Assembly (NCBI GenBank): GCA_027310565.1
Contig: DAIDAP010000030.1
Span: 83,074 to 147,073 of the forward strand
Length of the DNA stretch: 64,000 nt
DNA from: Chloroflexota bacterium
GTDB taxonomy: Bacteria > Chloroflexota > Limnocylindria > P2-11E
Direction: 5' to 3'
Below the pieces are notes generated by a model. It was not told where the DNA came from. It did not search any database and saw nothing but the letters and a program-made list of their open reading frames with translations. Shown piece by piece: positions 1 through 64,000 of this stretch; position 1 is the stretch's first letter, and every line of letters begins with the position of its first letter. The position numbers were made by a program, and so were the translations under genes.

Positions 1-2
1 AC

Positions 3-143
3 GACCGCGTGACGATCGTGTCGCCTGGGCAGGGCATCGCGAGCGGCGACTACCTCGTGCGCTCCATCCGCGCCGACCAGACCGCGGCCGACGGGACGTA
101 CCTCACGGTGCTCGTGCTCGAGCCGTACTCGGCGGACTACTGA
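3..143 (+). CDS. C-terminal fragment of a phage structural protein (truncated by window start)
   Basis: Open frame from base 3 (DRVTIVSPGQGIASGDYLVRS...SADY) ending TGA, overlapping the next ATG (TGATG). Confidence 0.5.
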   Translation, partial: DRVTIVSPGQGIASGDYLVRSIRADQTAADGTYLTVLVLEPYSADY

Positions 144-874
144 TGGCGGGGTCGAGCGAGCGCCCCGAGCTGCTGGTGACGCTGCTGCGCGAGGCGATCG
201 AGCGCAGCCGCCTGAAGGGCATCACCGCGCAGACGCTGAGCTACGTCCCCGGCAGCGGCGTCCTCGACGTCGACACCTCGCTCTGGGTCCCGCGCGTGCT
301 CTCGGCGAAGGGCGACGTCCTCGGCTTCGACGGCACGGGGTACGTCCGCGTGCCGGTCTCGACGAACGGGGAGCCGCTGATCGCAGACAGCGCGACTGCG
401 GCGGGCGTGCGCTTCGGCGAGATGCCGCCGGCGGCGATCGACCAGACCGGCGCGAGCCCAGGCGATGCGCTCGTCGCTGGCGCGACCGCGGCCGCGCTCG
501 TCCCGCAGTACGCCGACGTCGAGATCATCCTCAACGCTGGCGGGGCGGTCGTGCCCCAGGCGCAGGTCAAGATGGACATCGAGATCCCCTTCGCTGCGGA
601 CGTCGTCGGCTGGCACCTGTACGCGGACGTCGTGACGACGACGCGCATCGACCTGTGGCTCGATAGCTACGCGAACTTCCCGCCGACCGCGGCGGACACG
701 ATGCCCGGGGCGGACGCGAACAAGCCGCAGCTCGCCGCCGCGGTCGCGGCGGCCGGCGGCGTCGCGGGCTGGTCGAAGACGCAGATCGCCGCGGGCGACA
801 TCCTCCGCGTCCACCTCGACACCAACAGCGCGGGCGCGCTGCTGACCTGCGCCGTGAAGCTGCGGAAGCGCTGA
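143..874 (+). CDS. Phage structural/tail-associated hypothetical protein
   Basis: ORF with coding-like composition in phage late-gene context. Confidence 0.6.
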   Translation: MAGSSERPELLVTLLREAIERSRLKGITAQTLSYVPGSGVLDVDTSLWVPRVLSAKGDVLGFDGTGYVRVPVSTNGEPLIADSATAAGVRFGEMPPAAIDQTGASPGDALVAGATAAALVPQYADVEIILNAGGAVVPQAQVKMDIEIPFAADVVGWHLYADVVTTTRIDLWLDSYANFPPTAADTMPGADANKPQLAAAVAAAGGVAGWSKTQIAAGDILRVHLDTNSAGALLTCAVKLRKR

Positions 875-886
875 GGGAGGGACGTC

Positions 887-1939
887 ATGGCCTGCTTGTT
901 CATGGACTCGTTCGACCACTACGCGAACACGACGCAGATGCTGAAGAAGTGGACGTCGGTCTCGGGGAGCTCGACGATCCAGCCGAGCGCGGTCGGGCGC
1001 AACGGCACCAATGGCTTCCTCTCGCAGTCGGGCGCGAACGCCATCCAGCTCCCGGTGAAGGTCCTGCCGTCGACGTACGCGACGCTGATCATCGGGGTCG
1101 CCTTCCAGCCGCTCGCGTCGATGACCTCGGACTGCATCGTCCTGCAGCTGCGCGACGCGCTCGCGGGCGGCGAGCAGCTCTCGGTGCGCTTCCAGCGCTC
1201 GACGAACAAGCTCTATGTCTCGCGCAACGGCACCACGCTCGCGGTGGGCACCACGGTCCTCAGCTACGGCGTCTACTACTACGTCGAGCTCAAGGCGACG
1301 ATCCACAACACCGTCGGCGCGTACGAGGTCCATCTCAACAGCTCGGCCGAGCCGAACCTGACCGCGTCGGGTGTGAACACCCGCGGCATCGGGACCAACA
1401 ACTCCGCGGACTCGGTGTCGTGCGGCGGCGCGACCGGCACGAACGTCCCGAGCGCGTACTGGGACGACTTCTACTGCTGCGACACCAGCGGCTCGGTCAA
1501 CATCGACTTCCTCGGCGACGTCGCGATCCAGTGCCTGCTGCCGAACGGCGACGGCGCGAATCAGCAATGGACGCCGAGCAGCGGCACGACCCACTACACC
1601 CTCGTCGACGAGACCACCCCGAACGACGACACGGACTACGTCTCCGACGCGACCGCCGGCGATCGCGACACCTACACGTACGGCGACCTGCGCGCCGCGA
1701 CGGGGAACGTGCTGGCGGTGCAGGTGCTCATCTACGCGCGCAAGGACGATGCGGGCACTCGGCAGATCGCGCCGGTCGTGCGCATCTCGGGAACGAACTA
1801 CGACGGCGCGACGCTGCCCAACCTCGGGACGACCTACACCTGGTACCCGGCTCTCTATGAGACGAGCCCGGCGAGCGCGGCCGCGTGGACGGTGAGCGAG
1901 GTCAACGCCGCAGAGTTCGGCGTGAAGCTGGTCGCATAG
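887..1939 (+). CDS. Phage tail/fibre-type protein, lectin-like fold likely
   Basis: MDSFDHYAN...; beta-rich composition typical of phage appendage proteins. Confidence 0.6.
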   Translation: MACLFMDSFDHYANTTQMLKKWTSVSGSSTIQPSAVGRNGTNGFLSQSGANAIQLPVKVLPSTYATLIIGVAFQPLASMTSDCIVLQLRDALAGGEQLSVRFQRSTNKLYVSRNGTTLAVGTTVLSYGVYYYVELKATIHNTVGAYEVHLNSSAEPNLTASGVNTRGIGTNNSADSVSCGGATGTNVPSAYWDDFYCCDTSGSVNIDFLGDVAIQCLLPNGDGANQQWTPSSGTTHYTLVDETTPNDDTDYVSDATAGDRDTYTYGDLRAATGNVLAVQVLIYARKDDAGTRQIAPVVRISGTNYDGATLPNLGTTYTWYPALYETSPASAAAWTVSEVNAAEFGVKLVA

Positions 1940-1940
1940 C

Positions 1941-2195
1941 GTGGCCGCCCGCACTTCGCAAGAACCGGCCGAGCTCCTCGTCCAGCCGACGAGCGAGAAG
2001 GGCCGACTCTCGCAGGCGCCTGTCGAGGCGATGGTCCTGCCGACCGACGAGCGCGGGCGGCTCTCGCAGGAGCCGGTCGAGGTGATGGTCCGGCCGGCGA
2101 GCGAGAGCGCCCGCGCGTGCCAGGTCCTCGTCGAGGTGCTCACGCGCAAGCCACCGTCGGGCGGGTCGTACGCGTTCATCCTCGGGGCCGGCTGA
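1941..2195 (+). CDS. Small repeat phage protein (GTG start)
   Basis: Tandem about 18-aa repeats (SQEPAELLVQPTSEKGR / LSQAPVEAMVLPTDERGR / LSQEPVEVMVRPASESAR). Confidence 0.55.
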   Translation: MAARTSQEPAELLVQPTSEKGRLSQAPVEAMVLPTDERGRLSQEPVEVMVRPASESARACQVLVEVLTRKPPSGGSYAFILGAG

Positions 2196-2255
2196 GTCCG
2201 TGGCCGCGCTCGTGTCGGCTCGCTTCCGGCGCGCGACGGTAAGGATGTCGCTCCC

Positions 2256-2513
2256 ATGACGATCGATCAGTTCCTAGCCTCCGGTGCGACAGCGCTCACG
2301 CTTTCGCTCGCGTTCCTGTGGCTGCTCGTCACCGAGCGGATCGTGCCCAAGGGCCGCCTCGACGACGAGAAGGCGAGAACGGCGAAGGCCGAGGAGCGCG
2401 AGAGCCGCGCCATCGCGGGCTGGGAGCGCCAGACCGCAGCGACGGACAAGCTCGCGGTCGCGATCGACTCGTATCGAACGGCGGTGGAGGGCCGGCATGC
2501 GCCTTCGGCGTGA
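2256..2513 (+). CDS. Small membrane-anchored phage protein
   Basis: N-terminal hydrophobic segment followed by charged coil. Confidence 0.5.
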   Translation: MTIDQFLASGATALTLSLAFLWLLVTERIVPKGRLDDEKARTAKAEERESRAIAGWERQTAATDKLAVAIDSYRTAVEGRHAPSA

Positions 2514-2688
2514 ACTGCGTCGGCTCCTGCACCTCGACCGTCTCGAGGCCGAGACTCCCGAGGACCGCGCACGTCGCGAGCGCCTGGAGCGGCAGGAAGT
2601 GCGACACCGCCGCGCGCTCGAGCACGCCGAGCAGGTAATCGCCGAAGTGCGTCGCGCCCAGCGGCTCATCGAGGGGCATCGCTCGTGA
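2497..2688 (+). CDS. Small charged coiled-coil protein
   Basis: In-frame ATG at 2497 overlapping the previous ORF; MRLRRELRRLLHLDRLEAETPEDRARRERLERQE... Confidence 0.4.
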   Translation: MRLRRELRRLLHLDRLEAETPEDRARRERLERQEVRHRRALEHAEQVIAEVRRAQRLIEGHRS

Positions 2689-3014
2689 ACCCCTTCGACC
2701 TCGTCGTCGCGATGTTCGTGCTGGCGCCGGCCGCCGGCATCGCGGCGACGGCGTATCTCTGGCACCTCTACCACTCGGACCCCGCGCGGCCGCGCTCGTG
2801 GCTCCTGCTTCTGCTCGCGCGCGGCGCGACCGCGGTGAACCTCGCTGCCCTCTACTTCGCCGCTCTCGCCGCGGCGCGCCTTCTGGGCACCGACATCCCG
2901 CGCTGGACCTTCGCCCCGACCGCGCTCGCGCTGCTCTTGCTTGAAGCCGTGCCCGTGTACGGCGCGGCGGTCATGTACGGCCGGGGCCGCGCAGAAGAAA
3001 GGAACAAGCGATGA
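2685..3014 (+). CDS. Small multi-TM phage protein
   Basis: GTG start with 4-nt overlap; about three hydrophobic segments. Confidence 0.55.
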   Translation: MNPFDLVVAMFVLAPAAGIAATAYLWHLYHSDPARPRSWLLLLLARGATAVNLAALYFAALAAARLLGTDIPRWTFAPTALALLLLEAVPVYGAAVMYGRGRAEERNKR

Positions 3015-3751
3015 GGGCGCTCGTGCACCGCAGCCACCACTCGACCTCGCGTCCCGACGGCTGGAGCGGTGCGCCGGATGAGGCCCGCTACATCGGCGAG
3101 CTCGTCGACCGGCTCATCGCCGTCGCCGCGCCGCTCGGCGTCGACGTCGTCACCGTCGATGGCGACCTTCTCGACCACCCCGAGTTCGGTGATCCGACGT
3201 ACGAGGTGTTCTGGGCGCCGCACTACGAGAGCGACACGCATGGCTCGAGTGGCTCGGGCTGGTTCTGGGGCCGGGCCGCCCGCTCGCTGACTGGGACCGA
3301 GGACGACCGTCTCGGCGCGATCTTCGGGCGCCGCTACCGAGAGCTGACCTCATCGACTGGTGGCCCGCCGCAGCGTCAGGACTGGATGACCGTGAACGTC
3401 ACCGACTACTACGGCTTCCGCCTCGACCGCGCGGTGCCCGGGATCCTCACCGAGCTCGGGATTGGCGCGCCCGGCGCCGCGGACCACGACTGGCTCCGCG
3501 CGCACACCGACGACATCGCGCGCGTCATCGCGCTCTCGATCGCGGAGTACGGCGGCCTCTGGCCGCGAAGGGAGGTGGGCATGGACAGCGAACAGGAAGA
3601 GCGGCTCGTCGACGCGATAGTCGAGACCGGCAAGCAGGTCGCGGCGTCGGCCGCCGTGTACGCCGCGCGCGTGCAGCGTGGCCTCGACGTCGAGACCGGC
3701 AAGCCCTTCGACCCGACCACCACACCCGTCGATCCGCGCGTGCGCACTTGA
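3011..3751 (+). CDS. Endolysin, N-acetylmuramoyl-L-alanine amidase-like
   Basis: Amidase_3-like pattern (VHRSHHS..., NVTDYYGFR, PGILTELGIG); followed by holin-like ORF. Confidence 0.6.
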   Translation: MRALVHRSHHSTSRPDGWSGAPDEARYIGELVDRLIAVAAPLGVDVVTVDGDLLDHPEFGDPTYEVFWAPHYESDTHGSSGSGWFWGRAARSLTGTEDDRLGAIFGRRYRELTSSTGGPPQRQDWMTVNVTDYYGFRLDRAVPGILTELGIGAPGAADHDWLRAHTDDIARVIALSIAEYGGLWPRREVGMDSEQEERLVDAIVETGKQVAASAAVYAARVQRGLDVETGKPFDPTTTPVDPRVRT

Positions 3752-3764
3752 AGGGAGACTCCAC

Positions 3765-4064
3765 ATGGACACGACACAGACCATCGCGCTCGCCATCGCC
3801 GGCGTCGTGCTCCCGGTCGTCCAGGAGAAGATCGCGGGCGCGAAGATCGAAGGACCGCCCGCGGTCTGGCTGAACTTCGCTGCCGCCGTCGCGATTGCGA
3901 TCACCGCGACCGCGCTCTCGGGCGGGCTCGGCCCATACGACCTCAGCGACCCCACCGCGTTCGTCGCCGCGATGCTCGGCAAGGCCGCCGGCATCTTCGC
4001 GCTCTCGCAGATCGTCTTCCACTCGGCTCAGCCGGTGGTCGCGAAGATCGGCGGAACTGCCTGA
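3765..4064 (+). CDS. Holin-like small membrane protein
   Basis: 99 aa, hydrophobic segments, directly after endolysin. Confidence 0.5.
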   Translation: MDTTQTIALAIAGVVLPVVQEKIAGAKIEGPPAVWLNFAAAVAIAITATALSGGLGPYDLSDPTAFVAAMLGKAAGIFALSQIVFHSAQPVVAKIGGTA

Positions 4065-4193
4065 AGCTGCCCTCGTGCGCCACGCTCCATGCCCGACCAA
4101 CTTTCCCGATTGGACCGTGGGAGGGACAATTCGGGCTGCTAGCCTGACATCCGATCCGATCGCGGGACCTGGCGATGTGGGAGGGAAGGCGCG

Positions 4194-6719
4194 ATGCCGC
4201 GTCGCCGAAACTCAGTGGCCGCCCCCGAACAGAAAGCGGTCGAGCAATACGAACACCGCGAGAAGAGACGAGCGAACAACCCGCCAGTAGGGCTCGTGAC
4301 CCCCGAGAGCGACCGCGACGAGCCGAGGAAGCCCTACGCCTATGACCCCCATTTGGATCCCCGCCTGGACTGGGCGGGAAAGGCTGAGCGAGCCTCGTTC
4401 GACGTTCCGACCGTCTCACTCCACGTCCATGAGCGCATCGACCCGAGGACGATCCTCGACGCTGTCCGAAGCAAGGAGACAGGCCCGATCCAGGCCTCGC
4501 TCTTCGATCTGCCTGCGGAGAATCCGCCGCTGCGCGAGGCCCTCGACTTCTACAAGCATCCGCATGGGTGGTCGAACCGGCTGATTGCCGGCGACTCGCT
4601 TCTCGTCATGAACTCACTCCTGGAGAAGGAAGAGCTGGCGGAGCAGGTACAGACCATTTACATCGACCCACCCTACGGCGTGCGGTATGGCTCGAACTTC
4701 CAGCCCTTTGTTAGCCAGCGTGACGTTCACGATGGGCGCGACAGCGACCTAACGCGCGAGCCGGAGACCATTCGTGCGTTCCGCGACACGTGGGAGCTTG
4801 GTTTGCATTCGTATCTCTCGTATCTACGCGACCGGCTGCTGTTGTCGCGGCAGCTGCTTCACGCCAGCGGTTCGGTATTCGTCCAGATCGGGGTCGACAA
4901 CCTCCACCACGTTCGGGAGCTGATGGACGAGGTATTCGGGTCCCTGAATAGCTGTGGAGTGATCGTTCTTCAGAAGACCAGCGGCCAGACGTCAGAGCTG
5001 CTTCCCTCGGTCGCCGACTACTTGCTGTGGTACGCGAAAGACCGCAAGCAGGTGAAGTACCGACAGCTCTATCTCGAAAAGGAGCTCGGAGTCGCGGGAT
5101 CGGCGAACTATGACTTCGTTCTCCTCGCTGACGGCACGTCGCGTCGACTGACACGCGAAGAGAAGGAAGACACCGCGACTCTTCCAAGTGGATCTCGCGT
5201 GTTCCGGCGTGGCGACCTCACATCTCAGGGCTTCCGACAGAAGACGACGGTTCCCTACACGTTCCAGGGGAAGACTTATCACCCGGGCGCCAGTGCCAAC
5301 TGGAAGACGACTGTGGCCGGACTCGATCGTCTGGCAGAGCTCGGACGAATCGACATCGAAGGTAACCGCATCGCTTATCGGCGCTTCTTCGAAGACTTTC
5401 CTGTCTATCCATTGACCAACGTGTGGACTGATACGGGCACGGGCGGATTCCAGGACCCGAAGATCTTCGTGGTCCAGACTGCGACGAAGATCGTCGCACG
5501 CTGCATCTTGATGACTACTGATCCCGGCGATCTCGTGCTCGATCCCACGTGCGGATCGGGGACTACGGCATACGTCGCGGAGCAGTTTGGTCGTCGATGG
5601 ATCACCTGTGACACCTCGCGCGTCGCGATCACTCTCGCGAAGCAACGCTTGATGACGGCCGCTTTCTACTACTACCAGCTCCAGCGGCTCGATGAAGGTG
5701 TGGCGAGCGGCTTTCGGTACAAGACCGTGCCTCACATCACGCTCGGGGGGCTTGCCAATCGGGAGCCACCGGGCGAGGAGGTGCTCTACGACCAGCCGCT
5801 CGTCGACAAGTCCAAGCTGCGCGTCGCCGGTCCGTTCACGGTGGAGGCCGTGCCCGCGCCTGTGGTGCGGCCTGTCGACGACCTCCCCGAAGCGCCGCCG
5901 GACGATGCGTCTGTGGCGCGGAGCGGCCAGACGCTCCGGCAGGCGGAGTGGCGCGCGCACCTGCTGCGCGCCGGGATCAGAGGACGAGCAGGGGCGATGG
6001 TCGAGTTCTCGCGCATCGAGCCGCAAGGCGGCACCCGTTATCTGAACGCTGTCGGTGAGACGAAGGAGGCGAAGCCGCAGGCCGTCGCGATCTCCTTCGG
6101 ACCCGAGCACGCTCCTCTCGAGCAGCGCCAGGTGGAGCTCGCGTGGGAGGAGGCGCGCGGTCTGAGTCCGAGGCCGGACGTCCTCGTGTTCGCCGCGTTC
6201 CAGTTCGACCCCGAGGCTGCGAAGGATATCGACGAGCTCGATCCGAAGAGGACGGGGATGACCTTCTTGCGCGTGCAGATGGATCCGGACCTGCTTGTCG
6301 ACGACCTGCGCAAGAAGAGCGCGGCCGATCACAGCTTCTGGCTCATCGGTCAGCCGGACGTCCAACTGCGGCGGGAGAACGGCAAGTTCACGGTCGAGGT
6401 CGCTGGCTTCGACTACTACGACCCGCGGTCGGGAGCCATCGACTCCGGCGACACCTCGAAGATCGCCATGTGGTTGCTCGACACTGACTACGACGGTCGC
6501 AGCCTGCTGCCGCGTCAGGTGTTCTTCCCGATGGCCGGCGAGAAGGACGGCTGGTCCAAGCTCGCAAAGGATCTCAAGGCTGCTGTCGATGAGACCCTCC
6601 TCGAGGCCTATCGCGGCACCACCTCGCTTCCGTTCGAGGCCGGGGGGCACAAGCGCGCTGCCGTGAAGATCGTTGACGATCGCGGCATCGAGAGTCTCAA
6701 GCTGTTGGAGCTCGCGTAG
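4194..6719 (+). CDS. mod: Type III-like restriction-modification DNA methyltransferase (Mod), beta-class
   Basis: IYIDPPYG catalytic motif preceding DLVLDPTCGSGTTAYVAEQFGRRWITCD AdoMet motif; res follows immediately. Confidence 0.9.
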   Translation: MPRRRNSVAAPEQKAVEQYEHREKRRANNPPVGLVTPESDRDEPRKPYAYDPHLDPRLDWAGKAERASFDVPTVSLHVHERIDPRTILDAVRSKETGPIQASLFDLPAENPPLREALDFYKHPHGWSNRLIAGDSLLVMNSLLEKEELAEQVQTIYIDPPYGVRYGSNFQPFVSQRDVHDGRDSDLTREPETIRAFRDTWELGLHSYLSYLRDRLLLSRQLLHASGSVFVQIGVDNLHHVRELMDEVFGSLNSCGVIVLQKTSGQTSELLPSVADYLLWYAKDRKQVKYRQLYLEKELGVAGSANYDFVLLADGTSRRLTREEKEDTATLPSGSRVFRRGDLTSQGFRQKTTVPYTFQGKTYHPGASANWKTTVAGLDRLAELGRIDIEGNRIAYRRFFEDFPVYPLTNVWTDTGTGGFQDPKIFVVQTATKIVARCILMTTDPGDLVLDPTCGSGTTAYVAEQFGRRWITCDTSRVAITLAKQRLMTAAFYYYQLQRLDEGVASGFRYKTVPHITLGGLANREPPGEEVLYDQPLVDKSKLRVAGPFTVEAVPAPVVRPVDDLPEAPPDDASVARSGQTLRQAEWRAHLLRAGIRGRAGAMVEFSRIEPQGGTRYLNAVGETKEAKPQAVAISFGPEHAPLEQRQVELAWEEARGLSPRPDVLVFAAFQFDPEAAKDIDELDPKRTGMTFLRVQMDPDLLVDDLRKKSAADHSFWLIGQPDVQLRRENGKFTVEVAGFDYYDPRSGAIDSGDTSKIAMWLLDTDYDGRSLLPRQVFFPMAGEKDGWSKLAKDLKAAVDETLLEAYRGTTSLPFEAGGHKRAAVKIVDDRGIESLKLLELA

Positions 6720-9547
6720 TGGCCACCGCGACGATCGACCAACTCATCATCAACTCCCCGTACGAGGAGCCGCGCGAGCACTGGGCCTACGATCCCGCGC
6801 TTCGGGTGTTCGAGCGGACGGCGGGCCGTCGACCGGCCGGGTTTGTCCGCGCCTCGACCTCCTCGAAGTCCTTCGACGACCCCGGGATCTTCACGCCCCT
6901 CGATCTCCCGAACCAGATTCGTCCGCGAGTGAAGGCCTGGCGCGAGGCTGGCTATCCCAACGCGACGGGCATCACCAAGCGGCTCCTCCAGCACTGGTAC
7001 GACCCCGAGCAGCGCGGCGACCGGCGCTTCTTCTTCTGTCAACTCGAGGCCATCGAGACGCTCATCTGGCTTGCCGAGGCTTCTGCCGCGGATCGTCAGG
7101 GCATCGAGGTTCCGAGCGATGGCGGTGAGTTCCTGCGGCTCTGTGCGAAGATGGCCACCGGCTCAGGCAAGACGATCGTCATGGCGATGGTCATCGCCTG
7201 GCAGATCCTGAACAAGGTCTCGTACCCGCAAGGCAAGCGCTTCTCGAAGGCCATCCTCGTCGTCGCGCCCGGGCTGACAGTGCGTAAGCGGCTCGAGGTG
7301 CTGCTGCCGAGCCAGCCGGGGAACTACTACGAGCTCTTCTCCATCATTCCGGCGGGTCTCGAGGACAAGCTGCGACAAGGCCGGGTACTCGTTCGCAACT
7401 GGCACGTGCTCGCGCCGCTCAACCCGGACGACGGACCGAAGGTCGTCAAGAAGGGTGCTGAGAGCGACGAGGCCTTCAGCCAACGAGTGCTCGAGGACCT
7501 CGCCTCGTCGCATGGACTCCTAGTCATCAACGATGAAGGGCACCACGCCTGGCGCGTGCCGCCAAAGACAAGCGCGCGCGAGGTCGGGAAAGACACGCTC
7601 GAGGAGGCGACCATCTGGGTTGGCGCGCTCGACCGGCTGCATCGGACGCGCGAGATCATCACGACCTACGACTTCTCGGCGACACCGTTCGCTCCCACCG
7701 GGAAGGCGAGCGGCGAAGCGACGCTGTTCGGCTGGGTCGTTAGTGACTTCGGCCTGAACGATGCGATCGAGTCGGGCTTGGTGAAGACACCGCGAGTGGT
7801 GGTGCGCGACGACGGCAAGCTCAGCTCCGACTACAAGTCGCGCCTGTACCACATCTACAACGACCCCGAGGTCAAGGCGGATCTCAGCCGACCCGCGAAG
7901 GCGCAGGAGCCCCTACCCGACCTCGTCCGGAACGCCTACGCCCTCCTAGGGAAGGACTGGATCGAGACGAAGAAGGCGTGGGAGGAGTGGGGGCAGCCGA
8001 CGCCGCCGGTGATGATCACGGTCGCCAACCGGACCGAGACGGCGGCACGCGTCTACAACGCGTTCATGATCGGCAAGATCCCCGGCATCGACGACCTGAA
8101 GGATCCCACGCGCACCCTGCACATCGACTCGAAGGTCCTCGAGGAGGCGGAAGCGCGCGACGAGATCGTCGAGGCGCTGCCGGTCGTGGTGGCTGACGAT
8201 GAGTCGAACGGAGATGCCGAGGCCGAGACCCCGGCGAAGCCAAAGTCAAAGAAGGACCAGGCCGAGTTCCTTCGCCTCATGGTGAATACGGTCGGGCAGC
8301 CAGGCCAGCCAGGCGCGAGCGTGCAGTCCGTGATCTCCGTGGGGATGCTCACCGAGGGATGGGACGCGAAGACGGTCACGCACATCATGGGTCTGCGCGC
8401 GTTCGACTCGCAGCTCCTCTGTGAGCAGGTCGTGGGTCGTGGTCTGCGCCGCACCTCATATGAGGTGAACCCCGAGACAGGCTTCTTCGATCCCGAATAT
8501 GTCAACATCTTTGGCGTCCCGTTCACGTTCCTCCCGCATGAGGGCGGTACGACGGTGCGCAAACCGAGTGCGCCGCCCGTTCCGGTGTTCCCCGACCCGA
8601 CTAAGGCGGCGTTCGCTATTAGCTGGCCCAACGTGGTGCGGATCGACCGCGAGTACCGTCCGCGCCTGGTGCTCGATCTCGCGAAGGTGAAGCCGCTCAT
8701 CCTGAACGCGAGCGACATCGCTATGAAGGCGCTGGTGGCGCCCGTGCTCGCTGGAAAGGCCGACTTCAGTCGACTGTCCCCGATCGACCTGCAGGAGCTC
8801 GCGCGGCAGTTCCGTCTCCAGCGGATCATCTTCGAGACGGCGCGCGATGTGTACGACCAGCTCAAGCCGACCTGGAAGGGCACACGCGAGAGCCTTCTGC
8901 CGCAGGTCATCGGTCTGGTCGAGGGATTCCTGGGCAGCGACCGACTGCAGATCCAACCGGCCGTCTATGCGCAGGATGAGCTGCGCCGTCGGCTGATCAT
9001 CACGCTGAACATGAACAAGGTCGTTCAGCACGTCTTTGAAGCCATCCACTTCGAAAACACCGAAGCGCTCGTCCCCGTCTTCGACACCGAGCGCCCGATC
9101 CGCGGCACCGGCGATATGGGGACCTGGTACACGAAGAAGCCGCGCGAGCGCACCCAACGGTCGCACGTCAACGTGTGCGTCTTCGACAGCAGCTGGGAGG
9201 CGACCGAGGCAATGCACCTCGACATCAATCCGGTGGTCAGCGCCTGGGTGAAGAACGACCATCTCGGGTTCGAGATCACGTACGTGTTCAACGGCGTGGT
9301 GAAGAAGTACCGTCCCGACTTCCTGATCCGGCTCACGAATGGCGTGACCCTGGTACTCGAAGTGAAGGGGCAGGACACGCAGGACAACCGGACGAAGCGC
9401 CAGTTCCTGGATGAGTGGGTCCGCGCGATCAACGCGCACGGAGGCTTCAGCACCTGGGCGTGGGACGTGTCGCTGTCGCAGGACGATCTGCCGGACGTTC
9501 TCGAACGCCACTGTCCCGCAGCGGCCAAGCAGATGCCGGTGGGTTGA
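6719..9547 (+). CDS. res: Type III-like restriction endonuclease Res subunit (DEAD/DEAH helicase + PD-ExK)
   Basis: Walker A ATGSGKT, NDEGHHAW, TYDFSATPF, VGRGLRR helicase motifs; C-terminal PDFLIRL...LVLEVKG; 1-nt overlap with mod. Confidence 0.9.
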   Translation: MATATIDQLIINSPYEEPREHWAYDPALRVFERTAGRRPAGFVRASTSSKSFDDPGIFTPLDLPNQIRPRVKAWREAGYPNATGITKRLLQHWYDPEQRGDRRFFFCQLEAIETLIWLAEASAADRQGIEVPSDGGEFLRLCAKMATGSGKTIVMAMVIAWQILNKVSYPQGKRFSKAILVVAPGLTVRKRLEVLLPSQPGNYYELFSIIPAGLEDKLRQGRVLVRNWHVLAPLNPDDGPKVVKKGAESDEAFSQRVLEDLASSHGLLVINDEGHHAWRVPPKTSAREVGKDTLEEATIWVGALDRLHRTREIITTYDFSATPFAPTGKASGEATLFGWVVSDFGLNDAIESGLVKTPRVVVRDDGKLSSDYKSRLYHIYNDPEVKADLSRPAKAQEPLPDLVRNAYALLGKDWIETKKAWEEWGQPTPPVMITVANRTETAARVYNAFMIGKIPGIDDLKDPTRTLHIDSKVLEEAEARDEIVEALPVVVADDESNGDAEAETPAKPKSKKDQAEFLRLMVNTVGQPGQPGASVQSVISVGMLTEGWDAKTVTHIMGLRAFDSQLLCEQVVGRGLRRTSYEVNPETGFFDPEYVNIFGVPFTFLPHEGGTTVRKPSAPPVPVFPDPTKAAFAISWPNVVRIDREYRPRLVLDLAKVKPLILNASDIAMKALVAPVLAGKADFSRLSPIDLQELARQFRLQRIIFETARDVYDQLKPTWKGTRESLLPQVIGLVEGFLGSDRLQIQPAVYAQDELRRRLIITLNMNKVVQHVFEAIHFENTEALVPVFDTERPIRGTGDMGTWYTKKPRERTQRSHVNVCVFDSSWEATEAMHLDINPVVSAWVKNDHLGFEITYVFNGVVKKYRPDFLIRLTNGVTLVLEVKGQDTQDNRTKRQFLDEWVRAINAHGGFSTWAWDVSLSQDDLPDVLERHCPAAAKQMPVG

Positions 9548-9796
9548 GCGAGGCGTCCGTGCCGGGCGTCGACGCGAGTCGGCCCGCAACTGCTCGCACG
9601 GCTTCGGACCGCGTTGCCGCTGTCACGACGAGAGGCGCGGTGCTACACGGTGAGAAGAGGCGTGGCTGGTCCGGCGACGCGTGAATCTGCGGGCCCTCAA
9701 TCTCACGGCACACGCCGCAGGTGTGCGTCGCCCATACGTACCAGGTCGTGACCTTCTCCATGTACGAAGGAACGGTCGAGGCTTGATCGCTGCGGG

Positions 9797-10549
9797 ATGA
9801 CAGCGCGACCGGAGTTCGCGATCTGGCGGCCGCCCGACACAGCCACGCTGACCCTCGATGTGGCGCCTCGCTTGGAGAGCTGGGACGCGAAGGCGGCTCG
9901 GTCCCAAGTAGCGCTCGGGCAGTATCTCGATCACGTCACCGAGCTCACGCGCGGCCAGATGGCCGAGGCGGGAACCGCCGCGCTGTCGCTCGAGCTCGCC
10001 GTATCCCTGCCGGGGACGGCCCATCTGCTTCAGGGCCGCTACGACCTCGACAACTTCCTCTCCCCGATCGTCCGGCGTCTGGGGAGCCGCATGTTTGCGT
10101 CCGCGCATGCATCGAAGAGGCGTGGCGCTGCCTCGACGGTCCGCATCGGCCCAGCCGTCGTGGCAGAACCTCCGGACCCTGCCGTGTGGTCGTTCGCGAC
10201 CGCCGAGACGACCGTCTCGACGGCGACCGCCGCATGGAAGCGACAGATCGCGGAGCAGAGCGCGCCGGGCGTCGGCCTCGCGCCCGACGGTCCACTCGAG
10301 CTGCAGATCGCTCTCGCGGTCTCAGAACGGCGCAACTGGGCATGGCTGTGGAAGCCTGCGATCGATGCTCTCGGCGCGATCGTCGGCGCGGAGAATCCCG
10401 CGCGGCCATTCCAGACGCGCGACGACCGGATCGTGCGCCTCGCGCTTCACCGAACCGTCGACGACACGCTCGGCGACCGCGTGCGCACCGGTGTCTGGTG
10501 GCGCTCGGCCGAGGAGCCCACTGCGCCGCCGAAACTTACGGGCGCGTGA
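9797..10549 (+). CDS. Hypothetical protein with possible RusA-like resolvase features
   Basis: YDLDNFLSP... and WKPAIDALGAIVG...RDDRIVRL resemble the DN / KPxxDAL / DD pattern of RusA; weak. Confidence 0.35.
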   Translation: MTARPEFAIWRPPDTATLTLDVAPRLESWDAKAARSQVALGQYLDHVTELTRGQMAEAGTAALSLELAVSLPGTAHLLQGRYDLDNFLSPIVRRLGSRMFASAHASKRRGAASTVRIGPAVVAEPPDPAVWSFATAETTVSTATAAWKRQIAEQSAPGVGLAPDGPLELQIALAVSERRNWAWLWKPAIDALGAIVGAENPARPFQTRDDRIVRLALHRTVDDTLGDRVRTGVWWRSAEEPTAPPKLTGA

Positions 10550-10711
10550 GTTCCGGGCCGACCGCCGCGACCGCGCACAGAATTACGCCCAGCGTGTGAA
10601 AGTCCTTCCAATTCCGGCTGGTCGCCCCGTGGATTGCGACGAGGGCGAGTGCCGTCATCCCAGCGAGCTGCACGTACCTCCAGTCCTTGCTGCTCATCTC
10701 ATCACCTCCTC

Positions 10712-11237
10712 TCAGCTCGCGCTCTTGGACCCGAGATAGGCGGCGCCGAGCACGATGCCGAGAGCGCCGAGCAGTAGGAGGAGTTCGGTCTGATCGAGAC
10801 CCTTCGTCTGTGGGCCGACGAGCACCGACGTCAGACCGCGCTTGCAGTTCGGGCAGTGCCCGGTGACGAGCACATCGAATCCGGTCACGGGCTTACCGCA
10901 GTGCGGACAGGGTCCAAGGGTCTGTCCCGCTCGCTGCGCTAGCGTCTGCAAACTGCGCTCGCGCTCCTGAAGCGAAGACAGAGTGACATTCACCTCGGCC
11001 AGATCCACGCGTGCCGCGGCGAGCTGACGATCCTGTTCAACGATCCGCTCGCGGAGCTCATCGACCGACGCGGCGTTGGAAACTGCCTCGAGCCCGCGCT
11101 CGAGCAGGTCGACGACGGCCGCGGTGAGCGTCATGCCACGGTCGCCTGCATACGACTCGACCTGTGCCTTCAGGCCGCTCGCGATTCGCGCGTACACGAC
11201 GGAGGTCGAAGTGTCAGTAATCACTATCGATAACATA
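10712..11237 (-). CDS. RHH-like N-terminus, coiled coil, zinc ribbon (CPHC...CPNC), C-terminal TM
   Basis: ORF 10712-11302; conserved-looking start at ATG 11237 (MLSIVITDTSTSVVYARIASGLKAQVESYAGDRG). Confidence 0.6.
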
Positions 11238-11349
11238 GCGTATCGCAAGGCCACGTCGCGAAGGCGTTCCCCTGTCCCAAACGGAGGACCGCCCATCGTC
11301 AAGCGAAGGGCTGTTTGTGTTCGGCGGCAGAACCTGCTAACAAAGTGTC

Positions 11350-11967
11350 ATGAGAAAGCCGCCGACATACGAAGAGGTCTCGGAGGAGATCGGGGCCATC
11401 TATCCAGTCCTCTACCGCGCGTTCGAGGCAGCGACGGCCAAGGCGAAAGACTACTTCGTCAGGCAGGGGCGACCCATCGACTGGCAGCTGTACCCGGATC
11501 TCGTCCGATACGAGGCGAAGGTGCTCCTCGTCGAGGCCGGACACGACGCCCAATACGAGATGGAGGAGCTCTCGCGGAACGGGCTCATGGCGGTGTTCTC
11601 TGGGTACCCGACGCGGATCCGCAAGGCGGACAACGGAACGGTCCCGCTGCCGGGGAACTCCCAGCCCTACATGCTCCACCTGAATCAGCAAGCGTGGCTT
11701 TCACTCTTCGGCGAGCGCAAGTGGAACCTGATGGCGCTTTGGGACACCACTCCGCTCGGTCTCCTTGGTTCCATAAGGCTTGCGCTGACCGCGTCGGCGA
11801 CGAAGGCGAGCGTGGAGAACTACTGGATTGAGACGATCCCGCACCCGGCCGCTGCTCAGCAGCCTCCGACTACGCCGGGTGACGGACAGACTGAGATCGA
11901 ACGCGAAGACATTGATATCGGCCCTGCCGCGTCCGAAGAGGATGAGCGGGCGGACGAAGGCAAATGA
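11350..11967 (+). CDS. Conserved hypothetical, partner of downstream XRE-ImmA gene
   Basis: 4-nt overlap with downstream gene; coding-like composition. Confidence 0.6.
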   Translation: MRKPPTYEEVSEEIGAIYPVLYRAFEAATAKAKDYFVRQGRPIDWQLYPDLVRYEAKVLLVEAGHDAQYEMEELSRNGLMAVFSGYPTRIRKADNGTVPLPGNSQPYMLHLNQQAWLSLFGERKWNLMALWDTTPLGLLGSIRLALTASATKASVENYWIETIPHPAAAQQPPTTPGDGQTEIEREDIDIGPAASEEDERADEGK

Positions 11968-13100
11968 TTTGGGGAGATCGGGTTCGGTTGGTCCGCGAGC
12001 TTCGCGGACTCACGCAGGGTGATCTAGCCGAGCAGATCGGCATCAGCCGCGTGACGGTCGCCCACATCGAGACCGGACGCGCGCAGCCGTCGGACGCGGT
12101 CGTTGAGACGTTGGCGCTGCGGACGGGATTCCCGCCTGCATTCTTCCGACAGGGACCGGTGCCGCCGCTCCCGCTGGGGTCGCTCCTCTTCCGCGCGAGA
12201 CGCGCAACGACCAAGTGGGAGTTCGCGCAGGCGCAGCGATACGGCGAGCTCGTGTACGAGTGCGCTGAGACTCTTGCCCGGCGCCTCTCGCACACTCCAG
12301 CGATTCGGCTCCCGCGATTTGCGCACGATCCCGCGGGCCGCCTTACTCCTGCCTCCTCTGCCCAGGTGACGCGCGCGGCGCTGGGTTTCTCACCGGTCGC
12401 GCCGATAGGGAACCTCGTGACCGCCGTGGAGAAGGCCGGCGTGTTCGTGCTGGCGCTGCCGACGAGCCTCGAGAAGCGCGACGCGTTCTCGACCTGGGTC
12501 CAGACGACGGAAGGTCTACTGCGTCCGCTGATCGCGCTCTCGACCGGTGTTCCGGGCGACCGGCTCCGGCTGAGTCTCGCGCACGAGCTGGGACATCTCG
12601 TCCTCCATCAGGAGATGACCGGCACGCTCGACGAGATCGAAGAGCAGGCGCAGCGCTTCGCGGTCGAACTCTTGATCCCGCGAGAGGCAATGGTGGTCGA
12701 GATCACCCAACCAGTGACCCTCACCAGCCTCGCCGAGCTCAAGCCTCGATGGGGCGTGTCAATCCAGGCGCTGATCATGGCGGCTCGCGACTACGACCTG
12801 GTGACCGATCGCCAGAAGCGGTATCTCTTCGAGCAGCTGGGCGCGATGGGTTGGCGCACGAATGAACCGATCGCAGTCACTCCCGAGAAGCCGCGGACGC
12901 TTCGCAGGATGGCGGAGATCGCGTTTGGTGAGACCGCGACCGCGGAGCGCCTCGCGGACGCGATGAACATCCCTGTGGCGCTGGCGCGAGAGATCCTCGA
13001 TGCCCATGCGACCAAGTCGGAGATGCCCGCCATCGGCGGTCCCAAGCCGGACAACAGGAAGGTCGTGCACTTCACGCCACGTCCGCGCGCAGTTCCGTAG
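11964..13100 (+). CDS. XRE-family HTH fused to ImmA/IrrE-family metallopeptidase
   Basis: LRGLTQGDLAEQIGISRVTVAHIETGRAQPS HTH plus LAHELGHLVLH zinc motif. Confidence 0.9.
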   Translation: MIWGDRVRLVRELRGLTQGDLAEQIGISRVTVAHIETGRAQPSDAVVETLALRTGFPPAFFRQGPVPPLPLGSLLFRARRATTKWEFAQAQRYGELVYECAETLARRLSHTPAIRLPRFAHDPAGRLTPASSAQVTRAALGFSPVAPIGNLVTAVEKAGVFVLALPTSLEKRDAFSTWVQTTEGLLRPLIALSTGVPGDRLRLSLAHELGHLVLHQEMTGTLDEIEEQAQRFAVELLIPREAMVVEITQPVTLTSLAELKPRWGVSIQALIMAARDYDLVTDRQKRYLFEQLGAMGWRTNEPIAVTPEKPRTLRRMAEIAFGETATAERLADAMNIPVALAREILDAHATKSEMPAIGGPKPDNRKVVHFTPRPRAVP

Positions 13101-13277
13101 CGGAGGTTCTGTCCAAGACCGAGGTTGCTAAGGCCACGGAGCAGACGAAATCGGGAGCGAGGTTTGGGGTCCGGATTCGCACGTACGGACGCACCCACGG
13201 TCCGCGGCGGATTCTGCAAAAAGGCGCCGGACCGGGTGTATCTTGCCGGCCCGGTGGAGACCCGGTTTGCAGTACTG

Positions 13278-13326
13278 CGTGGACAAGTTCGTGGATGAAC
13301 ATGTGGACGAATCCAGTGGTGGACTC
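13278..13326. repeat. DnaA-box-like array (12-bp spacing, reverse orientation)
   Basis: CGTGGACAA 13278, CGTGGATGA 13290, TGTGGACGA 13302, looser GGTGGACTC 13318. Confidence 0.5.
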
Positions 13327-13479
13327 GACCAAACGTTCTAACCTGCTTCGACACTGCGGCATCGGTCTTCGCGAGGAGGTCGGATGGCAATCGCCTACGC
13401 AGGTCTAGGCAGCGTCGTCCTGTGGGTACCCATCGTCCGTCTATGCATACCCCGAAGGAACGGGTAGACCGGGAGCGAG

Positions 13480-14535
13480 ATGGTGGAGCGGCGGCCCGCT
13501 GCGCTTGCGGTCGGCGGTCTCTGGCGCGACGTCCTGAACTTCATGGGCGACCGACCCATGTCGCCTGACCTGTACCTCCCACTCGCGGACGCCGTGCTTC
13601 CGAAGTGGGCGAAGTGGACCTACTTCCTCGGCCACGCTGCAGCCTCGCTCACCAGCGACCGCGCTGAGCTCGAGGCGGACGTCGCCAAGGCACGGATCGG
13701 CTGGCGGATCTGGACTGAGAGGCGGGAGGACCTTCGGGCGTACGCGCAGAAGGTCGTACGCCAGCGGGTCGACGACGAACTGCTCGAGGAGTGGTGGGTC
13801 TGCGACGCGGGCGGCGGAAAGTTGGCGCTCGCGGACTTCTCGACGAAGGGCGGTGACGACAAGTACGCCAGCGACTTCCGTCGGCGCATGGAGCTCACCA
13901 AGGAGGATGAGAGGGTCCTTCGTTACCAGCCGGACATGCAACCGCGCTACTTGGACTACTGGCTCCTCTCTTGGACGCACTGGAATCTTCGATGGGTCGA
14001 AGACTTGGAGACCGTGCGCCGCCTTGGACGCAAGACATGGCCCGCGGATGCGCAGCACCGTGAGCACTGGACGCCAGAGGAACTCCAACTCGTCAACTGG
14101 TACTTCGAGGAGCAGCAGCCGTACCTCATCAGTTCGGAGGACGACTCAGTCGATCCGTTCGCGCTCGAAGTGTCGAACGGAGAACAGGGCATCGGCTTTG
14201 GAATGGACGGACTCCGCTACGTCATGTACGTATTCCTTCGCGCCGTTGTGATCGACTTCGTCGACGAAATTCTTGAGCGAACAAGGCGGCCGACGGCGCG
14301 GGGATCTCTCTCATGCATCGAGTGCGGCACGTTCGTAGGCCGACGTGCGCTCGGATACGGGCAGCTCTATTGCTCCAATCGATGCAAGAAGCGCGCGGCG
14401 AAGCGTCGGTACCGTAGCCGCATCGCGACCAGGGTGGAGCGCCGGGCGCTCGTCGCAATAGGCACAGGTGCTACCGGCGAGAGGCGAGCTGCCGGCGTCG
14501 CACCTGAGGGTGGAGAGAGGGGGAGCGTCGCGTGA
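13480..14535 (+). CDS. Hypothetical protein with C-terminal CGNR-like zinc finger
   Basis: CIECGTFVGRRALGYGQLYCSNRCKKRAAKRRYRSR. Confidence 0.6.
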   Translation: MVERRPAALAVGGLWRDVLNFMGDRPMSPDLYLPLADAVLPKWAKWTYFLGHAAASLTSDRAELEADVAKARIGWRIWTERREDLRAYAQKVVRQRVDDELLEEWWVCDAGGGKLALADFSTKGGDDKYASDFRRRMELTKEDERVLRYQPDMQPRYLDYWLLSWTHWNLRWVEDLETVRRLGRKTWPADAQHREHWTPEELQLVNWYFEEQQPYLISSEDDSVDPFALEVSNGEQGIGFGMDGLRYVMYVFLRAVVIDFVDEILERTRRPTARGSLSCIECGTFVGRRALGYGQLYCSNRCKKRAAKRRYRSRIATRVERRALVAIGTGATGERRAAGVAPEGGERGSVA

Positions 14536-15167
14536 TGAGGCCGCGGCATCGCGAAGACAGTGGTGGCTCGACCGACCCGTCGACGCGATCCGAGACTAAC
14601 GTCGGCGTCGACAACGGCAGACTGCTCCGTCTGTTCAAGAGGACGCTGAAGGATCAGACGCCTCAGCAGCGCCGACTGCTCGCGGGTGACATCGCGCTGG
14701 AGATCCCCAGCGAGGCTGTCACGCGCGGCGATCCCGAACCCCTATGGATGCAACACCTCCGGACCTTCGTTCGCCGGGAGCTCGACCTCGACCCTCCCCA
14801 ACCGACTCCTGGGTTCGCGGTCGCGACTGCCGAGGCAGAGACCCTCGACGAGGACATCAGCGGCGGGGGCGATCGCCTCGACGACACGAGTCACCACGTT
14901 CCAGCCTCTTCTGACCGGAAGGGCGGCCGACCGGCCATCTCACCGGAGAAAGCGCGCCGCCGTCTGCTCGGGGCGATCATCCGTCTGCGTTCGAGGAGCC
15001 CACTGACGGATCGCTTGACCAACGTCGCGCTGGCCAGGGCGTCCGGCGTCAGTCCCGAGACGATCGGCAGCTGGCTCGCGCTGGCCGAATGGAACCTCGA
15101 GGAGCTGGAGGTCGAGTGGATACGCCGCGAGCGGTTACGCGCCCCACGCGGGCCTTCGCGGCCCTAG
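14532..15167 (+). CDS. Putative DNA-binding phage protein (C-terminal module B)
   Basis: KGGRPAISPEKARRRLLGAIIRL...LTDRLTNVALARASGVSPETIGSWLALAEWNLEELEVEW; paralogous to C-terminus of 15752-16384. Confidence 0.6.
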   Translation: MMRPRHREDSGGSTDPSTRSETNVGVDNGRLLRLFKRTLKDQTPQQRRLLAGDIALEIPSEAVTRGDPEPLWMQHLRTFVRRELDLDPPQPTPGFAVATAEAETLDEDISGGGDRLDDTSHHVPASSDRKGGRPAISPEKARRRLLGAIIRLRSRSPLTDRLTNVALARASGVSPETIGSWLALAEWNLEELEVEWIRRERLRAPRGPSRP

Positions 15168-15622
15168 CGATTTCTGGAGAAGTCGATCCCGAGCACGAGC
15201 TCGGTCCGACCGCTTCGGAATGCGCGTCCGATCGCTCTGTCAAGGACATCCAGGCCGACCTTCTGCTGCATGCGGCACCTTCGCCCGGGGCACTTCAGGA
15301 TCCAGCAGTTCTCACGGCCGTGGCTCTCATCGGGATCCGTGACCTTGAACGCGGAGCCGTGATCGACGGTGAGCGCTACGGAGCGTCCGCGTCCGGTCAT
15401 GCCCGCGCGGCCTGGCACCGGGTGGTCCCAGTCCCGCCCGAGGAACGGCTCAGCGATGTGAGGACCGCCCGGGCCGTCGTAGATGTCGACGTTGAAAGAG
15501 CACACGCTGCGTCCGCATCGGCCGCACCGGACGGTGAAGTCCTGGCTGGGATGGAATCCGTCATCAGGCGCCGGCTCGGGTAGGCTCGCCGCAAGGTCCG
15601 TGAGTCGCGTGTCTTTTCCCAA
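15164..15622 (-). CDS. Hypothetical zinc-binding protein
   Basis: CGRCGRSVCSFNVDIYDG...CWILKCPGRRC; better coding quality than overlapping plus-strand ORF. Confidence 0.5.
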   Translation of the reverse strand: MGKDTRLTDLAASLPEPAPDDGFHPSQDFTVRCGRCGRSVCSFNVDIYDGPGGPHIAEPFLGRDWDHPVPGRAGMTGRGRSVALTVDHGSAFKVTDPDESHGRENCWILKCPGRRCRMQQKVGLDVLDRAIGRAFRSGRTELVLGIDFSRNR

Positions 15623-15751
15623 CGAAGTGAATCCACTTGGTAGACTACGAGCGATAGCAGCTCAGGCCCCACTCGCTGGTGCCTGACGGACCGGGGCCAT
15701 CCGTGTTGAACCCCCGAATCGTGCCTGTGGACAAGGCGCGGTCCGAGGTTC

Positions 15752-16384
15752 ATGCCCATGTCCGACGAGACGTCGTTCCGCAGCCGCTCTCCGCTCGATC
15801 CCTTGACCCCGTTCGACAAGAAATCGCGCGGACGAATTCCCCACAGGGCTCCTCCGCCCGGCATCTTCGGGGACGTCGACGTGGACACGCGAGGCACCCC
15901 GAACTCGCTGTTGCCGCCTTGGCCGGGATGGCTGCGCAGAATCGCGCTCCGGTCCGAGAACGGCGGTACATTGCGCGTCTTCACCGATCCGAGTGGCGAG
16001 GACATGCTCCTCGTTACCTCGCGGGACGAGGATGTTCCCCAACCATCGGCGACGTCGGCCGCCGTTCACCTCACGAGGCGCGAGTTCCTGGCGCTCGGTC
16101 TCCTGCTCGATGACGCGGTGGCGTCGCGACAGCGCCCCGAGGCGCGCCGCAAGGGTGGACGCCCGCGCATGTCGCGATCAAAGGCCCGACAGCTGCTCCT
16201 GCGCAGGATGCAGCAGCTGAGCGGGACCCGCGATCCGCTGGAGCCTCTGACCAATATCGCCCTGGCCGGTGTGAAGCCGAAGCGCAACAAGGACACCATC
16301 AGCGACTGGCTCAAGCGAGCCGAGTGGGACCTCGACGATCTCGACGTCGAATGGTCACGCCGCAGGCGGAAGAAACCGGAGTAA
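15752..16384 (+). CDS. Two-module phage protein (A-like N-terminus + B C-terminus)
   Basis: N-terminus resembles the 17763-18017 product, C-terminus resembles the 14532-15167 product. Confidence 0.6.
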   Translation: MPMSDETSFRSRSPLDPLTPFDKKSRGRIPHRAPPPGIFGDVDVDTRGTPNSLLPPWPGWLRRIALRSENGGTLRVFTDPSGEDMLLVTSRDEDVPQPSATSAAVHLTRREFLALGLLLDDAVASRQRPEARRKGGRPRMSRSKARQLLLRRMQQLSGTRDPLEPLTNIALAGVKPKRNKDTISDWLKRAEWDLDDLDVEWSRRRRKKPE

Positions 16385-16445
16385 ACCGGAAAAATCCGGG
16401 ATTCCGCGACAACGGGCGAGGCTGCGTGGTCCCCTCACCATCACG

Positions 16446-16739
16446 ATGCAAAACGCGACGACGCGCGACGCGACAACTTCGACCCTCCGCACTGAGGACA
16501 TCGACGGCGCCGCCTACCTCCTCTCGGAAGGCGCGCGGCTCGTCGCGGTCGTCCGCGGCGCGAACGGGTACAGCTCGTTCGTCATCGAAGGCCGCGAGGC
16601 CCAGACGCTCGCTGACCGCTACGCCCGGGGCGGCATCGTCGTCGACCTCGATCGCTTCCTCGCCGCCCGCCGCCTGATCCTCGACCGCATCGGACGAGCT
16701 CGCAGGCTCGGGCCCGCGGCGGGCAATCCATCACGATGA
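16446..16739 (+). CDS. Small phage hypothetical protein
   Basis: ORF with 4-nt overlap to the next gene. Confidence 0.5.
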   Translation: MQNATTRDATTSTLRTEDIDGAAYLLSEGARLVAVVRGANGYSSFVIEGREAQTLADRYARGGIVVDLDRFLAARRLILDRIGRARRLGPAAGNPSR

Positions 16740-17530
16740 GCGGCGAGCTCGCGCCGCGACCGATCGAGGGCGAGTACCGCATCGTGCGGCCGCTCGTCTC
16801 GAAGGAGGCGGCGCTCGAGGCGTGGACGGAGTACCAGGAGCTCACCCGCGCCATCCTTCGCGCAAGCGACTTCCAGACCTTCCGCGAGGGCGGCCGCGAA
16901 GGGCGCTTCGTCAAGAAGAGCGGATGGCGCCGCCTCGCGACCCACTACGGCATCTCGATTGAGATGGTCGACGAGAGGCTTGGCCACGAGCACGACGCGA
17001 GGGTCTGCGCGCGGGTTCGCTTCCCCGAACAGATGCGCGACGAGCGCGACTGCGGGTGCCCGGTCGTGTTCGCGCGCTACGTCGTGAGGGCTGTCGCGCC
17101 GAACGGGCGCGCGGTCACCGCCATCGGCCTGTGCTCGATGGGCGAGAAGAACCGCCGCTTCGTGCGCCAGGACCACGACATCGCGACGACCGCGTACACG
17201 CGCGCAGCGAACCGCGCGATCAGCGACATGATTGGCGCGGGCGAGATCTCGGCCGAGGAGGTCCGCGCCACCGGCGAGTTCACGGGCATCTCGCTCGAGG
17301 AGCGCGCCGCGGTCAAGGAGGCGTGGTCGCGCGCCTCCGAGGAGCAGCGGAACGCCGCGACTAGTTGGCTCCGCGCCGCGGGCTTCGTCGGCGAGACGGT
17401 CGCCGCCCTCTTCAAGGACTTCGCCCTGCGCGCGAGCGACGTCCAGGTCGCGGACGTCATCGGCGAGCTCGCGGACCGCGCCCCCGCGGGCGACTCCGAC
17501 GCGATCCTCGAGGAGGTCGAGTCGACGTGA
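16736..17530 (+). CDS. Possible phage single-strand annealing / recombination-mediator protein
   Basis: SGWRRLATHYGI ... DHDIATTAYTRAANRAISDMIG pattern reminiscent of Rad52/ERF-like phage proteins; next to primase. Confidence 0.35.
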   Translation: MSGELAPRPIEGEYRIVRPLVSKEAALEAWTEYQELTRAILRASDFQTFREGGREGRFVKKSGWRRLATHYGISIEMVDERLGHEHDARVCARVRFPEQMRDERDCGCPVVFARYVVRAVAPNGRAVTAIGLCSMGEKNRRFVRQDHDIATTAYTRAANRAISDMIGAGEISAEEVRATGEFTGISLEERAAVKEAWSRASEEQRNAATSWLRAAGFVGETVAALFKDFALRASDVQVADVIGELADRAPAGDSDAILEEVEST

Positions 17531-17766
17531 GGGTCGTCACCGAACGGAGGGCGGGAGCCTCGGCCGCGGACGTGGTGTTCGACGCGTGCGGCCGCTGCGG
17601 CTATCCGACCGCTCCGAAGGTGATCGCGCGCGACCTCGAACGCGACGCGATTATCGGCGGCTACGTCTGCGCGTGCTGCGGCGCGAGCTGGTTCACCTCG
17701 TACCTGCTCAGCGCCGAGGAGATCGCGCAGGTCCTCGCGGCACGCAGCGCGACAGGCCGAGCATGA
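17527..17766 (+). CDS. Small zinc-binding protein (CGRCG...CACCG)
   Basis: GTG start, 4-nt overlaps on both sides. Confidence 0.5.
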   Translation: MRVVTERRAGASAADVVFDACGRCGYPTAPKVIARDLERDAIIGGYVCACCGASWFTSYLLSAEEIAQVLAARSATGRA

Positions 17767-18017
17767 GCGCGCAGCGCTCCGACATCGCCGACTCCGGCGG
17801 GGCGTCGGCGTCGAAGTGGTCGCTCGCCGCGAGCATCCGCGCCTCCGGGACGCTGGGGACGCTCGACGTCCTCACCGAGCCGTCCACCGACGACGTCCTG
17901 CTACAGATCCACGAGCGCGACGACGAGGGCGCGCATCTCGTCGAGGCGGCCATCAGGCTGGACAGAAGGGCGGTCCGTGCGCTCTGCCTCCTGCTCGAGC
18001 GGGAGGCGGGGCGATAG
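17763..18017 (+). CDS. Stand-alone module A protein
   Basis: SIRASGTLGTLDVLTEPSTDDVLLQIHERD...IRLDRRAVRALCLLLE aligns with N-terminal part of 15752-16384. Confidence 0.55.
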   Translation: MSAQRSDIADSGGASASKWSLAASIRASGTLGTLDVLTEPSTDDVLLQIHERDDEGAHLVEAAIRLDRRAVRALCLLLEREAGR

Positions 18018-20248
18018 CCGCTCAGGACATCCTCGCCGCGCTCACGTGCTCGTCGGGCGCGTGCTCGTGCTCCGCGGCCGCGCGGCGCGGGTCGGGGCTC
18101 ACGCACTGTCCGACACACGCGGATGACAAGCCGTCGCTGAACGTCAGCGACAAGGACGGCCGGATCCTCGTCCACTGCCACGGCCAGTGCGAACAGGAGA
18201 CCGTCATCGCCGCGCTCCGCGAGCGTGGTCTGTGGCCGAGCAGCGACGGCCACCCCACGCCGGCACCCCCGAGGGCGCGCGAGCTGCGTTCGGTCGAGGC
18301 GATCTACCTGTACACCGCGGCCGACAGCACGCCGCGCTACCGCGTCGTGCGCTACCGCGCGAAGGCCTTCGAGGTCTGGCATCCGAACGGCTCGGGATGG
18401 CTGCGCGGCCTCGGCGGCGCTGAGCTCGTGCCCTATCGGCTGCCGCAGCTCGTCGCTGCGGACGCCGGCGCGACCGTGTTCGTTGGCGAGGGCGAGAAAG
18501 TCGCTGACCGGCTCGCCTCCGCGGGCCTCATCTCGACGACTTCGCCGTTCGGCGCGGGCAAGTGGCCCGCCGCGTGGGGTGAGCGCTATCTGCGCGACCG
18601 GCACGTCGTCGTGCTCCCCGACGCGGACGAGGTCGGCGCAAAGCACGCGCGAGCGGTCGCAGACTCGTGCAGCGGCCACGCGGCGAGCGTGCGGATCGTC
18701 GAGCTGCCTGGCCTCGCCGAGCACGGTGACGTCGTCGACTGGCTCGACGCGAGTCACGCGGTCGCGGAGCTTCTCGCGCTCGCCGCTCAGGCACCTGAGT
18801 ACAGCCGACCTGCAGTCGTGCGCACCGAGCACGGGTGCACCGACCTCGCGAACAGCGAGCGGCTCGTCGAACGCCACGCCTCCGACCTGCGCTACGTCGC
18901 CGCGACGCGCCAGTGGCACATCTGGGACGGGCGGCGCTGGCGCACCGACGACACCGGTGAGATCGAGCGGCGGGCGAAGGACACCGCACGCGCCATCTAC
19001 CGCGAGGCCGAGGCCGCGACGAGCGCGGCGCGGCGTAAGGAGCTCGCGGCGCACGCCGTGCGCAGCGAGGCCGCCTCGAAGATCGCGGCGATGATCACGC
19101 TCGCGCAGTCCGACGCGCGCGTTGCGCTGCGCGCGGACGATTTCGACGCCGACCCCTGGCTACTGAACGTCGCCAACGGCACGATCGATCTGCGCACCGG
19201 GGCGCTGCGGCCGCACCGCCGTGAGGACCTTATGACCAAGCTCGCGCCGGTCGCCTACGACGCGGAGGCGCGGCTCGAGCTCTTCGACGCCTTCCTCTTC
19301 CAGGCCTTCGGCGGCGACGTCGAGCTCATCCGCTACGTCCAGAAGGCCGCGGGCTACGGCCTTTGCGGCGACACGCGCGAGGAGGTCATCTTCATCGCGC
19401 ACGGCCCGACCGGCGGCGGGAAGACGACGCTCGCCGAGGCGCTTCGCGCCGCGCTCGGCGACTACGCGGCCACGGCCGACCCCGAGACGTTCCTCGTCTC
19501 GCACCGCGACGGCGGCGCACCGCGCGCGGACATCGCGCGCCTCCACGGACGGCGGCTCGTCGTCGGCGTCGAGGTCGACCAGGGGCGTCACATGGCCGAG
19601 GGTCTGGTGAAGCAGCTCACCGGTGGCGACACCGTCGTCGCGCGGCACCTCTATCGCGACCACTTCGAGTTCCGACCGCAGTTCAAGCTTTGGATCTTCG
19701 CCAACGACGCGCCGCGCGTGCGCGACGACGATGATGCGGTCTGGCGAAGGCTGCGGCTCGTCCCTTTCGTCCATCCGGTGCCGCGCGAGCAGCGCGACCC
19801 GCAGCTCAAGCTCACGCTGCGCGACCCGAAGGTCGGCGGCCCTGCGATCCTCACCTGGGCCGTGGCGGGCTGCCTCCTCTGGCAACGCGAAGGCCTCGGC
19901 ATCCCGCCGGTGATCGACGCGGCGACGCGCGGCTACCGCGAGGCACAGGACCCTGTCGCCGACTTCGTCGCCGAGTGCTGCGTCGTCGAGGAGGGCGCGT
20001 GGTCGACGGTGGAGGAGCTCTACTCCGCGTACGTGCTGTGGGCGAAGGGTGCGGGCGAGCGCCATCCGCTCAGCAAGAAGGGCTTCGCCAACCGTCTCGA
20101 CCGCCACGGCTTCGCGGCGGCGAAGGGCGCGAAGGGCGTGCGCCTCCGCCAAGGCATCGCGCTGCGCGAGCAGCAGCGGCTCGGTGTGACGTCCAGCGAC
20201 GAGCGCGACGCGAGCGGGGTCGACGATGCGTCGGAGCTGCCGATATGA
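18014..20248 (+). CDS. D5-like primase-helicase (CHC2-type zinc, TOPRIM, SF3 helicase)
   Basis: THCPTHADDKPSLNV...CHGQCEQ; VFVGEGEKVADRL / VVVLPDADEVG; GPTGGGKTTLAEALRAALGDYA; exact start uncertain. Confidence 0.85.
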   Translation: MAAQDILAALTCSSGACSCSAAARRGSGLTHCPTHADDKPSLNVSDKDGRILVHCHGQCEQETVIAALRERGLWPSSDGHPTPAPPRARELRSVEAIYLYTAADSTPRYRVVRYRAKAFEVWHPNGSGWLRGLGGAELVPYRLPQLVAADAGATVFVGEGEKVADRLASAGLISTTSPFGAGKWPAAWGERYLRDRHVVVLPDADEVGAKHARAVADSCSGHAASVRIVELPGLAEHGDVVDWLDASHAVAELLALAAQAPEYSRPAVVRTEHGCTDLANSERLVERHASDLRYVAATRQWHIWDGRRWRTDDTGEIERRAKDTARAIYREAEAATSAARRKELAAHAVRSEAASKIAAMITLAQSDARVALRADDFDADPWLLNVANGTIDLRTGALRPHRREDLMTKLAPVAYDAEARLELFDAFLFQAFGGDVELIRYVQKAAGYGLCGDTREEVIFIAHGPTGGGKTTLAEALRAALGDYAATADPETFLVSHRDGGAPRADIARLHGRRLVVGVEVDQGRHMAEGLVKQLTGGDTVVARHLYRDHFEFRPQFKLWIFANDAPRVRDDDDAVWRRLRLVPFVHPVPREQRDPQLKLTLRDPKVGGPAILTWAVAGCLLWQREGLGIPPVIDAATRGYREAQDPVADFVAECCVVEEGAWSTVEELYSAYVLWAKGAGERHPLSKKGFANRLDRHGFAAAKGAKGVRLRQGIALREQQRLGVTSSDERDASGVDDASELPI

Positions 20249-20252
20249 GCGC

Positions 20253-20378
20253 GGGTGGCGGATACGGATGCCAGGTGGCGGATAGAAGGCTGTTTCCGAA
20301 ACTCCCTCTAGAGAGCGCTATAGGAGAAGTTCCGGAAAGTACCCCTCTATCCGCCACCCAGAAGCGGATGCGCCACCC
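20253..20378. repeat. Nested dyad / iteron-like region between primase and integrase
   Basis: GGGTGGCGGATA 20253, GGTGGCGGATA 20274, inverted TATCCGCCACCC 20348-20359, GCGCCACCC 20370-20378. Confidence 0.75.
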
Positions 20379-20567
20379 AGCGACTTCGCGGACCCACCCC
20401 GGCCTCGAAAGCTGGCGACTCGGTCAGGGCCCGTCGGAGTCCCTTGCGACTACATCGCGCCCGATTTCGCGGGATACCCACCCAGGAACGGCCCGCAGAA
20501 CGCGCCTTCGTGGCCCGGGATACCCCCCGGGCCGCCCAACGCCGCGCTGGCGCGCGGAGGCACGCCG

Positions 20568-20726
20568 ATGATCGAGTTCCCGCGCTCGCCTTTGGTCGAG
20601 CTGGTGGCCGATAGTGTCGCCGGCGACCCGCTCGAGGAGCTGCTGACGATCCTTGCGGAGGAAGGCGTGAGGCGCCAGGCGGAGCGCGAGCGGCGCCGGG
20701 AGGAGCTGCATGACGTTGCGTCCTGA
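20568..20726 (+). CDS. Small ORF upstream of integrase (52 aa)
   Basis: ATG 20568 to TGA 20726 overlapping the integrase start; MIEFPRSPLVELVADSVAGDPLEELLTILAEEG... Confidence 0.4.
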   Translation: MIEFPRSPLVELVADSVAGDPLEELLTILAEEGVRRQAERERRREELHDVAS

Positions 20727-22251
20727 GCTCACGCATGTCTGGGAGACGTACGCCGCCGCGGTCGGCGAGCACGAGGGCTGGGCCGTCGGCGCGGTTTACA
20801 TGCGCGAGTCCAAGCGCGAGCAAGTGGAGGGCTTCTCGCCCACGGCGCAGCTCAAGGGCACGCTCGAGGAGGCGACGCGCCGGCGCATCTGGATCCCCGC
20901 GGAGCACGTCTTCCTCGACCTCATGAGCGGGCGCCGCGAGGACCGCGTGGCCTTCCAGGATCTGCTCGCGCTCGCGCGCGGCGGGAAGATCGCCACGGTC
21001 CTCGTGCTCCATACCTCGCGCTGGGCGCGCAACGCGATGATCTCGCGCCGCTACAAGGACGAGCTCCGCGCGCGCGGCGTCACCGTGCTCGCGCTGAACG
21101 CGCCGTTCGACGTCGAGCGGCCCGAGGGGAAGTTCGCGGAGCGCCTCATGGAAGCGGCGGACGAGTTCGCCTCGGACACGATCGGCTTCTGGGTCGGGGT
21201 CGGACTGCGCGAGAAGCACGAGCGCGGGCTGCCGCTCGGCCGCGTCCCGGAGACCTTCATCGCCGTGCAGACCGCGACGAGCGCGAAGGGATCCCCGATC
21301 TACGAGTACAAGCCGCATCCCGAGCTCAGCGCGATCGTCCTAGAGGGCGCGCGGCGCTACCTCACCGGCGACGTCGGCTTCGGGGAGCTCGCGCGCTGGG
21401 CGAGCCGCGAGGGCTATCGCACGCCGCGCGGCCGCGCCCTCACTGACGAGTGGTGGCGCAACGTGCTCGCGAACCCGATGAACGCCGGCTACCTCGGCTA
21501 CCGCCGCAAGCGCGGCGGCACCGAGCTGCGGCGCGCGTCCTTCGACGGCTTCATGCCGCTCGAGACCTACCAGGAGCTGCAGGCCATGCGGCGCCGACGC
21601 ACGCGCACGAACGGTCACGACGTGGCGACGCGCGCCTACCCGCTCTCAGGGGCGCATTGCCGCTGCGGCGGGAAGGTGACCTCGATGTCGAAGCAGCGGA
21701 TGCGCTGCCGCAATGCGCAGCAGCACGCGGGATGCGAGCAGCCATCGGTCTCCGCGCTGGAGCTCGAGCGCGAGTTCGGGACCTGGCTGACGAAGGCAAC
21801 GACGCTCCGCGATCATGACCGCGCGCGGGTCGCGAAGCTCGTGCGCGCGCAGATGCTGCGCGGGGCCGACGCCGGGAAGGCGGCGCGCCTGCGCGTTGCG
21901 ATCAAGCGGATCACCGACGCGTTCACCTGGGGCGCGCTGGAGGAGGACGACTACCGCGCGCAGCTCGCGGATCTCCGCGCGCAGCTCGGACGCGTCGAGC
22001 AGCTGCCCGAGGAGCGGCGGATCCTCGAGGCGACGCAGATGGCGATGGACTTCGCCTCGACCTGGTCGGAGGCGTCGCCGGAGGTCCAGCGGCGGATCAC
22101 GTGGACGGTCTGCTCACGGATCCTCATCGATCGCGGGACCTTCACCGAGGTCGACGTCCCGGAAAAGGTCGCACCGCTGTTCGCAGTCGCGGCCTTCTCC
22201 GGTTCGATGCCGCGGTCCCGACCGGATTCGAACCGGCGATCTCGTCCTTGA
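20710..22251 (+). CDS. int: Large serine recombinase / integrase
   Basis: YMRESKREQVEGFS catalytic serine region, resolvase N-terminal domain, recombinase domain, zinc ribbon (CRCGGKVTSMSKQRMRCRN...GC). Confidence 0.93.
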   Translation: MTLRPELTHVWETYAAAVGEHEGWAVGAVYMRESKREQVEGFSPTAQLKGTLEEATRRRIWIPAEHVFLDLMSGRREDRVAFQDLLALARGGKIATVLVLHTSRWARNAMISRRYKDELRARGVTVLALNAPFDVERPEGKFAERLMEAADEFASDTIGFWVGVGLREKHERGLPLGRVPETFIAVQTATSAKGSPIYEYKPHPELSAIVLEGARRYLTGDVGFGELARWASREGYRTPRGRALTDEWWRNVLANPMNAGYLGYRRKRGGTELRRASFDGFMPLETYQELQAMRRRRTRTNGHDVATRAYPLSGAHCRCGGKVTSMSKQRMRCRNAQQHAGCEQPSVSALELEREFGTWLTKATTLRDHDRARVAKLVRAQMLRGADAGKAARLRVAIKRITDAFTWGALEEDDYRAQLADLRAQLGRVEQLPEERRILEATQMAMDFASTWSEASPEVQRRITWTVCSRILIDRGTFTEVDVPEKVAPLFAVAAFSGSMPRSRPDSNRRSRP

Positions 22252-22286
22252 CAGGGACGTATGCTAGGCCGCTGCACCACGGGACC
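22213..22286 (-). tRNA. tRNA-Asp (GTC)
   Basis: Reverse complement GGTCCCGTGGTGCAGCGG...CGTCCCTGTCAAGGACG...CCGGTTCGAATCCGGTCGGGACC folds to cloverleaf; anticodon GTC; CCA not encoded. Confidence 0.95.
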
Positions 22287-22489
22287 GAACGCGCGGAGAA
22301 GCGGTTTCGCGCTCCCCTTTGCCCACTCATTCTGCCACGTCGCGCGACGAGGGACTCCATCCGCGCCGCGGCGCGCGCCGCTCCCCGGAGCCGTGGGGCG
22401 AAGGACGCCGCGAGCGACGAATAAGGAGGCGGGGAGTGCGCTTCCTTTCACTCCCCGCCCCCGCCGGTGTGGCCGATGTCGGCGCGGCC

Positions 22490-22777
22490 CTAGGTGGCCG
22501 CGAACGCTCCCTGACGGACCCGCCGCGTCACCTCATTCGCGAGGCGGCTCGTACGCGGGCATCCCATGAGCGTCAGATCCAAGCCAGCTTCCTTCAGCTC
22601 CTCGTACCCAAGCCCGCGATACAGGCGGTTCCCCGCGACGTAGCACATCTCGTCGTAGAGGGAAGGCCACCCGGCGCCGCGCCGCTCGAAGCAGAACACG
22701 ATGAAGTCGATCGCCACCTGGGCGACGCGCTCGTCGGACAACCCCGGTCCCTCCCCCAGTACGAACCCGCGCATCAT
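22490..22777 (-). CDS. Small conserved hypothetical protein
   Basis: 95 aa ORF with balanced composition. Confidence 0.5.
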   Translation of the reverse strand: MMRGFVLGEGPGLSDERVAQVAIDFIVFCFERRGAGWPSLYDEMCYVAGNRLYRGLGYEELKEAGLDLTLMGCPRTSRLANEVTRRVRQGAFAAT

Positions 22778-22807
22778 CGGCGGCTCGCGCGCCGCTCACA
22801 AGGGACT

Positions 22808-22862
22808 TTGTCCACCACTTGCTCCACAGACTCGTCCACAGCGTCACGCGGTCTTATCCACA
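22808..22862. repeat. DnaA-box-like array (12-bp spacing)
   Basis: TTGTCCACC 22808, TGCTCCACA 22820, TCGTCCACA 22832, TTATCCACA 22854. Confidence 0.55.
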
Positions 22863-22874
22863 CTCTGTCGACAG

Positions 22875-24092
22875 TCACCTCGCGCGCCGCTCGCGGTGCC
22901 CGCTGAATCGCCGGCGCGCCGTCGCGTCTCGCGTGCTCGCGCGGTCGAGGGCGTCGTCGCCGAATCTCGCGCGGACGGCGTCGAGCGCGGCGTTCAGCCG
23001 CGCGATACGCGCGTGCTCGAAGAGGCCGAGCTGGCGTCCGGCCTCGAGACCGGACACCGACACGCCGACCAGGCGCACCGGGCTCGCACGTCCGTTCGCG
23101 CGGTCCTCGCGCAGCGCCTCGTGCAGCAGCGCGCGGGCGGTCCGGTAGATGGCGAGGTCGTCGTCGCTCGCCGTCGCGAGCGTGCGCTGGCGCGTACGCG
23201 TCTCGAACGGCGCAACCCGCAGCTTCAACGTGACGGTCCGCCCGCGCAGCTCCTGCGCGCGCAGCCGCCGCCCGACGCCGTCGGCGAGGCGCAGCAGCGT
23301 CGCCTCGACGACGGCGAGGTCGAGCGTGTCGCGGTCGAAGGTGAGCTCGTGTCCGACGGACTTCGGCGCCAGGTGCGGCTCGACCGGGTCGTCGTCGATC
23401 CCGTTCGCGCGCTCCCAGATCGCTCGGCCGTGCTCGCCCAGGCGCGCCTCGAGGAGCGTCGCGTCGGTGCGGGCCAGGTCGCCGATGACGCGCATCCCCC
23501 AGCCCGCGAGCAGGTCGCGGGTCTTCGGCCCCACGCCCCAGAGCCGCTCGAGCGCGAGCGGCGCGAGGAACGCCGCCTCGCCGCCCGGCGGCACCACCAC
23601 GAGGCCGTCGGGCTTGCGCAGGTCCGAGCCGATCTTGGCGCAGAGCTTGTTCGTCGCGACGCCCACCGAGAGCACGAGGCCGAGCTCCTCGCGCACCTGA
23701 CGCTTGAGGTCGCGCGCGATCGCCTCCGCGCCGCCGAAGAGATGCTCGGTCGCGGTGACGTCGAGGAACGCCTCGTCGAGCGAGATCGGCTGCACCAGCG
23801 GCGTGCGCTCGGCGAAGAGGGCCATGACCGCGTCCGACGCCTCCTCGTACCGCTCGCGGTCGCCGGGGACGTAGATCCCGTCCGGGCAGAGCCGTCCCGC
23901 GACCCGGAGCGGCATGGCCGAGCGCACGCCGAAGGCGCGCGCCTCGTACGAAGCGGCCGCGACGACCCCGCGCTCGCCCGGCCTGCCGCCGACGATGACC
24001 GGCTTGCCCCGGTACTCGGGGTGGTCGCGCTGCTCGACCGACGCGTAGAAGGCGTCGAGGTCGCAGTGGAGGATCGCGCGCCGCTCGCTCAC
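22875..24092 (-). CDS. dinB: DNA polymerase IV
   Basis: ILHCDLDAFYASVEQRDHPEYRGKPVIVGG Y-family motif. Confidence 0.95.
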   Translation of the reverse strand: MSERRAILHCDLDAFYASVEQRDHPEYRGKPVIVGGRPGERGVVAAASYEARAFGVRSAMPLRVAGRLCPDGIYVPGDRERYEEASDAVMALFAERTPLVQPISLDEAFLDVTATEHLFGGAEAIARDLKRQVREELGLVLSVGVATNKLCAKIGSDLRKPDGLVVVPPGGEAAFLAPLALERLWGVGPKTRDLLAGWGMRVIGDLARTDATLLEARLGEHGRAIWERANGIDDDPVEPHLAPKSVGHELTFDRDTLDLAVVEATLLRLADGVGRRLRAQELRGRTVTLKLRVAPFETRTRQRTLATASDDDLAIYRTARALLHEALREDRANGRASPVRLVGVSVSGLEAGRQLGLFEHARIARLNAALDAVRARFGDDALDRASTRDATARRRFSGHRERRAR

Positions 24093-25225
24093 GACGCGAT
24101 CCGCACGCCATGGGTGCGCGACTCGGGTGCGTAGAAGCGCGCCAGGCGCTCGCCCTCGTCGATGAGGGCGGCGCGATCCGCGCGCGCGAGGCGCGCGAAG
24201 GGCCTGAGCTCGAGGATCGCCTCCCGCGGCCTGACCGCGATCGTCCAGCGTCCCGCGACGAACCCGTCGACGAGGAACGTCGTCCAGACCTCGGCGGCGA
24301 AGATCACCTGCCTCTTGTACCGTGCCGGCAGGATTCGCGTCCGCTCCGCCGCGTCATGCCCGAGGATCGCGGCGTCGAAGCGTGCCAGGAAGCGCACGGG
24401 CGCCGGCGCGTCGGCCGGCGGCCGCGGCGCGCGCGCGAGGTCGAAGAGCTCGCGGCCGCGGTCGTCGGTGAAGCGCGCGAGGCCCCTCGTGCGCGCGAGC
24501 GCCGCACGGACGTGCGGGACGCGGACGCTGCTCCACGCGGCGATGTCGGCGACGCTCGCCGGGCCGAACGCGGCGAGGTGGCGACGGACGATGAGGTCGT
24601 AGGCGGCGTCGGCCTTCACCGCCTTCCGCAAGCGTTCGGGCGCGGCGACGAAGCGGGCGCCCTTGCGATACTCGAAGCGGGCGCCGCTGGGGTGCCAGAC
24701 GAGGCCGCTCGTCGTGACGGCCGCCCAGAGGAACCAGCTGCGCACGCGCTCGTCCCGTGCGGCGCTCCGCGGCATGTGCCTCGCGATGCGGTCTCCGATC
24801 TGGTCGCGCGTCCGCGGCGTCCGTGCCGCGAAGGCGAGCACGTCGCGGTGCATCCGCCGAAGATCCGCGAGCGCGGGGCTGGCGGGCGGACGCCACGCGC
24901 CGAGGCGGCCCTCGAGCGTGGCCAGCGAGTACGCCGGGTACTCCGCCGCCGGGACGAGGTGCAGCGTCGCGCGCATGAGCGTCGCCTTGACGAGCGCGCC
25001 GCGGTCGATCGCGGCAGTGAGCCGATCGCGTGTGAAGCCGGCGAGGCGCGACCAGAGTGCGACGTACGGCGACGGCGCCCACTGCGCCTGCAGCCCGCCG
25101 AGCCGCGCGACGGCGTCGACCACGGCGATCTCCTCCCGCGCGAGGAGCATCTGGCGTGCGAGGAGCGCGCGGTTCAGCTCGCGGAGCGTGAGCGAGCGAG
25201 CGCGTGGCGAGGAGCGCCGTGGCAC
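24089..25225 (-). CDS. Winged-helix DNA-binding protein, AlkZ/YcaQ-like (HTH_42) family
   Basis: RLGGLQAQWAPSPYVALWSRL, LMRATLHLVPAAEYPAY; 4-nt overlap with dinB. Confidence 0.8.
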   Translation of the reverse strand: MPRRSSPRARSLTLRELNRALLARQMLLAREEIAVVDAVARLGGLQAQWAPSPYVALWSRLAGFTRDRLTAAIDRGALVKATLMRATLHLVPAAEYPAYSLATLEGRLGAWRPPASPALADLRRMHRDVLAFAARTPRTRDQIGDRIARHMPRSAARDERVRSWFLWAAVTTSGLVWHPSGARFEYRKGARFVAAPERLRKAVKADAAYDLIVRRHLAAFGPASVADIAAWSSVRVPHVRAALARTRGLARFTDDRGRELFDLARAPRPPADAPAPVRFLARFDAAILGHDAAERTRILPARYKRQVIFAAEVWTTFLVDGFVAGRWTIAVRPREAILELRPFARLARADRAALIDEGERLARFYAPESRTHGVRIAS

Positions 25226-25235
25226 GGCGCCAAGC

Positions 25236-25844
25236 CTAGGCGAGGCGCCGGATGACGCCGATGACCTTTCCCTGGATCTGTATGTCGCGGGTGTAGATCG
25301 GCTGCATGGTCCCGTTCGCCGGCTGGAGCCGGACGCGGTCCTTCTCGCGGAAGAAGCGCTTGAGGGTGGCGCGGTTGTCCTCGAGCAGCGCCACGATGAT
25401 GTCGCCGTCGCGCGCGGTGTTCTGCGACTGCACGACGACGTAGTCGCCGTCGTCGATGTGGTCCTCGATCATCGACTTGCCGCGGACGCGGAGCACGAAC
25501 GTGTCGTGCCCGCGCGCCGACAGCTCACCCGGGATGGAGAGCGTCTCGCTGCGGTCCTCGTACGCGTAGATCGGCTCGCCCGCGGCGATCTCGCCGACGA
25601 TCGGCGCCCGCACGACGCGTCCGCCGGTGGCGCCCGGGATGGTGAGCGCGCGGGAGCGCGCGGCGCCCTTCCGGAGCTTGCCCTCCCGCTCCAGCTTCAG
25701 GAGGTGGTGGTGCACCGCCGAGGTGGACGCCAGGCCGACGGCCTCCGCGATCTCGCGGACCGTCGGAGGGTAGCCTCGCTCCTCGGTCTGCTCGCGGATG
25801 AAGTCGAGGATGCGCTCGGCCCGCTGCTGGTCCTGTTTCGCCAT
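25236..25844 (-). CDS. lexA: LexA repressor
   Basis: GYPPTVREIAEAVGLASTSAVHHHLLKLEREGKL; EIAAGEP cleavage region; VRGKSMIEDHI catalytic serine. Confidence 0.97.
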   Translation of the reverse strand: MAKQDQQRAERILDFIREQTEERGYPPTVREIAEAVGLASTSAVHHHLLKLEREGKLRKGAARSRALTIPGATGGRVVRAPIVGEIAAGEPIYAYEDRSETLSIPGELSARGHDTFVLRVRGKSMIEDHIDDGDYVVVQSQNTARDGDIIVALLEDNRATLKRFFREKDRVRLQPANGTMQPIYTRDIQIQGKVIGVIRRLA

Positions 25845-25857
25845 GCTGGCACCATAC

Positions 25858-25871
25858 CGAACGGATGTTCG
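25858..25871. promoter_or_regulatory. LexA (SOS) box CGAACGGATGTTCG upstream of lexA
   Basis: Perfect CGAAC-N4-GTTCG palindrome 14 bp from the lexA start codon. Confidence 0.85.
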
Positions 25872-25924
25872 GATGTCAAGCGTCGGTACCTGCCGGGGCA
25901 GGGCGGCGGTGGCATGCTCGGCCC

Positions 25925-26467
25925 GTGCCCCTCGACGGCGCCCTTCTCGTCGACTACGCGACCCGCACGGTGTGGGCGCTCGCGGTCGTCGTGGTGGCGC
26001 TCCTCGTCGCGCGGCTCGCTCGGGCGCTCACGGCCCGCGCGCTGGAACGGCACCGCGCCCACGCCAACGCGACCGTGCTCATCGCCAACCTCGCCGAGGC
26101 CGCGATCGTCGTGGTCGGCCTGCTGGGCGTCCTGGCGATCTACACGCGCTCGAACTTCGGCTGGATCCTCGCGTCGTTCAGCGTGATCGGGGTGGTGCTG
26201 GGGCTCTCGCTCCAGGACATCCTCAAGAACTTCTTCGCCGGGCTGTGGGTCCTCGTCGAGCGGCCGTTCCTGATCGGCGACCTGATCGAGGTGGACGGGC
26301 AGGCGGGGGTCGTGGAGAACATCGCGTTCCGCACGACGCTGCTGCGCACCGACGCCGGCGACCGGGTCATCGTCCCGAACGGGATCTTCATGACGTCGTC
26401 GGTGGTGAACCGCACCAGCCGGCGGCGTGCCGGCACGAGACCGGCGGAGGAGGGCGGCGATGGCTAG
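25925..26467 (+). CDS. MscS-family mechanosensitive channel (small)
   Basis: VIGVVLGLSLQDILKNFFAGLWVLVERPFLIGDLIEVDG...VENIAFRTTLLRT; GTG start. Confidence 0.85.
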   Translation: MPLDGALLVDYATRTVWALAVVVVALLVARLARALTARALERHRAHANATVLIANLAEAAIVVVGLLGVLAIYTRSNFGWILASFSVIGVVLGLSLQDILKNFFAGLWVLVERPFLIGDLIEVDGQAGVVENIAFRTTLLRTDAGDRVIVPNGIFMTSSVVNRTSRRRAGTRPAEEGGDG

Positions 26468-26882
26468 AGGACTGCACGCGCCGCGTGACATGGGCGAAGC
26501 GCTCGAGGAGCTGGGCAAGCTGCCCACGTACGCGCGCCTGATGTGGGCGCTCGCGCGCGACGGCCGCGTCCCGCTGCGGCACAAGGCGGTACTGGGCGGC
26601 GTCGCCGCGTACCTCGTGCTCCCCATCGACCTCATCCCGGACTGGGTGCCGCTCGTCGGCGAGCTCGACGACCTCGCGGTGCTCCTGTTCGGGGTCGACT
26701 GGTTCATCCGGAACGCGCCGGCCGAGATCGTCGACGAGCACCTCGCGCGCATCGCGCGCGACGAGGACGTCCTCGCGCGCGACCTCGACCGCGCCGAGTC
26801 CGCGCTCGCCGATCGGGTGAGCGAGCTTCGCGCTACTCTGGAGCGGATCCGCTCGCGTTCACGCCAAGGGGGGAACGAATGA
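26460..26882 (+). CDS. DUF1232 (YkvA-like) protein
   Basis: YLVLPIDLIPDWVPLVGELDDLAVL. Confidence 0.85.
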   Translation: MARGLHAPRDMGEALEELGKLPTYARLMWALARDGRVPLRHKAVLGGVAAYLVLPIDLIPDWVPLVGELDDLAVLLFGVDWFIRNAPAEIVDEHLARIARDEDVLARDLDRAESALADRVSELRATLERIRSRSRQGGNE

Positions 26883-27067
26883 GCCGCGAGTCCGACGGCG
26901 GTGGTGTCTTCGGCGTCATCGAGGCGCTGCTCGCGATCATCGGCGCGCTGACCGTCATGGGCGTCGTCGCCGTCGCCGCGTCGGTCCTGGCCTGGGAGAT
27001 GGAGCTGCGCAAGAGCGAGCAGGACGGATCCCTCGCCGAGCCGACCACGCCGCAGCCCTCCGCGTAG
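26879..27067 (+). CDS. Small single-TM protein
   Basis: 4-nt overlap with previous gene; one TM segment. Confidence 0.5.
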   Translation: MSRESDGGGVFGVIEALLAIIGALTVMGVVAVAASVLAWEMELRKSEQDGSLAEPTTPQPSA

Positions 27068-27077
27068 CCCCGCCGCC

Positions 27078-27524
27078 GTGCGCGTCATCCTGAAGCGCGA
27101 GGTCCGTGGCCTCGGCCGCCCCGGCGAGATCAGGGACGTCGCCGACGGCTACGCGCAGAACTTCCTCCTGCCCCGCGGCCTCGCGGTGGAGGCGACGGCC
27201 GGCGAGCTGAAGCACGTCGCCCGCGAGCGCGAGGCCGCCAGGGCGAAGAAGGACCGCGCCCACGAGGACGCCGAGGAGCTCGCGAAGCGTCTCGAGGCCA
27301 TCACGCTGCGCTTCCGGCTGAGGGCGGGCGAGCAGGGGAAGACCTTCGGCTCCGTCACGACGAAGGAGATCGTCGAGGTGCTGAAGACGGAGCACGGCAT
27401 CGAGATCGACAAGACGATGGTCCACCTCGAGGAGCCGCTGAAGTCCCTCGGCGCGCACACCGTGGAGATCCGCCTGCTCACCGACGTGCGCGCGAAGGTC
27501 GCCGTCGCGATCGAGCCGGCCTAG
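27078..27524 (+). CDS. rplI: 50S ribosomal protein L9
   Basis: MRVILKREVRGLGRPGEIRDVADGYAQNFLLPRGLA. Confidence 0.97.
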   Translation: MRVILKREVRGLGRPGEIRDVADGYAQNFLLPRGLAVEATAGELKHVAREREAARAKKDRAHEDAEELAKRLEAITLRFRLRAGEQGKTFGSVTTKEIVEVLKTEHGIEIDKTMVHLEEPLKSLGAHTVEIRLLTDVRAKVAVAIEPA

Positions 27525-28855
27525 ACCTCCGCCTTCGTCTCGCCGAGATCGCGGAACCGCGTCAGCTCCGACTGGAAGTGCAGGTCGAAGTCGCCCGTCG
27601 GTCCGTTGCGGTGCTTCGCCAGCTTGAGCCGCACCACGCTCTCGTCGCGGTCCTTGCGGTCCTTCTGCCAGAGGAAGAGGACGAGGTCGGCGTCGGCCTC
27701 CAGCGCGCCGCTCTCTCTCAGATCCGAGAGCATCGGCTCCGTGCCACGCATCTCGATCTGGCGCGAGAGCTGCGACAGCGCGACGACCGGGACCCGCAGC
27801 TCGCGCGCGATCGCCTTCAGCGAGCGGCTGATCGCCGCGACCTCCTGCACGCGGTTCTCGTCGTTGCCCGCGCCCTCGATGAGCTGGAGGTAGTCGATGA
27901 CCACGAGGTCGAGGCCGCGTTCGGCCTGGAGCCGCCGCGACTTCGCGAGCACGTCGGTCACCGTGAGCCGGCTCGACTCCTCGACGTAGATCGGCGCCTG
28001 CTGGAGGCGCGCCGACGCGTCGGAGATCGACACGAACTCCTGCGGCGTGAGGCGGCCGCGGCGCAGCCGGTTGCCGTCGATCTCGGTGGTCATCGAGATG
28101 AGGCGCTGCACGAGCTGCATCTCGCTCATCTCGAGCGAGAACACGGCACACGTCCGGCGCGCGACGACCGCCGCGTTCCACACGATGTTCAGGGCGAAGC
28201 TCGTCTTGCCGAGCCCGGGGCGGCCGGCGAGCAGGATGAGGTCGGACGGCTGAAGCCCGCCGGTCTTCGCGTCGAGGGTGGGGAAGCCGGTGAGCACGCC
28301 CTCGTGGTGGTCGTCGGCGCGCGCGCTGATCTGGTCGGCGAGACGCCGCAGGGCGACCTCGAGCGGGACGACGTCGCGGTGCAGGTTCGACTCGCTGATC
28401 GCGAACAGGAGCTCCTGCGCGTCCTCCACCGCGGACCTCGGGTCGTCGCGCGTGAGCGCGAGGTGCGCGACCTCGTTCGCGGCGCCGATGAGCCGCCGCA
28501 GCAGCGCGGTGCGCTCGACGATGGTCGCGTACGTCTCGGCGTGCGCGACCGTCGGCACGTTCTGCATGAGCCCGACGAGGAACTGCGCGCCGCCCACCGC
28601 GTCGAGCTCCCCCCGCGCGCCGAGCTCGGCCTGGACGCTCTGGAAGCCGAGCGCCTCGCCGCGCTCGGCGACGCGCTCGATGGCCGCGAGGACGAGGCGG
28701 TGCTGCTCGCGCGACAGCTCCGCCGCGGCGATCCGGCCCCGGACGCTCTCCTCGAAGACGTGCGGGTCGATGAGGATCGAGCCGAGGAGGCTCGCCTCGG
28801 CCTCGGGCTTCTCCGGCGGCGGCTTGGGGCCCGCCCGCCGCACGTCGACCGTCAT
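27521..28855 (-). CDS. dnaB: Replicative helicase DnaB paralog 2 (intein-free)
   Basis: LILLAGRPGLGKTSFALNI, VVIDYLQLIEG, SGALEADADLVLFLWQKD; starts in ATGA overlap with paralog 1. Confidence 0.9.
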   Translation of the reverse strand: MTVDVRRAGPKPPPEKPEAEASLLGSILIDPHVFEESVRGRIAAAELSREQHRLVLAAIERVAERGEALGFQSVQAELGARGELDAVGGAQFLVGLMQNVPTVAHAETYATIVERTALLRRLIGAANEVAHLALTRDDPRSAVEDAQELLFAISESNLHRDVVPLEVALRRLADQISARADDHHEGVLTGFPTLDAKTGGLQPSDLILLAGRPGLGKTSFALNIVWNAAVVARRTCAVFSLEMSEMQLVQRLISMTTEIDGNRLRRGRLTPQEFVSISDASARLQQAPIYVEESSRLTVTDVLAKSRRLQAERGLDLVVIDYLQLIEGAGNDENRVQEVAAISRSLKAIARELRVPVVALSQLSRQIEMRGTEPMLSDLRESGALEADADLVLFLWQKDRKDRDESVVRLKLAKHRNGPTGDFDLHFQSELTRFRDLGETKAEV

Positions 28856-31440
28856 ACCGGCGTCCCGTCGTCGCGCGCCTTGCTGAAGAAGCGCGCCTGC
28901 TCGGCGGCGAAGAGCAGGTCGAAGATCCCCGTGGGTCCGTTGCGGTTCTTCGCGACGCTGCCGTGGATGAGCCGCGGCGCGCCCGGCGGCGCGTCCTCCT
29001 TGTCCCGCCACAGCATCATCACGATGTCGCTGTCCTGCTCGAGGGCTCCGGAGTTGTGCGAGACGATCCCGTCCGCGAGCCAGCACGAAGGACCCGGCAC
29101 GGTGAGGTCGAAAACGTCTTCTTCGCCGTCCGGCAGGACGTCGAGGACCCGATCCCAGAACAGGTCGTTCGCCGACAGATCGAGGAGCACATCGTCCTCG
29201 AGCAGCCGTGCGTAGTCGAGGAGCGTCACGCGCGACGGCGCGAACTTGAAGTGCGCGGTCCCGCCGTAGGTCGTCCCGCGCAGGGCTGCCATCGCTCGAT
29301 GAGGGATGCCTCGTTCGCGCATGCGGCGCTTGACGATCTCGAAGACCTCACGTGGCACCGTGTCGACGTTCGTGTTGGCGGTGACGTCGGCGAGCGCCAT
29401 GCTGAGCTCTATCGCCGGCCGGGTCCGCGGCCCAAAGGCGCCGATCCGCTGCAGGAAGATCCGCTGGTGGTCGACACCGGAGACATGGACCTGGTACCCG
29501 GGCTTGTAGCCCTCCTCCTCCTCCTCCTCCACGCGCGCGGTGCGCGCGACGATGCCGAATCGCAGAAGCAGGGCCGAGACGTCTTCAGCGAGGCCACGGC
29601 TGTTCGTCGCGTAGGAGATGCTGCCGTCCTTGCCGTCCGCTCGCGTGCCGATCGAGCCGTCCGTCGCCCAGAGATGGCGAAGGAGGATGGCGAGGTCCGT
29701 ATCGGGCAGTCCGAACACCGCACGCGGCAGACGCTTCTGATGTGATCTCTGTCCGAAGATGCCCAGCTCCCGCAGCCACGCGTTCACGCCCGCGGGATGC
29801 CATCGATTCCCATTGCCGCTGATGAACAGCTGGTGCCAGCCGTTGATCGGTTTCTGCGGGTAGATGACCGCTCCGAACTCGGTCATCGCCGCTCGGGCGA
29901 CGATGTCGAGGTTCTCGGCCGAGCTTGACGTGTAGCGCAGTGGCTGACGGACGAGGTAACTGCCGTCACCGATCAGGTGTCCGAGAAGCGCGAGGCGGAG
30001 CTCGGGCCACGTCGTTTCGTTCGCAGGCTCAGGGAGCCGTCGCGCTATCGCCAGCCGGTCGCCCCTCGACAGGTCACGGACTCGCTTCCACTCGCCGAAC
30101 GCGTGAAGACGGTGATCGGCTGTCGCGCGGATCTGGCGCCCCGACGCAAGACGCACTCGATACACCTGCCGTCGCCCGACCCTCCAGACGAGGTCGCTCC
30201 GTGCCTTCACGAGTCGCCCCTCCTTGATGGAGAGGATGTCGGGGTGGGTGCCGACGAGCTCCCGGATCGGGACGCGGCCACCATCCGCGAGGCACACGAG
30301 CGTGTCGCCGGTCACACATTCACGGAGGGTCGAGAGCTTCGGCTCGAGGCCCGCATCGCCCGCGGCGCGCGAGAGCTGCGACAGCCCGATGACGACGACG
30401 TTGAGCTCGCGCGCGAGCGACTTGAGATTGCGGGTCACCGTCGCGATCTCCTGGACCCGGTTCTCCTCTTCGCCGCCGGTGCGCACGAGCTGGACGTAGT
30501 CGACGATGATCACCTCGAGGCGATCGTGCGTGCTCGCGCGCCGCGCCTTGGTGCGCAGCTCCATGATCGAGATGCCCGGCGTGTCGTCGATGAGGATGGG
30601 CACGCCCTGCAGCGCGCTCGCGGCCTCGGTGTCGAACACGTTGCCGGTGCGCAGGGCGAGCAGGTCGCTGCGGCTGTTCATCGCGAGGAAGCGGCTCACG
30701 ATCTGCTTGGCGTCCATCTCGAGCGAGAACACCAGCGCCGGGTGGCCGCGCTTGGCGACGTTGTACGCGATCGCGAGGCCGAGGCTCGACTTGCCGACCG
30801 AGGGGCGCGCCGCGAGCACGATGAAGTCCCCCGGCGTGAAGCCCTCGGTGAAGAAGTCGATCTCGCGGAATCCGCTCGGGATCCCGCTCACCTCGTACGG
30901 CCGGTCCACGCGCTCGGTGAGGTGCTCGAAGTTGTCCTGGAGCGCGGTCTGGATGTGCCGCAGCTGGACGTTCGCGGACTCGTCGCGCAGCGCGAAGATG
31001 CGCTGCTCGGCGCGGTCGAGGAGCAGCGGGATGTCGGTCGGCTCGCCGTAGGCGTCGGCGGCGATGGCCGTCGCGGCGCCGAGCAGCCGCCGCAGGATCG
31101 CCCGGTCCTTCACCGCGTGCGCGTTGCGCTCGATGTCCACGGCGGTGGGGACCTGCTCGACCAGCTCGCGCAGGTACGCGACCCCGCCGATGCGGTCGAG
31201 CTCCTCGCGCCGGGCGAGCTCGAGCTGCACCGTGAGCGGGTCGATGCGCTCCCGGCGCTGGAGCAGCGCGTAGATCGCGTCGTAGACGCGCTGGTGGCGG
31301 GCGACGTAGAAGTCCTCGCGCGCGACGACGTCGGCGACCTTGTAGATCGCGTCGCGGTCGATGAGCAGGCCGCCGAGCACCTGCTGCTCCGCCGCCTCGT
31401 CGTACGGCACCCGCCGGTCGGTCCGCGCCTCGACGGTCAC
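28852..31440 (-). CDS. dnaB: Replicative helicase DnaB paralog 1, intein-containing precursor (GTG start)
   Basis: IVLAARPSVGKSSLGLAI, VIIVDYVQLVRTGG; interrupted before SGALEQDSD by intein. Confidence 0.95.
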   Translation of the reverse strand: MTVEARTDRRVPYDEAAEQQVLGGLLIDRDAIYKVADVVAREDFYVARHQRVYDAIYALLQRRERIDPLTVQLELARREELDRIGGVAYLRELVEQVPTAVDIERNAHAVKDRAILRRLLGAATAIAADAYGEPTDIPLLLDRAEQRIFALRDESANVQLRHIQTALQDNFEHLTERVDRPYEVSGIPSGFREIDFFTEGFTPGDFIVLAARPSVGKSSLGLAIAYNVAKRGHPALVFSLEMDAKQIVSRFLAMNSRSDLLALRTGNVFDTEAASALQGVPILIDDTPGISIMELRTKARRASTHDRLEVIIVDYVQLVRTGGEEENRVQEIATVTRNLKSLARELNVVVIGLSQLSRAAGDAGLEPKLSTLRECVTGDTLVCLADGGRVPIRELVGTHPDILSIKEGRLVKARSDLVWRVGRRQVYRVRLASGRQIRATADHRLHAFGEWKRVRDLSRGDRLAIARRLPEPANETTWPELRLALLGHLIGDGSYLVRQPLRYTSSSAENLDIVARAAMTEFGAVIYPQKPINGWHQLFISGNGNRWHPAGVNAWLRELGIFGQRSHQKRLPRAVFGLPDTDLAILLRHLWATDGSIGTRADGKDGSISYATNSRGLAEDVSALLLRFGIVARTARVEEEEEEGYKPGYQVHVSGVDHQRIFLQRIGAFGPRTRPAIELSMALADVTANTNVDTVPREVFEIVKRRMRERGIPHRAMAALRGTTYGGTAHFKFAPSRVTLLDYARLLEDDVLLDLSANDLFWDRVLDVLPDGEEDVFDLTVPGPSCWLADGIVSHNSGALEQDSDIVMMLWRDKEDAPPGAPRLIHGSVAKNRNGPTGIFDLLFAAEQARFFSKARDDGTPV
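29053..30318 (-). mobile_element. DnaB intein (422 aa) with LAGLIDADG homing endonuclease
   Basis: N-terminus CVTGDTLVCLADGGRVPIREL, LLGHLIGDGSYL and LLRHLWATDGSIG blocks, C-terminus WLADGIVSHN followed by Ser+1. Confidence 0.93.
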
Positions 31441-31451
31441 GCGGACAAGTC

Positions 31452-31467
31452 TAGAACGCCTGTTCTA
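31452..31467. promoter_or_regulatory. LexA-like box TAGAACGCCTGTTCTA upstream of intein-containing dnaB
   Basis: Perfect 6-bp inverted repeat GAAC-N4-GTTC core, 11 bp upstream of the dnaB GTG start. Confidence 0.6.
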
Positions 31468-31566
31468 CCCATTCCAGGGAGCCCTCCCGCGCGATCTCGT
31501 GACGCGCGGAGGAAGCCCCGCGGCACGGCGAACGCTACTGTTCGGGGGCCGCGAAGGGAACCGCTC

Positions 31567-31599
31567 TCGTCCACGAACTCGTCCACCATTTCATCCACA
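31567..31599. repeat. DnaA-box-like array (12-bp spacing)
   Basis: TCGTCCACG 31567, TCGTCCACC 31579, TCATCCACA 31591. Confidence 0.5.
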
Positions 31600-31622
31600 T
31601 CACCAGGAGGAGCGACCGGGGC

Positions 31623-32519
31623 TTGCGCGTGCTCGTGACCGGCGGCGCCGGATTCGTCGGCAGCAACGTCGTCGACGCGCTCGTCGCGCGCGGCGACGAG
31701 CCCGTCGCGCTCGACGACCTCTCCAGCGGCGACCGCGGCAACCTCGCGCCGGGCGTGCCGCTGCGCGTCGCCGACGTGGCCGACGAGCCGGCGCTCTTCG
31801 ACGCGGTCCGCGGCGAGGTGTTCGACGCCGTCGTCCACTGCGCCGCGAAGACGAAGGTCGTGGAGTCGATGGAGAAGGCGGCGCTCTACCGGCGCGTGAT
31901 CGTCGACGGCACGCGCGCGGTGATCCGGCTCGCGGAGGAGCGCGGCGTGCGGATGCTCGTGAACGTCTCGACCGGGGGCGCGATGTACGGCGAGACGCCG
32001 GCCTGCGCGACCGAGGCGACGCCGGCCCGCCCCGACTCGAACTACGGGCGCTTCAAGCTCGAGGCCGAGCGCCTGGTCGGCGCCGCGAGGGTGCCCGCGA
32101 TCACGCTGCGCCTCGCGAACGTGTACGGGAAGCGCCAGCGCCAGGACCTCGAGGGGGGCGTCATCGCCATCTTCCTCGGGTGCTGGCGCCGCGGCGCGCC
32201 GCTCACGGTCTTCGGCGACGGCACGGCGCAGCGCGACTACGTGCACGTCGACGACGTCGCCGCCGCGGCCCTGAGCGCCCTCGCGGGCCGCTGGCGCGGG
32301 CTCTACAACGTCGGCACGGGGATCGCGACGAGCGTGAACGAGATCGTCGCGGCGATGAGCGAGGTCCTCGGGCCGCCGGCGGGCGTGGCGCACGCGCCGC
32401 CGCGCCCGGTCGAGATCCAGCGCGCGTGCCTCGACGCGTCGAGGGCCGCGCGCGACGGACTGTGGTCGCCGGCGATCGCCCTGCGCCGCGGGCTGGAGCT
32501 CACCGCGGCCACCGCCTGA
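31623..32519 (+). CDS. NAD-dependent epimerase/dehydratase (UDP-glucose 4-epimerase-like SDR)
   Basis: MRVLVTGGAGFVGSNVVDALVARG; SNYGRFKLEAE; TTG start after AGGAGG. Confidence 0.85.
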   Translation: MRVLVTGGAGFVGSNVVDALVARGDEPVALDDLSSGDRGNLAPGVPLRVADVADEPALFDAVRGEVFDAVVHCAAKTKVVESMEKAALYRRVIVDGTRAVIRLAEERGVRMLVNVSTGGAMYGETPACATEATPARPDSNYGRFKLEAERLVGAARVPAITLRLANVYGKRQRQDLEGGVIAIFLGCWRRGAPLTVFGDGTAQRDYVHVDDVAAAALSALAGRWRGLYNVGTGIATSVNEIVAAMSEVLGPPAGVAHAPPRPVEIQRACLDASRAARDGLWSPAIALRRGLELTAATA

Positions 32520-32592
32520 GCGGCGCCTGAGCGGCGCCTGTGCGCCGGCTCGCGCGCAGCGATGTCCCCACCCGCGACGTTATCTTCGGAGA

Positions 32593-35388
32593 GTGGCCTG
32601 GTCCCCCCGCACCGCGCTCGCAGCGCTCTTCGCCGCGTCCGTCTTCGTCCTGCTGAACGGCGCGCTCGCGCGCACCGCGGCCGCCGCGGAGCGGTGCGCG
32701 AACGGGCCGGATCCATCCGCGACGGTCTACCTGCCGAACGTGACGAGGACCCTGGGCGGGCCCGCCGGCTGGGTCACGCCGATCTACGTGCAGAACGCCG
32801 GCGGCGTGCAGACGGACGTCGAGCTGTCGTTCCTGCGCTTCCGGGACGGCGCGCTCGTCGCCTGCCACCGCACGGCGGCGCTCGCGCCGGGCACGAGCCT
32901 GGTGGACAACCCGAACGCCGACGCCGACCTCCCGGACGACACGCAGTTCAGCGTCGTCGTCCGCAGCTACGGCGCGCCGATCACCGCCATCGTCAACCAG
33001 CTGCGGCGCAGCGGCGACGCCCAGCAGGCGCTCGCGTACACCGGCTTCACCCGCGGCGATCTCACCGTGTACCTGCCGAACGTGACGCGCCGCTTCTACG
33101 GCTACGACGTCCCGTTCATCGTGCAGAACCTCGGCACGACGGACGCGGCGGTGAGCGCGCGCTTCCTCGGCTTCGACGGCGAGAGCGGCTACGTCCGCGC
33201 CTTCACCGTCGCGCCCGGGCGGTCGTACGTCGTCGACCCGGACTTCGAGCCGGCGTGGACCGGCGCGCCCAACTCGGGGCTCGTCGACGGCACGCAGTAC
33301 GCCGTGACGCTCACCGCGAGCCAGCCGATCGCGGTCGTCGTGAACGCGCACAACGAGGCCGGGGCGCCCGTCGCGTTCAGCCACGGCGGCATCGGACGCG
33401 GCGCGACGACGCTCTACGCCCCGTACGCCGCGAAAGGAGCCGCGCCCGGCAACACGTTCTCGCCGATCGTCGTGCAGAACCTCGGGACCGTGCCGACCGA
33501 CGCGGAGCTCCTGTTCGCCTCGCTCGTCGCGGGCGCGCCGGTGCAGCGCTTCACGCTCCGCGCGATCCCGCCGGGCGGCGCGCGCGCGTTCGACCCGCGC
33601 TTCGCCCTCGGCACGACGACGCCCTGCGACGTCGCGAGCGAGACCTGCCTCGGCCCGGGCGAGTACTCGCTCACGATCACCGCGCCGTCGCCGGTCGCCG
33701 CGGTGGTGCTGCCGAACTCGGCGACGACCGCCGCCGCCTACCTCGCGTCGCCCGACCTCGGCTCGCGCGTGCTCCTCCCCGTCGCGTTCCGGCGCATCGG
33801 CGGCTGGAGCACGCGCGTCGCCGTGTACACCGGCGCCGCCGCGCAGCTGACCGCGCGGGCGTACGCGATCCCCTCCGGCGACCTCGCCGCGACGTTCGCC
33901 GTCCCCATCGGGGCCGCCGGCTGGACGACGTTCGACCTCGGCGCGGTCGCCGGTCTCTCCGACCAGACGCAGTACGCGCTCACGCTCGACGGCGGCGCGA
34001 CGGCGCTCAGCGCGGTCGCGCTCGAGCGCGGGGTCGGCGGCGACGCGTTCATGGCGGTCGAGAGCACCCCGGCCGCGCCGCTCGACCCGCAGGCGCGGCC
34101 GGCGAGCATCCGCGTCACGCCCGCCGAGCCGCGGACCTACGTCGGGTGGACGCAGCCGTTCGCGGCGTCGGTCAAGGACCAGTTCGGCCAGACGCTCTCG
34201 CCGCAGCCGGCGGTGACGTGGACCCTCGCGCCGGCGACGCTCGGCAGCCTGAGCTCCTCGGGCGTGTTCACCGCCGCGTCGACCCCGGGCAGCGGGACGC
34301 TCTCCGCAACGGCGGGCGCGGTGACGACGCGCGTCGGGCTCAGCGTGTCCGCCCCGCGCACGGTGACCCTCGGCGGCCTGTCGTTCTCCGCGTTCGCCGC
34401 GGAGCCGGTGGACGTCTACACGCAGACGACCGTGGGCATCGCCGACACGCAGACGGTGGTGACGCAGGCGGACGCCGACGTCGCGCGGATCCAGACCGAC
34501 TACGCACGGTCGTTCGCCGAGCGGCCGGCGGTGTACGTGCTCGGCAGCACGCGCGACTTCGTCACCGCGACGCAGACGATCGGCGGCTTCACCTCGCCCC
34601 CGCCGACCTGGGCGAGCGGGGTCTGCGTCTGCCGCGAGCCCAACCCCTCCTGGGTGTTCGTGGACTGGTCGCTTGAAGCGTCGCGGGCGCAGCCGACGAC
34701 GGTGCGGCACGAGCTCACGCACGCCATGGAGCGTGAGGCGGCCGGGCCGAGCACCACGCTCCCGGCCTGGTTCAACGAGGGGAACGCGCGCGTCGAGGAG
34801 TTCACCGTCGCCGGGACGCGGTGGATGGCGGCGCTCGAGCGCTACCGCGCGGCCTCGATGGCCGCGCGCGGATCGCTGTTCACGCTCGACGAGCTCACCT
34901 CGCAGGTCGCGTGGAGCCGGCGCTCGAGCCTGGACGCGACCTACCAGTACGCCGTCTCCGCGCAGGCGGTCCTCCTGCTGCGCTCGGACATCGGACTGCC
35001 GGCCGAGCAGCTCCTGTTCACGCTCATGCGCCAGGGGCAGACGTTCGACGCGGCGTACCAGCTCGTCGCCGGACGCCCGCTCGCGGCGTTCGCGGACGCC
35101 TTCCCGGCGCGCGTCCTCGCGCTCGCGCCGCGGTATCCGGGCGTCGCCACCGCGCCGGACAGCCCCGGCGGCCCCGGGCTGACCTTCGTCGTGTACGGGC
35201 TGCCGCCGGGCGCGGTCTTCGTCTACGAGATCAGCGGCCCGAGCTCGTCGCTCGGGCGGCTCGCGGCCACGGACGGCGAGGGCGTCTTCTACACCTACCT
35301 CGACGAGCGCTGGCCGGCGGGCTCGTACACGTTGACGGCGACGTGGAGCGGCGGGGTCGTGAGCGGATCCGGCCAGAACGGTCCGTAG
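32593..35388 (+). CDS. Secreted multidomain protein: tandem beta-repeat domains, Big2-like domain, HExxH metallopeptidase-like domain
   Basis: Signal peptide; repeated VYLPNVTR...VQNLG units; RHELTHAME...FNEGNARVEEF. Confidence 0.75.
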   Translation: MAWSPRTALAALFAASVFVLLNGALARTAAAAERCANGPDPSATVYLPNVTRTLGGPAGWVTPIYVQNAGGVQTDVELSFLRFRDGALVACHRTAALAPGTSLVDNPNADADLPDDTQFSVVVRSYGAPITAIVNQLRRSGDAQQALAYTGFTRGDLTVYLPNVTRRFYGYDVPFIVQNLGTTDAAVSARFLGFDGESGYVRAFTVAPGRSYVVDPDFEPAWTGAPNSGLVDGTQYAVTLTASQPIAVVVNAHNEAGAPVAFSHGGIGRGATTLYAPYAAKGAAPGNTFSPIVVQNLGTVPTDAELLFASLVAGAPVQRFTLRAIPPGGARAFDPRFALGTTTPCDVASETCLGPGEYSLTITAPSPVAAVVLPNSATTAAAYLASPDLGSRVLLPVAFRRIGGWSTRVAVYTGAAAQLTARAYAIPSGDLAATFAVPIGAAGWTTFDLGAVAGLSDQTQYALTLDGGATALSAVALERGVGGDAFMAVESTPAAPLDPQARPASIRVTPAEPRTYVGWTQPFAASVKDQFGQTLSPQPAVTWTLAPATLGSLSSSGVFTAASTPGSGTLSATAGAVTTRVGLSVSAPRTVTLGGLSFSAFAAEPVDVYTQTTVGIADTQTVVTQADADVARIQTDYARSFAERPAVYVLGSTRDFVTATQTIGGFTSPPPTWASGVCVCREPNPSWVFVDWSLEASRAQPTTVRHELTHAMEREAAGPSTTLPAWFNEGNARVEEFTVAGTRWMAALERYRAASMAARGSLFTLDELTSQVAWSRRSSLDATYQYAVSAQAVLLLRSDIGLPAEQLLFTLMRQGQTFDAAYQLVAGRPLAAFADAFPARVLALAPRYPGVATAPDSPGGPGLTFVVYGLPPGAVFVYEISGPSSSLGRLAATDGEGVFYTYLDERWPAGSYTLTATWSGGVVSGSGQNGP

Positions 35389-35432
35389 GACCTGGCGCGC
35401 GCGGCGAGCGGTCGGGCACACTCCAGGTCTCG

Positions 35433-36017
35433 ATGCGCTCGTTCCTCCTCGGCATGCTCGTGGGCGCCGTCGTGACCGTCGGTCTCGGCGTGGGCGGGCT
35501 CGTCGCCATCGGCCGCGCCCTCGCGGTGACCGATCCGCTCGCGAAGGCCGACGTCATCGTCGCGATCTCGGGCGACGCCGGGCCGCGCACCGACGCCGCG
35601 GTCGCGCTCTGGAAGCAGGGCTACGCGCCGCTGCTGATCTTCTCCGGCGCGTCGCTCGACCCCGCATCGGTGAGCTCCGCCGAGCTCATGAAGCGCGAGG
35701 CGGTGCGCATGGGGGTGCCGGACTCCGTCATCCTCGTCGAGCCGGCCTCGGCGACGACCGAGGAGAACGCGCTGCGCGTCGCGGAGCTCATGACGGCCCA
35801 GGGCCTGCGCAGCGCGATCCTCGTGACCAGCCCGTACCACCAGCGCCGCGCGTCGGTGCTGTTCGCGCGGACGTTCGCGCCGGCCGGTCTCTCGTTCATC
35901 AACGAACCCGCGCCCGATCCGTCGTGGGATCCGAACACCTGGTGGCTCTCCGACGGGTCGCGTCGCCTCGCGATCATCGAGCTGGTCAAGCTCGGCGCGG
36001 TGCTCTTCATCCGGTAA
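35433..36017 (+). CDS. YdcF/DUF218-family membrane protein
   Basis: DVIVAISGDAGPRTDAAVALWKQGYAPLLIFSG, TTEENALRVAELM, VTSPYHQRRA. Confidence 0.85.
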   Translation: MRSFLLGMLVGAVVTVGLGVGGLVAIGRALAVTDPLAKADVIVAISGDAGPRTDAAVALWKQGYAPLLIFSGASLDPASVSSAELMKREAVRMGVPDSVILVEPASATTEENALRVAELMTAQGLRSAILVTSPYHQRRASVLFARTFAPAGLSFINEPAPDPSWDPNTWWLSDGSRRLAIIELVKLGAVLFIR

Positions 36018-36028
36018 CATTCCGACAC

Positions 36029-37291
<1,263 letters not shown>

Positions 37292-37315
37292 GCCGCGCCG
37301 CTACCATGACCCGCC

Positions 37316-37648
37316 GTGGGCGGCGTGCTCGATCTGCTCTTCCCCTACCGCTCGAAGAAGACGTTCGGCGCGGCGTCGCTCGCGCTGGTCTTCCTGATGC
37401 TGCTCGCGGAGATCGAGGCGCTCGTGCTCGTCGCGCTCGGCATCATCGCGCATCGCCTCGACCTGTTCGTCGCTCTCCAGCCGCTCATCCTCCCGGGCGC
37501 CGTCCTGGTCAGCCTCTCGGCCGCGGTCGTGTTCTGGTGGCGCGCCCGGCGCTGGACGCGCACGCGCGTCGAGATGCTCGATCTGTGGGCCGGCGGCGGG
37601 ACCTCGTTCGGCGAGCGTCTGGCGAAGAAGCGGCAGCCGCAGGAGTAG
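37316..37648 (+). CDS. Hypothetical two-TM protein
   Basis: ORF with hydrophobic segments. Confidence 0.5.
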   Translation: MGGVLDLLFPYRSKKTFGAASLALVFLMLLAEIEALVLVALGIIAHRLDLFVALQPLILPGAVLVSLSAAVVFWWRARRWTRTRVEMLDLWAGGGTSFGERLAKKRQPQE

Positions 37649-37861
37649 TCACCCGCTCGTCGTAGTCCCCACGGGTGGACGCGCCGCGACGCGCGCCACC
37701 CTGCCGGGCCGGCGTCCGCCGCGAGGAGTACGACCAACGAGGCAGGCCCCTCCCCCGCTCATCCGATGGCACGCGCTCGCCGCGGACGGAACCTGAGACC
37801 CACAGGGACCGCCCGCAGGCACCGAACCACGGCGAGGCGGAGAAGGAAAGGAAGCCACGAG

Positions 37862-38395
37862 ATGCGCAAGCTCAACCTCCTCGCGACCATGGCGCTCGCG
37901 GGCCTGGTCCTGATCGGCCTCACCGCGACCGCCGACAAGACCTCCGCGAGCTTCACCGCGACCAGCGTCAACCCGAACAACACCTTCGCCAGCGCCACCC
38001 TCGCGATGAGCAACGACAAGCCGAACGCCAACGACCTCGTCAACATCACGAACCTCGTCCCCGGCGACACCGCGAACCGCACCGTGACGATCACCAACGC
38101 CGGCAACGCGCCGTTCACCTACGCGGGCGCGATCAGCGCGACCGCGGCGACGGTCCTCTGGACCGACACGACGAACGGCCTGCAGGTCACCGTGAAGCGC
38201 GGCGCGACGGTCCTGTACACCGGCGCGCTCAAGAACATGGTCATCCCGGCGTCCGCCACGATCGCCCCGGCCGGCACCGACACGCTCACCTTCGACTTCA
38301 GCTTCCCGAGCGCGGCCGGCAACTCGTTCCAGGGCCTGACCCAGGACTTCACGATCACCTACACCGCGACGCAGCTCGCCGGCTCGGCCAAGTAA
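37862..38395 (+). CDS. TasA/camelysin (CalY)-like secreted protein
   Basis: Signal peptide then SASFTATSVNPNNTFASATL..., upstream of SipW-type peptidase. Confidence 0.7.
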   Translation: MRKLNLLATMALAGLVLIGLTATADKTSASFTATSVNPNNTFASATLAMSNDKPNANDLVNITNLVPGDTANRTVTITNAGNAPFTYAGAISATAATVLWTDTTNGLQVTVKRGATVLYTGALKNMVIPASATIAPAGTDTLTFDFSFPSAAGNSFQGLTQDFTITYTATQLAGSAK

Positions 38396-38432
38396 CCCAC
38401 CTTCCGGGCGCGCAGGAGAAAGGAGCACGGCG

Positions 38433-39056
38433 ATGAAGGCGGCGAAGACGATCCTCTCGACCGGCCTCTTCGCCGTGCTCTTCCTCCTGTCGATCGCGTT
38501 CGTCGTGATGCGGCTCCTCGGGCTCGGGACCTTCGTCGTCACCGGGGGCTCGATGGAGCCGGCGATCCCCAGGGGCTCGCTCATCGTCGTTGAGCCGGTG
38601 CTCCCGAGCGAGATCGCCGTCGGCGACGTCATCACGTTCGACAAGTACGACCAGACCACGAGCCACCGCGTCGTCGCCATCGCGCCGACGCAGGCCGGCC
38701 CGGTCTTCACCACCAAGGGCGACGCGAACGCCGCCGCCGACCCCGAGGCGACGGTCTTCCCCGGCCGCGTGGGGATCGTCCGCGCGACGGTCCCGCTCGC
38801 CGGCTACGTGGTCGCGTCGCTCCAGGCGTACTGGCGCCTCGCCCTGAGCCTCATCGCCGCCCTCGTCTTCTTCGGCTGCGCCGGCGCGCTCATCTTCCAG
38901 CGCGACGGAGGCCCCCTCGCGCCCGCGCGCGCCCGGTTCGGCGCGCCCGCGTCGCTCGCGCCGGCGGCCGTCGCCGTGGACGACGTCGATGCGGCCTGGA
39001 GCGCGCACCTGGGCTGGATCGCGCGCGCCGACGCGCGGTCGGCCCGGGCGGCGTGA
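38433..39056 (+). CDS. SipW-like signal peptidase I
   Basis: VVTGGSMEPAIPRGSLIVVEPV ... VGDVITF, TSHRVVAI. Confidence 0.9.
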   Translation: MKAAKTILSTGLFAVLFLLSIAFVVMRLLGLGTFVVTGGSMEPAIPRGSLIVVEPVLPSEIAVGDVITFDKYDQTTSHRVVAIAPTQAGPVFTTKGDANAAADPEATVFPGRVGIVRATVPLAGYVVASLQAYWRLALSLIAALVFFGCAGALIFQRDGGPLAPARARFGAPASLAPAAVAVDDVDAAWSAHLGWIARADARSARAA

Positions 39057-39057
39057 C

Positions 39058-40104
39058 GTGGCCGGCACGCGCCGCCACCGCGACGGCGAACGCGTCCTGG
39101 CGATCGCGCTCACGCTGTTCGTGACCGTCGCGGTCGCGGGCATCTGGTCCGCGGACACCGGCGCGAGCTTCACCGCGTCGTCGACGAATCCCGGGAACGA
39201 TGTGGGAACGCTCGCCGTGCAGCCGCCCGCCGCGCAGAGCGCGCCGGTCTCGGTGGCCGGCGGCGTGGTGAACCTCTCGTGGACGGCGACGCCGACCGCG
39301 CCGGGCGTCGGGCACACGCTCGCGTACCTGGTCCTGCGCGGCCCGGTCGGCGGGCCGTACACGCAGGTGGGCACGACGAGCGCGCTCTCCTACACCGACA
39401 CGCCGCCGGCCGACGGGACCTACGAGTACGTCATCCGCGCGCAGGTGGCCGGCGGCGGCTCCTTCACCAGCGCGAACGGCGCGGCGCGCACCGGCGTCTC
39501 CGACGCGACCGCTCCGTCGATGTCCATCACCTGCGACGGCGTCGCCTGCGGCGCCGGCTGGTACACCGCGCCCGTGAGCGTGCGGGTCAGCGGGAGCGAC
39601 GCAGGCACGGGCATGGGCTCGGTGACCCGCGGCATCGACGGCGGCTCGGCGACCTCGACCGCCGGCGCGAGCGCGACCTTCACCGTGAGCGGCGACAGCG
39701 CCGGCCACACCGTGCAGTACTACGGCACCGACGCCGCCGGGAACGCGAGCGGGCCGGCGACGCGGACGATCCGGATCGACGCGGCCGCGCCCGGCATCGT
39801 GAGCGGCCTCTCGTCCGTTCCGGGCAGCGGCGCGGGGATCGCCATCGACCTCTCCTGGACCGCGGCGACCGACGCGACGTCGGGTGTCCAGGGCTACGAG
39901 GTGCGCTGGACCGGCCCGGTCACGACCTGCCCGGCGGCGAGCCCCGCGGGCTACCCGAACAGCGCGGCGATCGGAGCCGTGACGAGCTACACGATCGGCG
40001 GGCTCGCCAAGACCGCGAGCTACTGCGCGTACCTCGTGACGATCGACAACGCCGGCAACCGCGGCGCGAACAGCGCGGTGACCGGGCCGACGAAGGCGAA
40101 GTGA
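39058..40104 (+). CDS. TasA-like secreted protein with FN3-like domains (GTG start)
   Basis: [21 protein letters not shown] matches the 37862 N-terminal motif; FN3-type segments follow. Confidence 0.65.
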
Positions 40105-41241
<1,137 letters not shown>

Positions 41242-41313
41242 CGTGCGCACGTCGACGCGCCTGCGATCCGCTCGTTACCTGGCGCGAACGGTGGCACCTG
41301 CTGCCGTCCGCGT

Positions 41314-42514
41314 CGATCATCGCGGAGGTGGATGGGCTCCTCGCGACGCTCGCGGAGCTGCGGGACACCTTGCTGCCGGGATTGGCCTCTGGCGCGATCC
41401 GCCTCACCAACCGGCGACCCGTCTTCGACATCGTCGAGCAGCGGCTCCGCGAGCCGCGGCGCTTCATGCAGGTCCTCTGGGGACCGCGACAGGCGGGAAA
41501 GACCACGCTCGCCCGTCAGGCGGCCGAGGCGGTGAAGCGGCCGGTACGTTTCGCGTCGGCGGATGATCCCGGGACCGCGTGACCGCGCTTGGATCGCCGC
41601 CGAGTGGGATGAAGCGCGGCCGCTCACCGGGGACGGGCGCGACGCGCTCCTCGTCCTTGACGAGGTCCACAAGATCACGCAGTGGTCGGAGACGGTGAAG
41701 CGGCTCTGGGACGAGGACACTCGCGCTGATCGACCGTTGCGCGTGCTGCTGCTCGGCTCGTCACCGCTCCTCGTGCAGCGAGGGCTCGCCGAGAGCCTCG
41801 CCGGGCGGTTCGAGATCATCCGTGTCGGGCGCTGGTCGTTGCGTGAGATGCGCGACGCGTTCGGCTGGGATGTCGAGCGCTACGTCTTCTTCGGAGGCCA
41901 TCCGGGAGCGGCGGAGCTCGTCGATGACTCCCCGCGGTGGGGGACGTACGTCCGCGACGCGCTCATCGAGACGACGATCTCGCGCGATGTCCTGCTCCTC
42001 CAGCCGATCCAGAAGCCCGCGCTGCTGCGGCAGCTCTTCGCGCTCGCCTGCGAGTACTCGGCGCGGGTCGTTTCATGTACCAAGCTGCTCGGCCAGCTCC
42101 AGGACAAGGGCAACACGGCAACGCTCGCGCACTATCTCGAGCTGCTCGAAGGCGCCGGGATGATCCGCGGACTCCAGAAGTACTCGGGGTCGCGTGTCCG
42201 CCAGCGTGGCTCCAGTCCGAAGCTGCTCGCGCTCAACACCGCGCTCGTGAGCGCGATGCCGGGGCTGACGTTCGCGGATGCCCGGCGCGATCCGGGCGTC
42301 TGGGGGCGCGCGCGAGGTCGACTACGTCGCGCGCGCCGGCCGCTCGATCGTGGCGATCGAGGTCGCCAGCGGCGCGCGGAAGTCGTCCCTGCCCGGCATG
42401 AACGCGTTCCTCGACGAGCACGGGAGCGCGCGGACGCTCCTCGTCGGCGCGCGGGGCATGCCGCTCGAGGACTTCCTCCTCGCCGACCCGCGCTCCATCA
42501 TCGAGCCCAAGTGA
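41314..42514 (+). pseudogene. AAA+ ATPase (DUF4143-type) pseudogene, frameshifted
   Basis: WGPRQAGKTTLARQ in frame 3, LLVLDEVHKI...GLAESLAGRFEIIRV in frame 1, REVDYVARAGRSIVAIEVASG in frame 2. Confidence 0.8.
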
Positions 42515-42584
42515 GCGGCTTCAGCGACGGCGTCGGCGACGCCGCGAAGTGCCTCACCTTTGTGGGCCGACCTGATGCACGCCC

Positions 42585-43856
42585 CTACCGCGTGATCCGG
42601 TAGATGCCGCCCGCCGCCGCGTACTGCAGGATGTAGACGTTCCCCGCGCGGTCCTGCGCGAACGAAGCGACGGAGAAGCCCGTCGTGGCGACCTGGGCGA
42701 TCGCGACCGTGCGGCCGGCGGCGTAGCGCAGCCCCCACACGCGCCCCGAGCAGTAGTCCGCGAAGAAGTAGATCCCGTCGAGATCCGCCTGCGTGCCGCG
42801 GTACACGTATCCGCCGGTGACCGAGCAGCCCCCGGAGCGGCCGTACTCCGTGACCGGGAGCACCAGCCCGGTCCGGTCGCACTGCGAGGCGTTGTAGCAG
42901 CTGGACGCCTCCATGACGTTCCAGCCGTAGTTGCCGCCCTTCACGATGATGTCGATCTCCTCGTAGAGGTTCTGGCCGACGTCGGCGGCCCACAGCGTCG
43001 TGCCGTCGAACGAGAAGCGCCACGGGTTGCGCAGGCCGTACGCCCAGATCTCGCCGCGCCCGCCCCCCGCCGCGAACGGGTTGTCCCGGGGGACGGCGTA
43101 GCGCGTGCGGTCGCGCACGTCGATGCGCAGGATCTTGCCGAGCAGCACGTTCTTGTTCTGCCCGTTCCGCTGCGGATCGCCGCCGGACCCGCCGTCGCCC
43201 ATCGCGATGTAGAGGTACCCGTCCGGCCCGAACGCGAGCTGGCCGCCGTTGTGGTTCGCGTAGGGCTGCGCGATCTCGAGCACGACGACCTCGCTCGCCT
43301 TGCTCGCGACGAGACGGTCCGAGGTGAAGCTCGAGATCTGCGTGCGCAGCGGGCCGCCGCGGGTGTAGTCGAGGAAGAACACGCCGCTTTGGTCGAAGTC
43401 GGGCGCGAGCGCGATGCCGAGCAGCCCGGTCTCGCCGCCCGACGTCACGCGGTCGCGGATATCGAGGAACACGGTCGCGGAGGGGTCCCCCTCACGGAAC
43501 GTCATGACCCGGCCGGCCTGCTCGAGCACGTACCAGCGGCCGTCGGATGCCTGCACCGCGGCGGTCATGTTGGCGAAGGTGAGCGCGTCCATCGCGCGCT
43601 GCAGGCGGATGGCGGGGATCGTCGCCGGCGCCGGCGCGGCCGCGGTGGCCGCCGTCGGTGGCGCCGCGGTCGACGGTGCCGCGGTCGGGCTCGGCGTCGA
43701 TGAGAGCGCGGCCGTCGGCGACGCGGCCGCGGACGCGGAGGGCGTCGGAGACGGCGATGGCGATGGCGTGCCGGTGGTGGCCGCGGGAGGCGAGCAGGCC
43801 CACGCGAGCGCAAGGATCGCCGCGAGCGCGAGGCTGCTTGAGCGCATGCGCGCCAC
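42585..43856 (-). CDS. PQQ-dependent sugar dehydrogenase-like (GSDH) lipoprotein
   Basis: Lipobox LAWACS, A/S/P/T-rich linker, [44 protein letters not shown]. Confidence 0.9.
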
Positions 43857-43903
43857 GCTACCTGAACGAAAGCCGAGGTCGCGCGATACGCGATAATCGA
43901 CAG

Positions 43904-45487
43904 GTGAGCGCGCCGGACGCCCGCCTCCACCGGACGGAGGGGCAGTCCGCCCCGCGGCGCCGGGCCACCGTCGCCATCCTCGACTACGGCTCCCAGTACA
44001 CCCAGCTCATCGCGCGCCGCGTGCGCGAGTCGCGCGTGTACTGCGAGATCTTCCCGCACGACGTGACCGCCGACGAGCTCGCGGCGCGCGGCGTCGCCGG
44101 CGTGATCCTCTCCGGCGGGCCCTCGTCCGTGTACGAGCCGGGCGCGCCGCGGATCGATCCGCGCATCCTCGACGGCCGCATCCCGGTGCTGGGCGTCTGC
44201 TACGGGATGCAGCTCATGGCGGCGGTGCTGGGCGGCGAGGTCGCGCCCGAAGGCAAGCGCGAGTTCGGCCCGGCGGCGCTCGAGATCGACGATCCGTCGG
44301 GCCTCTTCGAGGGGCTCGGCGCGAGCGAGCGCGCGTGGATGAGCCACGGCGACACGGTGCGGCGCCTCCCGCCGGGATTCCACGGCATCGCGCGCACCGA
44401 GCGGCTGCCGTTCGCCGCGATGAGCGACGGGCGCGGCCGTTTCGGGGTGCAGTTCCACCCGGAGGTGATGCACACGCCGCGCGGCGCCGAGGTGCTGCGC
44501 AATTTCCTCTACCGCGTCTGCGGGTTCGAGGGCGACTGGACGCCGGCGGCGTTCGTCGAGGACGCGCTCGCCGAGCTCCGCCGGACGATCGGCGACCGCC
44601 ACGCGATCTGCGCGCTCTCCGGCGGGGTCGACTCGGCCGTCGCGGCGGCGCTCGTCGCGCGGGCGGTCGGCGACCGGCTCACCTGCGTGTTCATCGACCA
44701 CGGCCTGCTGCGCGCGGGCGAGGCCGAGGAGGTCGTCGCGACGTTCGGCTCGCGCCTGCGCCTCGTGCACGTCGAGGCCTCCGAGCGCTTCCTCGCGAGG
44801 CTCGCCGGTGTCAGCGACCCCGAGCGCAAGCGCGCGATCATCGGCGAGGAGTTCATCCGCTGCTTCGAGGAGCAGGCGCGCCGGATCGGGGCGGTCCAGC
44901 TCCTGGTGCAGGGGACGATCTACCCCGACGTCATCGAGTCGCGCAGCCGCGAGTCGAAGACCAGCGCGCGCATCAAGACGCACCACAACGTCGGCGGGCT
45001 CCCCGAGGTGATGGACCTCGAGGTCGTCGAGCCGCTGCGCCGCCTGTTCAAGGACGAGGTGCGCCGCGTCGGTGCCGAGCTGGGGATCCCCGAGGACATC
45101 CTGTGGCGGCACCCGTTCCCCGGCCCGGGGCTCGCGGTGCGCATCGTCGGGGAGGTCACGCGGGAGCGGCTCGACACGCTCAGGGCCGCGGACGCGATCT
45201 TCCTCGAGGAGCTGCGCGCCGCCGACCTCTACCGCGCCGTCGCGCAGGCCTTCGCCGTGCTCACGCCGGTGCGGAGCGTCGGCGTGATGGGCGACTACCG
45301 CACCTATGGCGCGCTCGTCGCGCTGCGGGCGGTGACGACGGAGGACTTCATGACCGCCGACTGGGCGCGCGTCCCGTACGACGTCCTGGCGCGCGTCTCG
45401 GCGCGCATCGTGAACGAGGTCCCCGCGGTGAACCGCGTCGTGTACGACGTCTCGAGCAAGCCGCCGGCGACGATCGAGTGGGAATGA
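43904..45487 (+). CDS. guaA: GMP synthase
   Basis: [42 protein letters not shown]. Confidence 0.97.
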
Positions 45488-46854
45488 AGTCGGTCCGCGA
45501 CCTCTTCACCCAGGGCGAGAAGGTCCAGCGGATCATCCGCGAGCAGCGCGCGAACCGCAGCCCCGGACGCTCGCCCGGCGCGCCCGGGCTCAACTGCCTC
45601 GTGCTCGGCGGCGGCGGCCGCGAGTACGCGATCGCCTGGCGGCTCGCGCGGTGCGACAGCGTCGCGACGATCGACGTCGTCCCCGGCAACGGGGGGCTCA
45701 CGCTCTTCACGCGCACGCTGGGCTTCGACGTGCGGGACGCCACGCGGCTCGAGCAGCACCTCGCCGCGTCGCAGATCGACCTGGCCATCGTCGGGCCGGA
45801 CGACCTCGTCGCGGACGGCTTCGGCGACCGGCTGCGGCGCGCGAGCGTCGCGACCGTGGCGCCGTCGCGCGAGGCCGCGCGGATCGAATGGAGCAAGACG
45901 TTCGCGAAGGAGCTCATGCGCGAGGCCGGCGTGCCGACCGCGCGCTGGGAGGCGCTCCGCGACGCCGACGCCGCGCGCGCCGCGCTCGCGCGGTGGGACG
46001 CGCCGCTCGTGGTGAAGGCCGACGGCCTCGCCGCCGGCAAGGGTGTCGCCGTGTGCCGCACGCTCGACGAGGCGCGCGTCGCGCTCGGCACGCCGCCCTG
46101 GAGCTCGGGCGCGCTCGTGCTCGAGGAGCTGCTCGAGGGCGAGGAGGCCTCGCTCCAGGCGCTCGTCGACGGCGAGACCGTCGTCGCGCTGCCACCGGCG
46201 CGCGATCACAAGCGGGTCGGCGACGGCGACACGGGGCCGAACACCGGCGGGATGGGCGCGGCCTCGCCCACCGGCGTGCTCCCGGACGAGGACGCGCAGC
46301 GCGTCGCCGACGCCCTCATCGGGCCGGTCGCGCGGGCGCTCGCGGCGCGCGGGACGCCGTACCGCGGCGTGATCTTCGCCGGGCTCATGCGCACGAGAGA
46401 CCGCTTCACGGTGCTCGAGTACAACGCGCGGTTCGGCGATCCCGAGGCCGAGGTGACCCTGGCGCGTGTGGGCGGCGACTTCGCGAAGCTCATGCTGGCG
46501 CTCGGCGAGGGCCGCCTCGGCGAGTTCGTCCGCGAGCACCCGATGCGCTTCAGCCAGCGTGCGTTCGTGGACGTCGTCCTCTGTGCCGAGGGGTACCCCG
46601 CGACGCCGAAGACCGGCGCGCCGATCACCGGCCTGGATGGCCTGCCCGAGGGCGTGTACGCGTTCCACGGGGCGACGCGCGGGACGCCCGCGGGTGGATT
46701 CGTCACCGCGGGTGGGCGTGTCCTGCACATCGTGGCGGGCGGCGCGACCGTCGCCGAGGCGCGCGATCGCGCGTACGCCGGCGCGGAGCGCGTCAGCTTC
46801 GAGGGCAAGTTCTATCGTTCGGACATCGCGCGGGGTGAGGTGGTCGCGGCATGA
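45484..46854 (+). CDS. purD: Phosphoribosylamine-glycine ligase
   Basis: [31 protein letters not shown]. Confidence 0.96.
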
Positions 46855-47330
46855 CACTGCGGGTGGGGATCGTGATGGGCAGCCGCTCGGACGAGCCGGT
46901 GATGAGGAGCGCCGAGGAGACGCTCCGTGGCCTCGGCGTCGAGGTCGAGACGCGCGTCCTCTCGGCGCATCGCACGCCCGACGCGCTCCGCGACTGGGTC
47001 GAAGACGCCGAGCGGCGAGGTGCGCGCGTGTTCGTGGCGGGCGCGGGCGCGGCGGCGCACCTGCCCGGCGTCGTCGCGTCGCTCACGACGAGGCCGGTGA
47101 TCGGCGTGCCGCTCGTGGCGCCCAACGCGATCGCGAACGGCCTCGACGCGCTGCTCTCGATCGTGCAGATGCCGCGGGGCGTGCCGGTCGCGACCGTGGC
47201 GGTCGGGGACGCCGGCGCGGCGAACGCCGGGATCCTCGCGGCGGAGATCCTCGCGACCGGCGACGACGCGCTCGCGGGCCGCGTGCGCATGCTGCGCGAG
47301 GGCATGGCGGCGAAGGTGCTGGCGGGCTGA
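46851..47330 (+). CDS. purE: 5-(carboxyamino)imidazole ribonucleotide mutase
   Basis: [40 protein letters not shown]. Confidence 0.97.
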   Translation: MTLRVGIVMGSRSDEPVMRSAEETLRGLGVEVETRVLSAHRTPDALRDWVEDAERRGARVFVAGAGAAAHLPGVVASLTTRPVIGVPLVAPNAIANGLDALLSIVQMPRGVPVATVAVGDAGAANAGILAAEILATGDDALAGRVRMLREGMAAKVLAG

Positions 47331-48733
47331 TGGAAGGGCGTTTCGACGCGATCTCGCCGCTCGACTACCGCTTCGTCGGCGGCGACGCGAGCCTCCAGCG
47401 GACGCTCGGTCCGTACCTCTCCGCGGCGGCGGTCATCCGCTACCAGGCGCGCGTCGAGGGCGCGCTCGCCCTCGCGATGGCGGACACGAAGATCATCGAC
47501 CGCGCCGTGGCGGACGAGATCGCGCGGGCCGCGGATCAGGTCACGCCGCAGGAGGTCGCCGACGAGGAGACGCGCACGCGCCACGACGTGCGCGCGCTCG
47601 TGAACGTCATCCGCGCCCATGTCTCCGAGGAGGCGCGCCGCTACGTACACCTCGGCGCGACCTCGTACGACATCGTCGACACGGCGAACGCGCTGCGCTA
47701 CCGCGAGTGCGTCGACCGCGTGATCGTGCCCGCGCTCGCGCGTCTGGTCGCGCGCTGCATCGCCATCGCCGAGGCCGAGGCCGAGGTGCCGCAGATCGGT
47801 CGCACGCACGGACGCCACGCCGAGCCGGTGACGTTCGGCTTCGCCGTCGCCTCGTACGTCTCGCGACTCGGGGACCGCACCCAGGCGCTCGCGGCGGTCG
47901 CGCGCCGCCTGCCGGGGAAGCTGTCCGGCGCGGTCGGCGCGTACAACGCGCTCGGGCTCCTCACCCCGACGAGCCCGCGCGCGCTCGAGAAGCGCTTCCT
48001 GCGCTCGCTCGGCCTCGATCCGCGTCCGATCTCCTCGCAGATCGTTGAGCCCGAGCCGTGGACCGACCTCGCGCACGCCTGCGCGACCGCGCTCGGCGTG
48101 ATGGCGAACATGGCCGACGACATGCGGCACCTGGGGCGGACCGAGATCGGGGAAGTGGCCGAGTCGTTCGCCGCCGGGCAGGTCGGCTCGTCGACGATGC
48201 CGCACAAACGCAACCCGGTGTCGTTCGAGAACGTGAAGTCCATCTGGAAGGTGATGGCCCCGCGCGTGCTCACGACGTACATGGACCAGATCAGCGAGCA
48301 CCAGCGCGACCTCACGAACTCCGCGTCGCAGCGCTTCCTCGGCGAGCTCCTCGCGGCGACGGCGTACGCGGCCGGCCGCCTCGCCGCCTCGCTCGACGGC
48401 ATGCGCGTCGACCACGACCGCCTGAAGGCCAACCTCGCGATGTCCCGCGGGTCGATCGTCGCCGAGCCGCTCTACGTGCTGCTGGCGAAGTACGGACACA
48501 CCGACGCGCACGAGGCCGTGCGCAGGGTCACGCTCGAGGCCGAGCGCACCGGCCGCACGGTCCTCGAGATCGCCGCCCAGGACGAGGACCTGCGCGGCTA
48601 TCTCAAGAAGCTCACGCCCGCGGAGCGCCGGATCTGCGAGCGGCCCGAGGAGTACATCGGCATCGCGCCCGAGGTGACGCGCTCGGTCACGGCGCTCTGG
48701 CGTGAGCGGCTGAAAGGAGTCCTTCCGGAATGA
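47330..48733 (+). CDS. purB: Adenylosuccinate lyase
   Basis: [19 protein letters not shown] signature. Confidence 0.96.
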
Positions 48734-49620
48734 CGGTGATGACGCAGACCGAGGTTCCCGGCGCACGGCTGTGGCGGCGCGGCAAGGTGCGCGATGTCTA
48801 CGAGGCCGGCGGCGACCGGCTCGTCATCGTCGCGAGCGACCGCCTCTCCGCGTTCGACGTCGTGCTGCCCACGCCCATCCCGGACAAGGGGCGCGTCCTC
48901 ACGCAGCTCTCGAGCTTCTGGTTCGAGCGCCTCGCCGGCATCGTGCCCAACCACATCGTCTCGACCAAGCTGCGGGAGTTCCCGCCGGTGTTCCGCGAGG
49001 TCAGGGAGCTCGCCGGCCGTGCGGTGCTGGTGAAGCACTGCGAGCGCATCGACGTGGAGTGCGTCGCGCGCGGCTACCTCGCGGGGTCCGCGTGGTCCGA
49101 GTACCAGAAGCTCGGGACGGTCGCCGAGGAGCGCCTGCCGCGCGGCCTGCTCCAGTCGGAAGCCCTGCCCGAGCCGATCTTCACGCCGGCGACGAAAGCC
49201 GTCACCGGACACGACGAGAACATCTCGCGGGCGCAGCTCGCCGCGCTCGTGGGCAGCGAGCTCGCGCGCGAGCTCGAGCGCGTCACGCTCGCGCTGTACC
49301 GCGCGGCGCACGCCTACGCGCTCGGGCGCGGCCTCATCCTCGCGGACACGAAGTTCGAGTTCGGCTTCTCCGACGGCAGGCTCACGCTCATCGACGAGGC
49401 GCTCACGCCGGACTCGTCGCGCTACTGGGACGCCGCGAGGTATCGCGCCGGCACGACGCCGCCCTCGTTCGACAAGCAGTACGTCCGCGACTTCCTGGTG
49501 AAGAGCGGCTGGAACAGGGAGCCGCCCGCGCCCGAGCTGCCGGCCGACGTCGTCGAGGGCACGACCCAGCGCTACCGCGAGTGCTACAAGCGCATCGTCG
49601 GCGAGGAGCTTCCGGCATGA
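48730..49620 (+). CDS. purC: SAICAR synthetase
   Basis: [31 protein letters not shown]. Confidence 0.96.
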
Positions 49621-49871
49621 GGTTCGTGGCGACCTTGCACGTGCGGCCGAAGTCCGAGGTGCGCGACCCGCAGGGCGAGGCCGTGCGCGCCGCGCTGCGC
49701 TCGCTCGGGCTGGACGTCGCCGACGTGCGCACGGGCAAGGAGATCGTCGTGACCTTCGACGCCGCCGACGACGTCGCCGCGCGCGAGGCGGTCGCGACGA
49801 TGGGGAGCGAGCTGCTGGCGAACCCGGTCGTCGAGGACTACACCTACGACCTGAAGGCGCCGGTGGCCTAG
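49617..49871 (+). CDS. purS: FGAM synthase subunit PurS
   Basis: [42 protein letters not shown]. Confidence 0.94.
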
Positions 49872-49880
49872 CACTACAAC

Positions 49881-49895
49881 GCATACAATGTATGC
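49881..49895. promoter_or_regulatory. Palindromic operator GCATACAATGTATGC abutting antitoxin ATG
   Basis: 7-bp perfect arms with 1-nt centre, TACAAT -10-like element inside. Confidence 0.6.
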
Positions 49896-50309
49896 ATGGG
49901 CTCGTCGCCGCTATCCGTTCGTCTCCCCGGGGACCTGCTGAAGCGCTTGGAGCGCCGGGCCAAGCGCAAGGGCCTGCCGAAGTCCGTACTGGTGGAGCGC
50001 TATCTGGATGAGGGCATGCGCATGGAGGAGCACCCGGGCATCGTCTTCCGCGAGGGTCCGGCCGGCCGGCGCGCCGCGCTGCGACGCGGGCCCGACGTCT
50101 GGGAGGTCATCGCGACGATCCGCGCGAACGGTGGCGCTGTGGCCGCGGCGGCCGAGGCCCTGGGCCTGCCCGAGAGCGAGATCCGCATCGCCCTCGCCTA
50201 CTACGGCGACCACTCCGAAGAGATCGATGAGTGGGTTCGTGAGAACGAGGAGGAGGCGGGCCGAGCTCAGGAAGCCTGGCTGAGGCAGCGAGCCATCGCC
50301 CGCGATTGA
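49896..50309 (+). CDS. RHH/DUF433-type antitoxin
   Basis: SVRLPGDLLKRLERRAKRKGLPKSVLVERYLDEGMR; HPGIVFREGPAGRRAALRRGPDVWEVI. Confidence 0.85.
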   Translation: MGSSPLSVRLPGDLLKRLERRAKRKGLPKSVLVERYLDEGMRMEEHPGIVFREGPAGRRAALRRGPDVWEVIATIRANGGAVAAAAEALGLPESEIRIALAYYGDHSEEIDEWVRENEEEAGRAQEAWLRQRAIARD

Positions 50310-50665
50310 GGCTCCTCCTCGATGAGCAGCACGCCCCGGCGGTCGCGAGGCGTCTCCGGGAGCCCCGTTACGATGTCGTGGCCGTCGCCGAGCGCGAGGA
50401 CCTGCGCGGCCGCGCGGACGCCGATGTGTTCGCCGCCGCGAAGGCCGAGGGGCGGGTCCTCGTGACGGAGAACGTACGCGACTACGCGGGTCTGGTGAGG
50501 CGGGCCGCCGATCTCGGGGGATCGCACGCCGGCGTGATCTTCACCGCCGCGTCGCGATACCCGCGCGCGACGGACGCACGTGAGCGGCTCGTCGACGTGC
50601 TCGCGCGACTCCTCGACGAGCATCGGGACGACGACGCGCTGCCCGACGTCGTCCTCTGGCTCTGA
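50306..50665 (+). CDS. DUF5615 PIN-like toxin
   Basis: LLLDEQHAPAVARRLREPRYDVVAVAE...LRGRADADVFAAAKAEGRVLVTENVRDYAGL; 4-nt overlap with antitoxin. Confidence 0.88.
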   Translation: MRLLLDEQHAPAVARRLREPRYDVVAVAEREDLRGRADADVFAAAKAEGRVLVTENVRDYAGLVRRAADLGGSHAGVIFTAASRYPRATDARERLVDVLARLLDEHRDDDALPDVVLWL

Positions 50666-50693
50666 AGACGACGCGCCACCTAGACTGTTCAGA

Positions 50694-51413
50694 GTGAAGG
50701 TCGCTCTGCTCCGCTACCCGGGGACGTGGAGCGAGCGCGACTTCCAGCACGCGTTCTCGCTCGTGCCCGGCGTCGAGACGGAGATCGTCTGGCACGAGGA
50801 CGCGGGCGACCTGGCCCGCTTCGACGCCGCGATCGTCCCCGGCGGCTTCTCGTACGGCGACTACGTGCGTGCGGGCGCGATCGCGCGACTCTCGCCCGCG
50901 ACGAAGTCGCTGTGCCGCTTCGCCGAGGAGGGCAGACCGGTGCTCGGCTCGTGCAACGGGTTCCAGATCCTCTGCGAGGCGGGGCTCCTCCCCGGCGCGC
51001 TGCTGCGCAACGCCGGCCTCGAGTACCGCTGCGACTGGGTGCACGTGCGTGTCGAGAGCGACCGGACGCCCTGGACGCGGGGCCTCGGCGGCCAAGTGCT
51101 GCGCATGCCGATCGGCCACGGCGAGGGGCAGTGGGTCGCCGACGCGGAGACCGTCGCGATGGTCGAGGCGGAGGGCCGCGTCGTCTTCCGCTACACCGAC
51201 GAGCGCGGCGCCGCGACGCTCGAGGCGAACCCGAACGGCTCGGTCGCGAACATCGCGGGTGTACGGAGCGCGGCCGGGAACGTCGTGGGGCTCATGCCGC
51301 ACCCCGAGCGCTGCGTCGAGGCGCTCCTCGGCGGCACCGACGGGTATCGGGTCCTCGCCAATCTGCTCCCGGAACCGGTCGGCACGGGACCCGCGTTGTA
51401 TATGGAGAGGTAG
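50694..51413 (+). CDS. purQ: FGAM synthase glutaminase subunit
   Basis: VKVALLRYPGTWSERDFQHA, VPGGFSYGDYVRAGAIA, VLGSCNGFQILCEAGLLPGAL. Confidence 0.96.
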   Translation: MKVALLRYPGTWSERDFQHAFSLVPGVETEIVWHEDAGDLARFDAAIVPGGFSYGDYVRAGAIARLSPATKSLCRFAEEGRPVLGSCNGFQILCEAGLLPGALLRNAGLEYRCDWVHVRVESDRTPWTRGLGGQVLRMPIGHGEGQWVADAETVAMVEAEGRVVFRYTDERGAATLEANPNGSVANIAGVRSAAGNVVGLMPHPERCVEALLGGTDGYRVLANLLPEPVGTGPALYMER

Positions 51414-51422
51414 AGAAGAGAG

Positions 51423-52274
51423 ATGGACCTCTTCGAACGGCAGGCCCAGCTCCAGTCGCTCTTCCAGCGGAGCCCGGTCGACGCCGCCTACGCGCAGGGG
51501 ACGGCCGCCGGACGGCGGCTTGCCGGCGCCTACAGCGACCTCGACGTCGGGCTGCTGCTCCTCGAGAAGATCCGCCCGAGCGAGTTCTTCGACTACCAGG
51601 TGTACTTCGTGAGCGAGCTCAGCAAGGCGCTCGAGACGCAGGGCCTGGATGTGCTCATCCTGAACCAGGCCTCGCTCCTCCAGCGCGCGCAGGTCATCCG
51701 CTCGTGGAACGTGCTCTACCAGCGTGACGCCAGGCGCCGCGTGGAGTGGGAGACGCGTGCCGTGATGGAGTACCTCGAGTTCCAGAAGTACGACGACCTG
51801 CAGAGCAAGGCGCTCGCCGAGCGCACCAAGAGCGACCGCTTCGCGATCGACGGCGAGTACGTCCGCGCCCGGCTCGGACGCCTGCGCGAGTACACGCAGC
51901 TGCTGGCCGACCTCCGGCCGATCGAGCACGCGAAGTTCCGCTCCGACCCGAAGCTCTACGGGCTCGCCCAGTGGTACCTCCAGCAGGCGGTCGAGCTGCT
52001 GTTCGGCACGGGCGCCTATCTCGTGATGGCCCTGGCCCTCCCCAAGCCCGAGGCGTATCACGACATACTGGATGCCGTGGCGGGGCGAGGGATCATCGAG
52101 CGGCCGCTGGCGTACCGGCTGGAGCACCTCGCCAACCTGCGCAACCTGCTCGCGTACGACCGCGAGCAGACGGACATCGACGACGTCTACGGCCAGATCC
52201 AGACACGCGTCCCCGACCTGCGTGCCTTCGCCGACCAGGTCGAGCGGTTCGTGGGGGCAGGCGAGGACGCATGA
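51423..52274 (+). CDS. Fused minimal nucleotidyltransferase (MntA-like) + HEPN (HepT-like) protein
   Basis: N-term GTAAGRRLAGAYSDLDVGLLL and LDVLILN; C-term HepT-like LGRLREYTQLLADLRP...YLQQAVELLFGTGAYLV...LRNLLAY; 4-nt overlap with purL. Confidence 0.85.
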   Translation: MDLFERQAQLQSLFQRSPVDAAYAQGTAAGRRLAGAYSDLDVGLLLLEKIRPSEFFDYQVYFVSELSKALETQGLDVLILNQASLLQRAQVIRSWNVLYQRDARRRVEWETRAVMEYLEFQKYDDLQSKALAERTKSDRFAIDGEYVRARLGRLREYTQLLADLRPIEHAKFRSDPKLYGLAQWYLQQAVELLFGTGAYLVMALALPKPEAYHDILDAVAGRGIIERPLAYRLEHLANLRNLLAYDREQTDIDDVYGQIQTRVPDLRAFADQVERFVGAGEDA

Positions 52275-54517
52275 GTCCGTCCCCGATGGTGACGGGGACG
52301 ATGACGGCGAAGCCTGACCTTCCGCGCGAGGCCGGACTCACACCCTTCGAGGCCGAACGCGTCCGTGCCCTCGCCGGCCGCGAGCCGAATCCCCTGGAGT
52401 GGGCGATGTTCGGCGCGATGTGGAGCGAGCACTGCGCCTACAAGCACAGCCGGCCGCTGCTGCGGTCGCTGCCCTCGCGGGGGCCCCGCGTCGCGGTGGG
52501 TCCGGGCGAGAACGCCGGCGCGGTCGACCTGGGGGACGGGCTGCTCTGCGTGTTCAAGGTCGAGAGCCACAACCATCCCTCCGCCGTGGAGCCGAACCAG
52601 GGCGCGGCCACGGGGGTCGGCGGGATCCTGCGCGACGTGTTCGCGATGGGCGCGCGGCCCGTCGCTCTGCTGAACGCGCTCTTCTTCGGCGATCCGTCCG
52701 AGGCGCGCACCCGCCGCTACGTCTCGGGCGTGGTCGGCGGGATCGGCTCGTACGGCAACTGCGTCGGCATCCCCGACGTGGCCGGCCACGTGTCGTTCGA
52801 GCCCTGCTACGCCGGGAACCCGCTGGTGAACGCGATGTGCGTCGGCCTCGTGCGCCGGGAGCGGCTGCGCTTCGCCAACTCGGCGCGGCCGGGGAGCGCG
52901 GTGTACCTCGTCGGCTCCGACACCGGGCGCGACGGCATCGCCGGCGCGTCGCTCCTCGCGTCGTTCGAGCTCGGCGAGGGCGGCGAGGAGCACCGGCCGT
53001 CGGTGCAGGTCGGCAACCCGTTCCTGGAGAAGCTGCTGATGGAGGCGACGCTCGAGCTCGTCGAGCGGGACGCCGCCGAGGCGATCCAGGACCTCGGCGC
53101 CGCCGGGCTCACCTGCGCCACGAGCGAGGTCGCCGCGAGGAGCCGCGCCGGCATGCGCATCGACGTCGAGACGGTCCCGCGGCGTGCGCAGGGTATGACG
53201 CCCTACGAGGTCATGCTGAGCGAGTCGCAGGAGCGGATGCTCGTCGTCGCGCGGCCCGGGCGCGAGCGCGACGTCGAGGACGTCTTCCGCCGCTGGGAGC
53301 TGCACGGCGTCCGCATCGGCACCGTGACCGACGACGGCATGCTCACGGTGACGAGCGCGGGCGAAGTCGTCGCGACGCTGGAGCCGCGGTGGCTCGCCGA
53401 CGACGCTCCGGAGTACGACGTCCGTGCATGGGCCGAGGCGCCCGACCCGGCCGGAGGCGGTGCCGCGGAGCCGACCGTGCGCACGGAGGGCGCTCCGCTC
53501 CAGAAGGTCGGACTCGAGCTGCTGGAGCTGCTCGCCTGCCCCGCGGTCGCCTCGCGGCGCGTCCTCTATCGCACCTACGACCAGATGGTCGGCACGGACA
53601 CGGTGCTCGGGCCGGGCGCGGACGCGGGCGTGCTGCGTATGAAAGGACGGAGGGACGGCGTCGCGGTCTGCATCGACGCGCAGCCGCGCGTCGCCGCGAT
53701 CGACCCGTTCGTCGGGGCGGCGTCGGCGGTCGCGGAGGCGCTGCGGAACCTGGTGTGCGTCGGCGCGACGCCGCTCGCGATCACCGACTGCCTGAACCTG
53801 GGCAACCCCGAGCGCCCGGCGGGCGCGTGGCAGCTCGAGCGCACCGTCGCGGGCGTCAAAGCCGCGTGCGAGGCGCTCGGCGTGCCGGTCGTGTCGGGGA
53901 ACGTGTCGCTCTACAACGCGACGAGGGGCCGGGACATCTGGCCGACCGCGGTCATCGGCGCGGTCGGGCATCTCGCGGACGTCGCGTCGCACATCCCGGT
54001 CACGAGCGGACGGCGGGGCGACGCCGTGCTCCTCGCGGGCAGCGCCGCGGTCTCGCTCGGCGCGTCCGCGTACGGCGCGCGTCTCGGAATGCACGAGGGG
54101 CCCGTCGCGATCGACCTCGCGCTCGAGGCGCGCCTGCACCGCTTCGTCCTCGCGGCGCACGCCGCCGGCCTGGTGCGCGCGGCGCACGACCGCTCCGAGG
54201 GAGGCCTGGCCGTCGCGCTCGCGGAGCTCGCGCTGCGCGACGGCGTCGGCATGCGCGTCACGCTCCCCGCGGTGCGCGGCATCGACCGCCGCGTCGCGCT
54301 CTTCGGCGAGGGCCCCTCCGGCGTCGTGCTCGTCGTGGACCCCGCGCACGCGGACGCGCTGCGCGTGATCGCCGAGGCCGAGGGGGTGCCGCTCTGGACG
54401 CTCGGCGCGATCGGCGGAGATCTCCTCGAGGTGGCGCCGGTGCTGGGCGTGCCGGTCGCCTCGCTCGCCGACGCGCACGGCCACGGGCTCGCCCGTACGC
54501 TGGGCCGGGAGGCATAG
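52271..54517 (+). CDS. purL: FGAM synthase large subunit
   Basis: WAMFGAMWSEHCAYKHSRPLL, FKVESHNHPSAVEPNQGAATGVGGILRD. Confidence 0.97.
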   Translation: MSPSPMVTGTMTAKPDLPREAGLTPFEAERVRALAGREPNPLEWAMFGAMWSEHCAYKHSRPLLRSLPSRGPRVAVGPGENAGAVDLGDGLLCVFKVESHNHPSAVEPNQGAATGVGGILRDVFAMGARPVALLNALFFGDPSEARTRRYVSGVVGGIGSYGNCVGIPDVAGHVSFEPCYAGNPLVNAMCVGLVRRERLRFANSARPGSAVYLVGSDTGRDGIAGASLLASFELGEGGEEHRPSVQVGNPFLEKLLMEATLELVERDAAEAIQDLGAAGLTCATSEVAARSRAGMRIDVETVPRRAQGMTPYEVMLSESQERMLVVARPGRERDVEDVFRRWELHGVRIGTVTDDGMLTVTSAGEVVATLEPRWLADDAPEYDVRAWAEAPDPAGGGAAEPTVRTEGAPLQKVGLELLELLACPAVASRRVLYRTYDQMVGTDTVLGPGADAGVLRMKGRRDGVAVCIDAQPRVAAIDPFVGAASAVAEALRNLVCVGATPLAITDCLNLGNPERPAGAWQLERTVAGVKAACEALGVPVVSGNVSLYNATRGRDIWPTAVIGAVGHLADVASHIPVTSGRRGDAVLLAGSAAVSLGASAYGARLGMHEGPVAIDLALEARLHRFVLAAHAAGLVRAAHDRSEGGLAVALAELALRDGVGMRVTLPAVRGIDRRVALFGEGPSGVVLVVDPAHADALRVIAEAEGVPLWTLGAIGGDLLEVAPVLGVPVASLADAHGHGLARTLGREA

Positions 54518-54519
54518 GG

Positions 54520-55926
54520 ATGTGCGGGGTGTGCGGGATCTGGAGCCCTCCTGCCCGGGCGGCCGAGGATCCGACCGAGGCCGCGCGCCTCATGTTCTTC
54601 TCGCTGTACGCGCTGCAGCACCGCGGGCAGGAGTCCGCGGGCATCGCCGCGACCGACGGCCGCGACCTGCGCGTCGTGCGGCGGATGGGCCTCGTCGGGC
54701 AGGTCTTCAGCGAGCCCGACCTCGGGGTGCTCGGCGGGCGCGCGGCGATGGGTCACACCCGCTACTCGACGACGGGCTCCTCGAAGATCCAGAACGCGCA
54801 GCCGCTCGTGGTGCGCGACGACCGCCTCGGCGAGCTCGCGATCGGCCACAACGGCAACTGCATCAACGCGCGCGAGATCCGCGACGAGCTCGGCGCGCAG
54901 GGCGCGCGCTTCGTCACGTCCTCGGACACCGAGGTCGTCGCGCAGGCGATCGCGAGCGCGCCCGGGGCCTCCTGGGACGACCGGCTGCGCCACGCGCTGC
55001 CGACGCTCGCCGGCGCGTGGTCGCTGGTGATCCTCACGCCGGCCGCGCTCTACGCGGTCCGCGACCCCCTGGGCGTGCGGCCGCTCTCGCTCGGCCGCCG
55101 CGACGGGGCCTGGCTGGTCGCGAGCGAGACGTGCGCGCTCGACACCATCGGCGCGGAGTTCGTCCGCGACGTCGAGCCGGGCGAGGTGCTGCGTATCGAC
55201 GACCGCGGCCCGGAGCGCGTCGCCGACCTCGCCGCGCAGGGGCGGCGCGGCCTGTGCATCTTCGAGCACGTCTATCTCGCCTCGGCGTCGAGCCGCCTGG
55301 GGGGCGTCTCGGTGTACGCGACGCGCGAGCGCATGGGCGAGATCCTCGCCGAGGAGCATCCGGCCCAGGCCGACGCGGTCATCCCCGTGCCCGACAGCGC
55401 GATCCCCGCGGCGGTCGGGTACGCGCGGCGCAGCGGCATCCCGTTCCACGAGGGCCTCATCAAGAACCGCTACATCGGGCGCACGTTCATCCAGCCGTCG
55501 GACGAGCTGCGGAGGCACAACGTGGCGCTCAAGTACAACGCCCTCGGCGACGTGCTCGAGGGCAGGCGGGTCGTCGTCGTGGACGACTCGATCGTGCGCG
55601 GCAACACGAGCGGGCCGATCGTGGACCTCCTGCGGCGCCACGGCGCGCGCGAGGTGCACATGCGGATCTGCTCGCCGCCGATCCGGCACGCGTGCTACTT
55701 CGGCGTGGACATGGCGCGGCGCGGCGAGCTCATCGCGGCTCGCCTCTCGGTCGAGGAGATCCGCCGCCACATCGGCGCGGACACGCTCGGGTACCTCTCG
55801 CTCGAGGGGATGGTGCGCGCGACCGGCGGGACGGCGGACGAGTACTGCAGCGCGTGCTTCACCGGCGAGTACCTCGTGCCGGTGCAGCTCGAGCTCGACA
55901 AGTCGGTCCTGGAGAAGGTGCCGTGA
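54520..55926 (+). CDS. purF: Amidophosphoribosyltransferase
   Basis: MCGVCGIWSP, ALQHRGQESAGIA, VVVVDDSIVRGNTS. Confidence 0.97.
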   Translation: MCGVCGIWSPPARAAEDPTEAARLMFFSLYALQHRGQESAGIAATDGRDLRVVRRMGLVGQVFSEPDLGVLGGRAAMGHTRYSTTGSSKIQNAQPLVVRDDRLGELAIGHNGNCINAREIRDELGAQGARFVTSSDTEVVAQAIASAPGASWDDRLRHALPTLAGAWSLVILTPAALYAVRDPLGVRPLSLGRRDGAWLVASETCALDTIGAEFVRDVEPGEVLRIDDRGPERVADLAAQGRRGLCIFEHVYLASASSRLGGVSVYATRERMGEILAEEHPAQADAVIPVPDSAIPAAVGYARRSGIPFHEGLIKNRYIGRTFIQPSDELRRHNVALKYNALGDVLEGRRVVVVDDSIVRGNTSGPIVDLLRRHGAREVHMRICSPPIRHACYFGVDMARRGELIAARLSVEEIRRHIGADTLGYLSLEGMVRATGGTADEYCSACFTGEYLVPVQLELDKSVLEKVP

Positions 55927-56969
55927 CGCAGGGGCTCACGTACCGAGCGGCCGGCGTCGACCCGGCGCGGGCCGAGGACGCGCTCTCCCGCGTGCGTACG
56001 CGCATCGCGCGGACGAAGCGGCCCGAGGTGATCGGCGACGTCGGCGCCTTCGGCGGCCTGTTCGCGTCGCCCGGCGCCGACAGCGTGCTCGTGGCGACGA
56101 CCGACGGCGTCGGGACCAAGCTCGAGCTCGCGCGCATCCTCGACCGGCACGAGGTCGTGGGAACGGACCTCGTGCACCACTGCGTGAACGACGCGATGGC
56201 GATGGGCGCCGAGCCGCTCTTCTTCCTCGACTACTTCGCGACGAGCCACCTCGACCGCGACGTCTTCGCGCGGGTCGTCGGCGCGATGGCCGACGCCTGC
56301 GCCACGCAGGGCTGCGCGCTGCTCGGCGGCGAGACCGCGGAGATGCCCGGGATGTACGGACCGGACAGCTACGACCTCGCGGGGTTCCTCGTCGGCGCGG
56401 TCCGGCGCGACGCGATCCTCGATCCGCGGAGCGTCCGCGAGGGCGACGTCTGCCTCGGACTGCCCTCGAGCGGGCTGCACACCAACGGGTACGCCCTCGC
56501 GCGCGCCGTGGTCGCGCGCGCCGCGTCGGCGCAGGGTCGCGACCTGCGCGCCGTGCTGGAGACGCCGCGGCACGACCTCGGCGGTGCGTCGCTCGGCGAC
56601 GCGCTGCTGCGGACGCACACCTGCTACCTCGCCTCGTTCCGCGCGCTGCGCGCGGCCGCGACGATCCGGTCGATCGCGCACCTCACCGGGGGCGGCTGGG
56701 AGGGGAACCTGCCGCGGGCGCTGCCGTCCGGCCTCGGCGCGGCGGTCGATCCGGGCGCCTGGGAGGTGCCGGCGCTCTTCCGCGTGCTCGCCGAGCTCGG
56801 CCAGGTGCCGGGTGACGAGCAGTGGGACACCTGGAACATGGGCATCGGCCTCGTCGCGATCATCCCCGAGGCGGACGTGGACGCCGCCGTACGGGCGCTG
56901 CCCGACAGCGTCGTCGTCGGGCGCGTGGAGCGCGCGCGCGGCGATGGGCGCAGAGTGAGGTTCACATGA
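55923..56969 (+). CDS. purM: AIR synthase (GTG start)
   Basis: TYRAAGVDPARAEDAL, TDGVGTKLELA, LLGGETAEMPGMY. Confidence 0.97.
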   Translation: MTQGLTYRAAGVDPARAEDALSRVRTRIARTKRPEVIGDVGAFGGLFASPGADSVLVATTDGVGTKLELARILDRHEVVGTDLVHHCVNDAMAMGAEPLFFLDYFATSHLDRDVFARVVGAMADACATQGCALLGGETAEMPGMYGPDSYDLAGFLVGAVRRDAILDPRSVREGDVCLGLPSSGLHTNGYALARAVVARAASAQGRDLRAVLETPRHDLGGASLGDALLRTHTCYLASFRALRAAATIRSIAHLTGGGWEGNLPRALPSGLGAAVDPGAWEVPALFRVLAELGQVPGDEQWDTWNMGIGLVAIIPEADVDAAVRALPDSVVVGRVERARGDGRRVRFT

Positions 56970-57574
56970 CGCTGCCGGTCGGCGTGCTCGTGTCCGGGCG
57001 AGGCACGAACCTGCAGGCGATCCTCGACGCCTGCGCCGCGGGCGCGCTCGACGCGCGCGTCGTGTTCGTCGGCTCGAACCGCGACGGCGCACCGGCGATG
57101 ATCCGCGCCACCCGCGCCGGGGTGCAGCACGGGACGTTCAGCCTGCGGGGATACCCTTCCCGCGCCGCGGCGCAGGAGGCGATGGCCGACGCGCTGGTCC
57201 GCGCCGGGGCGCAGCTCATCGTCCTCGCCGGCTTCGACCACGTCCTCACGCCCGGCTTCTTCCTGAAGCTGCGGGGCCGCCCGATCATCAACATCCATCC
57301 GGCGCTGCTCCCGCTCTTCGGCGGCAGGGGCATGCTTGGCGACAAGGTGCACGAGGCGGTGCTGAGGGCCGGCGCCACCGAGTCCGGCGTCACCGTGCAC
57401 CGCGTGCACCCCGACACCGTCGACATGGGCGAGGTGATCGTGCAGCGCCGCGTGCCGGTCCATCCGGGCGACGACGTCCCCGCGCTCGCGGCGCGCGTGC
57501 TCGAGGCCGAGCACCAGGCCATCGTCGATGCGATCCGCACCTTCATCCCCGGAGCGGCCGCGCGCACGGCGTAG
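56966..57574 (+). CDS. purN: GAR transformylase
   Basis: GVLVSGRGTNLQAILDAC, INIHPALLPLFGGRGMLG. Confidence 0.96.
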   Translation: MTLPVGVLVSGRGTNLQAILDACAAGALDARVVFVGSNRDGAPAMIRATRAGVQHGTFSLRGYPSRAAAQEAMADALVRAGAQLIVLAGFDHVLTPGFFLKLRGRPIINIHPALLPLFGGRGMLGDKVHEAVLRAGATESGVTVHRVHPDTVDMGEVIVQRRVPVHPGDDVPALAARVLEAEHQAIVDAIRTFIPGAAARTA

Positions 57575-57611
57575 CTGCCCTCGTGGCGCCGGCGCGATCC
57601 GCTGATCGCCG

Positions 57612-58193
57612 TCACGCGCGAAGGATCTCCACCGCCGCCGGAGCGCCTTTCGCGTAGGTCACCCGCACGCCTTCGCCGTAGCCGAACGACGCGCCGTCGA
57701 TCGGGATGCGCAGGCGCTCCATGAGCAGCACGGCGGGCAGGTCGATGATCCCGCCGTGCGAGACGGCGAGGACGAGGTCCTTCTCGCCGACGCGCGCGGC
57801 GATCCGCGCCCACGTCGGGAGCTGCTCCTGGGCGAACCGCTTCGCCTCCTCGTTCTCGCGCAGCAGCCGCGCCCAGTCGGCGAGCGTGCGCATCTCCCCG
57901 AAGAGCGACGCGGCGTGCGTGCCGAGGTCGGGGAGCAGGCCGGGGTCGGCCGCGTCCAGCCGGCCGGCGATGCGCTGCGCGGTCTCCCTCGCGCGGGGCA
58001 GCGGGCTCGCCACGACCAGCGCGTAGCGGGGAGCGGTCTTCGCCAGCCGCTGGCACAGCTCGCGACCGGCGGGCGAGAGCGCGGACCGCTGGTCGTCGAG
58101 CGACGGCCGCTGGGCGTGACGGCGGATGTCGAGCATCGGCATCGCCGCCAGTGTCGCAGCCCGGCGTCCCCGGAGCGCCCTGCCGCCCGCCAC
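57612..58193 (-). CDS. Histidine phosphatase family protein
   Basis: LDIRRHAQRPSLDDQRSALSPAGRELCQRLA, ASPLPRARETAQRI. Confidence 0.85.
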   Translation of the reverse strand: MAGGRALRGRRAATLAAMPMLDIRRHAQRPSLDDQRSALSPAGRELCQRLAKTAPRYALVVASPLPRARETAQRIAGRLDAADPGLLPDLGTHAASLFGEMRTLADWARLLRENEEAKRFAQEQLPTWARIAARVGEKDLVLAVSHGGIIDLPAVLLMERLRIPIDGASFGYGEGVRVTYAKGAPAAVEILRA

Positions 58194-58273
58194 GTCCGGG
58201 CGTCCGCCCAGACGTGGGCGCTCGCCCGCTCGGCGGCCGAGACGGGCACGCGCTTTGCTAGGCTTCCTGCGAA

Positions 58274-59338
58274 ATGCGCGTCCTCATCACCGGCATCACG
58301 GGGATGGCCGGCAGCCACCTCGCCGAGTACATCCAGGCCGAGCATCCGCAGGTCGCCGTCTACGGGACGTTCCGCTGGCGCTCGCGCATGGAGAACCTCG
58401 AGCCGCTGCGCCGCGCCGGCAGGGTCGACCTCGTCGAGGGCCGCTACAGCGACGGCCAGGCGCTGCGCGACGAGGCGAAGCGGGGGCGGGTCACGCTCCT
58501 GTACTGCGAGCTGACCGACGCGGGCGCCGTCGAGCACCTCGTCGCCGCCGTGCAGCCGGATCGCATCTTCCATCTCGCCGCCCAGTCGTTCGTGCAGGAG
58601 TCGTTCGACGAGCCGGCGTCCACGTTCCACATCAACGTGCAGTCCCAGATCAACCTCATGGAGGCGATCCGCCGCCACGGCACGCAGACGCGGATGCACG
58701 TCGCGGGTTCGAGCGAGGAGTACGGCCTCGTCCACCCCGACGAGGTGCCGATGAAGGAGACCAACCCGCTGCGGCCCCTCTCGCCCTACGCGGTGAGCAA
58801 GGTCGCTCAGGACAAGCTCGCCTGGCAGTACTTCAAGTCGTACGGGCTGCATCTCGTGGTGACGCGCGGCTTCAACCACACCGGACCCCGCCGCGGCCAC
58901 GTCTTCTTCGACAGCACGTTCGCCAAGCAGATCGCCGAGATCGAGGCGGGGCTGCTCCCGCCGGTCGTCAAGCACGGCGACCTCACCACCAAGCGCGATC
59001 TCTCCGACGTGCGCGACATCGTCCGCGCGTACTGGCTGGCGCTCGAGAGCGCCGAGCCGGGCGAGTCCTACAACGTCGGCAGCGGGAGGACGCACACGAT
59101 CGGCGAGATGCTCGACATCCTGCTGTCGTTCGCGCAGGTGAAGATCCGCAAGGAGGAGGACCCGGCGCGCCTGCGGCCGAGCGACGTCCCGATCCTCTGG
59201 GCGGACCCGTCGAAGTTCCGGGCGGCGACCGGCTGGGAGCCGCGCATCCCGTTCGAAAAGACGCTCCGCGACGTTCTGGATTACTGGAGAGAGCGCGTGC
59301 GGGCCGAGGGCGGCCAGCAGGCACGCGCGGGGGTGTAG
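58274..59338 (+). CDS. gmd: GDP-mannose 4,6-dehydratase-like
   Basis: MRVLITGITGMAGSHLAEYI; SPYAVSKVAQD; GFNHTGPRRG. Confidence 0.88.
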   Translation: MRVLITGITGMAGSHLAEYIQAEHPQVAVYGTFRWRSRMENLEPLRRAGRVDLVEGRYSDGQALRDEAKRGRVTLLYCELTDAGAVEHLVAAVQPDRIFHLAAQSFVQESFDEPASTFHINVQSQINLMEAIRRHGTQTRMHVAGSSEEYGLVHPDEVPMKETNPLRPLSPYAVSKVAQDKLAWQYFKSYGLHLVVTRGFNHTGPRRGHVFFDSTFAKQIAEIEAGLLPPVVKHGDLTTKRDLSDVRDIVRAYWLALESAEPGESYNVGSGRTHTIGEMLDILLSFAQVKIRKEEDPARLRPSDVPILWADPSKFRAATGWEPRIPFEKTLRDVLDYWRERVRAEGGQQARAGV

Positions 59339-59341
59339 TCG

Positions 59342-59881
59342 ATGCCGGATATCGGTGGCCTGTGGACCGCGTTCGTCAACAACCCGATCGTGCAGCTCGG
59401 GGTGCGCTTCTCGGCGCTGTACATCGTCGCGCTGTACCTCGCGATGGTCTTCTGGACCGTCCGCGACGCCCAGCAGCGGACCGAGAACGCGATCATGCCG
59501 TACCTCGCGGGGCTGCTCGTGGTGGTGCTGAACGTGCTCGGGCTCTTCATCTACCTCATCGTCCGCCCCGGCGACACCCTCGCCGAGGCGTACGAGCGCC
59601 AGCTCGCCGAGGAGAGCCTCCTCGCGGAGGCCGAGCAGCGCGTCGTGTGCCCGACCTGCCGCGAGCGGGTGCAGGAGGATTACGTCCTCTGTCCCACCTG
59701 CCGGACGAAGCTGAAGCGCGTCTGCCCCTCCTGCGGGAAGCTCGTCCGTCCGGAATGGAACATCTGCCCGTACTGCGCCAAAGACTTCGACGAGCGCGAT
59801 TGGACGGTGCACCCGGGCGGCAAGGCCGCGGCCGCCGGGAGCCGCGACGCGCGCGACGCGACGGAGCAGCTCCCGACGTAG
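59342..59881 (+). CDS. Membrane protein with double zinc ribbon
   Basis: Two TM segments then CPTCRERVQEDYVLCPTC ... CPSCGKLVRPEWNICPYC. Confidence 0.85.
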   Translation: MPDIGGLWTAFVNNPIVQLGVRFSALYIVALYLAMVFWTVRDAQQRTENAIMPYLAGLLVVVLNVLGLFIYLIVRPGDTLAEAYERQLAEESLLAEAEQRVVCPTCRERVQEDYVLCPTCRTKLKRVCPSCGKLVRPEWNICPYCAKDFDERDWTVHPGGKAAAAGSRDARDATEQLPT

Positions 59882-59914
59882 GTCGCGGCGCAAGCCCCCG
59901 CCGTACTCCTCTAT

Positions 59915-60586
59915 ATCCCCATCCGCGAGTGGCCCGAGTCGACGCGCCCGCGCGAGCGCCTCGCCGCCCGCGGCGCGGTCGCGCTCTCCGACGACGAGCT
60001 CCTCGCGCTGATGGTCGGCACGGGCGCGCCGGGCCGCTCGGCGCTGCTCGTCGCGAACGAGCTCCTGCGCGAGGTCGGCGGCATGCGGGCGCTGGGCCAG
60101 GCCGACGTCTGGCGCCTGCGGCGCGCCGGGATCGGCCTGGCGAAGGCGGTCCGCATCGCCGCGGCGTGCGAGCTCGGACGGCGTGTCCTCGCGGCGGCGT
60201 CCGACGGCGAGCGCTGCGACACGCCGGAGCTCGCCGCGAGCGCCCTCGCGCCCCACTTCGCCCACCTCGAGCGCGAGGAGCTGAAGATCGGCCTGCTGTC
60301 GCGCAAGCAGCGGCTCATCGCGGTCGTAGACGTGTACGCCGGGAGCGTGTCGGGCACGCCCGTGCGGATCGGCGAGCTGTTCGCCGAGGCGGTGCGGCGC
60401 CAGGCGTCCGGCGTGCTGCTCGCGCACAACCACCCGAGCGGCGACCCCGCGCCGTCCGGCGACGACATCAGGACGACCCGCGACGCCGCGCAGGCCGGCC
60501 GGCTGCTCGGCATCGAGGTCGTGGACCACCTCGTCTTCGGCGCCGGGCGCTGGGTGAGCCTCCGCCGGAGCGGCGCGCTCGCGTAG
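59915..60586 (+). CDS. radC: RadC family protein (start codon uncertain; ATC at the expected position)
   Basis: (I)PIREWPESTRPRERLAARGAVALSDDELLALMVGTG...LLAHNHPSGDPAPSGDD. Confidence 0.85.
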   Translation: MPIREWPESTRPRERLAARGAVALSDDELLALMVGTGAPGRSALLVANELLREVGGMRALGQADVWRLRRAGIGLAKAVRIAAACELGRRVLAAASDGERCDTPELAASALAPHFAHLEREELKIGLLSRKQRLIAVVDVYAGSVSGTPVRIGELFAEAVRRQASGVLLAHNHPSGDPAPSGDDIRTTRDAAQAGRLLGIEVVDHLVFGAGRWVSLRRSGALA

Positions 60587-60686
60587 GGACGAGCCGATCG
60601 CGGGCCCGACGGGCCCGGCAGCCGCGTTGTTCGCCGCCCTCCGCCGTTATCCTCAGCACGACCCACTGGAAGGGGTGCGTTCCCAC

Positions 60687-61736
60687 GTGATCGACGGAGT
60701 CTTCGGTCTCTTCTCGCGGGACATCGGCATCGACCTCGGCACCGCCAACACCCTGGTGTGGGTCCGGGGCCGCGGGATCGTGATCGCCGAGCCATCGGTC
60801 GTCGCGAAGGACCTGCGCACCGGCGCGCCGCTCGCGATCGGCGCGGAGGCGAAGCGCATGGTCGGCCGCACGCCCGCGAGCATCGTCGCCATCCGTCCGC
60901 TGAAGGACGGCGTCATCAGCGACTTCGACATGACCGAGCTCATGCTCACGCACTACATCCGCAAGGTGCACGATCGCACGCTGCTGTTCCCGCGTCCGCG
61001 CGTCATCGTCGGCATCCCGTCCGGCGTCACGGAGGTCGAGAAGCGCGCGGTGCAGGACGCCGCGCTGTCGGCCGGCGCGCGCTGGTGCCGTCTGGTGGAG
61101 GAGCCGATGGCCGCGGCCATCGGCGCCGGCCTTCCGGTGAACGAGCCCTCGGGGTCGATGGTCGTCGACATCGGCGGTGGCACGACGGAGGTCGCGGTGA
61201 CGTCGCTCGGCGGCATCGTCGTGTCGCGCTCGATCCGCATCGGCGGCGACGAGATGGACGCCGACATCGTCGCGTACGCGCGTCGCGAGTTCAACCTGCT
61301 CATGGGCGAGCGGACCGCGGAGGACATCAAGATCGAGATCGGCTCCGCGTACCCCCTCGATGAAGAGGTCTCGACGTTCTTCCGCGGGCGTGATCTGCTC
61401 ACCGGGCTGCCGCGCTCGATCGAGGTGACGAGCGCGCAGATCCGCGAGGCCATCGAGCCGTCCGTGGAGTCGATCGTCGACGCGATCAAGCTGACCATCG
61501 AGGAGACGCCGCCGGAGCTCGTCGCCGACGTGATGGACCAGGGCATCTACCTCGCGGGCGGCGGCGCGCTGCTGCGCGGTCTGGACGCGCGGGTCTCCGA
61601 GGCGACGCAGATGGCGGTCCATGTCGCCGAGGATCCGCTCACCTGCGTCGTGCGCGGCTGCGGGAAGATCCTCGAGGATCTGGAGCAGTTCGACCGCAGC
61701 CTGGTCATGGAGACGTACGCGGAGGTCCCGCGCTAG
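60687..61736 (+). CDS. mreB: Rod shape-determining protein MreB (GTG start; exact start uncertain)
   Basis: DIGIDLGTANTLVWVRGRGIVIAEPSVVA, VVDIGGGTTEVAV, IYLAGGGALLRGL. Confidence 0.96.
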   Translation: MIDGVFGLFSRDIGIDLGTANTLVWVRGRGIVIAEPSVVAKDLRTGAPLAIGAEAKRMVGRTPASIVAIRPLKDGVISDFDMTELMLTHYIRKVHDRTLLFPRPRVIVGIPSGVTEVEKRAVQDAALSAGARWCRLVEEPMAAAIGAGLPVNEPSGSMVVDIGGGTTEVAVTSLGGIVVSRSIRIGGDEMDADIVAYARREFNLLMGERTAEDIKIEIGSAYPLDEEVSTFFRGRDLLTGLPRSIEVTSAQIREAIEPSVESIVDAIKLTIEETPPELVADVMDQGIYLAGGGALLRGLDARVSEATQMAVHVAEDPLTCVVRGCGKILEDLEQFDRSLVMETYAEVPR

Positions 61737-62578
61737 TGGCGAGCTTCGGGCGCGCGCGCCGCGCCCAGGGCGGATCGCTTCGCACCCTCGCGGTCCTGTT
61801 CCTGATCTCGGTCCTGCTCCTCGCGCTCCGTGACTCCGATCCCGTGCGCGGCGTGTCGATCTTCGCGACGCAGCTCCTCGTTCCCGTGCAGCGCGTCCTC
61901 GCGGAGGCCGGCATCACGAGCAACCGCTTCGTGCGGGCGATCAGCGAGATCGAGCGGCTGCAGGCCGACAACGCCGCGCTCCGCGCGCAGGTCGACCGGC
62001 TCACGCTCGAGAACGTGCGTCTGCGCGAGGAGGCTTTCGCCGCGCAGGAGGCGGCGAAGCTCGACGCGCTGCGAAGGACGCTCCCGTACGAGACGGTCGC
62101 CGCGAGCGTGATCGCGCGGGATCCGAGCAACGTGCTCGCGACGCTCGTGCTCGGCAGCGGATCGAGCGAGGGCGTCCGCGTCGGGAACATCGTCGTGTCG
62201 GACCAGGGCCTGGTCGGCCGCGTGAGCGAGGTCGGCGCGAACTACGCGAAGGTCGTGCTCATCACCGATCCCTCATCGACGCTCTCGGCGCTCGTCGAGG
62301 GCTCGCGCGCGACCGGGATCGTCCGTGGGGAGTACGGCGACGCGCTGGTCATGGACTGGATCCTCCAGACCGAGTCGGTGAGCGTCGGCGACGTCGTCGT
62401 GACCGCCGGACTGGCGCTCGGCGGCGAGCTGCGGTCGCTCTACCCGAAGGGCCTGGTGGTCGGTCGCGTCGTCCGGCTCGAGCGCGCCCAGGCAGCCGCG
62501 TATCAACGGGCTATCATCTCGCCGGGCGTCGATCTGCGCCGCCTCGAGAACGTCCTCGTCGTCAAGACGAGCCCGTAA
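61736..62578 (+). CDS. mreC: Rod shape-determining protein MreC
   Basis: N-terminal TM, coiled coil, SVIARDPSNVLATLVLGSGSSEGVRVGNIVVSDQGLVGRV. Confidence 0.93.
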   Translation: MASFGRARRAQGGSLRTLAVLFLISVLLLALRDSDPVRGVSIFATQLLVPVQRVLAEAGITSNRFVRAISEIERLQADNAALRAQVDRLTLENVRLREEAFAAQEAAKLDALRRTLPYETVAASVIARDPSNVLATLVLGSGSSEGVRVGNIVVSDQGLVGRVSEVGANYAKVVLITDPSSTLSALVEGSRATGIVRGEYGDALVMDWILQTESVSVGDVVVTAGLALGGELRSLYPKGLVVGRVVRLERAQAAAYQRAIISPGVDLRRLENVLVVKTSP

Positions 62579-62847
62579 ACAGGGCCTCCGGGCGACTTAT
62601 CCACAGCCGCCGCGGCTGTCGGGGCGCCGGCTCGCATGGCGGGCGTGGGGCCTAGCCGTATTAGATAAGGAGCGAGGGGTACCCCGTTCCCCCGAACGGG
62701 TCTTGCCGTAGAGCCCATGCCCGCTTGCGGCGCCGGGGCCGCCCTCTCATCATCCGTTCAGCGCTGGGGAAGGTCCAAGCCGGTTCTCGGGAAATTCCAA
62801 GGTCCACGGGAAGGGGAGCGGGAGAGAGTGCTCTTCGCTGAGACCTA

Positions 62848-64000
62848 GTGGCGTCGTCTCGGCCGCCGCTCGGCACCGGCCTCGTCGTCGCGTTCATCGC
62901 GGTGTACGTGGGGGTCATCGGCGTTCCGCTCGCGCGCGGCGTCCCCATCGGCACCGGGCTCGTCGAGAACGCGTCGTCGGCGACGACGCCGCCGCCCGCG
63001 GACCAGAGGATCCCCAGCACGACTCCCAGGACGGCGAGCGCGACCGCGAAGCAGCAGCTCCTCGTCCAGGCCGGCGTCGATCCCGGGACGCTCGTCATCT
63101 CCTTCCCGCCCGGCACGACGACCATCGCGGTGCTGGCGGTCGTGACGCCGCTCGGCCTATCGCTCGTGAGCGGCGACAGCTCGTCGGGCCGCTACGTCGT
63201 CGGGATACCGCAGGTCGAGGTGTACGTCCCGCAGCGTGACCCGAGCGCCGGCAGCGATCGCGCCTACATCTACTTCCCCCGCATCTACACCGAGGACGAC
63301 GTCGCGGCGTACTTCGCGAAGAACCGCTTGCCCCAGGCGCGCTGGCTCGCCGACCCCGCGACCGGCGAGCGGGTCGCGATCGTCGACGTCCCGCGGCTCG
63401 AGGCCACGCTCGTCGATGCCCGGCGCGGCTACTACAGGGTGACGCTGAACGGCGCGGACGACGCCGCGCTCGCCTCGTGGGCCGAGAGCTCGGGCGTGCG
63501 CGTCGTCTCGTACGACGCGTCGAGCGGCGAGGCGCTGGTGCAGCCGCTCGACTGGGTCGCTCCGCCGGCTCCGCCGGTGAGGGCCTCGCCCGCGACGACG
63601 ACTGCGCCGAGCGCACCGCCGAGCGCGGCTCCCGCCGCGAGCGCGTCGGCGGCTCCGGACGCGAGCGCGAGCGCCGCGCCGAGCGCGCCGCCCTCGATCG
63701 CGCCGTCGCCGACCGGGGTGCAGGTGTGGCTGCCGCGATCGCAGCGCGCCACACCGCGGCCGCAGGTGAGCGCGTCGCCTTCCGTCGCACCGAGCGCATC
63801 ACCCTCGGCAGCACCGTCCGCGTCGGCCTCGCCGACGACTTCCACGTTGCCCGCCGCTTCGGCCTCGCCAACCACTTCCACGTTGCCCGCCGCTTCGGCC
63901 TCGCCCAGCGCCGAGCCCTCCGCATCGCCGAGCGCATCGCCATCCCAGGCTCCATCCGCATCGCCCAGCGCGTCCCCGTCCGCATCCGCCGACCCATCGG
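62848..64000 (+). CDS. Membrane-anchored secreted protein with A/S/P/T-rich C-terminal region (truncated by window end; not in ORF track)
   Basis: GTG 62848 opens an uninterrupted frame to the last base: MASSRPPLGTGLVVAFIAVYVGVIGVPLARGVPIG...IYFPRIYTEDDVAAYFAKNRLPQARW... Confidence 0.75.
   Translation, partial: MASSRPPLGTGLVVAFIAVYVGVIGVPLARGVPIGTGLVENASSATTPPPADQRIPSTTPRTASATAKQQLLVQAGVDPGTLVISFPPGTTTIAVLAVVTPLGLSLVSGDSSSGRYVVGIPQVEVYVPQRDPSAGSDRAYIYFPRIYTEDDVAAYFAKNRLPQARWLADPATGERVAIVDVPRLEATLVDARRGYYRVTLNGADDAALASWAESSGVRVVSYDASSGEALVQPLDWVAPPAPPVRASPATTTAPSAPPSAAPAASASAAPDASASAAPSAPPSIAPSPTGVQVWLPRSQRATPRPQVSASPSVAPSASPSAAPSASASPTTSTLPAASASPTTSTLPAASASPSAEPSASPSASPSQAPSASPSASPSASADPS
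63823..63894 (+). repeat. Tandem 36-bp repeat (two near-identical copies, partial third)
   Basis: tcggcctcgccgacgacttccacgttgcccgccgct x2, encoding SASPTTSTLPAA x2. Confidence 0.9.

Follow-up and report, generated by a model that had tools for sequence, protein, structure and literature searches.

The tandem replicative helicase genes dnaB1 and dnaB2 in a family of uncultured Chloroflexi, known from metagenome assemblies and represented mostly by draft genomes, very probably lie behind a true LexA operator, which, judged from the sequence, would sit inside their common promoter, repress it and release it upon DNA damage. The operator was recognized in a window of 64 kb, i.e., the whole stretch of DNA that was analyzed, as a 16-bp palindrome with perfect 6-bp arms (TAGAACGCCTGTTCTA) located 11 bp upstream of the GTG start codon of dnaB1 (31440, minus strand), and inspection of the sequence confirmed the position and the arms as given in the initial annotation. 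That annotation had also tentatively placed the tandem dnaB operon in the SOS (LexA) regulon, a proposal that is supported by the presence of the palindrome before dnaB1 throughout the family and of the same motif before lexA and mutasome-type genes. The dnaB1 gene combines the LexA motif of its lineage in the promoter, conservation among orthologues including the sister genome, and a functional-looking LexA encoded in the same genome. The features of the window are listed in Table 1.

Table 1. Features around the dnaB1 operator in the 64-kb window.
Feature	Position	Strand	Evidence or remark
LexA-type operator (SOS box) TAGAACGCCTGTTCTA before dnaB1	31452..31467	.	28/28 conservation
Putative -10 element TAGACT	31448..31453	-	Overlaps operator end; most relatives have a TANNNT-like hexamer at this offset
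Weak putative -35 element CTGGAA, 18-bp spacer	31472..31477	-	Clear TTGACA about there in several relatives
lexA, S24 peptidase and winged-helix DNA-binding domains	25236..25844	-	TIGR00498 over cut-off; Pfam; aligned to LexA structures
LexA box of lexA promoter, CCGAACGGATGTTCGG	25857..25872	.	Conserved in 26/26 family/order lexA genes
dnaB1, intein-interrupted replicative helicase, 862 aa	28852..31440	-	Pfam DnaB N, DnaB_C (two stretches), Intein_splicing, LAGLIDADG_3
Intein in dnaB1 (approximate), residues 376-797	29050..30315	-	Sporadic, 7/28 family members
dnaB2, second DnaB helicase	27521..28855	-	TIGR00665 DnaB over cut-off; solved-structure matches; start overlaps dnaB1 stop (ATGA)
rplI (ribosomal protein L9), convergent with dnaB2	27078..27524	+	Pfam L9 N and C domains
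NAD-dependent epimerase/dehydratase gene, divergent from dnaB1, probably outside the system	31623..32519	+	PF01370

Conservation of the box upstream of orthologous dnaB genes had been set beforehand as the test on which the idea could fail, and GAAC-N4-GTTC was found directly upstream of dnaB1 in all 28 genomes of the family, where its arms have persisted while eight genera diverged. When these 28 genomes are aligned at the box, each of the eight arm positions is invariant (2.0 bits) and the N4 spacer varies, while no other position within 50 bp exceeds approximately 1.05 bits. In the sister family, for which a single genome is available, AGAACTAATGTTCG lies within a promoter-like stretch (TTGACC...CATGCT), approximately 120 bp upstream of dnaB1. 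The core motif was absent from approximately 200 bp of upstream sequence at 15 dnaB loci elsewhere in the phylum, and in the other families of the class, which have one dnaB, no box was present within 400 bp of this gene.

The surroundings of the box resemble a regulated promoter. In many genomes of the family it lies between a TTGACA-like -35 and a TANNNT -10 element, which is the geometry of the lexA promoters; one genus (G011, G015, G017, and G021) has no clear promoter elements around the dnaB1 box. The -35 element of the source genome is weak and to that extent counts against reading this as a LexA-controlled promoter. The putative -10 element lies 7 bp before the GTG codon of dnaB1, so that a leaderless start is possible, and dnaB2 could have a further internal promoter. 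Two other features were noticed between dnaB1 and the epimerase gene. One is a second palindrome, CGAAC-N6-GTTCG (31529-31544), whose spacing is unlike that of LexA sites; the other is a cluster of TCGTCCAC/TCATCCAC repeats (31567-31598) resembling DnaA boxes. Several class relatives likewise have two to four DnaA-box-like repeats in the gap between lexA and dnaB (L149-L162), with fewer than 0.1 expected. The idea of an oriC at dnaB, which such repeats might suggest, found no support from linkage, dnaA being located on other contigs or far away.

The source genome encodes a full-length, intact LexA with Peptidase_S24 and LexA_DNA_bind domains that align to solved LexA, and the core that the initial annotation had pointed out in the lexA promoter of the window was indeed found there. 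The genome-wide motif scan suggested at that time was run as pattern searches, which located the core at 19 places in the 2.79-Mb genome compared to 6 for a reversed control pattern. The full motif TAGAAC-N4-GTTCTA occurs at exactly three sites, before dnaB1, before a RecA/ImuA-like gene and before a dnaE2-like gene. GAAC-N4-GTTC precedes the RecA/ImuA-like gene in 20/20 genomes, and in the source genome it is also present before the error-prone dnaE2-type polymerase gene and before uvrB. Both paired-box loci of this genome (L008/L009 and L011/L012) are associated with genes that are likely further members of the SOS response, with one box pair before a DNA-ligase-domain gene and another at the start of a DEAD helicase gene with an HRQ1-type winged helix. 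The remaining core sites, mostly within reading frames, look like background.

As controls, dnaA and recA were searched for the same motif. Among 30 dnaA regions no box was found within 300 bp, and a single chance-like match lies 312 bp away in a class relative. For recA, 22 of 23 genomes lack GAAC-N4-GTTC within 400 bp upstream (e.g., L175, recA of the source genome), the one match being 109 bp away. In this family recA therefore seems to stand outside the LexA regulon, which is atypical of an SOS regulon and was counted against the LexA reading of the dnaB1 box. Being boxless, recA was unusable as a positive control, and its place was taken by lexA and the RecA/ImuA-like gene. In three family genomes recA is split by an insertion of approximately 1 kb (L182, L183, and L186 from G012, G011, and G006, respectively), which is probably an intein.

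Exactly two genes with a DnaB N-terminal domain are present in each of the 28 family genomes, and they are adjacent (in G005, dnaB2 runs off the contig end). A search with this domain found no DnaB gene beyond dnaB1 and dnaB2, which speaks against an additional dnaB elsewhere in the genome; since both genes form one operon, the complete supply of replicative helicase lies behind the dnaB1 operator. The ATGA overlap of the dnaB1 stop and the dnaB2 start was found in the window; of 14 genomes measured, 11 show it, and for the remaining three the aligned segment started within dnaB2. Both genes encode recognizable DnaB proteins with N- and C-terminal domains and intact ATPase motifs, as Walker A and Walker B are kept and the LSQLSR motif (H4) is present in nearly all rows of the alignment. 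In the phylogenetic tree dnaB1 and dnaB2 each form one clade that includes the sister family, indicating that the pair is older than the split of the families. The initial annotation had suggested that the box would link expression of the intein-containing helicase to DNA damage; the intein itself has no special relation to the box. Only 7 of 28 dnaB1 genes appear to be split by an intein, as judged from matches that stop where the intein is inserted, whereas all 28 have the box, and an intein-linked regulation was rejected.

Within the window, taken by itself, the 12-bp core is only weakly significant (2 seen versus 0.71 expected, with 17 of 100 shuffles equally high), which would be compatible with a chance occurrence or with a feature of a promoter, hairpin or coding sequence that has no regulatory role. 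This weakness is no longer a reason for doubt because all family genomes keep the box, and the comparative data, with eight invariant arm bases beside a variable spacer and unconserved flanks, refute these readings so far that we give them practically no credence. The expected background is also low, with 0.03 occurrences of the 16-mer in the window when up to three mismatches are allowed and approximately 0.0004 boxes per 60 bp at the density found in the genome (19 in 2.79 Mb), and the dnaA and recA controls are nearly empty. A different palindrome-binding repressor with GAAC-N4-GTTC specificity might control dnaB1 instead of LexA, as the binding protein cannot be named from sequence alone and members of the ArsR family have been proposed as binders of SOS-box-like sites (PMC8151990). 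We regard this as very unlikely, because the identical motif is present in 26/26 lexA promoters and before damage-response genes. The Gram-positive type of LexA box, CGAAC-N4-GTTCG, is the LexA site of Bacillus and other Gram-positives, mycobacteria, and Dehalococcoides, and it shares the GAAC-N4-GTTC core, which further argues against another repressor; the dnaB1 operator is a box of this type.

In the favored reading, LexA, encoded approximately 4.5 kb away, would bind the box between or over the -35 and -10 elements and keep the helicase genes moderately expressed. Repression would have to be incomplete, because the dnaB genes are needed in undamaged cells and there is no other DnaB gene. 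Upon DNA damage, RecA-stimulated self-cleavage of LexA would increase the expression of dnaB1-dnaB2, and the additional DnaB may then be available to reload or restart stalled forks, a likely benefit that is at present speculative. Alternatively, the same operator could serve mainly for steady-state tuning, as a constant partial brake with negligible induction by damage. The gene dnaB is essential in known bacteria, and an essential dnaB without another DnaB gene cannot be fully repressed; furthermore, perfect arms and promoter overlap say nothing about the induction ratio. However, the motif and position of the dnaB1 box match those of lexA and the RecA/ImuA-like and dnaE2-like genes, which are typically inducible elsewhere, and we therefore consider mere tuning possible but rather less than probable. 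With the whole DnaB pair behind a perfectly conserved predicted LexA site, the amount of helicase is very probably tied to DNA damage.

The gene lexA adjoins dnaB across the class in three different arrangements (e.g., L143, L148). In the tandem-dnaB families, lexA is located 2.4-6.7 kb from the dnaB1 match and on the same strand in all 23 cases measured. In families f3 and f5 it directly precedes dnaB in the same orientation, mostly at a distance of 150-360 bp, and a LexA box precedes lexA in every locus checked. In family f4, lexA is divergent from DUF1232-rplI-dnaB, with a box between lexA and DUF1232. From these arrangements we infer that dnaB in f3-f5 may be under LexA control as well. 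Outside the class, no lexA-dnaB neighbors were found among the matches listed. The proximity of dnaB to rplI is shared by the window and f4. What distinguishes the window is that its dnaB pair runs towards rplI on the opposite strand, from a promoter of its own that contains a LexA box. A wider view would be that the whole class keeps its replicative helicase gene within or beside the reach of LexA, through an operator of its own in the tandem-dnaB families, through a position directly downstream of lexA in others, or through a position downstream of a promoter divergent from lexA. SOS would then generally set helicase dosage, and hexamers in which the translationally coupled DnaB1 and DnaB2 are mixed or can replace each other might be supplied in larger amounts on damage; we put this forward as an unlikely, tentative extension.

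The regulon resembles those of the Gram-positive type in the operator core, the autoregulated lexA and the presence of mutasome-type genes and uvrB under the motif. It differs from them in that all DnaB genes lie behind the operator and recA is seemingly outside the regulon. The initial annotation had called an SOS link unusual for a replicative helicase, and this is only partly so. In Mycobacterium tuberculosis, dnaB is listed among the genes with a putative upstream SOS box and induction is partly due to PafBC (PMC8151990), and mycobacterial DnaB also carries inteins (PMC6195587). The M. tuberculosis gene is thus likewise a replicative helicase gene with a putative SOS box, so that a connection between dnaB and DNA damage has a partial precedent. 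In contrast to that putative box and its regulation mixed with PafBC, the box described here is perfectly conserved throughout a family and precedes a tandem dnaB. What is new is this family-wide fixation and the position of the cell's complete DnaB supply behind a predicted operator, of which we found no description in the open-licence literature.

The supply of replicative helicase is usually regarded as housekeeping. In these Chloroflexi it is encoded by two divergent DnaB paralogues, an unusual pair coupled in translation, and because every DnaB gene lies behind a conserved, probable LexA operator, the adjustment of helicase dosage during the SOS response becomes a directly testable question.
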